Assembly: GCA_033065855.1 (NCBI GenBank)
Contig: JAVXUO010002909.1
Coordinates: forward strand, 62,001-126,000
DNA from: Escallonia rubra
Lineage: Eukaryota; Streptophyta; Magnoliopsida; Escalloniales; Escalloniaceae
Reading direction: 5' to 3'
DNA length: 64,000 nucleotides
Shown here: piece by piece, positions 1 to 64,000 of the stretch
Layout: every line of letters starts with the position of its first letter
Numbering within the stretch: position 1 is the stretch's first letter
Translations under genes and position numbers: made by a program
Notes under the pieces: model-generated
Database searches by the model: none
Told to the model about the DNA's origin: nothing
What the model saw: the letters and a program-made list of their open reading frames with translations, nothing else

Positions 1-72
1 CAAATAGAAAGACGGTGATGGTCATCTTTCAAAAAGAAAAAAAGACGCATACTATTTACACACAGTTTAAGG

Positions 73-691
73 CAGGGGAGGAGCCCAAGCATGACCGGGA
101 GGGGGGGGGGGGGGCATGGCGCCCCCCCCCCCACCCCACCGAACCCCACCCCTAAAGTTTGAGAATTTTTTTTAGTTGTTTTAAATAATAGGTAGTTATG
201 TTTACAATATTTACTAAAATGCTACCATTTTTATTATTCAACTTATTAGATTTCATTTTGTAATGTTTTTTACTTTTTGTGCCACCAGCCGTCGTAATTT
301 TTATCTTTTTCGTTCCTTTGTCCATCTTCATTCTTTCAAACTCTAAATCTCTAGATTTTAAAGTAAACATTAATATATCAAGGTTAGTTCCTTTTTTAAT
401 TTAAATTCTTATAGTATGTTAACTTATACGCGACTATTGTCATCATACAATTGATATCGCACTAATAATACATATATACAATAAGAGTAAAGTTTCTAGT
501 TTGTTGTTGACTAACTTTACAAGTTAAATAAATCACTATAAATAGTTAAATTATATGATTATTAGTCAAATTGAGCAATCTATTTTGTATTTAACGTATT
601 CGATCAATCGTGATGCGAATTTTTTATGTTAGCCGTTAATCTTTTTTATTACATTTTGGTCCCCCCGTTGGACTTCCTGGATCTGCCCCTG
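73..691. mobile_element. Non-autonomous hAT element (MITE), copy 1
   Basis: A 619-bp element with terminal inverted repeats of the CAGGGGMGGA type. The left end reads CAGGGGAGGAGCC and the right end reads CTGCCCCTG on the + strand. It is flanked by a perfect 8-bp direct repeat GTTTAAGG (65-72 and 692-699), the target-duplication length typical of hAT transposons. No transposase is visible, so it would depend on another element. Just inside the left end a G-run is followed by a C-run, a potential hairpin. Two further copies lie at 40519-42592 and 44511-45148. Confidence 0.88.
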
Positions 692-1124
692 GTTTAAGGG
701 ATATGTTCCTTTTACTTTGGTACAAGTCCGCTCCAAAATACTTGTCTCCAAATATATTCTTCCCTTAATAATAGGAAAAAGAATGATGATATCATGCACA
801 GTCAGTAGGTAAGTTTTGATAAAGCTGGCACGTATATTCAAAATGTGTAAAAGTGTATCAGATTTTTCTAACGTTTAGAATTCTCTTAAGTTAACCAACG
901 TTTTTGGCTGACAAGACAAATTTGTATTTTAGAATAGCAATAGTACTATTAACTCTTCAAATACATATATATTTTGTATAGTTATTGATGATTTGTATAC
1001 GTATAATTGCACACACTCATATACACACCAAAAATTGCACAATAATTGATACAAATATTTAGATCTGTCACGGAAACATAATCAAAGATGATTTTGGGCA
1101 TAGGAGTGCCTAAATTAATGGATG

Positions 1125-1400
1125 GGGGTATACAATGGGTGACAATGTGATGGTGGAGGCGGTGGCAGTGGATTGATTATCGTAACGGTAATGAATATAA
1201 CTCTCTCTTGGGTTATGGTAGAGTCCTGATAGTGTAGGGTGGATCGGTGGTGGATCAGTAATGGGTAATGTGGTAGTGACAGGTGATTGAGGCCGTGGAG
1301 TAGTTGTAGGTGGGTAATGGTGGTTGGATCAGTGACAGCTGTGGGCTATGACATAGGTGTTGTGGTGGTGGTGGGCAACGGTGAAAAAAGGGGGAAGTGA
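1125..1400. repeat. GGT/GTG-rich low-complexity block
   Basis: The + strand is a diverged run of GGTGG, GTGG and GATG words, giving a short proline/histidine-rich open frame on the other strand with no family resemblance. Similar blocks occur at 46381-46640, 51120-51400 and 63245-63450, so this looks like diverged simple-sequence DNA, not coding sequence. Confidence 0.5.
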
Positions 1401-2201
1401 GATACAAAACGTTCGGATATGCAATCCAATATTTTCCCATAATTGCATTTTGTCTGTTTTGGGTGCGATCAAGGATGGGTGTGAGTGTGACATTATCCAT
1501 AACTAAGTCTTTTTTTTCCTTTCCGGTAGTTATCTGCTAAACTAAAAAAGAAAAAAGAAACCTTTTTGAAAAAAAGACCTGTGATCTACAGTAGTTATCC
1601 GCTATGAAGCATTTTCAACCAAAATCAGCTTTCGGATCCCAGCGTGATATAAATTCTCAAACGAAAAGAGTAAAGCTAGATTTGATTACAATTCTACAAA
1701 TTAAACCCAAAAAATTGGAGCTAGATTCAATTTTTCAACCCAAATGTCCAACCTATATTTTTTTTTAATTCAAAAGAAAATTAAGATACGTGGGTATTCC
1801 ACCCCAATAACATCTGCAAGAAAGCAGTGATTGTAGTTCCACAGGGGTTCGGTCAAGGTAAACAAAAGCCCCATCTTAATTAGTTCCTATATTGGTTAGC
1901 ATATTGGAACATTTATTGCCCTATCTAAATACATGTATTATTTCTGACTTTTTCCAACCTAGATGAGAAATTGAATTAGGGCCCACATTTTGAGAAACTG
2001 CACACGTTTGTTTTCATTACTGTCACGCCTGACAAGTGACACACGCGCACAACTGAATCTGATGACTGATTGGGCCTCGAGCAGTGCCTAATATACGCCC
2101 GTGGACCTCGGACTTCTCCATATTTATACAATGACGTGGCAATCCACGTCAGAAACAAGCTCATTTTAATACTATTTTTTTCTTAGTTCAACTTTTTTTA
2201 A

Positions 2202-2325
2202 ATCATAAATATACATTTATTTACATGTATACATAGAGATATACATTAGTTTAGCTTTCTTAGTTTAGCTAATTTATCATAAATATACATATATTTACAT
2301 GTATACACATAGATATGTATATCCT
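2202..2325. repeat. Imperfect 74-bp tandem duplication
   Basis: The motif ATCATAAATATACAT followed by TTTACATGTATACA occurs from 2202 and again from 2276, with a few differences between the units. Confidence 0.6.
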
Positions 2326-2814
2326 TTTCTTTACCGGTGGTATTTAGGTTTGAGTTATACGATGAAATTTGTTTTTTTCTATTTAATGATAATCAACTCT
2401 AAGATTATGAGTTGTATGCAAAAATCAATGTAATAGTACGACATTGAAAGTTTACCAACTTCATAAATTTGACCCTCATTTTTAAATTATGTACTATAAG
2501 ACCATTTATACGTCATTTTTATTTCGGTTCTCAACAGTTACGATGAAATTTTAACTTCTAAACTAAAAAAAAAAGTAAAAATCAAAAGCGAACGAAAATA
2601 ATCCATCTATCTTTCACTTGATCTAATAATCTTCATTTCAATTGAAAAACGAAAAAACTTATGCAACTAATTTGTTCTTTATTTTATTTTGTATGGGTCT
2701 CAAGATTGAATTGTGTACTTATCTTTCTTATTAAACAATTCTAATATTTAAAAAAACTTAAAAAAAATTAGTGGCTTATAGCATGACCTAAATGGATGAT
2801 TTATTATACTTCTT

Positions 2815-3290
2815 TGTTATGCTTGAATGTGATTAATTCTCAGAAGTAAATTTTAGATTAAATCGTAATCACTTCTCAAAATCAGCTTTAAGTTATTTTT
2901 AACAAAATTAACTTTAAGCTATCAATAATGTTTGGGTAAAGTATAGTAAGATCAGTTTCAATGTGGTTAAATTGATCAAGAAGTTTTTTTAGAGTTTCAA
3001 TGGAAGATGGGAAATGTCTTTGTAGAGATATTATGGTACTTTACTTGGTCAAACTTGATTAAAAAAAAAACTAATTCATAATCCTTGTTTTCTTGGATGA
3101 TGATATAATCAGTTTTTTGCTTTTCAAAATTAATTTAATCAGTTTTGTATCTTTGCCAAATGCCTAATAAGTTGATTTAATTTTGCCCAATGCCTAATAT
3201 CTGGTCTAATTCAGATTTTGCCAAACGCCTAATAATCTGATTTGATCCGGATGAGATGGACATGGTCAAACTAGATTATTTATGGCATAC
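2815..3290. mobile_element. Diverged MITE-like sequence (same type as 56460-57200)
   Basis: The stretch repeats words such as AATCAGTTTT, TTTGCCAAA(C/T)GCCTAAT and GATTTAAT, which also make up the better preserved inverted-repeat element at 56460-57200. Its ends are not clear, and no target duplication was found. Confidence 0.35.
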
Positions 3291-4537
3291 CACATGCTCT
3301 AAACATAAGTGAAATAGCATCATAATATGCCAAAACTGCTTTTCACGGGTCAATGGTTCTTTCACTAAATAATTGTTAGCTTTATTAAATACAACGTTTT
3401 CAAAGGAAATGCGAAAAAATGGCCATGAGAAATGGTTCTGTTAGGAACCTGCTGCGACGAAAATTAAATGCAAAAGGTTGGTCAAAAACATTTATTAAGA
3501 TTTATAATCACTTTTAATGGAATAGCTTTGATGGAATTAGCACCTTGATAACGTGGGTATGCTTAAAACCCCAACATATTAAAGGTTCAAGGCTTTATGA
3601 TAAATTAAAAATGAAGTTACCTGCTAAATTGACAATCAAGATGTTCTTGTTTTACATATTTAGTATGGTGTATTTATTTTATTTTTCCTTCTAACCATCT
3701 TTGCTTTCATCCACTTTACAATCTAAGTACCACTTTAGATGACCATTTTTTTTTTATGATTCTTATACTTCCGGTTGCAAATTTTTTTTTATCACGACAA
3801 AGTTGTGTCTACTAAACTTTTGCGTTTTGTCTTTATTTTTAAAAACAAGCTGGACGACTGTAAGAATTTGAAAATGCTAGATAAACGCATTTATACTTTG
3901 CAGAAAATGAGTTTGTAACATGAATAAGAAAAGGAATATGCAAAACCATTTACATTACTTGAACCCCATTTCGATTTTGGTTTCAAATAGAAATAGAGTC
4001 ACGAGTTATTTTTGGCTTCTCACGAGTAAACCGGATGAACTCATCAATGGTTTATTTATTGCTAGTGACACTCTCAAGTAGCTAATTTTCGCATTAAGTA
4101 TTATCTTACGGTATAAAATTGCACTCGAAGTGTCATTAATAAAAATAACAAATCAATAATTTTCGAGACAGTCGTTCGCTCACTTAACTATACTCTCTCT
4201 GTGCTTCAAATTTAAGCTGTAATTTGAATTTCGGTTCATCTAAAAGTTCTTTACCAACTCACCATTTCTACCTTTATTTTCCACTCAAAAAACATTTTTG
4301 ATCATTAGTTCTCCTATTTGGCATTTCTAAGAATCCCAACCTGAGTAAAAGGAGGGGAAAAAAAAAGAAAAAAAGAAAAGGGAAAAGGGAATAATATCCA
4401 CAAACCCAGCAAATCCAGCAGTAATAACGAAAAGATCCTTTGGAATAAAACCCTAACCGGACCCTTGTAAGAAGAAGATCAACATCTTGCCGTCACCTCA
4501 ACCTCACCATCCAACGGCCCAGATCCCTCCACCACTC

Positions 4538-4747
4538 ATGCTTATCACTCCCTCTCTTCAGCTCACTGTTCTTCTTTCTCCCAACTCTCTCTCTCTCTCT
4601 AAAACCCTCTCTCTCTCTCTAGAAAAATGGCGAAATCCGTCGCCGATCATCAAGATCTCCAACCGCACAACTAAAATTTACACATACGCACAGACACACA
4701 CACTGAAGGTTTAAAACACGCACTTCATGTTTGGGCACAGGGGTTAA
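4538..4747 (+). promoter_or_regulatory. Pumilio 5' leader with CT repeats and upstream ORFs
   Basis: Upstream of the Pumilio start are two CT-repeat blocks (about 4585-4621), common in plant leaders. Several upstream ATGs occur if transcription starts before them: one at 4538 opens 59 codons ending at 4717; one at 4627, in a good context (AAAAATGG), encodes 15 aa (MAKSVADHQDLQPHN); one at 4727 encodes MFGHRG. All end before the main ATG at 4831. The transcription start is not visible, so which uORFs are in the mRNA is an inference. Confidence 0.5.
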
Positions 4748-4830
4748 ACTTAATCCATAATAAAGATCGAAATTTTGAGCTGATTTTTTTTTTTTTTTGG
4801 AGACTTTAAGGAAGCTTTTTTGTGCGAAAA

Positions 4831-7800
4831 ATGATTACTGATAGCTACTCGAAGATGGTGTCGGATTACGGAATGCAGTACGGGGAGGAGCTGGGGCTGC
4901 TGCTGAGGGAGCGGCGGCGGCAGGAGGCGGCGGCGAGCGACATGTACCGCAGCGGCTCTGCCCCTCCCACGGTGGAGGGATCGCTGAGCGCCGTCGGAGG
5001 GCTGTTCAACGGCGGAGGTGGTGGTGGCGGGGATTTCGGGGGGATGACGGAGGAGGAGCTGAGGGCTGATCCGGGGTACATTTCTTACTACTACTCGAAC
5101 GTGAATCTGAACCCTAGGCTGCCGCCGCCGCTGCTGTCCAAAGAGGACTGGCGGTTTGCACAGCGGAGCTCCGCGATTGGGGACAGAAGGAAGGTGAATA
5201 GGAGTGGTGGTGGTGATGATGCAGGTGTTGGGCGTAACAGTAGGTCTCTTTTTAAGGGACAGGGTTCGGGGACGGAGTGGGGAGGCGACGGGCTGATCGG
5301 GTTGCCGGGTTTAGGTTTAGGGAGTAGGCAGAAGAGTATTGCGGAGATCATTCAGGTGAAAGTTTGTTGATCAAGAATATGGTATTTGGTTCAAAGTTTG
5401 AATCTTTAATTGGTGCTTGAACATGTTTGACGTTATATATTCACTTAGTTATAATCTCAGAACTTATGCTATGTGCTGAAGTTTGATCTTTGAGTTATTA
5501 TGTGTATAAGAATGACATTAGGTTCAGAATCCTGGTTTTTGGCAAATATTTCTGCGATATGGAATCCATTGTGATGTAACGTAGTTTGAGGTTTTGTTGG
5601 CAACATTTCCATTTTAATCTCTTTTTTGCTGTTTGTTTCCTCGCGACAGTGTACTTGAAATGGATGCTCAAAATCATAATGCTAAGGATTCACACTTTTC
5701 GTCAAATTTGTTACCTTAGTAGTGGTTTCTGTATCTTTCTGGTTAAGGACCTTGCCACTGTCGGTATGCTAATAAAAGCACGTCCCTTCACATTAAACGG
5801 ATGAGTTTTTATTTCAGTTAAAGGGGAAAAAGAGGAAAAGCCAAGTGTCTTGCTTTCTTGGTGGAATCTCTTTAATCGAGGTTCTACGAGATGGAATTTG
5901 TGATCTAAGGTGCTAAAGGCGGGTTTCTTCCGTGTTCTTGATTGGTATTTGGAAAATGCCTGAAAGTTTAGGTGGTATGCAATTTCCAGACCAATTTTTT
6001 TCCTTCTTTTTCTGGTAATGCAGATCAGGGAAGTGTCTCCTTTCTTTCTGTTTCTGTGTTAGTATCTGGTGCCTCATGCAAGCAATTGTAGCATGATCAA
6101 CTTTGGGACGAGATGGTGGCGTTGACGACTCTTCTGTAAGTAATCGTGATAGTAACATTCCTGTAATCGGGAATCAGATCTTACAGAACTGACTTCACCA
6201 CACCCTTTCCGAATGTGTGATCCACTTTACTGGGTTAACTCAATGTGAAAGCAACATAGGATTTTAAGGTATTTCTGGAGCGCTTTCTATGGATGTAAAA
6301 TCTTCGCTGGCCTTTGTCTTACCATCAAATCTCTGCATCTATCTCTTGGGCATGCATATCATCATCTTGTTTCTACTCTTCAGTGTTCCTCCACTCCCCG
6401 CCGTGCGTCGTTCCCGATTAAGTAGCTTTTTGCCTCTGGACCTTACTACCCCCAAAATTATTCTCACATTCCGTTCTGACTTTTGTATCCTTAATGGGAA
6501 GATTGGTCGTCACGTAGGCTACTCTGGATCCTATTCTTTCCTACGCTTCTTCTCTGTTTGATTAGCCCAAACAAGAGAAATTATGATCTTGGACTAGAGT
6601 CGTATGCTTTGAGGATTCGGAGTTTGCATATTATATAGCTTTCGTATGACTTTTGTACTGGACTTGTATAAATGCTCCCAACTCATGCTGTCTGTGTTCA
6701 CTATTCTGAAACAAGAAAGATCTTGTCGATGCGCTGGCATCTTCAGGTTCTTCTAGTGGAGGAGATTTATATTTGTACATGTTAAGTTCCATGATAGCGT
6801 GAGGAACGAATTGACTTTGAAAATTTCTTTGCTATTGCCTCTTTGGTTCATCTCCCGTGTGTCGATGTGTTAATCTCATGTATCTGACTATTTTCCTATG
6901 TAATCTAGGGTTCATCGAGTTTGGCAAACAAATTGCTAGAATTCCTCTGGCTTGCATTCTTCTTAACATGTTAGCTTTGAATTGTTTTAATTAGAGGTTT
7001 GGTGCTTAATGCAGGATGATATAAGTAATGCAACATCTATCTCAAGGCATCCATCTCGTCCAGCCAGCCGAAATGCATTTGATGACAGTGTTGAGTCGTC
7101 TGAATCCCATTTTGCTCAGCTTCATCAAGAAATGGCATCGATGGATGCTTTACGTTCTGGTGCAAATAGTCAAGGCACGTCTGGCATCCAAGGCATTGGT
7201 TCGTCAGCATCTCATACTTATGCTTCTGCTCTGGGTGCTTCCTTGTCAAGAAGTACGACTCCTGACCCTCAACTTGTGGCTAGGGCTCCTAGTCCTCGCA
7301 TTCCTCCTGTTGGAGGAGGGAGGGCTAGCTCCCTGGATAAAAGAAATGGGAACGGTCCAAACTCATTCAATGGTGTGTCCACTGGAATGAGCGAACAAGC
7401 TGATTTAGTTGCTGCTTTGTCTGGCATGACTCTAACGACGAATAGTATAGTAGACGAAGAGAACCATTTGCGGTCTCGAATTCAACATGATATGGATGAT
7501 CACCAGAACTTCTATCACTTGCAGAGCGATAAGAACCATGCTAAACAACCTTCATATCTTAACAATCATTCTGTCTCCCAATCAGTGAAAGGATCATATC
7601 CTAAAGGTAATGGGGTTGGGGTGGATCTGAACAGCGGTTCTTTTGTAGCTGATGGACAAGTTGACCTTCACAAGCCTGTCATGCCTTCTGCAAACTACTT
7701 AAAGGGGCCTTCTACACCAACTTTCAATAGTGGAGGAGGTTCACCTTCTCACTATCAGAATGTAGATAGTCCAAACTCATCATTTTCAAACTACGGCTTA

Positions 7801-10800
7801 AGTGGTTACACCATCAATCCTGCATCACCATCAATGTTGGGGAACCAAATTGGAGGTGGTAATATGCCACCTCTTTTTGAGAATGTTGCTGCTGCAACAG
7901 CATTGGGAGCAAACTTGACATTGGGACCAAATTTAATAGCTGCCGCCGCTGAATTGCAGAATCTTAGTAGAGTTGGAAATCACAATGCTGGGAGTGCTCT
8001 TCAGGTGCCCCTGATGGATCCATTGTATCTTCAGTACCTGAGATCGACTGAGTATGCTGCTGCGCAGGTTGCAGCTCTGAACGACCCAACAATGGACAGG
8101 GACTGCATGGGTAATTCATACATGGATTTACTCGGACTGCAGAAAGCTTATCTTGGGACACTGCTTTCACCTCAGAAGTCGCAATATGGTCTTCCCTACC
8201 TGGGCAAATCTGGTAGTATGAACCATGGTTACTATGGAAACCCTGCATTTGGTCTTGGCATGTCATATCCTGGAAGCCCAATGGGAGGTCCTCTTCTCCC
8301 AAACTCCCCCATTGGGTCGGGTAGCCCTGTCAGGCATGGTGACCGGAACATGCGTTTTCCTTCTGGGATGAGGAACTTAGCTGGAAGTGTCATGGGATCA
8401 TGGCACTCAGAAGCTGGCGGTAACTTGGATGAAAGTTTTCCGTCCTCTTTACTAGATGAGTTTAAGAGCAATAAAACGAAGTGTTTTGAGCTTTCGGAAA
8501 TTGCGGGTCATGTTGTTGAGTTCAGGTATGTGTTGCTTGCTGATACCGTTGGTAATGGTATTGCCCTTTGCTTTCATTGAGCCCTTCAAAGATTAATAAA
8601 TTTTTCTTAAAACCTTTTGGGAGCAGTGCGGATCAGTATGGAAGTCGATTTATTCAACAGAAACTAGAAACTGCCACTACTGAAGAGAAAAACATGGTTT
8701 TCCATGAAATCATGCCTCAAGCTCTTTCATTGATGACTGACGTATTCGGTAATTATGTAATCCAGAAGGTAGATAACTTGCTTATTTTGTCATCTGTTAT
8801 GTTTATTAACCTGGTATTACTAACTGTTGTATGTTTTGTTACGCTGTGAATAACTTACACTAGTAATTAGTAATGATTGTTACAAGTTGCTCCACTTATT
8901 GCTGTTTTACAGTTTTTCGAACATGGAAGTGCATCTCAAATAAGAGAACTTGCTGACCAGCTTACTGGGCATGTTCTGACCCTTAGTCTTCAGATGTACG
9001 GTTGCCGAGTGATCCAGAAGGTATATCATAGCTGTTCATGTATTTCATTTTTGACAAATGCAATACCTTTCATAGGCTTCATTAGGCTTGCACGCTTGTT
9101 ATCCTGATATCACCTCATTTATGAGCTACAGCTAAGTAATACTCTTTTTATCCAATATCTACAGAGGTTGCATGCAAATTTTGGAAAAAAGTGGGCGGAG
9201 TTTAAACCAGCTTATAGATGGTTCTAGAAAGAGTGGAGAGTGCCACTTGTGTATATATTTCTGAACTGCATTACATCATGTCCCTGCTAAATTTAACTTA
9301 TGGATAAGAATTTTATCTTTATTTTCTGGAATCTCAAGGCCGCAGTCCGTTAATTGACTATGCCCCTGATTCTTATTTTAAGAATTAGGGGCTAATGCCT
9401 CTTTTTCTTTTATAGATGCTTGTGAATTTCGCATAAGAAACGAGTCCGCCATTCCTGTGCTTCTATTTCTAGGTTGAATGATTCAAAAATGTATCCCCCA
9501 AGTTGGGAGGTTGAGACAGACCTTGATTCTACCTCCACTCCATTGCTTATGCATGAAAAGCTATAGCATATCGAAGGAGTACTGTGTTTACTTGCGTTGT
9601 TACTGCTGAAAATTATATTTGACACGCTTTCTTTGGCTTTCCAGGCTATAGAAGTTGTTGATCTGGACCAGCAAACTAAAATGGTTGCAGAGCTTGATGG
9701 CAATATAATGCGTTGTGTACGTGATCAGAATGGAAATCATGTCATCCAGAAGTGTATTGAATGCATACCTGAAGATGCTATTCAGTTTATTGTTTCCACA
9801 TTTTACGATCAAGTTGTGACATTATCCACCCATCCATATGGTTGTCGTGTCATACAGGTTAAGCAAGTTGTGTAGTTATTTATTACGTGTTTCTGAATTG
9901 AGTATATTTGGACGAGAGATGGAAATGTGTATATACATGTGAATTTAAAAGTAGTTTGCCCTTCACATGACAGAGAGTCCTGGAGCATTGCAGTGACCCC
10001 AAAACACAGCGTATAGTGATGGATGAGATTTTGCTGTCCGTGATCATGTTGGCACAAGATCAGTACGGGAACTATGTTGTTCAGGTTTGCCATTGTCCTC
10101 GCAAGATATTATAAACACTTTTGACATGTTTAGGCTTTCTCGTTTGTCAATATTAATTTTCGAGCAGTAAGTTATGCAGTACTTGCTCAGTCACTTGATT
10201 TGTATCTGTTTCTTGAGAATTTCTCAACTTAACCAAGCCTTTATCCGGAAGTAGTTAGGTCAAGCTACACCACTCTCCCCTATCCAAACTCATTTTTTTT
10301 TCTTCTGATAGATCTCTAACAATCCAGTCTCACTACCTTTTTCTACCCCAATTCTTAGCATAAATCTCTTTTCCTTACTATATACTGGTTGAGCATGAGA
10401 AATAAACTGTGCGCTTTGATCCAGGGCAGCACCGTTATCTTTCTGTTTTGCATGACCAAGCACTTACAGTGAATACTCTGCAGAAACTTGATGGCCGTTC
10501 GGTCTTGAGTGTATTGTCACTGATTTACATAATCAAAATTTCATCGCCTCAGTAACATGCTCGAAACTTCATAATCTGGAGAGTGGTTGTTGTCAAAGCG
10601 TGATTTGTACTAAGATCGTGTTATTTTCACTGGCTGCTTTCTTTTGTTTTCTGCATCTGTTGTATGTTGAATGTTCACGATATATGTCTTTCTTCCTCTT
10701 TATACTGGACTGCTGATACTTGCAAATATACTAACAGCATGTACTGGAGCATGGAAAGCCGCATGAACGCACTGCTATAATTGATCAATTAGTTGGGCAG

Positions 10801-12706
10801 ATAGTTCAGATGAGCCAGCAGAAGTTTGCCTCCAATGTCGTGGAGAAATGTTTGACCTTTGGGACCCCAGAGGAACGCCAGGTCCTGGTGGATGAGATGC
10901 TTGGCTCGGGTGATGAAAATGAGCCGCTTCAGGTTAGTTTTGACTTTGATGTGTTTCCTATCACAAGGGCATAATGAGGAGCATGTTCTAGCTTGTGCAC
11001 ATAAGATTCTGTTCAATGCCATAAATATTGGGATGATTCAACAGATTATAGGGGTTAATTCACACGAGAAATTAGTAAATATGTAACCATCTGTGCTTGT
11101 GCCAAGGACCAACTTCTTGGGCGTTCATGCTTTCTCCCTATCAAATGAATGAGTAGACTAGTTCAGGATGAGATGACGCGATAGGTGCTATTCTTTGATG
11201 TTGCTTCTGATCATGTTTAAAAATTATGGAGTAACGTAAGCTTTTACTCCAACTTGCTTAGATGTAGTACTAAGTACAAATGGAATTGTGGGGATTGAAG
11301 GTCAAGAGATACAGTATAGTCGGGTCTTTCATTTTTTATGCTGCTGACATAGTTGAAGAGTTTTGCCTGATCAAGCTGGAGAGGAGATTATGTACATCAC
11401 CTATCAGCCTAACCTTTTTGTCATAGTGGTGTCATTAAAAGTTGATGTCAAAATGCAAGGTAAGACTGAAGAAGCAGCACATTGAGAGTTGAGATGGCAT
11501 AATTGGACTGATTCTGAGACAAATTGAGAGAAAACTGATTGAGGTGCTGTGGGCACGTAAATGGAAATCAATTAATCGTTGTTTTCAGCAATTATGATAA
11601 GGCACGAGAAATGAGAATATCAATTGTACCTCAGAGAAGGATACTGTCTTATAGAAACGAGGATACATGATTTCCTTGAGCTATATTAAGTTGGCTGTGT
11701 TCTTTAAAGTTGATTGTGCCATTTGAACTACTTCTGAGAGTGGTAAGATGGTTATAATTTGTCATTAATTACTGAGTCATTGTAATTGATAGCATCCAGG
11801 GGGATGCATTTCATGTAGGCAGGGGTAATTCAAAAGGCCTTTTGGAATAGATGTTTGCACAAACTCTACAGAAAACTGACTTGATGTCCACTGTCAACAG
11901 TAATAAAAGATTCAAAAAATGAAAATTTGATAATTGTAGACAATTGTTGTTTACATTGAAGTTTTGCATATTCTTTACCCAGCAAGTGTGGTTTTTACAT
12001 CTGCCTTTGAATGCGTTTAAATACCTCAGTAGTTTATTGATTAGAAACTATGACGGGGGGCATTTGGTGTTCGAATGTTTTGTAATAGCTACTGCCTTGT
12101 TGAAGATGTTTAACTTTGCATATTTTGTTTGGGTCAGGTGATGATGAAAGATCAGTTTGCAAATTATGTTGTACAGAAAGTGCTGGAGACTTGTGATGAC
12201 CAGCAACTTGAGATGATTCTTAACAAAATTAAGGTCCATCTGAATGCTCTGAAAAAATATACTTACGGAAAGCATATAGTTGCTCGTGTGGAGAAACTTG
12301 TTGCTGCTGGAGGTACTTGGCCATTTTGTTCTTGCTTTGTACTTCGTTTTTTTCATTACTTTGCCGGTTGCTGTTGCACTAGTAACCTTCCCTTGTTCTT
12401 GAAAGGTTACATTTGGCCGAAAGTTCTCCACCTTATTCTTAGGAGCATGTTAGTGAGCGGTTGCATTTACATTTTTAGTAGGGAGACATCATTTACTGGA
12501 AATAGAAACAGGACTGACGGCCAGACTCTTGGCCGTGTATAAGAATCTCCATGTTGTAGGTCACTTCACAATGTTCAGTGCTTCACAACTTATGGTACAA
12601 TGATGATCTTGACTCCCTTAATTCACATATCTGACAAGGTGTTCAATCTCTTGCAGAAAGGAGGATTGGGATCATTGCTGCGTATTCTGCAACTACTGCT
12701 GCCTAA
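4831..12706 (+). CDS. Pumilio-family RNA-binding protein (group I plant PUM, APUM1-6 type)
   Basis: Nine coding exons are supported by GT-AG borders and an unbroken frame: 4831-5355, 7015-8525, 8627-8768, 8913-9020, 9645-9857, 9974-10084, 10738-10932, 12138-12312 and 12657-12706, giving 3030 nt or 1009 aa. Residues 40-50 carry the conserved N-terminal motif [11 protein letters not shown]. From about residue 660 to 1000 there are eight PUF repeats with RNA-facing cores in order: SRFIQQK, NYVIQK, CRVIQK, NHVIQK, CRVIQR, NYVVQH, SNVVEK, NYVVQK. These are the canonical base-reading residues, so binding of UGUANAUA-type sites in 3' UTRs is expected. In the cytoplasm such proteins repress or destabilise target mRNAs, partly by recruiting CCR4-NOT. 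Length matches Arabidopsis group I PUMs (about 960-1000 aa). The ATG at 4831 opens [12 protein letters not shown]. Intron 1 (1.66 kb) and intron 7 (1.2 kb) are the longest. The gene looks intact; which numbered paralogue it matches is unresolved. Confidence 0.96.
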
Positions 12707-13250
12707 GAGATGGGATAGGAAAGAAGTTGTACAGCTAACTGAGACTAGTATGAGCTCCTTTTATCTTCTTTCTTTTCATTCCAGCTATGGCTCTGTCTGT
12801 TATTTAAGATGGATGGATAGGAGCTGGTTGCAAATAAAAAGTTGTTGGTTGTACTTAAGAAATGTACATTGTTAGTTTTGAGGATATACCTAGAATCAGG
12901 CTTAGCTGAGGCTGAGATGGTGAAACACACCTGATGCCCCTGCAGAGGAGATAAAAGTTTATTGTACAAGTTTTTAAGGGTGTAAAAAGAGGAGGAGAAT
13001 GTAGTGATGTTGTGATCGTGACTGTACAAATGTTGCCGCTTGCAGAGCCTGTAATGCTTAGGAGTTGCCAGAATTTTCCTTATGTATGGGATTAATAATT
13101 TCCCTTTATTTAATCAACTTTTTCTTCTAACTCTGCTGAGTCTTTATTTGGGTGCCATTTTTGGCTTGCTTGGTTGATTCCCTATAAAGCTGAGTGCCAC
13201 AAATCGTTCACTCCTGCACTTATGTTTAGTTTGTCAATGCCATGCTAACA
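12707..13250 (+). other. Pumilio 3' UTR and downstream
   Basis: No further coding exon is evident. The first 350 nt hold about eight UGUA cores, including UGUACAUU near 12866 and UGUACAAA near 13023, which resemble the recognition core of Pumilio proteins themselves. The poly(A) site is not certain; AT-rich sequence near 13080-13115 is a candidate. Confidence 0.45.
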
Positions 13251-13266
13251 CATGCTTGGTCTCCAG

Positions 13267-13444
13267 AGTCACAACTTTAGGAATTCATTATGGGCTTTTC
13301 CATCCATTTTGTGTCCCAAAATGTGTGGTGTGGTCGACATACTTGACGTTCTTGTAGTCACAACTTCAGGAATTCATTATGGGCTTTTCCATCCATTTTG
13401 TGTCCCAAAATGTTCGGTGAAGTCGACAAACTTGACGTTCTTGG
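13267..13444. repeat. 89-bp tandem duplication at the dioxygenase 3' end
   Basis: Two units begin with AGTCACAACTT, at 13267 and at 13356, each running through GGAATTCATTATGGGC to GACGTTCTT with a few mismatches. They repeat the last codons of the dioxygenase, where the family's usual ending (KMDGKAHNEFLKL here) lies in a different frame from the upstream part. Confidence 0.85.
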
Positions 13445-14010
13445 AGCGAAAATTTTCCACCATTGTCTCCGATGGCCCCAATTCTGCTTCATTTTCAGGA
13501 AAAACGAATGTTGCAACAGAAATTCTCGCTTTCCTATCATTAGTTACAGCCCTGTGCTCGATGCTTCTATACACCCCATTGCTCCAGGCCTGCAAAACAA
13601 AGGCATGTAGTAGTACCATCATCTCTTTCTGAAATTGACAGCATTATGTGGTGTAGTCTTACACGGAAATCATAAATGTATCTCCAAAACGTCGCCAATG
13701 TTCAGGACTAGAGCATCCGAAACTGGCTTCACGGGAACCCATCCTCCCCTGTGCTTGATCCAGAGGCCACTTATATCATTGTCTTGCAAGAGAAACGTTA
13801 CAGTACTGCTATCGGACCGAGAACCAGGTCAGGCCTCGTACACGTTTGGTTTCATAGTTCATTCGCATGGCCTGCTTCACCTCCACATGCGACTCTTTTA
13901 GCCTCGCTCTTTTCTTTCCCATCAACAATGATAGACTTGCAAAGATCTCCGACTATTCAATTAAGCCATTGTTCCAAATTAGGTGGTACGGACTTCAAAA
14001 ACATGTAGGC
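13267..14010 (-). pseudogene. 2-oxoglutarate/Fe(II)-dependent dioxygenase, 3' part, decayed
   Basis: On the minus strand the C-terminal half of a plant 2OG-Fe(II) oxygenase (SRG1/norcoclaurine synthase-like type) can be read in pieces: QAMRMNY near 13870, then TVTFLLQDNDISGL and GGWVPVKPVSDALVLNIGDV, then AWSNGVYRSIEHRAVTN and KARISVATFVFP, with the last metal-binding histidine in EHRAV and the R-x-S 2OG-binding motif as ARIS. The piece that should hold the HxD motif is missing or frameshifted near 13810-13860. The exon end after GDVLE reads GAG|ATACAT where a GT donor is expected. The acceptor before AWSNG (TTTTGCAG) is good. No N-terminal exons were found upstream. The gene is tail-to-tail with Pumilio. 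Confidence 0.8.
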
Positions 14011-15555
14011 GTGCATAATAACAACCAAACGAGTTCTGCAAAGGTAAATAGACATGAGTGAAATTGGAGGATGAAAGTGAAAACAGCATAAACAGAACAC
14101 AGAAATTGCCAGCAAATAGGCCCTAAAGTTTCCAAGGCTTAAATCTAGAGAGCAAGAACCAGTTTATTTCAACGTGGCGACCGGTTATGTGCCATATGTT
14201 GATCTTAGTGTTTGCCCATTGAACTCAAATTTACGAGGCTTGCAGCTTACAAAGTTGTCTACGCTAGCTAATGTACCCCTGCAAATGCACGGGATAGTAT
14301 GCAATTTGGTGTTATTGCAAACTATATGCTATAGCATAATGAAATACAATCTAAATGCAAAAAAAAAAAATAGCGCTAAAGTCTATGAATTCCTTGATAA
14401 GTTTAACGAACTGCTTAAAATAACAATAGCATTGACGATAGTTCCTTAAGAAACAAAGAAAATCATAGATTAAATGTGTTCTTTGTAGTTTTACGCTAAT
14501 TCAATTTTTTATCTGATTATTATTGAGATAATTCATGTTATGTAACGTAGTGTTACACAAACAAATTTGCATATCGGGAAATTTACCAACATTATGAGGG
14601 AATTGACATTGTATTCACTTAGGGTCACCTTTTGTTTAATCGACTTAAGTTCTCTTTAACGCAAATGTTAGGGCTAATTTCACATTTTTTGTTTAATATC
14701 TAATATTGCCAACATGATACATCTAGGGGTGACTATTTCAAGCATTTTCTTTTTGACTTTTTGGCCCACATTTGCTGCTAAAAGAATAGTGTAGTGACAA
14801 AAAGTCCAGCTTAGAAGTTCAAATTCAATGTATAATAGGTGGATTAGAAGTCTAAATTAATTGTAAATTAGAAGTGTATATTCAAGGTATACTACTTAAA
14901 GACATTAAGTCCAGATTTAAGGTAACTTTAGAGCTAACTATTCAATGATAAACTTGACCTTTATATAGTTATATTGATGATATTGATATTGATATTGATA
15001 TTGATATTGATTTATTGATTTGATTGTCTACATTGTGTCCCAAATGTAAATGGCTGGCATTTCTACGAAACTGGAGAGGCCTTGGGATCTAGCGTTCTGT
15101 CTTTCACGAAAACCCTCAGAGTTACTTCTCACCATTTCCTGGACACTAACCCTGCATCTTCCTGCTTACCTCGATCTTCAACCTCAGTGCCCATTTGTAT
15201 CCCAGAACTAATCTTTCTAGTTTTCACCAAATATTTTAATTCGAGAAGATCGCTTGCACAAACTTTTAATACCACTAATCCAGGAATCTGCGCCTTTCCC
15301 GTCTCTATAGATGCCCATTACAAATGATCGTCACTCCCTTTCTTGTTCGACTTGCCAAATTGATTTATGAAAATCTAGTTGATATTTTGTCTGAGCAACA
15401 TTCTAGTGGGTTTATCTCTGTGTTCGCTTCAGGCCAAGCAGAAAAGGTTCATATATCTGGAACGTCAGGACAAGGATTAAATGTTCCGGTGAAGGTATAC
15501 TTGAGAGAACTTTCTTGGTGAAGGATGCAACTCCTTTCAAATGGGGAGGGAGAGA

Positions 15556-15692
15556 GAGCGAGAGAGAGTTATGTAATTTCTTAGACAACCGCTAATGGCA
15601 GTTTGAAAAGGGAGGGAAATAAATGAGAGAGAGAGAGTTATGTAATTTCTTAGACAGCCGGTAATGACAGTTTGAAAAGGGAGGGAAATAAA
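15556..15692. repeat. Tandem duplication of about 67 bp with GA tracts
   Basis: Two units run GAGAGAGTTATGTAATTTC ... GACAGCCGGTAATGACAG ... GGGAGGGAAATAAATGA, starting near 15556 and 15623 and differing at a few bases. Confidence 0.75.
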
Positions 15693-15794
15693 TGATAGGA
15701 AAGCACCAAAAATAAATAAATGATAGGGACTATTATTTTGTTTTGAAAATTGTGTTGAAATCAAATGTTACATCTCCTGGTAGTTCAAGCCTTA

Positions 15795-15955
15795 TTTGCT
15801 GGATTCTCCAATCCTACTCACGCTCCCATCTTCAAACCTCGCACCCGCTCCACCCCAAAGCCCACTATAGCAGTGACGCTCCGGGTCAAGAACCTCGCAC
15901 CCGTTCCCGCTCCCCACCACGCTCGGCGGAATTAAGGTTCAACGAGACACAGGTT
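15795..15955. repeat. Dispersed repeat, copy 1 (second copy 18297-18457)
   Basis: A C-rich stretch with AACCTCGCACC, AGTGACGCT, AACCTCGCAC again and GGAATTAAGGTTCA recurs in the same order at 18297-18457 at moderate identity. No terminal repeats or coding potential were seen, so its class is unknown. Confidence 0.5.
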
Positions 15956-17494
15956 AATCTCAAGAAAAAAATAATTGATTGAGGAAATCAAAGAATGTCA
16001 AGATTAAACAAGAAAAAATACTAGTTGGTTTGACGTAATAATGCAAAAATTGGAGAACTACAGATGTTCATGACATTTAAATTTACTCCAGTTTTGTATG
16101 ATTACTACTAACCTTCGAATTTGGATGCAGAGCAAATGAGAACTTTAAGCTAAAGTAAGTAGGCCAATGAGTCACATTTCCTACCTCGAGATGCATGTTT
16201 CGGTTCCTCCCCACCCTCATTGCTGTAACTAAAAAAGAAAAGAAAACTAAGCTACTACGAGAAATGGAATGCTATCAGAAAAGACTTCAACTGATGTTAT
16301 CAGAAAAGATCATAATATCCACTTGTGTCATTGCTTTATAGCATAAGGTTCTCTTCTTGTGTCCAACATCTGCATCGCATAATAAACTTCGTAGTTATTT
16401 GCATGCTGGATAACATCAGCCGCGATCAGGGTCACCAATAATGAAAGCTTTAGTCCTGGGAGTTTTCACCAACTTGATAGCAACTCGACTAGTTATGCCC
16501 CTGCTGCGAAATAGATGCGAGCATAACAAAAAAGCTTTTCTGTACTTTATGGTGGGTGCAGTACAATGTTCCACAACTTGTTTGAGAGTTCCGTGACATG
16601 TTTAAGCGCGCTCAACATTGACGGAAGGGACCTAAGAATGTATCCACAAACAAACAGGATGGCAAATTTGAGCAGCATCAACGGAGCAAGAGAAAAAAAA
16701 TTGTGCCGAGCAAGAAGCAGTTGCCTGTCACCACCAGACGAGGAGTTGACCGTTGCATTACAAGCACTCGATATAGTAAAGAGGGAAAGTATGGATTGAT
16801 TAATTGAGGTTAAGCATCTTCATTAAATCACATTGCATATCGTGGAAGCAAATTTGCCCAATGATTGCCTGAAAGCGCTTTTACACCTCTTTGTTTTGTT
16901 GTAAACGACATTAGATATGCAAGGACCAGATGTAGCACAAGTGATGAATACATTGTCAAGTGTCCGACGCAAAGTCTCCATTGCTGCAATTTCTCCACAA
17001 AACTCGATCATGAAAGCTGCTGTCGTAACCGTCATTAAGTATTCAATCTCACCCACGAAATTAGATGATTCAGATTCTGCAACCGTCCCCCCAGCATGCG
17101 ATCTTTTCAGGAAAGGATGTTAGGAGTATAAAAGAAGTCTCTTGACGCCACTCCTACTTGTATTTCACCATCTTCATCGTCATTGACCTTTTCATCTTAT
17201 CAGCTCCTGGTTCTTCAGTTATTCTTCAAAGTCTACTTTTCCTCTTCTAAGTATCCAAAGTCTGCTTCTTCCTCTTGTGATTAATCAATCTCGGTTGTAC
17301 CAGAAGTTTATTCAACAAATTCCGTAGGTCTTAACACTCCAGATTTTCTTCATAGTCATACTGCCAAGGCACAGGAATGTCTATGAACACTTAAACTTAC
17401 CCTGCGGTATTTCAGGCTGGGTTCACAACTGAAGGATCTGGCTGCTGCAGATAAAGTGGGAGAATCACCACTGGTAGCCTTATCAGAGTCTCTA

Positions 17495-17672
17495 TGTCGT
17501 GAGTTTGGTGACCGGCTAAGGTTTTTCGGAGGCCACTTAGGCCTGGACTAGACAATGGGAGTAGCCCTCCTCTTCACTTTCCCCAACTGTCTCGCGTCCC
17601 ACGAGACTCGAACCAGTGACCTTGCACAGGAAAAGGAGAAGCTCTTACCACTGAGCTAGCACATTGGTCTCA
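17495..17672 (-). mobile_element. tRNA-derived SINE
   Basis: Read on the minus strand, the element starts near 17672 with an A-box-like TAGCTCAGTGGT (17648-17659) and continues to a B-box-like GGTTCGAGTCTC (17603-17614), spaced as in tRNA genes. The sequence after the B-box is not a tRNA 3' half and ends near 17495. This internal Pol III promoter plus unrelated tail is the hallmark of plant SINEs. The target duplication is not resolved. Confidence 0.72.
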
Positions 17673-19730
17673 TCTTCACCCAACGACAATGCAAGCTAAA
17701 GTGACAAAACCACATCGAGATATTTCCACAAGCTCACTCCTAAGTGCAGCCAATCCGTCCCAAAGTACTTGGCCGAGGAGGTCTAATACAACCACCGCAA
17801 TAACCATTAACTTTTAGTTTGAACCATGACAGAGTATAACTAATCTTAACAGTCTATAAAATTGGCCATATTTCATTACCAAAGCACCATTATTATGTAC
17901 GGTACGGACAAGTAAACCTTCGTAGTGGAAAACCTTACTTAATTCCCAACGTCAAAAACGGCAAGCCCTGTAGCTTCTCTGAGTTTACCGAGAGGGTTTG
18001 AGAAGAAAATTAACTTGGAGAATATAAGGTTCCTTATGAGATAGATTGATATTCCTGAATATATCTTTAAGCAAAAGAAGATGATCTATAATTTGCCCAG
18101 TGAAAACTACAAGTTTCAGATCATGAATGTAATCATCATCTTTCCCATTGCCTCATGGACAAACTCCTATTCTTCTGTATAACCCACATAGAGCTCTCAT
18201 GATCCACACTACTTCCAAGTTCATAAAAGGAGACATATGAAACACCCAAAGTAAGCATCAAGAGAACAAAAATTTTCAGTGTTTACACCTAAGTTGCTTC
18301 TCCAATTCTAGGGATGCTCCCGTTCTTGAACCTCGCACCAGTTCTCCTCCGGCTCCCAACCCAAACCTGCTACGTAAATTAAGTGACGCTTAGAACCTCG
18401 CACTCACTCCCACTCCTGCTCACGCTTCATGAAACTAATTAAGGTTCACCATTTTGTATAAGATTCAAACATGAAGCCAGAGATGAATTAGAAAGAAAAT
18501 CCTACACTGCCAAACAATTTGCATATTGAAGTACATTGCAATTCTGAACGCTTGTGTGGAGAGAAACCTCACCTCAACTCAAAAGCCTTGTTCCAACTTG
18601 GGCGGCACGTGCTATTCTATTCTAGATTTCTAGTATATCCTCTCTATGGCCTTCTTTCTTAGAAAGCACGAGCTATCGTATCTCTTTTCCGTCTTCCCCT
18701 TCCCTTGTGATAAGTTATGGCCATATCAGTATTCCTGACCAATGTACTTATAGCCTTCTGGTCCCCGAAGCTTCTGGCAGAATCAAGTGTTCAACAAATT
18801 TATACTCCCTTATGGCTCTAGCATTCCATATCAAGGAAGTAGCAGACATGTCATGACATGGGTTGGTTGTCGACTCAGAGCAGTGTTGATACAGATGGGT
18901 TCCTTAGTGCTCAAGAGAGAGCCTGGAACCGCATGCTCCACCAACTCCATTGGCTCATCCAAGAAACTGAAAAGATGACACATGCTTAGTTAGATTCTCA
19001 AAAACTGCTCCTGATCTCAAATTCGTCCAATTCCCTTGAGGTTATTGTTGAATGCGTTGGCAAAAGCTTGGCGCAACCAGCAAATTGCGGTTTGGACCAA
19101 AAGAAGGCAAACTTACGTGTATGATATCTGAAGATTATTCCTGTAACCAGCCTACCCTTCCTATCTCCTCCGACTAACAGGAACAAATTGGGTCAAGACC
19201 TCCTTTAGCCAAGACTCTCTACTTGGCGCGAATAATTGCTAAAACTTCAAATTTTAGTTCACCCCCCAAGTCCCTCACTTGAGTGACCAAACTGCGTTTC
19301 TTCATGTAGTTGGCATACCTTCATTGATCTGGAGCACTGATACTTCAATGGAGTCTGTTTTCTACCATACAATTCGGTCTCAAGTTATGGAGGTAATTTC
19401 TTGTTCTTTTGACCCCTTTTTGAATCTTTACCTCTTATCTTGAGACCATATATGCTGATACTCGAGAATTTTGATAAACAACATTAATCATGCAAAAGTA
19501 AAATTCATATGGTGAGATACAGGACTCTCCAAATCAAAAAGGTCAAGGGTAATCAAATTGCAACAAATAGAGTCAAAAGCTACATAGAAGAATCAAGCTC
19601 AGCCCCAAACTGATCAGATTAAGATTTCATAAAACTGACCCAATTCAGAGATCACATGTAGAAATTGAGCTATACCTGAAATCACCAAAATTTGCTCCAT
19701 TTCTCAATAGAAACGGAACCATACTCCTGT
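17673..19730. other. Intergenic region without a recognised gene
   Basis: Frames of about 60 codons near 18787-18978 (+) and 18998-19186 (-) resemble no known family. The only structure seen is the second copy of a dispersed C-rich repeat at 18297-18457. Confidence 0.5.
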
Positions 19731-19734
19731 ATCG

Positions 19735-20284
19735 CCGGTTCAACCCACCCATACACCGGTCAGTAAAGGATCGCCGGTTCAAAAAAATAAAGCCAAAGGC
19801 TCACCGGCTTGGTTTGCTTGCCCTGCCTCTGTGAGCAACCGAAACTCCCGGTTCTCCTCTACCCAAAACCGGCCCACTTCAAAATGAACCGCTTGAAGAC
19901 CGGACCCTCGGGTAAAACCGAACTAATAACACCAACTCACAACCCATCTAACCGGTGCCCTAACCGGTTCATCCGGTTAACCATCCGATTCCTCACCCTT
20001 CTATATAACCACCCCACAGCCCCCCTAACTCGGCCCTCCGTCCTTCCCTCCACAAAAAGGAAAAAAAAAAAAAAAACGCTCTTTTCTCCAAACCCAAGTA
20101 AGTTTTCTTCTCTTCTTCTATGTCTCTTACGTTCCCTTTGAATTTGATTAGTAATTGGAAAAAAGATAATCTTGAAATTTCTTGAAAAGAAGTTCATAAA
20201 ATTTACTCGAAATTGTTTCTTGTTTAGTACTAATTGGTTGTGGGATTTCTTAATATATGTAAAAAGAAGCAATTTTGCACATAG
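19735..20284 (+). promoter_or_regulatory. Promoter, leader and leader intron of the BED/hAT-type gene
   Basis: A cluster of about ten CCGG-centred words (GCCGGTTC, ACCGGT, AACCGG, CCGGTTAA and similar) fills 19735-19985, followed by a TATA box (CTATATAA, 20001-20008) and a pyrimidine-rich leader. A leader intron is likely from the donor CAA|GTAAGT at 20098 to the acceptor CACATAG ending at 20284, 21 nt before the ATG. Confidence 0.6.
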
Positions 20285-20305
20285 GACTTCTTAAGATAGG
20301 CAAAA

Positions 20306-23300
20306 ATGGCATCTGGGTTGGAACCTGTAGAGGTGACATCCCAAAAACATGATCCAGCATGGAAGCATTGCCAAATGTACAAGAATGGTGATAGGGTACA
20401 GCTCAAGTGTAACTACTGTGGGAAAATCTTTAAAGGTGGTGGGATACATAGGATTAAGGAACACCTGGCTGGCCAAAAGGGCAATGCATCAACTTGTTTA
20501 AGGGTTCAGCCTGACGTTCGCCTTCAAATGCTGGAGAGCTTGAATGGGGCTGTGGCGAAAAAGAGGAAGAAACAAAAGCTGACTGATGAGATTGTCATAT
20601 ATAATGGTTCTGTTAGCGAGATAGACACTTTTGCCAATCAGTGTGGGTTGAACACTGAAGTGGAATTGCTTCCTGTTCCCGATACACTTGAGTCAAATTT
20701 ATTAATGAATCAAGAAGAGGGAATGAGCAAGAGAAGTAGGAAGAAGAAAGGGAGAGTAAGAAAAGCGTCCGCTTCAGCAATTGCTAACCCTAATGTTATG
20801 AGTAATGGTACTGTGGTAGGTTCGAAAAGGGCAATCAATCAAGTTCAGTTGGCAGTAGGGCGGTTTTTGTACGATGTTGGGGTGCCTTTAGATGGGGTTA
20901 ATTCGGTTTATTTCCAACCAATGGTCGATGCAATTGCATCCCAAGGCTCGGGAGTTGTTGGTCCGGCCTATCATGATCTCAGGAGCGGGATTTTGAAGAA
21001 TTCTGTCCAGGAAGTGAGGAATGATATCGATCAATGCATGGGGACTTGGGGCAGGAGCGGCTGTTCTGTTTTGGTTGACGAATACATTTCAGAGAAAGGG
21101 AAAACGTCGATAAACTTTTTGGTTTATTGTCCAGAGGGAACAATGTTCTTGAGGTCTGTGGATATAACTGACATTGTGGATTCCACTGATGCTCTATATG
21201 AGTTGCTAAAGGAGGTTTTGGAGGAGGTTGGAGTGAGAAATGTGTTGCAAGTTGTTACTAATTGCGAAGAGCGATATGTTGTCGCAGGGAAAAGGCTGGC
21301 TGATACTTTCTCTACTGTGTTTTGGACTCCTTGTGCGGCTTGTTGCATTGATTTCATGTTAGGGGATTTCAAGAAACTTGAGTGGATAAATACAATCCTA
21401 GAACAAGCTAAATCCATATCAAGATTTATCTACAATCACAGCACTGTTTTGAACATGATGAGAAGGTATACTCTTGGAGTGGATTTAGTTGAGCCAGGAG
21501 TTACTCGCCCCGTGACTGATTTCACAACACTGAAACGAATGGTAAACATCAAACACAATTTGCAGTCCATGGTTACTTCAGAGGAGTGGATGGAGTGCCC
21601 CTATTCAAAGAAACAAGAGGGATACACAATGTTAGATTATATCAGTAACCAGTCGTTCTGGTCTACGTGCATATTAATAACCCGCCTAGTTGATCCTCTC
21701 TTGCGGCTTTTGAGAATAGTTGGTAGTGAGAAGAGGCCTGCAATGGGATATGTTTATGCGGGAATATATCGAGCAAAAGAAACAATCAAGAAAGAATTTG
21801 TTAATAGGAAGGATTATATGGTTTATTGGAATATTATAGATCACAGGTGGGAACAACTTCAGCGTCATCCTCTTCATGTTGCAGGCTTCTACCTCAATCC
21901 CAAGTTTTTCTACAGTACTGAAGGAGACATACATCTTCACCGGTCCTTGGTGTATGATTGTGTAGAGAAATTGGTTCCTGATCCGAAAATCCAAGATAAA
22001 ATTGTGAAAGAGACGACATCATACCACAACGCTGTTGGAGATTTTGGGCGGAAGATGGCAGCAAGAGCTAGGGATACTTTACTTCCTGGTGAGGTTCTCT
22101 GCATCAAGTGAAAGCTATCTGATTTTAGTGAGTGACCCCTGTTTGTTTTCTTTACTAGTTATTGAGCATTATAACTTTGAAACATATGCTAGCGTCTTTC
22201 CAATAAAGGCTTAAGTAAAAGCACGCCGCCAATTGTTTCAGTTCCACTATTTTTTATTAGTTACTGGTAGCCTTTTTTTACTACTACGTGGCTTGTTTAG
22301 AGACATTTAGCCAAAGGTCGTCCCTAGTCTGTACCGACATGAAGTTCTTTCAGAAGCTCATTAAATGCTGGAGATTCTTTCATCAGGGCAAGAGCCTGAG
22401 ACGAGGATCCCGTGCTTTGTCTATGCATTATGGCAGACATGCTTGCGGTTAGATAAATTGTTCGTGCTTGGCTTTGTAGTGGCTCAATGTAGGAAATGTA
22501 GGCTGACGCGCACATAACCGGTTATTGCCAAATGGTCTATACCAGTGCATTTTTTTGGCACGTTGATTATGGCCTGCTTTATGTTTCTCGTTTACACTGT
22601 TTAGTGTTCCACATACTAGGAGGGAGTACCAGTGAATCATATTGCGAGGTCTCAATCAGCTGATTCTATTGGATTGTATTAGGTGAATGGTGGTCAACAT
22701 ATGGAGGGGGATGCCCAAATTTGGCTCGTTTGGCTATCCGCGTTCTCAGTCAGACTTGTAGTCTGATTCTTCCTAAACCAAGACATATTCACTTGGAACA
22801 AATGCACGAAAGGAAGAACTGCTTAGAGCATCAGAGATTATGTGACCTTGTCTTCATTCAGTACAACATGTGGCTGAGACAATTGTATGTAAAAACATTT
22901 GAACCATCTTTTAGATACTGGTAAATTCATGACGGGGGGAAATCTAAAGAATCTCTCTCTTTCGACTGACTTTTCAGGGTTCAGAAGAATGAAGAACAGG
23001 ATGCATTGGATCCTCTAGCGTACGACAACATTAATATTGTTGAGGACTGGGTCGCAGAGAAGGAGTTATGCTCAGAGGACATCGGAAGCTCAGACTGGAC
23101 GACAATTGAGCCGCCTTATGGCAACACAATGCTTTTACTACCGTCAATGGATGAATTTGAAGCCTTAGGTGCAGGTATCCACATTGCCTTGCTCTTCAAA
23201 AGCTTACTGAAGAAACTTTTTTTTACGAGCTTTATTAACTGCTACACACTTCTCTTGCAGGGTTTGATGATTTTGAAATTTTTGAGGGAGTAAAAGATAG

Positions 23301-23340
23301 TGAAGATGAAACTGGAGAAGAAAATTTAGTGAGCCAATAG
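20306..23340 (+). CDS. BED-type zinc finger / DUF659 / hAT-dimerisation protein (domesticated-transposase type)
   Basis: Four coding exons (20306-22088, 22683-22884, 22978-23174, 23261-23340) join in frame to 2262 nt, 753 aa. A BED finger lies at residues 18-58 (C35, C38, H48, H53 in the order Cx2C...Hx4H), followed by a basic KKRKKQK stretch that may be a nuclear signal. A DUF659-like core spans roughly residues 185-335, and a short hAT C-terminal dimerisation motif, EWWSTYGGGCPNLARLAIR, is encoded from exon 2. The C-terminal end is acidic. Plants carry a family of such single-copy-like genes derived from hAT transposases; most members are uncharacterised, and they are expected to be nuclear DNA-binding proteins, not active transposases. 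The frame is unbroken, there are no terminal inverted repeats, and a spliced leader precedes it, all fitting a host gene. Its last three exons are the source of the duplicated fragment in U2 (40177-42919). Confidence 0.9.
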
Positions 23341-25000
23341 AATGTAGCTAAGAGATGTCTTTTAGAAGAAAATGATTTGGAGGGTCAACTTAGGAGCAAG
23401 TGATAGTTGTTGTTCTATAATTACGCAGAAGGAAACAGTGTACTCAGTTGTAAAATGTTTTTCTGTGTCGGTGTGCTAATGTGAAGGCTCGATGTTTTTG
23501 TCGTTTCTCGCCCTTTCTCAGCGACCAGCTGGGTCATTGTCTCATTCTGACCCAGATAATTATACGATAATGAAATGTAGGCCGCTAGGAAGTCGAAAGG
23601 TACATTTTCACTTGGACAAAATTCTAGAATACATGTATACATTTTGCAAACAGTCTTTTCATGATGATCTAATCAGTTTTTGTGTGGTATGATGTCTCCT
23701 TTTCCCTCATTTCTCCCTCTCTCTTTTGGGTGCAACTCAGATCAGCAGATACAGAATGGTAACTTCTTTACTTCATGTATCCCCCTCGACTTGTCTAATG
23801 ATCCCTTACCAAAACTATCATCCTCGACTTGTCTAAAGGTCCCTGCAGTGGAGTTTGCGAGCACGGAAGCTGATGATGGCAACATGTTTATTGACGAAAC
23901 TTGTTGACTGAGAGTAGAACTTGTCTGCTAAGAGTTGCTAAACATATTTTGGTTTCTACTATAAGTGCTTCTGTTATATGGATTTGCCTCTTTCTCAGAA
24001 GTGTGCAAAGGAAGTTGTGAACGGCAGCCTTTGTAAATTTTGTTGGTTAGGCCTTTCTGGTTTCTTATTAACTTAGGAATCTTGTACTATTAACTCAGTA
24101 TAGCTTACTTGCGGTTAACTAAATAACTCTAACCCCGAGTCCTCCAAGATATTGATGGTAAATGGTTGCCCTTTGTTTTACAAAACACACATGTTTAGAA
24201 GAGAAACATGAACCCTCTTCGTACAAAAATCAACTATATAGACGTTACGAACCCTCTATAACTAAGCGTAAAATAGAAATTATGTGGCTGCTTTTAAGAA
24301 CCTAGCAACATAAGAAGTGAAGCGACGAAAGGATTAGCAATCAAATTTCTACTTAACCAGTAGTCATGGCTTTCCGAATCGTGTTTGGTCATCCAACGCT
24401 GCCAGCTTCGGATGGCGATAATGGGGCACTTCAATTTAGAAAACAAAGAAAAGAGAAGTGTTTGCTTTGGAGATGTCAATTCCAAATGAAATCTGTTTGT
24501 CGCGCTGAAAGTGGGTATACCTACTGAAAAGGCTAAACTCAAATGATGAGATACAAAACTGAGAGTTTCTTTGTTGATGCTAAGAGTGAAGCACTGGGAA
24601 AGGCTAATCCGGTGGCTGTGGATTTGGTAATTGTAGTGTTCATTGGTGGTTCACTATAATTCAGGTACCTTTGGTGCTCATTGATGCTCGCTCATAATAA
24701 ATCTACACCTGCTGCAGTCCTGCCTACCCTCCCTTTTTCCGAGTCACTAACTCATTGATGTCAATATCATATGTGGTACACAAGTAGAACTCTATCATAC
24801 ACGTTTCTGCAAGATGCTGATATCCAACCTCTAAATTCTCATTTGAGACAATTACTGAAAGGCTAGACCAGAAACAACAAAGTCAAATCAGTCCTAATAA
24901 TAACCATGGAAAAAGATGATCAGATTACTTTACATGTATCATCAATGGAGAAAAGCAAACCAACTTACAACAGCTGAAAGAGATAACAGTCTAAAACTAT
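23341..25000. other. Downstream flank of the BED/hAT-type gene
   Basis: No confident gene. It holds the 3' UTR of the BED-type gene and a block at 24328-24942 that is conserved in U2 and U3. In U2 and U3 that block contains an 80-codon open frame; here the same frame is closed. Confidence 0.55.
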
Positions 25001-25114
25001 ATTGGAGCTGGTCCTATATCCATGTTTGTTGCTAAAATTGTTTTGTAAAAAAGCACAGCACCTTTAGCAACATGAACTCTGAAGGTGGAGTCACTCTAGA
25101 TTAACCAAAAATGG

Positions 25115-27190
25115 CTACCTGTTGCTGCTATGCGCACCTCCGGTGGTAGATAGTGGCGAAGCAGAACCGGCTTCGATATCAACCTCCCCATCCCTATCAC
25201 CCACGGACGACCACGCGCTCACTTTCTCAAAATAAGACGACGATGGATATGAATGCACAAAATCCTCAAAGTCAACACCACCATCGCCCCCCTTCTTCCC
25301 GTCATACTCGTTAGGTGGCGCCAGAACCTCAGGCAGCGCCGCCTCCCCTTCCAAGTACCTCAATACCTGCCGCATACTCGGCCTAGCAGAGGTGGCATTG
25401 TTGGAGCAAATTAACCCCAACTTGAGCACCACCACCGCCTCTACCTCATCATACTCCCCACTCAACCTTTGGTCGACCACTTCAAGTATAGCTCCTTCCT
25501 TCCATTTCTCCCACACCCAATCTACCAAAATAAGCTCCTCAGGCAACGCTTTCGGCTCAATAGGCCGCCTTCCACACACCACTTCCAACAATAATGCGCC
25601 AAATGCAAAGACATCCGAGCTTGTGGTGGGCTTCCCCGTCCTCGTGAGCTCGGGGGCCAAGTAACCCAATGTGCCCACCACTCTGGTTGTGCTCGGGTTT
25701 GAACCATGCTCGTATAACTTGGCTAGCCCAAAATCGCCCAATCGGCCATTCAACTCTGCATCTAGCAACACATTTCCTGCTTTGATGTCTCTGTGAATCA
25801 CGGCTTGTTCCCACTCTTCATGCAAGTATAACAACCCACAAGCCACACCTTTGATGATCTTGAACCTCTGTTCCCAAGTTAAAATCATCTTGGGTTCCTC
25901 ATAAATGTACTTATCTAAGCTTCCATTAGGCATGAAATCATACACAAGCAACAGATCCCCTCTCCGTCGACACCATCCTAGTAACTGAACCAAATTCCTA
26001 TGTCGGAGACGGCCAATACTAGCAATCTCAGACATAAATTCGCGCAAACCTTGCTTTGATTCATGGGAGATCCGCTTAACCGCGACTTGGGTTTTTGAAT
26101 TAGGTAAAGTTCCTTTATACACTCTGCCAAATCCGCCAAACCCAAGTAATTCTTTGTCTCTAAACTTCCTAGTTGCTTGCTTTAGCTCTTTGTAGGAATA
26201 TCTACGTGGACCAACATCAATCTCCCAATCTTCAACCACATCCATGTTCTTGACCTTTTTGTAAAGATAAATGGCAGCGGAAACTGCAATGACTGTAAAA
26301 ACCACCAGAGATACAGATATACCTACAATCAACACAGTGTGATCCTTTTTCGGTCCAGGAAGTGAAGGAAGAGAAGATAAATCTAAGGATTCAGCTCTTC
26401 CATTCATCTTGAAACTCCAACCGAAAATATAATGCGAACTAGCAAGCAAACCAGTTGAAGCAGAAAAACCAACATACATATAATCTTCGAGGTACGGTGC
26501 AAGATCAACATGAAACGACAAGATTGACATACTGGGCTTTGATGAGGAAAGCGAAAGAGTGACATTGAGCTCATTTATAACCGAATCATAATCGATCCAG
26601 GCTTGAATAGTCTTGCCACTCTTGATATTTAGGGCTTGTTTGGTCGAGTTGCCTTCCATAAAATAGCTGGCATTCACAGAAACATTGGAAACTAGGCTGT
26701 TTATGTCGATGCCAACATGGTTGTCATTTATGTCACCGAATTCAAAGTCCTGAACGGTGTCGAATTCGACTGCTATAACGTGGTTTGAGAAGTTACCGTT
26801 GTCACTGGAATTGAGAAGGCCCAAGTACTGGCTGGGAAGTGCACCTGTAAGCTCTTTTGTGGACGAGATTGTGAAGGCTAAACCATGGCCACCAAGCTTA
26901 AAGTACTCAGGAACTATGGCAAAAGCGAAAGCAGTGGAAAACGAGAAGGATTTTCCTATTTTGGAGTTCTTGAAGTTTATTGGATTTGGGTAGAATGCAT
27001 GACCAATCAGGCGACGGGTGTCATTGGTGAGCTTGAGGATGCCATTGCTTTCTATTTCTGCAACCCCATTTAGGCTTATGTTGTTGCGGAGATGTTTAAA
27101 TCCATTGAAATTGAACTCATCCAGCCGAGAGAGAACTTGGTTTGAGAGGAAAAAGAAAGCCCAGAAGATTGTTAGGAGTGCTTTGGCCAT
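25115..27190 (-). CDS. LECRKS4: L-type lectin-domain receptor kinase, LecRK-S.4-like
   Basis: A single-exon frame of 691 aa, the usual size and exon structure of plant L-type LecRKs. Residues 1-21 form a signal peptide; 22-265 a legume-lectin domain (LDEFNFNGF start, AVEFDTV and [10 protein letters not shown] metal-site region, ending [10 protein letters not shown]); 286-310 a membrane helix; about 344-615 a kinase with glycine loop GFGGFG (350-355), Lys372 (VAVKRIS), HRD at 466-468 and DFG at 486-488. The catalytic residues are all present, so it should be an active plasma-membrane Ser/Thr kinase. The sequence follows Arabidopsis LecRK-S.4 (At3g55550) closely along its length, as I recall it ([22 protein letters not shown] motifs). 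Such receptors act in pathogen and wound perception and pollen development; the ligand here is unknown. It lies inside U1 but is absent from U2 and U3. Confidence 0.95.
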
Positions 27191-28067
27191 TGCAGACTTG
27201 AGTTGAAGCTGTTTCTGGGTCAGAAGGGGGTTAAAGTATAGTTGTTTGGTGGGGTGGGTGCCTGAGTGGTGGGTTATATCTTAATGAACTTGTTTGATGT
27301 ATGGTGCTTAGCTTATTGATTTTTAACACTTGTTTTTGGCTGGGTTACTTACAGAGAGAGAGAGGTGGGGTGAACCCCACTACGAGTTTTTGGACAGGAC
27401 TCCTTGGTAACAAGATCCTCAACCAACTGCTGAAGTGTGTATTATATAAAGTCCAGAATTTATATGAACAGTGCACCATCAGCTCTTATTCGGACGACAC
27501 GAGTTTTTATTTCAGATTACGAGTTTTTATTGACAAATAGTTATCTCACAGTTGACGTGATATAGGCTCACCATCTAAGAATATCCGAGGTCGGTCGATG
27601 TAAAGAGAGAAAAATGTGATGGGTGATTTCCTCATGCAAGTTTGACACAATAGAACACACAAAGGAAACAGCACATGGCTTGCAGGTTGCAGCGGAGGAT
27701 CTGAAAATGTTGCACTACATGTGGAGTGTTGCTAGTGCTATTGAGTAGTGCCCCTTGTTTCCCCCTCTAAGTTGCCCGCCTACTTTAATTTACCTTGTTA
27801 CCAGACTCTTGACTCGTGAGTGATGAGGCCATGTGAAATGAGTGTGTGCTTTTGGGGCGTGGCAGATGGTTCCAGTCTTTCTCTTGTCATCTTGGGAAAG
27901 ATTTTCTTTCCTGACGTCCAAGTCCAGTATCAATCAAAGGCTAGTGGTGTTCGGAATCTATTTTTTCTACTGCCACTTCTCGATTGGCGATATGTATACT
28001 TTTGGCTTTAGTTATATCTTGAGCTGAACTCAGTGCAGCACCATCGAACTGTAGCAAATGATGTTGA
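27191..28067. other. Upstream flank of the lectin kinase
   Basis: The proximal part should contain the kinase promoter on the minus strand; no unambiguous TATA box was assigned. From 27751 the sequence is shared with U2 (43778 onward) and U3. No other gene is seen. Confidence 0.5.
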
Positions 28068-28076
28068 AAATAATAG

Positions 28077-28435
28077 GGGGAACTAGCTAATGACCCCATG
28101 TACTATACACGGTGTGCAATTTCTCTCCCTCCATTTCAAAATTAACTACTAAACTCCCCCACACTTACGAAAATTGAGCACGTTAGACGAGTTTGTTATA
28201 AATAACGTGAAATGACCAAAATACCCTTGTTTTACCCACTGTCTATAATTATTTTCCCTACTTTTTCACTCTCCCCGTCAAACATTCTCTCCTCTCATTC
28301 GTCAGGCCACACAACACTCTCAGACACACATAACACATATACATACACAGCTCTCAAACATTCACGCACACTCAAAACACATAGCGCACACAAACTCACA
28401 CATTCTCCCTCTCCACACCCACTGCCGTGAGGCAG

Positions 28436-28493
<58 letters not shown>

Positions 28494-29748
28494 GTCTCTC
28501 TTTCTTCTCCCTCAACACTCTCATACACTGCATAATTATATAAACCCACATCTCACCACTCTGCACCCACTACTTCCTATTTTACATCACACACGTTTCA
28601 CTACTGCAGCTCATGGCTGCCACCTTCTTGCAAGCCATGTTCCTGTTTTATGAATATACACCTATGCATCACTCCATGTAACTCCCCACATCATCTCTAA
28701 AACACAAGCCTCCATGCACATCACCACCTTGCACACACATATTCACGTACATATTTACACACCCACTGATTTCATGTATATATACACAGCCATACCCACA
28801 CTAATTACATCACCAATAGACCAATTGGCTGCCTCTCTTTTTGCTGTTTATGTACATACTTACACACACAAACACCCACACAGAAACACATGACACATAC
28901 ACCATACTTTCATGCACACACTACACTCATGCACTCACACACAATCACACACATCACATTCTACACCCACTAAACAATGCACGCACCACTTTTCTTACGG
29001 CTCCAACGATGCCCACCCAAACACAAACAACACACCTAGGAAACCCGAAATGCTACACCCATCTTTACGCAGCACCACATCACACACACGGCTGCTTAGT
29101 AGCCCTTCCCACGCCCCTAAACACACACGACTATGCGTATAGAGTCACAACCACCATGATTGTGACCTCCGCTCTAACGATGTGTTCCACCAGTCCGGCA
29201 CGCTCCTCCAAGCCCTCCAGCAATTCGCCGTTGGGCGCGACTTCTCTGTCATCGCCAGATCTGCCGTCGAGGAGATCGCCGCCTCCCCCGCCTTCGCCGT
29301 GTCCAAGAAGCATGCCTTCGACCTAACCCGCTCCACTCGCCTCACCACCGACCTGTGGGAGACCGTCTGCACTGGAATCCGCAGCGATCTCGACTTCCCC
29401 GACCCGATGTCACCGCTGCTGCCGTCTCCATCCTTGCCGCCATACCTTCCTACCGCCTCGGCAAGCTCATCGCCAGACTGCAACAAGGAAATCTTCAAGC
29501 ATGCGCAAAGTTGCTGGGGGGAAGGGGGGAGTGAGAGTGAAGAAGAGATAAAAGAAATGGGCAAAAGTGTCATTTTCAAAAAAATATCTTTTGTAAACGC
29601 ATGTGTTGACCACGCGCTGTTAAATTTAACGGTTTCCATCTAAGGTGCTCAATTTTCATAAGTGTGAGGAGGTTTAGTAGTTAATTTTGAAGTGGAGGGG
29701 GGAAATCGCACGCCGTATATAGTACATGGGTTATTAGCTAGTTTCCCC
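28077..29748. mobile_element. Pack-MULE (Mutator-like element carrying host DNA)
   Basis: A 1672-bp element with terminal inverted repeats of about 100 bp: the left end starts GGGGAACTAGCTAATGACCC and the right end, reverse-complemented, starts GGGGAAACTAGCTAATAACC. It is flanked by a 9-bp direct repeat with one mismatch (AAATAATAG at 28068-28076, AAATAATTG at 29749-29757), the length typical of MULEs. U2 (near 44147) and U3 lack it. Inside are a CT microsatellite (28440-28492), CA-rich DNA and a fragment of the TPLATE gene; no transposase. Confidence 0.9.
29164..29492 (+). pseudogene. TPLATE: Captured TPLATE gene fragment (N-terminal coding part)
   Basis: The + strand reads DLRSNDVFHQSGTLLQALQQ, then FAVGRDFSVIARSAVEEIAA and KKHAFDLTRSTRLTTDLWE, closely matching residues near the N-terminus of plant TPLATE, the adaptin-like core subunit of the endocytic TPLATE complex. 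After DLDFPDP the frame slips by one base (next block VTAAAVSILAAIPSYRLGKL in another frame), and again before DCNKEI. TPLATE is over 1100 aa, so only about a tenth is present, without introns in this piece. It lies inside the Pack-MULE, so this is capture, not a functional copy. Confidence 0.88.
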
Positions 29749-29757
29749 AAATAATTG

Positions 29758-30505
29758 AGCGCCCACCGGTACCTAAAGTCAAAGATGTAGTGGAGTACTA
29801 GGATAAACTTGCCCATTTGCCTTTTCGTGACTTGATTTCGACTTCAAATTGAGTATATCTGAATACACAGCATGTTCATTATTTTCTTTTTGTGAATATT
29901 AAAGTCTAATGTACAAGTTAAATACATGCTTAGAAGGAGGAAAAGTTCATCGCGTATAAGAACTCATCTCACTTCTCATGTACAGTCAATGTGAACTTTA
30001 ACATCCGCCCTCACACATAATGTGTAATATGAGGTGATGAGAAGTCTCGATCCGGGGAAAGCGGACGCTCATGCATATAGGTGGTATATGAGGTAGCGGT
30101 CTGAAGACCATGTGACACTGACACGACTTAACTCTTATACTACATTAAAACTCAATATCCAATTCAAACGCATGCTCAAGGAGAGAGGCTAACAAAATTT
30201 ATATATCGAAGTATTATGTATTATATTTCTAAGAATGATATGATCGATGATTTGGGGGGGGGGGGGGGGGGGGTTTGTTGAAGATTATAGATTGCATGTA
30301 TACGTGTGAATTTATTCATCCTTAAAGGTAGCAACCCCTCATCCAGCATTGAATATCTCTAGTGAAGCTTTAGCCCAATAACACGTTAAATCCAACTGAT
30401 ATAATCTAACGTATATATGCCGTTGTGAACATTGTGCTGGAAGCGTTGAGTATATATATTGTATAATGTTCCTTCACTTCCGTTCAGAGTCTTGTTACTC
30501 CCTGT
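29758..30505. other. U1 block, no gene
   Basis: Homologous to 44148-44510 and, beyond two later insertions, 45766-46012 in U2. It includes a G-run at 30253-30274. No coding potential. Confidence 0.6.
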
Positions 30506-33500
30506 TGAAAATTTTAGGATTTGATTTGTATTTTTTCCCGATAAAAACATGAACCATACTAAATGATCAAACATGGCAAAATGATAGTATAAAATTGAAA
30601 GTAATTCAGCATGCAAGTATAGACAAAAAGAGCAGTATAATAATATAAAGATAATCGGTCCATGAGAGTCGCGGCATAGTCACTATCCTAAAGATGTTAT
30701 TACCTTCCCGTGTACATGGATGACATATAAAGTTTTCAAGATAAAATTCATTGACGCAGTTATGTCTCTTATGTGTGCACGTTTACAGAAAGACGAGATG
30801 AACTAGTTCACGATCACGTTGTCCAAGTAAGAAAAATACATGATATACGTATATGAAATACACTGTGCAAGTCTAAAATAATAGTTTATGAATATGATAT
30901 TAGAATAGAAAACACTAACTTTAGACATTAATAGCTTCAAGACCAATCTATGTCACACCTTATAGTCTTATATATATGACCAATTATAATTCATTAATTG
31001 GGTCACATAAGTAAGCTTAAAAACTTTGTAACTTGTAAAATTATGACAATAATTCTTAATAATGCCAAATAATAAAGCATATTTGTTTGTTGAGAAAAGC
31101 AAAAACATATACCATAATGGAATGATAAGTGTAACATTACAAACGTAAGAAAGAGAGAAAACTATACAAACTGGATGTCAACATCATCTAGCCAAAACAA
31201 CAAAAACCTTGTTATAAAACCTACTAGAAATAAACAAAAACTAATTGCACTGGTTTTCTTCCCGTAAAATCTATTTTACAGAGCAAGTTTTTCACCTTCA
31301 TATTTTCAAAAGATAAAGAATTTTGAGGATCTAGAAAAGCTAAATGCAAGGAACTGAAAGTATTTTGCAAGATATGATGTATTCTCATCACGCGTAGATA
31401 GACGTAACATGCTAGAATAGACTTAAAATTAAGAACACATTATAGATATGTATCTTTTTGTTTATTTATGACTCAAGAAATCATTATTATCATCATGCTA
31501 TGTACCCCACATGTCTTAAGCATGTATTTATCAAAGAATTTAATTTTTTTTCATTTTTAACAAGTTTTGTCAAACAAGATTTATTTCATATACACACTCG
31601 GCCAAATAAAATCAGCTTCAAGTTACTTGTTTAGCAAAAGTCGGTAATCCCATGCAAAATTTCCTCTCTTAAAAGAAAAGTTTATAAACTGATTTTAGTT
31701 TGGTTTACCAAACCATAACTCTATGTGTAAAATCTAAAAAAAAAAAAAAATCTGTGTTTCTTTTCCCTTTTTTTTTTCTTTTCAAAAACCAAAGCCATGT
31801 GTGAAGTATTAGAAAACAATAAGTGTAAATTTTTCAAGGCACAACTGCTTACTGACTAACATAAAAATCTACAAGTAAACGCATTAGTGACATTGTTACT
31901 AAATATTATGTCGTGAAAAGGTCATAACATGCTATTGCTATATTTTATATTTTATTTACTTTAGCATAAACCTTTTGTAAACAATTCAATTTGTTTCCAT
32001 AACTATAACTGTATCAAACTAATGCTCTAAATTGTGAATTGAATTCATACACACAAAAGTGTCTAGCAAAAGTTTATTTTATCTTTCCTTTATTTTTCTC
32101 CATTTGATATCCACAAAACATAGAGTTCAATTAAAGTGGTAGCTCAAGAAAACATCCAATGGAAGTAAGAGACAATACGCTCAATCGTACTTACAAAACT
32201 TTCACCCCTTCATCTAACACATAATACTTTTTAAATCACATTGTTAGCATTATACCTGATATTAGCAAATACTAAAGTTAAATCATTTTGTGATATATAA
32301 CCTATTTTATAAGTACAACTATCAAAATAAAACCAGTTTTACTGAAGCCTCGCTTTTTGTTTCCTAAATACTTTTACCAAAAAAAAAAGCGCCCCTTTAA
32401 AATACAACCGTTATTTACTATTTTTAAATGGTTGTGAAAACTAAAGTGTAACATAATTTTCAAACATTACAGAATGAGCTCATTTGCATAAAGGTGAAGT
32501 CCAACAAAATTAGCGCAAATAAAAAAAATTTCACATAAAACTAAATAGACAAAAACTATCACACAAATGTACTTTGATTCGATGTTAAAAACTCAAATCC
32601 ATTACCTTTTTAACCATAGAACTCCTTGTCACGTTATCAAAATTAATAACTCAAAATCCACTCGCATGTAATTAGCAAGAAATCGACACTATGTCACACA
32701 GTGTAATTTGAATAAATATAAAGTCGAATAAAATAACAGGCCCACAAAGAACACCATATCTATGTTAAAACAACTTGCACAAGCATAACGTAGAAGATCA
32801 TCCCTACACCCATTGTTTCTCCCTTGCAATATTATGTTCGCTTCATATTACTTAATTGAGATTGTGAAACTGTCAATTCTCGATAATCTAACATCTTTGT
32901 TCGGATGCTTAGCTCAAAAAAGAAAGCTTTAGAGCTATTGGTCATTTAACTGGCATAGCAAAATGATCGTAATAAGAAGGGAATACAACAGAACCTCATG
33001 TGCAATGCATAACCCAATTTTTATTTACATTTCAAAGTTCTGATTGTTCTAAAAGCACAATTCATAAAGCTTATGCAGATTTTGTTACTCATTTTACTGC
33101 CACATATGCAGGTACCAAATGTGCAACATAGGTCGTTACAAGTTAGAAGTTACCTCAAGGTGATATGAAAATATCAAAAAGTCTCGTACTAGTATTCATT
33201 TTTATATGTCGGGAGATTTTCATGATCCGCATAAGTGATCTTTTACAACAAGTGCCACCATGTGAACTTTGCGTCCGAGACTTCGATGCCTTGTACCTCA
33301 ACCCTTGTACTCGTAAGAAAATCAAAGCATTAGAGGATTTTCTAATTTTTATTTTACACAAACAAATAACAATTAATTTTTTTTACAGTAGAATTAGAGA
33401 AGACAATACAATTATAGCTAACTTTGTTTGCGAAATATATTGTCTATTAAAAGGTAGCAAATTAATTAATATAAAAATCATCATGTGCAATATTTTTATC

Positions 33501-34543
33501 TTTTATTGTTAAGACATTTAACTATAAAACACATAAAATGACGTGAACGCTTTTTGAGTACCTCAAAATAGATAACACGTAGAATAAATTTTATATACCA
33601 CAAATTCATTAGAAACTCTCACCACTTTATCAAACTTTAGCAAGCAGTTACTTCTCTAGAAGAGTTATTCCAGGTCACGTTATTTTTAATATTTAACCAA
33701 AGCCAGATGTATAAGCATTTATTTTTCTCTTTCAGAAAATAAAATTTTAAAGCTATACAAATCAAAACCAATAACGTCTTTAGCTGTTGGAAACATTACG
33801 CTTTGATTTATATTTTCTACAACAAATATATGAGCAATACTAAGTGCTCAAACATAGCAAATTGGTAGAATAAAATTAAAATTTAATTCAACATGCAAGT
33901 CTAGATAAAATTATGTAAATCTAGAGTAATAAAATGATATATAAGATATCTGGTTCGTAAGAGTCACGACAAAAGTCTCTATCCTAAATATGTTATTGTC
34001 TTCCTACGTACAGGTATTGACGCCAGATAAAGTTTCTAAGATAAAACTCATTTATACAGTTATATCTCTTTCATGTGAACGTCCAAAGGAAGACGAGATG
34101 AATTAGTCCACGAACACGTTGTCCAAGTAACAAAAACACGTAATACACGTATATGAAAATATATTCTGCAAGTGTAAGATAATAGTTTATGAAAATGATA
34201 CTAAAGTAATAAAAATTAAGTTAGAGACTAAGTAGCTTTAAGACTAATCTATGTCAGACCTTATGGTCTTATGCACATGGCCAATTATAATCCATTTATT
34301 GTGCCACATAAGTATGTTAAAAGATTTGTAAACTATGAAATTATGACCATAATTCTCAGTAATGTCAAATAGTAAAGCATATTATATACTCCAAAAACCA
34401 ATATGAGTTAATAATACTCATCATTGCATTTGTAACTCATTTCATAATTTACTTATAAGTAAAAATTATAGAGTAAAAATTGGAATATAATTATACTTAA
34501 TATACTTCTATACGTTTTATTTTATTAAATATTTCAACACCCT
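30506..34543. mobile_element. Non-coding LTR-like element (fossil)
   Basis: The insertion is defined by the uninserted sites in U2 (about 46012) and U3 (about 50740). It begins TGTTGAAA and ends TTTCAACA, the TG...CA inverted ends of an LTR element. Two direct repeats of roughly 560 bp or more (30506-31085 and 33785 onward) flank about 2.7 kb of AT-rich DNA with no recognisable protein domain. The repeats differ at many positions, so it is old and decayed. The family cannot be named. A clean 5-bp target duplication was not found, so the LTR reading is provisional. Confidence 0.55.
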
Positions 34544-35270
34544 CGCCATTTTAAATCCAATGGTCCCGGATTAGCCAATACAAGGATCGAAAACTACAAA
34601 ATACATTCCCATACTTGAGAATGAGAGGGGCAGGGAGAATTGATATTATCAAACATAGAAGCAGGGACTAAAGAGGGAAACGAGAAGTGTTAATAGCCCT
34701 GCTTCGTCGTGGACTTGTAAGATTATATTGTCCATTGCCTACCTGACGCAAATATATGTTTTTTTTAGATTTTTCAGCTTTATTTGGACTATACCTTTGA
34801 AGTAAGTAACGTAAGATGACTTCAACGATTGCTTGGCTCTCGGTCTCACTAAATTCAAGCGAAGTCAGAACTCGAACGTCGACTGCGTTAGTTCTCAAGA
34901 AAACTAATGCCCTTATTTTGAACATAACGTTTTCTAGTAAAATCGAATTAGAGCGTCATTTTTTGTGTTGAAGAGCTAAAAACAGATTTATCTAAATATA
35001 AAAGAAATTAGCTCTAAATTATTTTTGAGAAAACCTGAGTTTGCACCGAAGTATACCCGTTTTGATGAAACAAATTTATTTTAAAGATTACGAACTAGTA
35101 TGCAACGTACAAAGTGTTTTAAGGTCATTATAAATAAATCGTTGGTACTCGGCTAGGCGAAGCCCACAAAACTGGTTAGTGACAAATGGTCTACTCGAGT
35201 ACATTTTCTTAGCGCGTTGGTTATGTCCTCTGCTTTACGTTTCTCATTTACACTGTTTAGTGTTCCCACG

Positions 35271-38200
35271 TATTAGAGTCAACTTCGTAAATTAAAGAAT
35301 CTCCTTAATTTACTCACAATCATATCAATATGTCATATCAATCTTGTTGTATCTTGTCAATCCTTAATTTGTATCTTGCCAATCCTTGATTTATTCATTG
35401 TATTAATTACTAGGTCAACTGTAATGCCTATATATAGAGGCCTCCGATATACTCTTAAACACATAGAAATATACAGATATTTTTTGTTTCAACTTGGTAT
35501 CAGAGCCCTTTCTGGAATCTTTTTTTTTTCTCTCCCCACCCCTTTTTCCCAGCACCAACGCTGCTGTCATATATCCACGACATGCCGCCGTGCATTCCTA
35601 TTATTCTTCCTCTTTATTTCAAGCTATGACGCTAGATAGTGCGCCAACGCACCTCCCCTGCAGCACACTTCACATGCGCCAACGCGCCCACGTGCTGCAC
35701 TCGCCTTGTGCTGATCTGCCTCTTCTTACGTGTACACGTGCGGGCACCAGGTTCAGCTCCTTCCCAGTTCAGCCCGACCAGGTTCTTTAAAAAAAAATTC
35801 CATGGCTGCCCAAAAAGATAGTACTGATATTTTGCGTCCTATTCAACTTATTCTTGATGATGCAAACTATCTTCATTGGGCACAACAGATGCATCGTTTT
35901 CTTCAGGGACGTCGTCTTTGGGGCTATGTCAGTGGCAGTATCAAGGCTCCCTCTCGCACCGATGCCGCTTTTGAGGACAAAGAGGCTAATTGGGTTACAG
36001 AAAATTCAAAAATTATTAGTTGGTTCTCCAACACCTCTCTGCCGAAGATCAACCAACTGTTTGGACCGTTCGACACCGCAAAGGAAGTTTGGGATTATTT
36101 GGCTGCCACCAACACTGTGTCTGACTTAGCCTCTTAGTCTCAGATTGATCTGGATCTCCATCGTCTTCGACAGGTTCCTGGTCAATCCATTCAAGACTAT
36201 TACAACCAGTTAGTAATCCTTTGGGATAAGCAGACAGATTCCTCTCAGTGTACCAATTGTCTAGTGCACTACTCTCATGCTCGTGACAGTAAGCAACTCC
36301 GTCAATTTTTGATGGGTCTGCTTGATGATTATGAAGATTGGCGCTCCTCTCTCCTAAACAGGAACCCGACTCATACTCTTACTACTGCTCTTGCTGAGAT
36401 GAAGTCTGAGGTGGTCTGAAAGAAGACTGCTGCTATCCTTGCTCTTCCTTCCTCTAATCAAAATGTTCTTGCCACTATGACTGCTCTTGCCACTTCTTCT
36501 CGCCTTCCCTTTAGGAAAAAATGGTGTGATTTTCACAAGTGGGGATTTCACCCAAATGATGAATGCAAGCGGAATCCGAAAAACAAGAACTCTGTTCCGG
36601 TCTAGAATCCACCTAGATCACCGTCTCAACCAGCTGCTGCTGTTACTGACAATATTGTCTGTGCTTCGCCTTCTTCTTCTACCCCTACTATGGAACTTGC
36701 TGTAGACGAACTGACAGTTATTTCTAATTATCGCCTTTCCCAGACAGGTAACTCTAGTGGTATTTTCGCTTCATCATTTCCTAGTTCTTCTACTTGTTCT
36801 GTAGTCTCGTGTACTAAACCTTGGTTATTAGATTTTGCTTGTTGCAATCATATGACATCAGATTCCTCTTTATTCTCCCATAAAAGTTCTAGTTTGTCAA
36901 TACCCCTTATACATACTGCTGATGGTACTGCCTTACATACCACACATATATGAGACATTTCCACACCTTCTCTTTCCTTGTCTCATATTTTTCTTATCCC
37001 ATCATTGGCTCATAATCTTATCACTTTGGGTCAACTTGTTGATCATAGCTGCACCATTCACCTTAACTCTTCTGGTTGTATTGTACATGACGCGTAGACT
37101 GGGAAGGTAGTTGGACAGGGCGTAAAGTGGATTGTCTTTTTGTGCTGGATCATCTCCATCTGCCATCCACCTCTATTGTTGCTGCTTCTACCTCTTCCAA
37201 AACTCTTCAACTTTGGCACTCTCGCTTAGGTCATGCCTCATTATCTAAGCTTCGTCCTCTTGTTTCCAGTGGACAATTTGGGTATATTACCGTGTCTGAT
37301 TTTCATTGTTTACCATGTCAACTTAGTAAGCAGTCAAAATTGCCTTTCAATAATAATGATTCGAGAGCTAGTCAAATATTTGATTTAGTTCATTCCGATG
37401 TATGAGGTCCTTCTCCAGTTCTTACTAAGGGTGGATCTCGTTATTATGTAATCTTTATTGATGATTATTCTCGATTTACTTGGATCTATCTTTTGAAAAA
37501 TTGCTTCAAAGTTTTGACTGTTTATTCTACTTTTGTTAAAATGGTTCACACTCAGTTCTCCCGTACCATAAAAAATTTTGTTCAGATAATGCTGCAAAAT
37601 ATACCTCTACCCCTTTCTTATCCTTACTTCCTCAAGAGGGTACAATTGCTCAAACTTCTTGTCCTGGCACATCTGAACAAAATGGTAGAGCAGAACGTAA
37701 ACAGACACATTATGGAGACAACAAATACATTGTTGCGCTCTGCTTCTCTTCCTCAGTCCTTCCGGGGTAAAGTTATATTCACTGCAGTCTACACTATCAA
37801 TCGCACACCTTCTGTTGTCCTAGGCAATATGTCTCCCAATGAGTGCTTTCAGCCTCAATTATAGTCTTCTCAAAGTCTTTGGTTGTGTTTGTTTTGTCCA
37901 ACTTCATCCCCATGAGTGAAACAAATTAGAACCTAGGGCTCGCATATTTTGCTTTCTAGGTTATGGCATAGAATAGAAAGGGCATCGCTACTATGATCCT
38001 ATATCTCAGCGAATACGCATTTCTCGTCATGTTACCTTCTGGGAAGATACGTTCTCCGTACCTGTGTCTTCTCTTGATACACCAAGTAGCACATCCTCAC
38101 CTGAGATTCCAGCATGCTCCATAGACCTATTCCCTGATACTACAACATCTTTGCCTACACCTACGCCTGCTGATGCTATTGATCCACTTGTTCCTGGTTT

Positions 38201-40111
38201 CGACTTTCCCTCCACGTCTGCGTCTGACACTGCTCTACCATCTCCTCCTCCTGCCCATCAGTCTCGTACAACTTTTGGTAGGTTAGTTCAACCTAATGTT
38301 CGTTTACGAGATTATGATTGCTCTGTCCCTCTATCTACTCTTCATGAACCTACTACCTATACAGAAGCTTCTAAGGACCCACTGTGGTAGAAGGCTATGA
38401 ATGATGAATTAGATGCACTCACTAAGACTCATACTTGGGATTTAGTTGATCTGCCTCTAGGTAAATCTGTTGTCAGTTACAAGTGGGTGTACAAGATCAA
38501 GACACATGCATGATGGCAGCATTGAACGTTACAAAGCTCGGCTTGTAGCAAAAGGATATACGCAGGAATATGGCATTAATTATAAGGAGACCTTTGCTCC
38601 TGTTGCTCGTCTTACATCCGTCCGAGCTCTCATTGCAGTTGCCTCTGCTCGCTATTGGTCTCTATTTCAGATGGACGTCAAAAAATGTTTTCCTTAATGG
38701 GGAGCTCATTGAGAAAGTATACTTGAAACCTCCGCCTGGTTATCCTCATCATCCACATCAGGTGTGTCATCTCCGAAAAGCTCTTTATGGTCTCAAGCAA
38801 GCTCCCAGGGCTTGGTTCTCTAAGTTCAATTATGTCCTCACATAGCTTGGATTCGCTTCCAGTGCCTATGATTCTGCTCTATTTTGTCGACAGTCTAACT
38901 CAGGTTTGATCTTAGTACTGTTATATGTTGATGACATGATCATTACGGGCGATGATCTTTCAGGCATTCGTACCCTTAAAATCTCTCTCAGTCAACAGTT
39001 TGAGATGATGGATCTTGGTGATCTTCGATACTTTCTTGGTCTTGAGGTCACCTCTCATCACACTGGATATTTTCTTTCTCAGATCAAGTATGCTTCTGAT
39101 TTGGTCTCTAAGTCTGGCGTCTCTTCAAGTGATACTGTTATGTCCCCTATGGAGGAAAACTGGGAGCATAGTACATTGACTGGTGAACCTCTTTCGGATC
39201 CTACCTATTATAGACAACTAGTTGGGAGCCTGATTTATCTCACTGTTACTCGACCAGATATTGCTTATGCAGTTCATCGGGTTAGCCAGTTCATGACCGC
39301 TCCCTCCACCGTTCACTTGGCTGGTGTTCTTCAAATTTTGCGATATGTGCAGGGTACTCTATCTCATGGCTTGCACTATCCATCCGCATCCTCTCTACAG
39401 CTCATTGCCTACTCTGATGCAGACTGGGGACGCGATCTTGTCGATCGTCGCTCCACTACAGGTTTTTGTTTCCTTCTAGGTAATTCTCTCATCTCCTAGC
39501 GCAACAAGAAGCAGTCCATTGTCTCTCACTCCAGCACTGAGTGTGAATATCGCTCTCTTGCTGACACTACTGCTGAGTTAGTTTGGTTGCGATGGTTACT
39601 TGGAGACATGGGTGTCTCTTTTGACTCTGCTACTCCTATTCATTGTGACAGTCAGAGCGCTATCCAGATCACTCACAATGATGTTTTTCATGAAAGGACA
39701 AAACACATTGAGATTGATTGCCATGTTACTCGTACACATCTCACTCGTGGTATCCTTGAGCTCATTCATGTATCTTCATCCAATCAACTTGCAGATGTCT
39801 TCACGAAGTCCTTCTCCGTAAAGAACTTCTTGCATTTCATTTCCAAACTCAACCTGGTCTCTGGTCGACCACCTTGAGTTTGAGGGGGGATATTAGAGTC
39901 AACTTCGTAAATTAAGGAATCTCCTTAATTTACTCACAATCATATCAATCTGTCATATCAATCTTGTTGTATCTTGTCAATCCTTAATTTGTATCTTGTC
40001 AATCCTTGATTTATTCATTGTATTAATTGCTAGGTCAACTGTAATGCCTATAAATACAGGCCTCCGATGTACTCTTAAACACACAGAAATATAACATTTT
40101 TTGTTTCAACT
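35271..40111 (+). mobile_element. Ty1/Copia LTR retrotransposon (fossil, broken)
   Basis: LTRs of about 222 bp (35271-35494 and 39891-40111) differ at roughly eight positions plus a small indel, suggesting a fairly young insertion. A 5-bp target repeat CCACG flanks it (35266-35270, 40112-40116), and U1 near 22612 gives the empty site. A primer-binding site for initiator tRNA-Met (TGGTATCAGAGC) follows the left LTR, and a purine tract (GAGGGGGG) precedes the right one. The parts occur in Copia order: Gag-like region (UBN2 type), GAG-pre-integrase, integrase, reverse transcriptase (with the YVDDM motif) and RNase H. It is broken, with about ten interruptions in its coding region, so it is not autonomous. 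Confidence 0.95.
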
Positions 40112-41457
40112 CCACGTTCTGAAAAAAGAGAATCAGCCAATCATACTGCTAAGTCTCAATCAACTGATTCTATGTGTTGAATGGTGGTCAACATATGGAG
40201 GGGGCTGCCCAAATTCGACTCGTTTGGCTATCCGCGTTCTCAGTCATACTTGTAGTTTGATTCTTTCTAAACCAAGACGTACTCGTGTTTGAACAAATGC
40301 ATGAAACCAAGAACTGCTTAGAGCATCAGAGATTTAAGTGACCTTGTCTTCGTTCAGTACAACATGTGGCTGAGACATTTGGATGTATATAGACATGGAA
40401 CATCTTTTAGATACCAGTAAATTGATGACAGGTGGGAAAATGTAAAGAATCTCTCTCTTTTAAATGATTTTTCAGGTTTCACAAGAATGAAGAACAGGAT
40501 GCAGCGAATCCTCAAGGGCAGAGGCGGAACACAAGCATGGCCAGGGGGGCCATTGCACCCCCCCCCCCCCCCCCCGCAAAAAAAAAGTTTAAGAATCTTT
40601 TTTTAGTTGTTTTAGAAAATGAGTAGTTATGTTTAAAATATATATTAAAATGCCACCATATTATATATTAATGTATTAGATTTCATTTTGTTATGTTTTT
40701 TACTTTTTATGCCACCGGCTGTCGTAATCTCTATCTTTCTCATTTCCTTGTCCATCTTCATTCTTCCAAATTCTAAATATCTAGATTTTAAAGAAAATAC
40801 TAATATATCAAGGTTAGCTTATTTTTTCCCCTTTTTAATTCAAATTCTTATAGTGTGTTAACTCATACGTAACTATTGTCATCATACAATTGATAATCGC
40901 ACTAATAATACATAGGGATAATATCACTTATATCCCTGAGTTTAGGGGTAAATTACAGTCAAAGATACAAGTTTTAAAAATTTGCACTCTTATCCAAAAA
41001 GTTAAAATTGTGTATCATATATGACCACCGTTAGGGTTCTGTGACCCTAACTAACGGTTTTTGCTGATGTGGTAATATCATATTTTGAAAATGACAATAT
41101 TACCCCTAATACATATTTTATACATATCCTCTTCCTTCCCATTTTCTCTGTTCTCTTCCCATTTCTCTTCTCGCTCTCATAATCTTGATTCTGTCTTCCC
41201 ATCTCTATCTAATTCTAATGTCTAATTCCAAAACAAAATGCCACCACCTACGACCTCCACGGTCGTCCCACCATCGGCGTCACCTCCAACACGAAAACCA
41301 AAACCACCACCATACCCACCCACACCACCACCATCAGTCCAGCCATACGCACCACCACCGTCGTTTCAGTCATAAACCAGCCAGTCAACGGGGAATCACA
41401 AGTCACCAAACCCACCACAAACCCATCACAGATTCGATCCACCACCACCACCACGGC

Positions 41458-41556
41458 ACATTGAGAAGAACCTGAGTCACGGGGTGGACTCGGTAGAGTT
41501 CGTGGAGCTGATGATGGGCTCAGGGCTGGTGTGCAACGACTCTGTGAGCTGGGTGA
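41458..41556 (+). pseudogene. Captured fragment of a CAF1-type (CCR4-associated factor 1) deadenylase
   Basis: The + strand reads [20 protein letters not shown] then [16 protein letters not shown]. Plant CAF1/POP2 DEDD-type deadenylases share this block (GVDSxxFAELMMSSGLVxN...WVTFHS). Only about 33 codons are recognisable, and the frame closes soon after (TGA near 41593). The catalytic acidic residues lie outside it. The proline-rich stretch upstream (41239-41457) is not recognisably CAF1. Confidence 0.78.
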
Positions 41557-41584
41557 CGTTCCACAGTATTTCGAGAAAACGCAC

Positions 41585-42215
41585 CTGGGTCAGATGAGCT
41601 AGAAACCGATCCTCCGCCGCGCCGCTCGTCTGGTTCAACTTCAGCAACGGCTTGAGCCGCTCAGCCGTGCGGCAGGCCCCCATAACCTGCATATCTAGGG
41701 CCTGCAGCCACTGCAGAACCCCATCCTCCCTTTCGAACAACAGATCCCCGTCACCGTCATCCACAAGTATGTCCGTCAAACGCTCCGTTAGCCCAGCCTC
41801 ACCGCCCTGCCTCGAATCTCCCAAATTCTCGGAGATCTCACGAGACGACGATGACTCGTTGGTCCCACGATCGTCGATCGATTCGTCCGTATCCTCAAAT
41901 CGCTCGTTGTCGGGACTGGTCATTGCGAATCGTGTACCCACGGGCAATGGTTCAAATGAGATTCTGGTTGTGATGCCTAATTGGGGTTTAATGCCAAATT
42001 TCGTGGGTTTGGGTGTGTGTCGTGCGAGTTTTGATTGTGTGTTCTGTGGAGGTGGTGGGGGGTTGGAGAGTGGGAGAAGGGGAAAAAGAGAGAGAGGATG
42101 GGAAAAGAAAGAGAGGAAGGAGAGAGGTTGAGGGTGATGGAAGAAGAGAGAAATAGAAGAGAAAGGGAAGAAAGAGAGAGAGAGAGAGAGAGGGGAGGGA
42201 TTTGGTCTCAAGGGC
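41585..42215 (-). pseudogene. Captured 5' end (leader plus first coding part) of an unnamed plant gene
   Basis: On the minus strand a CT-rich leader-like stretch (42215 to 41924) leads to an ATG at 41923 that opens MTSPDNERFEDTDESIDD, then ILVDDGDGDLLFEREDGVLQ, WLQALDMQVMGACRTAERLK and PLLKLNQTSGAAEDR up to LAHLTQ near 41585. This has the look of a real conserved acidic plant protein start, but I cannot name the family. The open frame runs on through the antisense of the CAF1 piece to 41477, making a 246-codon chimeric frame if read from upstream. Whether it is transcribed is unknown. Confidence 0.6.
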
Positions 42216-43108
42216 AATCATGTCATTTCATGCAAAATTTTAACACCGTTCGTATTCTATTTGGTCAACGGACATAAGTGATATAAACGCAAACCCGTGT
42301 CATCGGCTGTAATTTACCCCTAAAGTCAGGGATATAACTGATATTATCCCTAATACATATATACAATAAGTGTTAAGTTTCTTTCATTCAAGATTAATAA
42401 TTTGTTGTTGACTAACTTTGTAAGTTAAATAAATCACTATGAATAGTGAAATTATATGATTATTAGTCAAATTGAGCAATATATTTTGCATTTAACGTAT
42501 TCACACGCGACGCGAATTCTCTTATGTTAATCGTTAATTTTTTTTCATGACATTTTGGTCCCCCCCGGTTGGACTTCCTGGATCCACCCTTGCTCTAGCG
42601 TACGGCAACATTAATACTCTTGAGGACTGGGTCACTGAGGAGTTATGCTCAGAAGAAATGGGAAGCTAAGATTGGACGACAGTTGAGCGGCCTTATGGCA
42701 ACACGATGCTTTTATTACTATCGATGGATGAATTTAAAGCCTTAGGTGCAGGTATCCACATTGCATTGCTCTTCAAAAGCTTACTGAAGAAACTCTTTTA
42801 CGAGCTTAATAAAAACTGCAAAAAAATATTCTCTTGCAGGGTTTGATGATTTTGAAATCTTTGAGTAAGAGATAGTACGTGAAGATGAAACTGGAGAAGA
42901 AAATTTAGTGAACCAATAGAATGTAGCTAAGAGATGTCTTTTAGAAGCAAATGACTTGGAGGGTCAACTTGGGAAAAGGTGATGGTTGATGTTCTATAAC
43001 CAGGCAGCAGGAAATGTGAAGGATTAGCAATCAAATTTAAAAACAAATATCTGCGTCGGTGTGCTAATGTGAAGGATTAGCAATGAAATTTCTGCTTAAC
43101 CATTCATC

Positions 43109-43351
43109 ATGGCTTTCCTAATCAGGTTTGGTCATCTAACGCAGCCAGCTGCTTCTGATGGCGTTAATGGGGCACTTCAATTTAAAAACAGAGAAAAAAG
43201 AAGTGTTACTTATGGAGATGTCAATTTCAAAAGAAATCTGTTTGTCGCACTAAAAGTGGGTTATACCTACCGAAAAGGCCTAAATTTCAAATCACGTGAA
43301 CGTGACACAAAATTGATAGTTTCTTTGTTGGTGTTAAGAATGAAGAACTAG
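43109..43351 (+). other. 80-codon open frame in U2, same in U3 (48470-48712)
   Basis: The frame starts MAFLIRFGHLTQPAASDG and ends LIVSLLVLRMKN; U2 and U3 give the same protein. It matches no family I know. In U1 (from 24366) the aligned frame diverges and closes. Identity of the U2 and U3 copies reflects their recent duplication, so it is not evidence of selection. Probably not a gene. Confidence 0.3.
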
Positions 43352-43535
43352 GAAAGGCAAATCTGGGGGTTGAGGATTTGGTATTTGGTGCTCATTGATT
43401 GCTCACTCTTAATAAATCTACACCTCCTGCTGCAGTCCTGCCTACTCATTGATGCCAATATGATTTGTGGTAGACAAGTAGTACTCTACTAGTCACGTTT
43501 CTGCAAGATGCTGATATCCAACCTCTAAATTCTCA

Positions 43536-43660
43536 ATCCCAAGGGGCGGTGGAGTGGCAAAAGGCCTTGAGGTTTAATCTCGAGTTCAGATTCTCATACG
43601 ATAAGTTATATAAATTATAGTTCTGATTATTTAAAAAAAAGAAACTATTGATAAAAAAAA
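43536..43660 (+). mobile_element. tRNA-derived SINE with 13-bp target duplication
   Basis: The insert begins ATCCCAAGGGGCGGTGGAGT, has A-box-like GGTGGAGTGGCAAAAGGC and B-box-like sequence, and ends in an A-rich tail. A perfect 13-bp repeat CTCTAAATTCTCA flanks it (43523-43535, 43661-43673). U1 has this site once (about 24834), so the insertion followed the U1/U2 split. The U3 copy is 48897-49029; it keeps 8 bases near the B-box that the U2 copy has lost. Confidence 0.85.
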
Positions 43661-44510
43661 CTCTAAATTCTCATTTGAGACAATTTCTGAAAGGATAGAC
43701 CAGAAACACCCAAAGTCAAATCAGTCCTAATAATAACCGTGGAAAAAGATGATCAGATTACTTTACATGTATCACCAGACTCTTGTTTTCCCTCTATATT
43801 GCCCACTTTACCTTGTTACCGGACTCTTGACTTGTGAGTGGTGAGGCCATGTGAAATGATTGTGCTTTTGGGGTGTACCAGATGGTTCCGATCTCTCTCT
43901 CGTCATCTTGGGAAACATCCTCACCTTCAAGTCCAGTATCAATCAAAGGCCAGTGGTGTTGGAATCTATTTATCCTATTTCCACTTCTCAAAATAGCATC
44001 AATTGGTTATATGTATAATTTGGGCAATAGTTATAGCCTTTCTATGTTCTTGGTTGAATATCTTAAGCTGAACTTAATTTTGCATGTTTAACTATAGGAT
44101 ATGAAATTGACTTTGTTGCTTCGCAATAATGATGTTGAAACATAACTGTGCGGCCATTGGTACCTAAAGTTGAAAATTTAGTGGTGTACTTAGATAAACT
44201 TGCCCATTTGCCTTTTGTGACTTGATTTCAACTTCAAATTAAATATGTCCCATCATGTTCGTTATTTTCTTTTCATGAATATTAAACTCTGATGTTCAAC
44301 CCAAGCGCATCTTCACAAGAAGGAGAACCCACCACGTATAAAAACCAATGCCGTTCTCATTTGTAGTCGATGTGAGACTTTAACACCCGCTCTAATGTAT
44401 AGCGTGAATATGAGGCAGCGACCTAAAATTCATGGGGCACTGGCACAGACCTAGCTCCGCCAGGTGTCCAACAACTCAAAAGCATGCTGAAGTGAAGAGG
44501 CCTATAAGAA

Positions 44511-45148
44511 CAGGGGTGGAGCACAAGCATGACCGGGGGGGGGGGGGGGGGGCATGGCACCCCCCCACCCCACCCACCAAAATTTCAGATTTTTTTTTGT
44601 TGTTTTAAATAATGGGTAATTATGTTTAAAATATTTACTAAAATGTCACAATATTATAAATGAATGTATTAGAGTTTTAATTTTGTTATGTTTTTACTTT
44701 TTGTGACACCGGCCATCGTAGTCTTTATCTTCCTGGTTTTTTTGTCTATCTTCATTATTTCAAATTCTAAATCTCTAGATTATAAAGAAAATACTAATAG
44801 ATCATGGTTAGTTATTTTTTTTTTCATTTTTTAGTTTAAATTCTTATAATATGTTATACGTGACTATTGTCATCATACAATTGGTAATCGCACCAATGAT
44901 ACATATATACAATAAGAGTTATGTTTCTTTCATGCAAGATTAGTAGTTTGTTGTACGTTGACTAACTTTATCAGGTTAAATAAATCACTACGAATAGTGA
45001 TATAATATGATTATTAGTCAAATTGAGCAATTTATTTTGCATTTAACATATTCAATCGTGACGCGAATTCTTTTATGTTGGCCGTCAATTTTTTTTTAAG
45101 ACTTTTTGTCCCCCTCCCCCCGGGTTGAACTTCCTGGATCCGCCCCTG
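44511..45148. mobile_element. Non-autonomous hAT element (MITE), copy 3
   Basis: A 638-bp copy with ends CAGGGGTGGAGCAC and GGATCCGCCCCTG. The 8-bp flanks are TATAAGAA (44503-44510) and CATAAGAA (45149-45156). U3 carries the empty site (CATAAGAA once, about 49874), so this insertion came after the U2/U3 duplication. It has the same G-run then C-run near the left end. Confidence 0.92.
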
Positions 45149-45230
45149 CATAAGAATATATATTAAAGTATTGGGTATTATTTTTCATGTATGTAGTTTA
45201 TATCTGAGAGTGAAAATGATGTATGATGGA

Positions 45231-45759
45231 TTGGGCTTTATACGAACCGAGTTTGGGCCGAATAAAGGTATGTTCAAATTCATTTGTTTAGTTTCAGGTT
45301 ATGTTCGTTTAATCTTTAACATTTTGTTCGAACTCGTTCGCGGTTCGTTTCACAAAACTCATGTTCGGCTCGAGTTTATTTATTTATTTATACGAACCGA
45401 ACTCGAACTTGAAAACTCGTATTCTCGTTCAAAACAATTATTTTCAAACTAAAACTATACTTTACTTGATCCAATTGTCTAACTGATTTTAGGACCTCCA
45501 AGTTTAAACTAATTTATACTACAATTAAGTTATATGACTTTTGAGTTTGAAACATATTATAATTAAGTTATTATACAGACGAGCTATTCAGGAACACATT
45601 CATGAATACTTTGGAATGTTCATGTTCGGCTCGTTTAATAAACGAACTCTAATATTTGTTCATGTTCGGTTCATATATTATACAAACGAACATGAACAGG
45701 TTCTTTGGGGAACGAACCACGAGCAGTTTATGAACAACTCGGTTAATTTACAGCCCATT
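45231..45759. mobile_element. TIR MITE with TGTTCGGCTCG-type internal motifs
   Basis: The ends are TTGGGCTTTATACGAACCGA and (reverse complement) AATGGGCTGTAAATTAACCG, an imperfect inverted repeat, flanked by GATGGA on both sides (45225-45230, 45760-45765). The interior repeats GTTCG/CGAAC words in both orientations. U1 lacks it; U3 has it at 49956-50491. The superfamily is not settled because a 6-bp duplication is unusual. Confidence 0.65.
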
Positions 45760-46284
45760 GATGGATGGCATGGGGGGTGGAGGATGAACATGGTAGCTTG
45801 CATGTATACGTGTGATTGTATCCTTAAAGGGAGCATCACTTAACCTTGTGTGCAACATTGATATTTCTATCGAAGCTTCAGGTCAATAGTGCAAACACGA
45901 ACACCTTAAATCCGGCTTATTACCAAACGTATATATCGTTACGAACATGTTTGCCGAAGCGTTAAGTATACTGTATAATGTTCCTTTACCTCTTGTTCTA
46001 GATAATCTTGTCACCCTTGCCTTTTAGATCCAATGGTCTTAGATAGCCAATGCAATGATTGAGAACTACTAAATACATTCCCATAGTTGAGAGTGAGAAC
46101 AAAGGGACCAAGAGGGAGACAAGAAGTGTTGATATCGTTGTTTCCTCCAGGACATGAAGATATGTTATTCAGATTTTTCAGTTTTATTTTGACTATACCT
46201 TGGACTTAGATAATGTAAGATGGCTTTAACGATTGCTTGGCTCCCAACCTCACTAAATTCAAGCGATGTCAGAATCAAAACAAC

Positions 46285-47522
46285 GACCCAAAGATTTATT
46301 TGTTCTCACATCATATATCTGCCAGCGAAATGGGTTTTAGATCTGGAAGGGCTTTAATTCTAAAAATGATATCTGCCAATGCCATTGAAGGTTGGTGATG
46401 TGGTAGTGAGATTGTTGGAGTTTGGTATGGTGGCAGTGGGGCAATGGACCCTTGTATGAAGAAGCTACGAGTGTATTGCGAAATTAAGGTGGTGGTTATC
46501 GAAATCGGAAGCAGCGATGAGTACGTTGCGAAACCCTAATGGTGGTTTAATTGATATTATTGGACCTTGGTGTCTCGCTAAGGTGAGGGACGACACTCAT
46601 GGTGAGATTGGCGTGGTTGGGGTGGGGTGCTGGTGGCGATAATGAAGATGGTTTTGGTGGTGGGATGACGTTTGGATTTTCTCAACCTATATGTGCTCGC
46701 GCGGGTGTGTGTGACTGAATGAATTATGGGTAGAAGGTGTGAAACCAACAACAACCCGGGGGGAGGGGGGTGGAGGGATAGGGATTTTGGAGTTATTTGA
46801 GAATTTAAACTAATCACAAACATGTATCTCAATCAAACCAGTGAATAAGCTCAATCAAAACCCTAACTACATAATCTTAAACAATTATAGAGTAATAAGT
46901 AAAGAGATTGGGTTAGTGATACTTGACAAGGAGATTTAAATGGTACGACATGCATTATCTTCAAGCCAACATCCACATTGTCAAGGAAGTTCCGTACAAG
47001 AGCACTATAATCCATTAGTAACAATCTTCTTTCCGATAAAGATCAAAACCCTTACAAGTATTTGGTGATATCATCATGCCATGCATAAGCCTTAATCCAC
47101 AAAGCTCACCCAAATCTTGACAACCGCAAGCCTTGATCACGATACTTACAATGATCAATTGTACAAAGAAACCCTATTGAAAAGAAATACGTATAGTTGA
47201 AGTTCTGGTAAAAATGAAGCTCTAGTATAAAATAATTGATGACTTAAAAAAAACTAACCCTCAATCAAAGAATTGCTCATAAACATGCTCTCTCTGATGA
47301 TGTAAAATCATGACGATAAATAGAAAAATGTTTGATCCTTGAGCCTTGTTATTTATCTAACGAATGAAGATTTAGAATATGATTTTCTGGTGTACAATGA
47401 AACCCCCAAATCATTTTTATAAGATGATATGAAGCTTGCAATCGACTGTAATACAATGCAATTAACTACATTCCACTTCTGAATGGCTACACATTAATAC
47501 AACTCACTGTATTCTAATACAG
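46285..47522. other. Segment in U2 and U3 but not in U1
   Basis: U1 passes directly from the block ending near 34878 to the one starting near 34885, while U2 and U3 carry about 1.24 kb between. It includes a GGT-rich block, a G-run whose length differs between U2 and U3, and near 47440-47530 an imperfect palindrome around CAATCGACTGTAAT and ACAGTTGATTGCATT. No gene or clear terminal repeat was seen. Confidence 0.5.
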
Positions 47523-47789
47523 TTGATTGCATTGGTTTTCAAGAAAACCAATATTGCTGTTATTTTGAGCATAACCTTTTTCTAGAAAAATCAGTTTAAG
47601 GCGCCATTTTTTGTGTTGGAAAGTTAGTGAAAATATTTATCTAAATATAAAAGATTAGCTCCAAAATCATTTTTGGGAAAACCTGAGTTAGCTTCAAACT
47701 TCATCCATTTTCATGAAGCACACTTGTTTGAAAGATTATGAACTCATATACAATGCACAAGGTGTCTTAAGATCATTCTAGGCCATAGT

Positions 47790-48200
47790 CAGTGGCGGAG
47801 CCAGGATTTCACCCCAGGAGGTGCTAAAAATATAACGAAATCAATAAAATTTTTAATAAGCAAAATAACACAAAAAGTGCATTTCTCGATAATACACAAA
47901 AAAATACGAAAAAGCATCAAAAAGGTCTTATTAAGTTTCATGTGAGTCACTAAAGATTCTTTACAGTACAAAAGAAGCGAATACAAAATAGATATTTCAG
48001 AGTTTACAAACGAAAGCACTAAATAACTATTCGATGAGGCGCCGAAGATTGGTAGCGCTTGATAATAGCCTCATTCCCAATAGTTTTGAAGACATTTTTC
48101 TCAATGTAACAAAACAAGCTATCATTCATCCATTCGTGTCCCATGCGATTTCGATTCAACTAAATCACATATCCGATATCTCAATCCAATTGGGTCCCAT
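47790..48200. mobile_element. hAT transposon, left part, cut by the U2/U3 junction
   Basis: It starts CAGTGGCGGAGCCAGGATTT after GCCATAGT and matches the left 400 bp of the complete copy at 52523-54580. It stops at GGGTCCCAT (48200), where the tandem-duplication junction lies. Minus-strand sequence near 48030-48125 reads SLFCYIEKNVFKTIGNEAII, like the C-terminal end of hAT transposases of the TTF-type zinc-finger group. Confidence 0.8.
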
Positions 48201-48240
48201 ATAGTGAACCAATAGAAAGTAGCTATCCGATATCCGATAG
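48201..48240. other. Filler DNA at the U2/U3 duplication junction
   Basis: Forty bases lie between the end of U2 homology (48200) and the start of U3 homology (48241). The first part resembles unit-start sequence (TAGTGAACCAATAGAAAGTA against TAGTGAACCAATAGAATGTA at 42906) and the second repeats ATCCGATATC from 48171-48180. It therefore looks copied from both sides of the break. Confidence 0.75.
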
Positions 48241-51200
48241 TGAAGATGAAACTGGAGAAGAAAATTTAGTGAACCAATAGAATGTAGCTAAGAGATGTCT
48301 TTTAGAAGCAAATGACTTGGAGGGTCAACTTGGGAAAAGGTGATGGTTGATGTTCTATAACCAGGCAGCAGGAAATGTGAAGGATTAGCAATCAAATTTA
48401 AAAACAAATATCTGTGTCGGTGTGCTAATGTGAAGGATTAGCAATGAAATTTCTGCTTAACCATTCATCATGGCTTTCCTAATCAGGTTTGGTCATCTAA
48501 CGCAGCCAGCTGCTTCTGATGGCGTTAATGGGGCACTTCAATTTAAAAACAGAGAAAAAAGAAGTGTTACTTATGGAGATGTCAATTTCAAAAGAAATCT
48601 GTTTGTCGCACTAAAAGTGGGTTATACCTACCGAAAAGGCCTAAATTTCAAATCACGTGAACGTGACACAAAATTGATAGTTTCTTTGTTGGTGTTAAGA
48701 ATGAAGAACTAGGAAAGGCAAATCTGGGGGTTGAGGATTTGGTATTTGGTGCTCATTGATTGCTCACTCTTAATAAATCTACACCTCCTGCTGCAGTCCT
48801 GCCTACTCATTGATGCCAATATGATTTGTGGTAGACAAGTAGTACTCTACTAGTCACGTTTCTGCAAGATGCTGATATCCAACCTCTAAATTCTCAATCC
48901 CAAGGGGCGGTGGAGTGGCAAAAGGCCTTGAGGTTTAATCTCGAAGTCCCGAGTTTGGATTCTCATACAATGAGCCATATAAATTATAGTTCTGATTATT
49001 TAAAAAAAAAAAACTATTGATAAAAAAAACTCTAAATTCTCATTTGAGACAATTTCTGAAAGGATAGACCAGAAACACCCAAAGTCAAATCAGTCCTAAT
49101 AATAACCGTGGAAAAAGATGATCAGATTACTTTACATGTATCACCAGACTCTTGTTTTCCCTCTATATTGCCCACTTTACCTTGTTACCGGACTCTTGAC
49201 TTGTGAGTGGTGAGGCCATGTGAAATGATTGTGCTTTTGGGGTGTACCAGATGGTTCCGATCTCTCTCTCTCGTCATCTTGGGAAACATCCTCACCTTCA
49301 AGTCCAGTATCAATCAAAGGCCAGTGGTGTTGGAATCTATTTTTCCTACTTCCACTTCTCAAAACAGCATCAATTGGTTATATGTATAATTTGGGCAATA
49401 GTTATAGCCTTTCTATGTTCTTGGTTGAATATCTTAAGCTGAACTTAATTTTGCATGTTTAACTATAGGATATGAAATTGACTTTGTTGCTTCGCAATAA
49501 TGATGTTGAAACATAACTGTGCGGCCATTGGTACCTAAAGTTGAAAATTTAGTGGTGTACTTAGATAAACTTGCCCATTTGCCTTTTGTGACTTGATTTC
49601 AACTTCAAATTAAATATGTCCCATCATGTTCGTTATTTTCTTTTCATGAATATTAAACTCTGATGTTCAACCCAAGCGCATCTTCACAAGAAGGAGAACC
49701 CACCACGTATAAAAACCAATGCCGTTCTCATTTGTAGTCGATGTGAGACTTTAACACCCGCTCTAATGCATAGCGTGAATATGAGGCAGCGACCTAAAAA
49801 TCATGGGGCATTGGCACGGACCTAGCTCAGCCGGGTGTCCAACAACTTAGAAGCATGCTGAAGTGAAGAGGCCCATAAGAATATATATTAAAGTATTAGG
49901 TATTATTTTTCCTGTATGTAGTTTATATCTGAGAGTGAAAATGATGTATGATGGATTGGGCTTTATACGAACCGAGTTTGGGCCGAATAAAGGTATGTTC
50001 AAATTCATTTGTTTAGTTTCAGGTTATGTTCGTGTTCGTTTAATCTTCAAAATTTTGTTTGAACTCGTTCGTGGTTCGTTTCACAAAACTCGTGTTCGGC
50101 TTGAGTTCGTTCGTTTATTTATACGAACCGAACTCGAACTTGAAAACTCGTGTTCTCGTTCAAAACAATTATTTTCAAACTAAAACTATACTTTACTTGA
50201 TCCAATTGTCTAACTGATTTTAGGACCTCCAAGTTTAAACTAATTTATACTACAATTAAGTTATATGACTTTTGGGTTTGGAACATATTATAATTAAGTT
50301 ATTATACAGACGAGCTATTCAGGAACACATTCATGAATACTTTGGAATGTTCATGTTCGGCTCGTTTAATAAACGAGCTCTAATATTTTGTTCATGTTCG
50401 GTTCATATATTATACAAACGAACATGAACAGGTTCTTTGGGGAACGAACCACGAGCAGTTTATGAACAACTCGGTTAATTTACAGCCCATTGATGGATGG
50501 CATGGGGGGTGGAGGATGAACATGGTAGCTTGCATGTATACGTGTGATTGTATCCTTAAAGGGAGCATCACTTAACCTTGTGTGCAACATTGATATTTCT
50601 ATCGAAGCTTCAGGTCAATAGTGCAAACACGAACACCTTAAATCCGGCTTATTACCAAACGTATATATCGTTACGAACATGTTTGCCGAAGCGTTAAGTA
50701 TACTGTATAATGTTCCTTTACCTCTTGTTCTAGATAATCTTGTCACCCTTGCCTTTTAGATCCAATGGTCTTAGATAGCCAATGCAATGATTGAGAACTA
50801 CTAAATACATTCCCATAGTTGAGAGTGAGAACAAAGGGACCAAGAGGGAGACAAGAAGTGTTGATAGCGTTGTTTCCTCCAGGACATGAAGATATGTTAT
50901 TCAGATTTTTCAGTTTTATTTTGACTATACCTTGGACTTAGATAATGTAAGATGGCTTTAACGATTGCTTGGCTCCCAACCTCACTAAATTCAAGCGATG
51001 TCAGAATCAAAACAACGACCCAAAGATTTATTTGTTCTCACATCATATATCTGCCAGCGAAATGGGTTTTAGATCTGGAAGGGCTTTAATTCTAAAAATG
51101 ATATCTGCCAATGCCATTGAAGGTTGGTGATGTGGTAGTGAGATTGTTGGAGTTTGGTATGGTGGCAGTGGGGCAATGGACCCTTGTATGAAGAAGCTAC

Positions 51201-52923
51201 GAGTGTATTGCGAAATTAAGGTGGTGGTTATCGAAATCGGAAGCAGCGATGAGTACGTTGCGAAACCCTAATGGTGGTTTAATTGATATTATTGGACCTT
51301 GGTGTCTCGCTAAGGTGAGGGACGACACTCATGGTGAGATTGGCGTGGTTGGGGTGGGGTGCTGGTGGCGATAATGAAGATGGTTTTGGTGGTGGGATGA
51401 TGTTTGGATTTTCTCAACCTATGTGTGTGCGCGCGGGTGTGTGTGATTGAATGAGTGATGGGTAGAAGGTGTGAAACCAACAACAACCCGGGGGGGGGGG
51501 GGGGGGAGGGATAGGGATTTTGGAGTTATTTGAGAATTTAAACTAATCACAAACATGTATCTCAATCAAACCAGTGAATAAGCTCAATCAAAACCCTAAC
51601 TACATAATCTTAAACAATTATAGAGTAATAAGTAAAGAGATTGGGTTAGTGATACTTGACAAGGAGATTTAAATGGTACGACATGCATTATCTTCAAGCC
51701 AACATCCACATTGTCAAGGAAGTTCCGTACAAGAGCACTATAATCCATTAGTAACAATCTTCTTTCTGATCAAGATCAAAACCCTTACAAGTATTTGGTG
51801 ATATCATCATGCCATGCATAAGCCTTAATCCACAAAGCTCACCCAAATCTTGACAACCGCAAGCCTTGATCACGATACTTACAATGATCAATTGTACAAA
51901 GAAACCCTATTGAAAAGAAATACGTATAGTTGAAGTTCTGGTAAAAATGAAGCTCTAGTATAAAATAATTGATGACTTAAAAAAAACTAACCCTCAATCA
52001 AAGAATTGCTCATAAACATGCTCTCTCTGATGATGTAAAATCATGACGATAAATAGAGAAATGTTTGATCCTTGAGCCTTGTTATTTATCTAACGAATGA
52101 AGATTTAGAATATGATTTTTTGGTGTACAATGAAACCCTCAAATCATTTTTATAAGATGATATGAAGCTTGCAATCGACTGTAATACAATGCAATTAACT
52201 AAATTCCACTTATGAATGGCTACACCTTAATACAACTCACTGTATTCTAATACAGTTGACTGCATTGGTTTTCAAGAAAACCAATATTGCTGTTATTTTG
52301 AGCATAACCTTTTTCTAGAAAAATCAGTTTAAGGCGCCATTTTTTGTGTTGGAAAGTTAGTGAAAATATTTATCTAAATAAAAAAGATTAGCTCCAAAAT
52401 CATTTTTGGGAAAACCTGAGTTAGCTCCAAACTTCATCCATTTTCATGAAGCACACTTGTTTGAAAGATTATGAACTCATATACAATGCACAAGGTGTCT
52501 TAAGATCATTCTAGGTCATAGTCAGTGGCAGAGCCAGGATTTCACCCCAAGGGGTGCTAAAAATATAACGAAATCAATAAATTTTTTAATAAGTAAAATA
52601 ACACCAAAAAGTGCATTTCTCGATAATACACAAAAAGTATTCAAAATGTCTTATTAAGTTTCATGAGAGCCACTAAAGACTCTTTACAGTACAAAAGAAG
52701 CGAATACAAAATAGATATTTCAGAGTTTACAAACGAAAGCACTAAATAACTATTCGATGAGGCGCCGAAGATTGGTAGCGCTTGATAATAGCCTCATTCC
52801 CAATAGTTTTGAAGACATTTTTCTCAATGTAACAAAACAAGCTATCATTCATCCATTCGTGTCCCATGCGATTTCGATTCAACTAAATCACATATCCGAT
52901 ATCTCAATCCAATTGGGTCCCAT
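48241..52923. repeat. Segmental duplication unit U3 (second tandem copy of 42880-48200)
   Basis: A direct copy with a constant offset of 5361 bp up to the hAT MITE present only in U2, at about 99% identity by eye. It holds the end of BED-gene exon 4, the 80-codon frame (48470-48712), the SINE (48897-49029), the TIR MITE (49956-50491), the 1.2-kb segment and the left part of the hAT transposon, whose right part continues beyond the unit. Confidence 0.92.
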
Positions 52924-54580
52924 CCTCCGTCAACAATCTTAATTCTCAAATGCTCAATGCACAATTAACAACCTAAAATCATAAACTAATAATCTCAATT
53001 CTCAGATGCACAATTAACAACCTAAAATTATCAATCAAATAATCAATGCTCAAATGGGAAAAGAAATTGTTCAAAATGCACAAATTCGATATCTCAATCC
53101 AATTGGGTACTTAAGTCTTAACTAAGGGGAACATGGGATTGATAACATTACAAAAGTCCTAGAGCCCATAACAAAAGTAAAAAACCAAGAATTGTCATGC
53201 ATTAAATCAATTTCTTTGATGGCTAAATTCTTTGACATTGGTGTTGTGTTTTCCACATGGGACTGCCTCTATTTCCAGATTCTAACCAAACCAACCATGT
53301 AAAGGAAGTACAACAAGAACAGTAAAAGTTAATTTACAAATTGCTAAAGGAAGTATAACCCTACCTAGATTTACAAATTGCTGACAGTTTTTTGCCTCAG
53401 CTTGTTCTTGAATCTTGAATAGCTTTTATGGGTTTAATTGGTCTTTAATGACTATTTAGTTAGTAAGTCAATGCAATTTAATGTTTTAGTCATTTTAACA
53501 TATATTAGTTCATAAATTTCATAATTACGATATCACTGGCATCATACCAAAGGACTAAAGGAGATAGCAAAATTACTCTTTGCAGTATCTGTAAGTTCAT
53601 TAGTCCAATGTCCATGTCCACTGTATCTTTATAGTTCATGGAGTTGGATTTTGACAAACGAATTAGGATGTTTCAGCCCATTCAATCACTTTTAGCAATG
53701 AATTAGATGATTTTTGGTACTTTAATATTTTGTTGTTAGGATTACCAACAAGTATATTTGTGGCCTAATTTGTCCTTTAATTTGCAAAACAAACTTTGTT
53801 ACTAGCTAAAAGAATCTGAGGGGAATTAGTCACAAAGAAACCATATTCTAAAAGAACTTGGTTACAAATAAAGAGAGTAAATACAATACATAAACTTCTC
53901 AGATACATGTCATAAGCATTAGCTAAAAGAACTTGGTTACAAATAAAGAGAGTAAATACAATACATAAACTTCTCAGATACATGTCATAAGCATTAGCTC
54001 AAAGAACATGGTCAGGTAAAGACACAAAAAAACAAGGCAAAGACAGGGGCGGAGCTATCAAAGGTGGGATTTGAAAACATACCTGATACAGACACAGTGA
54101 TACCCCTTGTCGCTGGCGGTAAATTCTTGGCCGCGTCGGTGGAGTGAAGACTGAAGATTGTTCATCAATCGTCGCGACGCCGGTTGACTTGAGGTGAGGT
54201 CGTCGCCATCGGTGAGTAGATCTAGACGCCGGTTGACTTGAGGTGAGGTTGTCGTCGTCGGCGCGTAGATCTAGAATTCTAGATCCAGATCTAGACAGCC
54301 CAGATCGTGGCTCGTGTAGGCATGTAGTGGGCTCGTGTCATGGCCGCCGTCATTGGTCTGCGATTTGCCGGAGTGAGGCACCCGTGGCCGTGACGGTGGG
54401 ACTTAGGAGACGGTGAGAACTGAGAGAGACAGTGACGTCGTGAAAGTTGAAACAAAGAGCCAGAGGAGAAGAGAGAGAGCTGCGACTGAAAATAAAATAA
54501 ACTATATATATATATATATATTCCCCAAAATTTGAGGGGGTACATTAGCCCCCCCTCGTTCATACGTAGCTCCTCCCCTG
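52523..54580. mobile_element. hAT transposon derivative (2.06 kb), transposase mostly deleted
   Basis: The left end is CAGTGGCAGAGCCAGGATTT; the right end, reverse-complemented, is CAGGGGAGGAGCTACG. The 8-bp flanks are GTCATAGT (52515-52522) and ACCATAGT (54581-54588); the U2 copy of the left flank, GCCATAGT, matches 7 of 8. Near 52745-52860 the minus strand reads SLFCYIEKNVFKTIGNEAII KRYQ, resembling the C-terminus of TTF-type hAT transposases. GC-rich DNA at 54080-54480 may be the old 5' region; it has a roughly 54-bp repeat (ACGCCGGTTGACTTGAGGTG twice). A second end-like sequence, CAGGGGCGGAGCTA, at 54045 hints at a nested or composite element. Confidence 0.7.
53850..53999. repeat. Perfect 75-bp tandem duplication
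   Basis: Two identical 75-bp units (53850-53924 and 53925-53999) start AAAAGAACTTGGTTACAAAT and end CATAAGCATTAGCT, with a degenerate third start after them. They lie inside the hAT derivative. Identity suggests a very recent event. Confidence 0.93.
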
Positions 54581-55972
54581 ACCATAGTCATCAATTCAAG
54601 CATCAAATCAAGACTAATCATGCAACCATAAAGATCAATCACAAGTAAAAGTAACTTAACCTATGCATTTTTTGTTACTTTTTGACATTGGACTTGATGA
54701 AACTTTCTTAACCTTCCACTATGGCTTTAAGCCCCTTTGATTGGTATCTACATATTCAATTTATCAAATATGTTGACATGAGTGTGTATGCATACACCTA
54801 CAAAGAATCCACTCAGAGCACACACTAGAACATAATCAATGTGTCGTTATCATCAAAACATGATATAAACCTAGGTTATCCAATCATAAGGCTAACAAGG
54901 TGGTTGTCTTTGTTTAGATGGTGGCCTTGAGTTAGAGGTTGGCGGAGAAAGATTTGAGATTTTGTCAACATCGGTGATCTTTGCGTTGGTTCGTCGGCGG
55001 TGGCTGGTATTGAAGAAGAGGAAGATTTCTTTATTGCACTATTATTGTATGCCCTCAAGGGTAATTTTTGTAGATTACCATAATATGAATGATGTTTTGA
55101 CTTTTCTTGACAATTCCTTAACGGGAGGAAGCCTTGTGTTAAATCAGTACAAATATAGGATGCAAAGTATTTTCAATAATTAAATTGAACCATGTGAAAT
55201 AAATTAAAACTTAAAGGATACCAAATGTAATTAGCCCTTCGTTTTATCAAACAAACAAGCAAACTAAACAGGGAGAATTTCTTCATTATTAAAAAAATGT
55301 GCTGATGGCTTTGCTTCCTCTTGGACTTGTATGATTATGGTCCATTGCCTAACTGACATGAACGTATGCTTTTTAGTTTTATGTTGACCACGCCTTTGAA
55401 CTATAGTACTTAAATCTATACAATTTATAATTCTCTACGTGGTATTGTTTTAAAATGGCAAATTAAACATGCTTTTGACCAAAGTAAAAAATTGACTATT
55501 TCTGAAAGGTACTAAAAGTCTTCAACAACATTAACTATGTGACTAGCCTTTGTATTATGCGAATTATTTTACTTGACTCTTGTAAGGCATTAGTGGCTAT
55601 TTTTGAGAGAGAATTTCACTTTATTTGCCTTTCTACAAGAGTATGATGAGCCTTTATCTTTGTTTCAAGAATAAGCTATTGTCTGCTTTGGTCATAAGTT
55701 CGTTAGCAGATTAGATCCGTACAAGATGCCTCATGAGAACAGACCATTGGTATCCCCTAAGGTGGTGTTGATGTTGCGAGTTGTTGTAGGGTAACTTTCG
55801 TACATTAATTTCAAAAGTCGATCAAGCACGTTGTTCTTATAATGATGAGAGGTTTACTACTCCGATGAAATGTTTTACATGGCAAATTGACAGGCCGGTC
55901 AGAGCAGAGAAGAACTCATTTTAATAGACATACAAAGGTTTTCCTTTGTTGAGTACTTTATACACTCTCCGA

Positions 55973-56262
55973 CCCAAACAAATCGATCATATTTCTTTTT
56001 TTGAGATTTGATCACTTTCTAAATTAATAATGATTCCTTATGTGTTTTTCTATATTTACCCTTCGTACATTTTTTTTATTCTATTTTTTCTTCATATTTA
56101 ATCATCTACCAATCCTTTTTTCTCTCGATCTCATGACCCGCTTTTTGTCCTCCCTCTCTCTTTATCTCTCTTGGGGTAAATAAAAAAATCATAAAAATAT
56201 AATTCATATCATAAATAAGTAGTGCGAGTCAAACACGATCAATTAATTAGGTATATAGGGAG
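55973..56262. mobile_element. Stowaway-like MITE
   Basis: The left end CACTCTCCGACCC and the right end (reverse complement) CTCCCTATATAC resemble the Stowaway consensus CTCCCTCCGTCCC, with TA on each side (55971-55972, 56263-56264). About 290 bp, no coding capacity. Confidence 0.42.
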
Positions 56263-56459
56263 TATATTTGAGCGGGGTTTGTAAAACAAACAGCAAAAGA
56301 GACACTGAGGGTGTGTTTGATAACGCAATTAAGCACTAAAACTTAATATTTTTAATGATTTTCAATTAAGTGCGTTTGATAACGATAAATCTTGTATCAC
56401 TTAAAAAATTAATTTCTACCATAAATAGACTAAAATTTTAAGTCAGGTGGACTTACTAA

Positions 56460-57200
56460 GAGCCCGTTTGGGATTGATTAAAAAAAAACAGATTCATCTT
56501 AAATTTTAATCAGTTTTCAAAATCCGATTTAATCAAAAACAGTTTGCCGTTTGGAAAAGTAGTTGTAAATTAGATTAAATTTATAAAAAGTGTTTGGATA
56601 AAAAGTACTTAAATCAGTTTCACTATGACAAAATGACCATAGAGGGCATTCAATAAACAATTTTTATAATATCCAAGTAACGTTAACATAACTTTTATTC
56701 GTAAATAATTATAATGTCCAAATAAATTATGAAAATAACTATTTTCACGTCCTACAAAAGTTGTTACTTTTTATTTTAAATTAAAAACATAAACAATCTC
56801 ACGTTATTGCTTATAGTAGGACAACATCCCCAAATTACAAATAAAATTTATCTTGAGCAAAAAAAAAAAAAATTTATCTAGCAGAAACTGCATCACAAAT
56901 AGCATCACTAACATTAGTATGGAAAAGAGGTTAGCAGAGAAGAGATAAACTCCAGCAATTATCTAATTAATTAAGGGGTATGAGAGGTCTTTTTGTAAAC
57001 AATATAGGGATAGGATGGTAAATTACATGGTCATCCTGATTATTTCATAATCCTCACTTTTGAAGATTATGGATTAAATCAGTTTTTAGCTTTTGGAGAT
57101 GGATTAAATCTGTTAATCTATTTTGCCAAACACTCACAAACCTGATTTAATCTAGATTAAATCAGGTTTGACCAAGATTTAATCAATCACAAACACCCTC
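56460..57200. mobile_element. PIF/Harbinger-like (Tourist-type) MITE
   Basis: The left end GAGCCCGTTTGGGATTGATT and the reverse complement of the right end GAGGGTGTTTGTGATTGATT agree at 16 of 20 positions. The flanking trinucleotides are TAA and TTA, close to the TWA duplication of this superfamily. 741 bp without a transposase; a decayed relative lies at 2815-3290. Confidence 0.6.
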
Positions 57201-57439
57201 TTAATGCTAATCACTTAATTCTAAGTGAAATGGTTAAAAGTTACTCCCTCCGTCCCTTTTTAAGTGATCAAATTTCCTTTTTTGGCTGTCCCATAAAAAA
57301 TGATAATTTCTATTTTGGGATATAAATTTTCTTAATCTTCCAACTTTGCCCTTTCATTAATTTATGTAAAATAAATTCACAACCTTTATTTATCATTTAA
57401 CAAAACCAAATAAATAAGTATGAAAATCCGATACTCCAA

Positions 57440-57880
57440 ACTTTTTCAGTCTTTCTACCTCTTCATCGGCGACAGCAACGTCATCTGCAATTTTGCAGCG
57501 CCAACTAGAGTATCAAGGAAATGTCGTCAACCATGAAGGACTAGAAACAGCACCCACCACCGTAGTCTTTCTTCTTCGTCATCGCCAACAGCAAGAGCAT
57601 CCACCACTGTAATCTTTCTTCTTCGTCATCGCCAACGGCAAAGCACCCACCACCGTCTTTCTTCTTTGTCATCACTAATGGTAAGATTACCTTTCACTTT
57701 GTAGCATCTACCACAAACCTATAAATTTACCCAATTGTACCATTCCAATTTTGGTGGAAGTGGAACCCGTGGTGCCGACTAAAAAATTCAGAACCCACAA
57801 TTGCAGAACTGCTACTTCGAACATTGTTGCGTGGCTATTAGTTTTTCCCCTTCATGATCTTTTCCAGGTGAGGTTCTCCT
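57440..57880 (+). repeat. CTTCTTCGTCATCGCCAAC repeats upstream of the second BED/hAT-type gene
   Basis: About two and a half units of roughly 55 bp (CTTTCTTCTTCGTCATCGCC, then CAACAGCAA and CCACCACTGTA) lie at 57565-57680. They may be part of the old leader of the gene downstream; no open frame links them to it. Confidence 0.5.
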
Positions 57881-58227
57881 CTCTATTCTTCTTATCACCA
57901 TGTTGTTTGTCCTTCTCTTTGATTTATCTTTAGGCTTTCTATTAAGGATTCTTACGTTGGTTTATGCAATTGGTGTTTACATACATTTAAGGGAGTGGAT
58001 TTCTTTTTTCAATGATTTCCTTTTTAATTGAAGGGAAAAGTGAAGATTATGCTGCATATATGTAAGCTGGTATGTCAATGATATTGCACATAATTGAAAG
58101 GAGTATTAGACCTATGATTTTTGAGTGTATTCACACTGAGATACGATTGAAAATGTGGTTTCTATTGTATGCTTAAACTGTCATCTTTGTTTTCATGGTT
58201 ATAAATAACACGGCTTAACTTAATGCT

Positions 58228-61200
58228 GTAAAAGATAAAAAGTTTGGTTTATTATGTGGCAATCGATATAATGGTGGGATAAGGAGAATGAAGGTACATC
58301 TTACTGGGATTGGAACTGATGCAAGAAAGTGTGGATTAGCCACTGATGATGTACAATATGAAATTATAGAGTACATGAAAAAGAAAAAAAGGAAAGGACT
58401 TGAGAAGGATGATGATTCATTGTCAAATGGGGCTTCATCCAAAAAATTGCCGCGCGTAGGGATTTCAGTAGATGCAAATGTTGCTTTTTCTCCTACCAAG
58501 GTGCAGTGTCAAACTAATGTTGATGATCATAACCTCGAAAAGATTGAGGAAAGAAATATAGTCATCCAACACTTTGCAAAATGGATGTACCAAGCAGGGG
58601 TATCTTTTAATGCAGTTAAATTGAGGAGCTTTGCCCAAGCACTAGAAGTTGTTGGACGTTATGGGGTGGGTTTGAGCCCTCTGACCTATCACGAGGTGAG
58701 GGATCTATGCCTTAGAAAAGAAGTTGAAAACACGAAAGAGTTGTTCTTATTACAACAAACCTCATGGAGGAAGTATGGTTGTACTATTATGTTGGACGAC
58801 TTGGGTAACGTTAATGGCAAGAGAATAATAATCTTTTTAGCTAATTGCCCCGGTGGAACTTTTTTCTTGAAGTCTATTGATGCGTCTTGTAAGATTCATG
58901 ATCATAATTTTCTTTATTCGGAGTTGGATAAAGTGGTGGAAGAAGTAGGAGAAGAACATGTGGTTCAAGTTATTTCCCATAATGGAGAGGCTTATATGAA
59001 AGCTGGCAAATTGCTGATGGAAAATAGAAAATGCCTGATCTATGCACCGTGCGTTAGCCATGGCATCAACCTTATCTTAACAAACTTTTCAGAAACGCCA
59101 GTGACAAAATCCATTATTATGGATGCAAGAGAAGTCACTTCATTTATTTATAGCCATAAACTTATCCTTGCATTCATTAGGAAAGAAACGGGGGGTAAAG
59201 AATTGGTAAGGGCTGGTTTGACTCAATCTGTATCTGCATTCTTAACTCTTCAAAGGCTTTACACGCATAAGCAAAGCCTTAAGGCATGGTTTGTTTCAGA
59301 AAAATGGACCCAGAATCCATTGTCAAGAAAATATTGTGGACAAAGAGTTTCAAATTTGGTCTTAAGTTCTAACTTCTGGAGAAGCATTTGTCATGGTCTC
59401 AGGGTTGGGCAACCATTGCTTCAAGTGTTGAGGTTAGTTCATGGTGATGAAAAGCCTCCAATGGGCTACGTCTATGCTGCCATTAGATATGCAACATAGG
59501 AGATTCGCTCTTTTTTTGGTGATAAGCACAACTATTGTGAAAATGTCTTGAAGGTAGTCTCTAAGAGATGGGTTGAACAGTGTAATCAACCTCTTCATGG
59601 TGCTGGCTACTTCCTTAACCCAGGCTATTACTATGATAGGAAAGAAGTTGAGTGCGATTATGAAGCCTTGCTTGTGTCGAAATTATGACAAGGAGTCCAA
59701 ATAAGGAAGATGAGATTCTTACACATGTAGATTCGTACAAGAATGCTAAAGATTTGTTTGGGAAAGGTTCAACAATAAGATTGAGATCAAAGAAGCAGCC
59801 AAGTAATCATCTAACTTGATTTTTCGTTTTCGCATATTCTGAATTTCATGTTACTATGAAATGTCTTACCCTATCTATATTGCACTTTGTCCTTAATAGC
59901 TGAATGGTGGGACACCTTTGGCAATGGAACTCCAGAATTGAAACGCATGGCATTGCGTATTTTGGGCCTTTGTTACAGTTCATCAGCCGGTGATAGAAAA
60001 TGGGTCGATTTTGAACTTGTAAGCTCAAAGCCTTTCAAATTTTTATGTTTTAATCTTATTGAAATTGTAGGCATGCAATTTCATTTATTCCTTCTACCAC
60101 ATTCATCCTCATGGAAATAAGCAAAAAATATTCTCATAAAAGGTTCTTCAAAGGTTCTTCAATCGTTAAGTTGCCTGGTAAAATTTGTTAATTTGTGACA
60201 GCTTTCTATCCTATCTCTATGCTTTCAAATTGAAGATTAATTTTTGCCTTAGCATTGTTATTTCTATACTCGCGTACTATAGACTCTTTTTTGCATCTTA
60301 TTTGTGTTCCTTGTGAGTAGGGGTTGCCCAAATCGCCTATTAAGTGCTCCTGTATACTGCCTGATGCTGCTGCCTGCATAACTACGCATATTGGTATTTA
60401 AGTTTACCAAGGAATGTCCCTGATGAGTAGGATATATTGCAAAACTACGCATGATTTTCCTGTACACTGCCTGATGCGCGCTGCTGCCTGCATATTGCAA
60501 ATTATTTGCTCGATGCATAATGGAGTACTTGTTTCTTTTTGTTTTTTCAACTGAAAACTTGTTTCATGTTCTTTCTTCTTCGGCTTGTTGCTCAAATCTG
60601 CATATTTCATTAAGACTCCTTCGACTCTGTAACCTTCATATGACATTAGATTCTACCTGCACGCTAACCGAAAGAACCTTGCTATATGCATGAAGTATTG
60701 CAATCACAACTTCTCTTAACTGCACATGTGCTAATATACGGCTTATGATTATGCCTAACCTAATTTACTTGCCACATTCAGATTCACTCAAAGAATATTA
60801 ACCGACTTGAGCAAAAAAGGTTGAATGATCTTGTGTTTGTCCAGTATAACCAACGTCTCCATGAAAGGTTTCTAATAAGACAGTCAAGCCCGGGGGCTTA
60901 TGACGCTATATCATACGATGAGGTCAATGAATCGAGTGAATGGCTGACTAGATTAGTGCCTGCTGAAGATAAGTTTCATTTTCTTGGAAACCTTCGATGG
61001 TCCGAAGTTAACTCACAATTTGAGGAGTCAGGGTCCTTGGCAACTTGTTTAAGGAACAAGACCGGAGACAGATATGCAATCTTTGATGACGATAAAACTC
61101 AACCCCCGGATCCAGGATCATGTAAGGAATTTGATGACAATGAAACTCAACCCCTGGATCCAGAATCATGTAAGGAAGCAAAAGCAGAATTTGCTGAACT

Positions 61201-61357
61201 AAATCAGGACAATGACATTGAGGAAGACTTCTCTTATGGAGAAAGTGGTACTGAGTTAATGTTTGCCACAGCTGGTGATGGGCTTGCTGGTGCTCAGTTG
61301 TTGGACGAGGATTTGAACTTTATCCAACTTGATGACCTTGTTTACGATTGTTTCTAA
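58228..61357 (+). pseudogene. BED/DUF659/hAT-dimerisation gene, second paralogue, broken
   Basis: The first recognisable exon (to 59802) begins in a BED finger that has lost its first Cys (KFGLLCGNRYNGGIRRMKVH, normally CxxC), then covers a DUF659-like region (WRKYGCTIMLDDLG, NCPGGTFFLKS). A TAG stop at 59497 interrupts RYAT/EIRSFFG, and a frameshift lies near 59685. Later exons are well formed: 59900-60018 (EWWDTFGNGTPELKRMALRI, hAT dimerisation motif) and 60782-61357 (IHSKNINRLEQKRLNDLVFV to DLVYDCF), joined by proper GT-AG sites. The last exon has a 16-residue duplication (FDDDKTQPPDPGSCKE / FDDNETQPLDPESCKE) and an acidic tail. No start codon or first exon was found upstream. It is a separate paralogue of 20306-23340, not a copy of it. 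Confidence 0.82.
60351..60498. repeat. Interrupted repeat in an intron of the second BED/hAT-type gene
   Basis: TGCCTGATGCTGCTGCCTGCATA near 60357 recurs near 60467 as TGCCTGATGCGCGCTGCTGCCTGCATA, with ACTACGCAT words between. Spacer about 110 bp. Confidence 0.6.
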
Positions 61358-61598
61358 ACTGAGATCCAATTGAGTACTTTAACAAGTTGTCATTTGCGTG
61401 TACAAATATGTTCTACTGTATTTCATTTTGGAACAATTACTTTTGCTGGTAATGACAACTATTTTCCTCTTTTGCCCCTTAATCTTGTCGGATAATGTTG
61501 ACAACATATACTTTGTCCTTAACAATACTGGAGAAATTTGATGATGGCAATTGGTGCTTGTAACTTCCCTCACCAAACTGTAGTTCTTAAAGTTTAAA

Positions 61599-61935
61599 AA
61601 CATTTACTTTTGCTCATTTTTGTTGGTAAGTAGAGTTCCTATACAGTGGCTTGGACATACTCTATCAAGTGTTCATTTACTCCATAAATAACAGCCTGGA
61701 GTGTTCATTTCCCTCACCAACCTTGAGTATATCGTAAAGAAAAAAAGGAAGCATCTCTTAAAATTTAGAAACGCTCATTTTTGTTCACTTTTGCTGGTAA
61801 ATAGAGTATCTTCTGTACAGTGGCTTGGACAACTTTTTCAAGTGTTCATTTAGTCCATAAATAACAACCACCTGGAGTGTTCATTTCCCTCACCAACCAG
61901 GAGTATATTACAGAGAAAAAAAAGAAGCATTCCAG
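61599..61935. repeat. Imperfect tandem repeat, period about 175 bp
   Basis: The order TACAGTGGCTTGGACA, CAAGTGTTCATTTA, CCATAAATAACA, TGGAGTGTTCATTTCCCTCA, GAGTATAT and AAGAAGCAT occurs twice, from about 61604 and about 61780, just downstream of the second BED/hAT-type gene. Confidence 0.75.
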
Positions 61936-62663
61936 AAATAACAACAACGGTTTATATTGCAAAACAATATGTAGTCACTTGCAATAGAACATGTTCACCA
62001 CTTCTAGCTGGTATGCATTTGCACATATTACATGAGGAAAAAGAAGGCATTTCGTTAAAATGGTGAACAAAACACAGGTTGAGGGCTAAAATTTTCTAAA
62101 TCTTGGCAAGCAACCCGCTACACATCTGCCTTGTGACAACAAAAGGAGACTTTGGCATTTGCTAAATCTTGACAACATCTAAGCAGTCATCCATAAGGTG
62201 TTTGATCAGACAACCTGCATAATTAAATTAAACATGAAAGCATATGAACTTTGTGAGTACTAAATGAAGTTTCAATTATTTTGAAACCTTTAGGCTACTA
62301 ACGTAATGCCCTTGTGCGCTATACAACCAATAGGTGAATCAAAACTTAAAGTCAATGTCTACACATCTAAACTTGCAACCTAGTTTGTGTGGTCTTTTTT
62401 GAAACTAGAACATAAAGGAGAGGTTAAAGATAACATAAAGATGAAAAGTTACCTTGTTCTTAATGCTGATCTTCTTTGGCAAAAGAGAAGCACAGAAGTA
62501 AGGAAATGCTTAAGCTTAGGTCCTGTCACATTGTCACATAACATTCCATGAGCAAAGAGAGGCAAAAGGAGAAGGGGGAGAACAAAGATTTTTGGGAACA
62601 CCGGTAACAGTCTTAGGTTTCCGCGGCTTAATAAGCATTGAATTCAGAGTTATTAATGCCATA
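61936..62663. other. Intergenic, nothing recognised
   Basis: No open frame of note, RNA gene or repeat end was seen. Confidence 0.5.
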
Positions 62664-62858
62664 AAAAAGGGCCCGGGCTCGACCCGACCCTAAAATTAGG
62701 GCCTAGGGCTTGGGTTTGGACAGGGCTTGGATTTCCCAACTTTGGGCCAGGGCCCGGCCCGATTTCTCAGGCCCGAAGCCTTGTCTGGCCCGACCCATTT
62801 TCTGGCCCTCTGGGCCCTGGTTAGGCCCTCCTAAGCCCGGCCCTTTGACACCTCTAGC
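62664..62858 (-). mobile_element. GGGCC-rich hAT-type MITE fragment
   Basis: A GC-rich island full of GGCCC and GGGCC words in AT-rich surroundings. Read on the minus strand it starts near 62858 with TAGAGGTGTCAAAGGGCCGG, a start I associate with dispersed hAT-type plant elements. The other end is not preserved. Confidence 0.5.
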
Positions 62859-62963
62859 TTGACCGAAGTACGACATACGAAGTGAAATAGTTAGGAGGCC
62901 GGAAAGGGGTAGAGAGCCTCTTCGGCGGGAGAGACCCTCCCGTTGATTCAAAATGTCAGTTTA

Positions 62964-63000
62964 CACACACACACACACACAGGGAAAGAGAGAGAGAGAG
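62964..63000. repeat. (CA)n and (GA)n microsatellites
   Basis: A CA run of about nine units is followed by AGGGAAA and a GA run of about seven units. Confidence 0.9.
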
Positions 63001-64000
63001 TCACATCGTACTTTTTACTTTGTTGGACAATCATATTACTTGGTATGATAAAAAGTGAAGAAAGTTCAATCTTGTAAGAGACGATTGTTAATACGAGCAA
63101 TTTAAGCAAACAACTCGTATAAGCCCCGTTCACATAACCCATCCGGGGTCTAGTCCTCATAGTGCCACCACGAGTATGAGTGAAGTACCCTATCAAGGTC
63201 TATTTCTCACATTCCCATTAGAGGTTTAGCAAATTAGTAGCCCGCGCAGCATAATAATAGTATTGGCGGTGGCAGTAGTGATTGGGGTGATTGTATGACA
63301 GTGTTGATAATAATGGTGAAGACGGCTTAACGGAGTTGGCCATGATGGTGGTTGCATTGTTGGTAATGACAAGATATTAGTGGCGGCAACTATTACAAAT
63401 GGTGACAATGACGACAACGGTGGGCGATAGCATAATATGGTGGTGATGATGAATGCATTTTTAAGTTTGTTTGGCCTTTTCAGCTGATTAGGCAACTGAC
63501 ACAATGCCCGACTTATTAGCTCCTATGAGGATTAATTTTATCTACAGTTTGGACTGTAGTCTTCTGGCTACAACTTTTTATGTAGTCATAACTTATGGTC
63601 AACCAATATGGTTAGTGAAATATTCGTAGAAATCTTTAGCGACAAAGCTTATAGCACTTTTTGGCGTTACCAATCAAATATCATCGACTGTATATAATTG
63701 TCATTACCTGGGAGTCTACAACCCCGGTTGCAGTAAAAATATTTCTTCCTAAATTATGGGAAAAGAAACTTATGCTACTTTTTAAGTTCCTGAAATCTAA
63801 TTGTTAAGTATAATAAAGCTGAAACTTAGGGAAAGTTAGTATTTTTTTTTTATACTTGACATGTCTATTATTTTGTCAGTTGCAATTCAACCAATTAAAT
63901 TGCTTTCATAGTTATCTCTCTTCCGAGTCCCATGTCCCACTTAAAAATTTTATTAATAGATTTGTGATACCAACAATTCCTATAATTTTGCCAAAACTCT
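63001..64000. other. Intergenic, GGT-rich block then AT-rich DNA
   Basis: 63245-63450 is another diverged GGT/GATG-rich block like 1125-1400. The rest is AT-rich without a recognised gene. Confidence 0.5.

Follow-up and report, generated by a model that had tools for sequence, protein, structure and literature searches.

Probable stepwise assembly of a young Pack-MULE-type element from older elements and host-gene fragments in Escallonia rubra

The window element and its insertion site

The window is a 64,000-nucleotide stretch of Escallonia rubra DNA from contig C1240 of a 566-Mb genome, and DNA searches were run genome-wide. Several frames lie outside the element considered here. On the plus strand, a full NABP domain (E 1.5e-168), which we associate with plant Pumilio proteins, is encoded at 6991-8580. 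Frames with a DUF659 domain, accompanied by a BED zinc finger in the first case, are found at 20300-22111 and 58219-59499 on the same strand and are possibly derived from hAT transposase. A 721-codon frame on the minus strand (25115-27280) combines a legume lectin with a protein kinase domain, which also occur together in lectin receptor kinases. A fragment of an RVT_2 reverse transcriptase (38846-39499, plus strand), which we take to be copia-type, lies approximately 1.4 kb upstream of the element.

The segment at 40915-42350 is, judged from its sequence, a young non-autonomous Pack-MULE-type transposon of 1436 bp. As the first-pass annotation had reported, both 9-bp sides of its target site duplication are perfect (TAATACATA), and its inverted ends are nearly perfect. 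The outermost 43-44 bp contain 2 mismatches and the outermost 60 bp contain 8; a second alignment of the ends covered 62 bp at 87% identity. The ends of the element family read GGGATAATATCA. Assignment of the element to the Mutator superfamily is based on the 9-bp duplications and the long terminal inverted repeats. A query joining the two flanks across the site returned at least 40 matches at 87-96% identity (the best 40 of 2121 candidates), together with three partial or weaker ones. Two of these matches were aligned in full and are empty sites in which the duplicated bases are present once. Thus, the insertion is real and the element is nested in a repeat, as had been proposed from the window alone. 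The features of the element are listed in Table 1.

Table 1. Features of the element at 40915-42350 and of the DNA around it (window coordinates; arm positions are those of the element)
Feature	Position	Strand	Remarks
Host repeat around the element	40615..42592	.	Element-free copies elsewhere; 40615 is the start of the query and the repeat is possibly longer leftward
Left 9-bp target site duplication	40906..40914	.	TAATACATA
Left terminal inverted repeat	40915..40958	+	44 bp, 2 mismatches against the right one; similarity to about 60 bp
Left arm, positions 1-548	40915..41462	+	Putative class B origin; nearest copies L024/L025
Shortened CAF1 deadenylase tract	41463..41566	+ (sense)	Putatively inherited from class C/A3 elements
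ATG-initiated ORF, 148 codons	41477..41923	-	119 codons from the captured piece; remainder antisense to the CAF1 tract
C2371 gene piece, 366 bp	41567..41932	- (sense)	L023 4980-5345
Right arm, positions 1017-1436	41931..42350	+	Putatively from class C/A3; 2-bp microhomology overlap with the gene piece
Right terminal inverted repeat	42307..42350	-	Compared with the left terminal inverted repeat
Right 9-bp target site duplication	42351..42359	.	TAATACATA

No transposase was detected inside the element, whose longest frame has 246 codons and in which two frames were scanned without a Pfam match. No autonomous partner with the same ends was identified among the relatives fetched, of which the two with matching ends (L080 and L081) are again short elements. 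The MULE transposase domain PF10551 is abundant in the genome (at least 150 matches listed, 3309 candidates). Many of the listed matches are frames of 777-783 codons with equal scores, suggesting that an autonomous MULE family has recently amplified. L080 (C1080) and L081 (C2173) form a separate short family with matching ends, lengths of 1375 and 1372 bp, and perfect 9-bp duplications. Their open frames of 123-127 codons are alike in both and may represent a further captured gene.

Copies, donor genes and coding capacity

Searching the whole genome identified at least 10 full-length copies of the window element, itself included, at 95% identity or more; each DNA search scored its best 40 candidates, and all copy counts are lower bounds. 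Elements with assigned borders were sorted into classes A (9 and the window), A3 (2), B (13), C (17), D (4), and E (2), with two internally deleted A-type copies (L018 and L022) and one older B-like element (L062). L021 ends at a contig end, L040 is a partial view of L071 and was replaced by it, and five loci (L043, L059, L060, L061, and L063) were left out for want of convincing borders. Two pairs are single insertions seen twice, namely L024/L025 (300 of 300 flanking bases identical on each side) and L053/L055 (flanks 99.7% identical).

Perfect 9-bp duplications, 95% A+T, flank 37 of the 50 bordered elements besides the window, a set that includes the two repeat sightings, and were found at 0 of 960 shifted positions; agreement of the duplication was the first criterion in choosing borders, and the shifted control was free of that choice. 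Among the 10 full class A copies, window included, seven have perfect duplications. Comparison of the nine fetched full class A copies (the window not among them) revealed no matching flanks, and flanks of some elements outside class A have repeats in common. Since full copies occupy several sites without flank matches, class A is mobile. The mean distance among class A copies is 0.9-1.9% over positions 1-1018 and 4.1-4.2% in the right arm, the latter being raised by copy L017 and by a short tandem repeat. The C2371 insert differs from its donor gene by 3.4%, and we infer that gene capture came shortly before the spread of class A. L017 (C1031:347380-348784) has a divergent right arm and a long tree branch; its last 116-126 bp match class B copies at 87-91%, perhaps owing to a further exchange.

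The first-pass annotation had suggested that parental genes be sought elsewhere in the genome, and both were found. Positions 653-1018 of class A are matched at at least 17 places, and the sole source that is not an element is the C2371 gene (L023), at 97% identity over 366 bp. All remaining matches lie in elements: 12 full copies (2 A3 and, counting the window, 10 class A), a pair of incomplete A-type copies, and, in class E, 37-bp remnants at two places. The captured piece comprises 9 bp preceding the ATG, 339 nucleotides of the first coding exon, the splice donor CAG/GT, and 18 intron nucleotides, the intron being deduced from the CAG/GTGCGT site rather than from a transcript. Because the 18 bases past the splice donor match the parental intron, the piece was copied from DNA, and capture of a cDNA is ruled out. 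The earlier reading of this part as a leader followed by the natural start of a gene was correct for the ATG (C2371 gene, 97%) and incorrect for the leader, only 9 bp of which are parental; the sequence beyond them belongs to an older element, whose right arm it forms. The C2371 gene was not given a name, as its exon 1 had no Pfam match and a Pru domain in a downstream frame scored 12.7 bits for a cut-off of 25.

Positions 551-652 of class A match the intact CAF1 gene (L072, C1189) at 91% over 102 bp, in agreement with the CAF1 piece first annotated on the plus strand. The ORF at L072 contains Pfam domain PF04857 (E 8.6e-21). The longer CAF1 tract of class C (280 bp) is 87% identical to the same ORF, and class C also matches C2913 (81%, 123 bp). 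Class B matches a SWIRM-domain gene at C2176 (88%, 336 columns). The G+C content of five captured pieces is 0.48-0.65 versus 0.36-0.45 for the whole donor loci; as an exception, the 500-bp flank to the right of the C1881 piece (0.554) exceeds the piece itself (0.523). The element thus contains fragments of two host genes whose parents are not transposable elements (C2371 gene, 97%; CAF1 gene, 91%). These data uphold the original view of a young Pack-MULE with two gene pieces in opposite orientations. That view stands in part, as it had missed that two other element families contributed to the element, which is a mosaic of them.

The 246-codon minus-strand frame, from which a new chimeric protein had been thought conceivable, does exist but extends from stop to stop, and only 148 codons follow its ATG. 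A functional new gene under selection could account for the persistence of the natural ATG and for an ORF that is open in 11 of the 12 A/A3 copies (148 codons in ten, 224 in L013; L020 stops at codon 73). These 12 do not include the internally deleted copies, namely L018, in which no start was found, and L022, whose ORF has 72 codons. With the majority state as reference and every distinct substitution scored a single time, we obtained 15 synonymous, 21 nonsynonymous, and 1 stop substitution in the captured part, where neutrality predicts 13.2, 22.1, and 1.7, and 20, 27, and 1 in the whole ORF, where it predicts 17.7, 28.1, and 2.3. No excess of synonymous substitutions was therefore detected in the ORF among these 12 copies, which afford limited power. 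The eight majority differences from the C2371 gene are four synonymous and four nonsynonymous. The ORF tail is the antisense of CAF1, and no Pfam family was matched at E 1. Since the counts match the neutral expectation in the insert and in the tail, the openness of the ORF is explained by youth; selection on the 148 codons was rejected, the proposal of a new chimeric protein is weakened, and a functional gene is very unlikely. The C2371 piece would rather be a passive cargo, its open frame having so far evolved neutrally.

One alternative is that class A elements produce antisense or small RNA directed at both donor genes, given that at least 10 full copies are about 97% identical to the C2371 gene and that the window copy is 91% identical to CAF1. 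Small RNAs from Pack-MULEs are mentioned in PMC8277862, which cites other work for them. Regulatory effects of class A on its donor genes are possible, as judged from these identities, and this role is a rather unlikely account of the elements.

Insertion of a gene fragment and joining of element families

Comparison of the classes indicates how class A may have been put together. Class C aligns with class A over positions 1-201 (mostly at 85-89% identity), 544-652, and 1017-1436, and positions 652 and 1017 of class A are adjacent in class C. A3 combines a C-type left part with everything from approximately position 544 to the end, including 653-1018. In 16 of the 17 class C copies, the insertion place reads TTCCACAG-CGTGT-ACCC or near variants, with 13 bp between the starts of the flanking words; the seventeenth, L066, has lost this place. 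In 11 of the 12 A/A3 copies, the insert lies at exactly the class C point, with a spacing of 377 versus 13. L017 escaped this pattern although its ORF has the same structure as in the other copies, and we infer that it was missed owing to a substitution at ORF position 351. The net gain of 364 bp corresponds to 366 parental bases minus 2 bp (CG) common to donor and element. The insert has a blunt left border and departs from the parent there at the third base, all matched copies having TATTTCGAG in place of parental TAGTTCGAG. A 3-nucleotide filler at this border was considered and rejected, as the bases are parental with one substitution. Border alignments revealed no duplication flanking the 366-bp insert. 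On these alignments, A3 (2 copies) corresponds to class C (17 copies) with 366 bp added at one point and no element sequence lost.

The opposite polarity, in which class C arose by precise deletion of 366 bp from an A3-type ancestor, would formally produce identical endpoints through a deletion with a 2-bp overlap. The insert splits CAF1-derived sequence that is contiguous in the CAF1 donor gene, in class C, and in L074, an older CAF1-bearing element devoid of the insert, and it is thus the derived state. In class C, CAF1 homology crosses the point (5 of the next 6 bases, by eye). Class C is defined by absence of the insert, which is consequently no independent evidence; the whole C-specific part occurs at at least 18 places, and the insert is present in only two of them, both A3. 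Origin of class C by deletion is thus extremely unlikely, and gain of the insert by a class C element is retained below.

The left part of class A points to another partner. Class B matches class A at 91-98% over positions 1-548 (in some copies only to 531-540) and at 80-84% over the last 188 bp. Mean distances of class A in positions 1-201 are 2.7% to B, 11.0% to A3, and 11.9% to C; the A-B distance is 3.0% in 202-540, a region present, among the matches listed, only in A, A2, B, and one older B-like element. To the right, distances to A3 are lower than those to C, both in 552-652 (3.4% and 7.7%) and in 1019-1248 (3.2% and 6.2%). In the last 188 bp, A3 (7.9%) is more distant from class A than E (3.2%) or C (6.5%), and the two A3 copies are 11.0% apart; these distances were given little weight because the stretch holds a short tandem repeat. 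The left-arm tree clusters class A with L024/L025 inside class B (89/96), none of its 21 inner branches reaching the strong-support mark. The right-arm tree separates a group of A and A3 from C (100/98), within which A3 does not separate from A. Both trees have midpoint roots and bootstraps that had not settled. Apart from A and B copies, a search for a host parent of the B-derived segment 202-548 listed B-like elements of greater age and shorter matches at 73-83%, with no demonstrable gene among them; loci with older B-like matches are L077 to L079.

All 10 class A copies and L018 have the same join: the B-derived part ends with GGCACATT and is followed by GAGAAG of the A3 CAF1 tract, with a TT at 41461-41462 that both partners share. 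The positions brought together are not homologous; the join is therefore not a product of ordinary recombination, and homologous recombination between B and A3 was rejected at this place. These comparisons suggest that class A consists of the left 548 bp of class B joined to the right part of A3. A different order of events, in which class A first formed without the insert and A3 originated by back-recombination, is less likely; the right-arm tree, which does not place A3 outside A, and the distances in the last 188 bp would fit this order.

Class E (L057 on C1875 and L058 on C1642) appears to record another step from A3. Its left 309 bp are A3-like (98.4% and 96.8% identity to L019; L057 is 96.4% identical to the class C copy L037), and of the insert it retains 37 bp, in which two variants agree with the elements and not with the gene. 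These 37 bp are followed by 568 bp at 99.5% identity to C1881 (L076) and by a C-type right end. According to the alignments, the overlaps at the class E junctions are ACC, CG, and GAAGG. Class E would thus have arisen from A3 by loss of most of the insert and gain of 568 bp of a third gene. This donor was not named, no Pfam or PDB match having been obtained; we take its frame to resemble a plant nuclear pore anchor/TPR protein. Between L057 and L058, 565 captured bp are identical, and seven of eight substitutions fall within the first 149 bp, which hints at conversion of that end.

Six junctions could be resolved to the base, older borders being left out. Their overlaps are 0, 2, 2, 3, 2, and 5 bp, corresponding to 2-5 bp of microhomology in five of six. 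Taking the junctions as independent, the probability of an overlap sum of at least 14 ranges from 0.0009 (match probability of 0.25) to 0.006 (0.3). Taken singly, two-bp overlaps are common, being expected by chance at 16-22% of junctions.

Assembly mechanism and relation to known capture models

The window element is very probably a non-autonomous Mutator-type Pack-MULE assembled stepwise, from class C through A3 to class A, with the gene piece as passive cargo. Because older forms and donor genes persist in the same genome, the sequence of steps is legible at the level of single bases. In the first step, a class C element with 280 bp of CAF1 would have gained the 366 bp of C2371, in inverse orientation, inside its CAF1 tract, thereby generating A3; the states before and after are both present in the genome. 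In the second step, the right part of an A3-type element would have become attached to the left 548 bp of a class B element, the two meeting at positions that are not homologous, which produced class A; both partners and the join are present. In the third step, class A spread to new sites, including that in the window. As to the chemistry, we propose gap filling with template switching: a double-strand break would occur inside the element, and repair synthesis would jump to another template with a match of 0-5 bp and then back. The break and its timing are presumed from the products, and the return to the point of departure would be an extension of the published gap-filling model.

The mechanism of capture by Pack-MULEs is still disputed, gap filling or template switching being opposed to re-mobilization (PMC8277862, PMC8903248, and PMC13317346). 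Gap filling or template switching at forks leads one to expect short overlaps and tolerates unlinked donors (PMC8277862). Tandem insertion with re-mobilization, in which two related elements flank a donor fragment and aberrant excision takes the left end of one and the right end of the other together with the host DNA between them, predicts that copies of the element lie next to the donor and that truncation occurred at two distinct points (PMC8903248). Fused elements of the latter kind have been described (PMC8903248), and the joining of a B left part to an A3 right part in class A could be such a fusion; this join is compatible with both models. The 366-bp step favors template switching because the element sequences on either side of the insert adjoin exactly in class C, the C2371 donor is on another contig, and no match to the ends of the element was found in its 9.9-kb locus (L023). 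Two truncated elements would have had to stop and resume at the same base of approximately 1350, by our estimate. Tandem insertion is less well excluded for the CAF1 and class E captures because end-like sequence is found approximately 3 kb from the donors: at L072 (470-1726), 73-80% identical over about 150 bp and about 3 kb from the donor tract, and at L076, weak matches of 73-76% over 67-74 bp at a distance of at least about 3 kb. As an explanation of the assembly, tandem insertion with re-mobilization is unlikely, and we retain template switching.

We consider it somewhat probable that the passages from class C to A3 and then to A, and from A3 to E, form a before-and-after record in which a circulating element acquires a piece of host DNA through templated insertion where it was broken at a point, its own sequence remaining intact, and then gains parts from other element families or swaps them through the same microhomology-guided process.

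The element resembles the Pack-MULEs of rice and other plants in its terminal inverted repeats, 9-bp duplications, lack of autonomy, GC-rich gene pieces, and multiple copies. It also shares with them the presence of pieces of two genes within one element; 5-10% of MULE-derived putative genes have at least two parents, according to PMC4858842. The difference is that the insert-free form, the form with the insert, the recombinant, and the donors coexist here in one genome. Animal Pack-TIRs, attributed to gap filling or FoSTeST, similarly have microhomology at their borders (median 2 bp) and distant donors in the multicopy case (PMC8277862), whereas the present case is from a plant, and here the insertion struck an element that was multicopy beforehand, two families being joined afterward. 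Class A, as a fusion of two families, is comparable to the fused Pack-TYPE elements (groups AB and BB) of PMC8903248, but its host insert is hard to explain by tandem insertion and re-mobilization. Among the titles and abstract openings listed, a scope that excludes the founding Pack-MULE papers and subscription papers, no comparable stepwise series was found.

Pack-MULEs as such are already known; what deserves interest here is that forms preceding and following the capture are preserved together. An end product alone leaves the capture models hard to distinguish. With an insert-free ancestor, its product, the donor gene, and two later recombinants all at hand, the models differ in what they predict, and sequence can decide between them. 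If this reading is correct, the mechanism of Pack-MULE capture would become directly testable, and population data could catch further steps of assembly.
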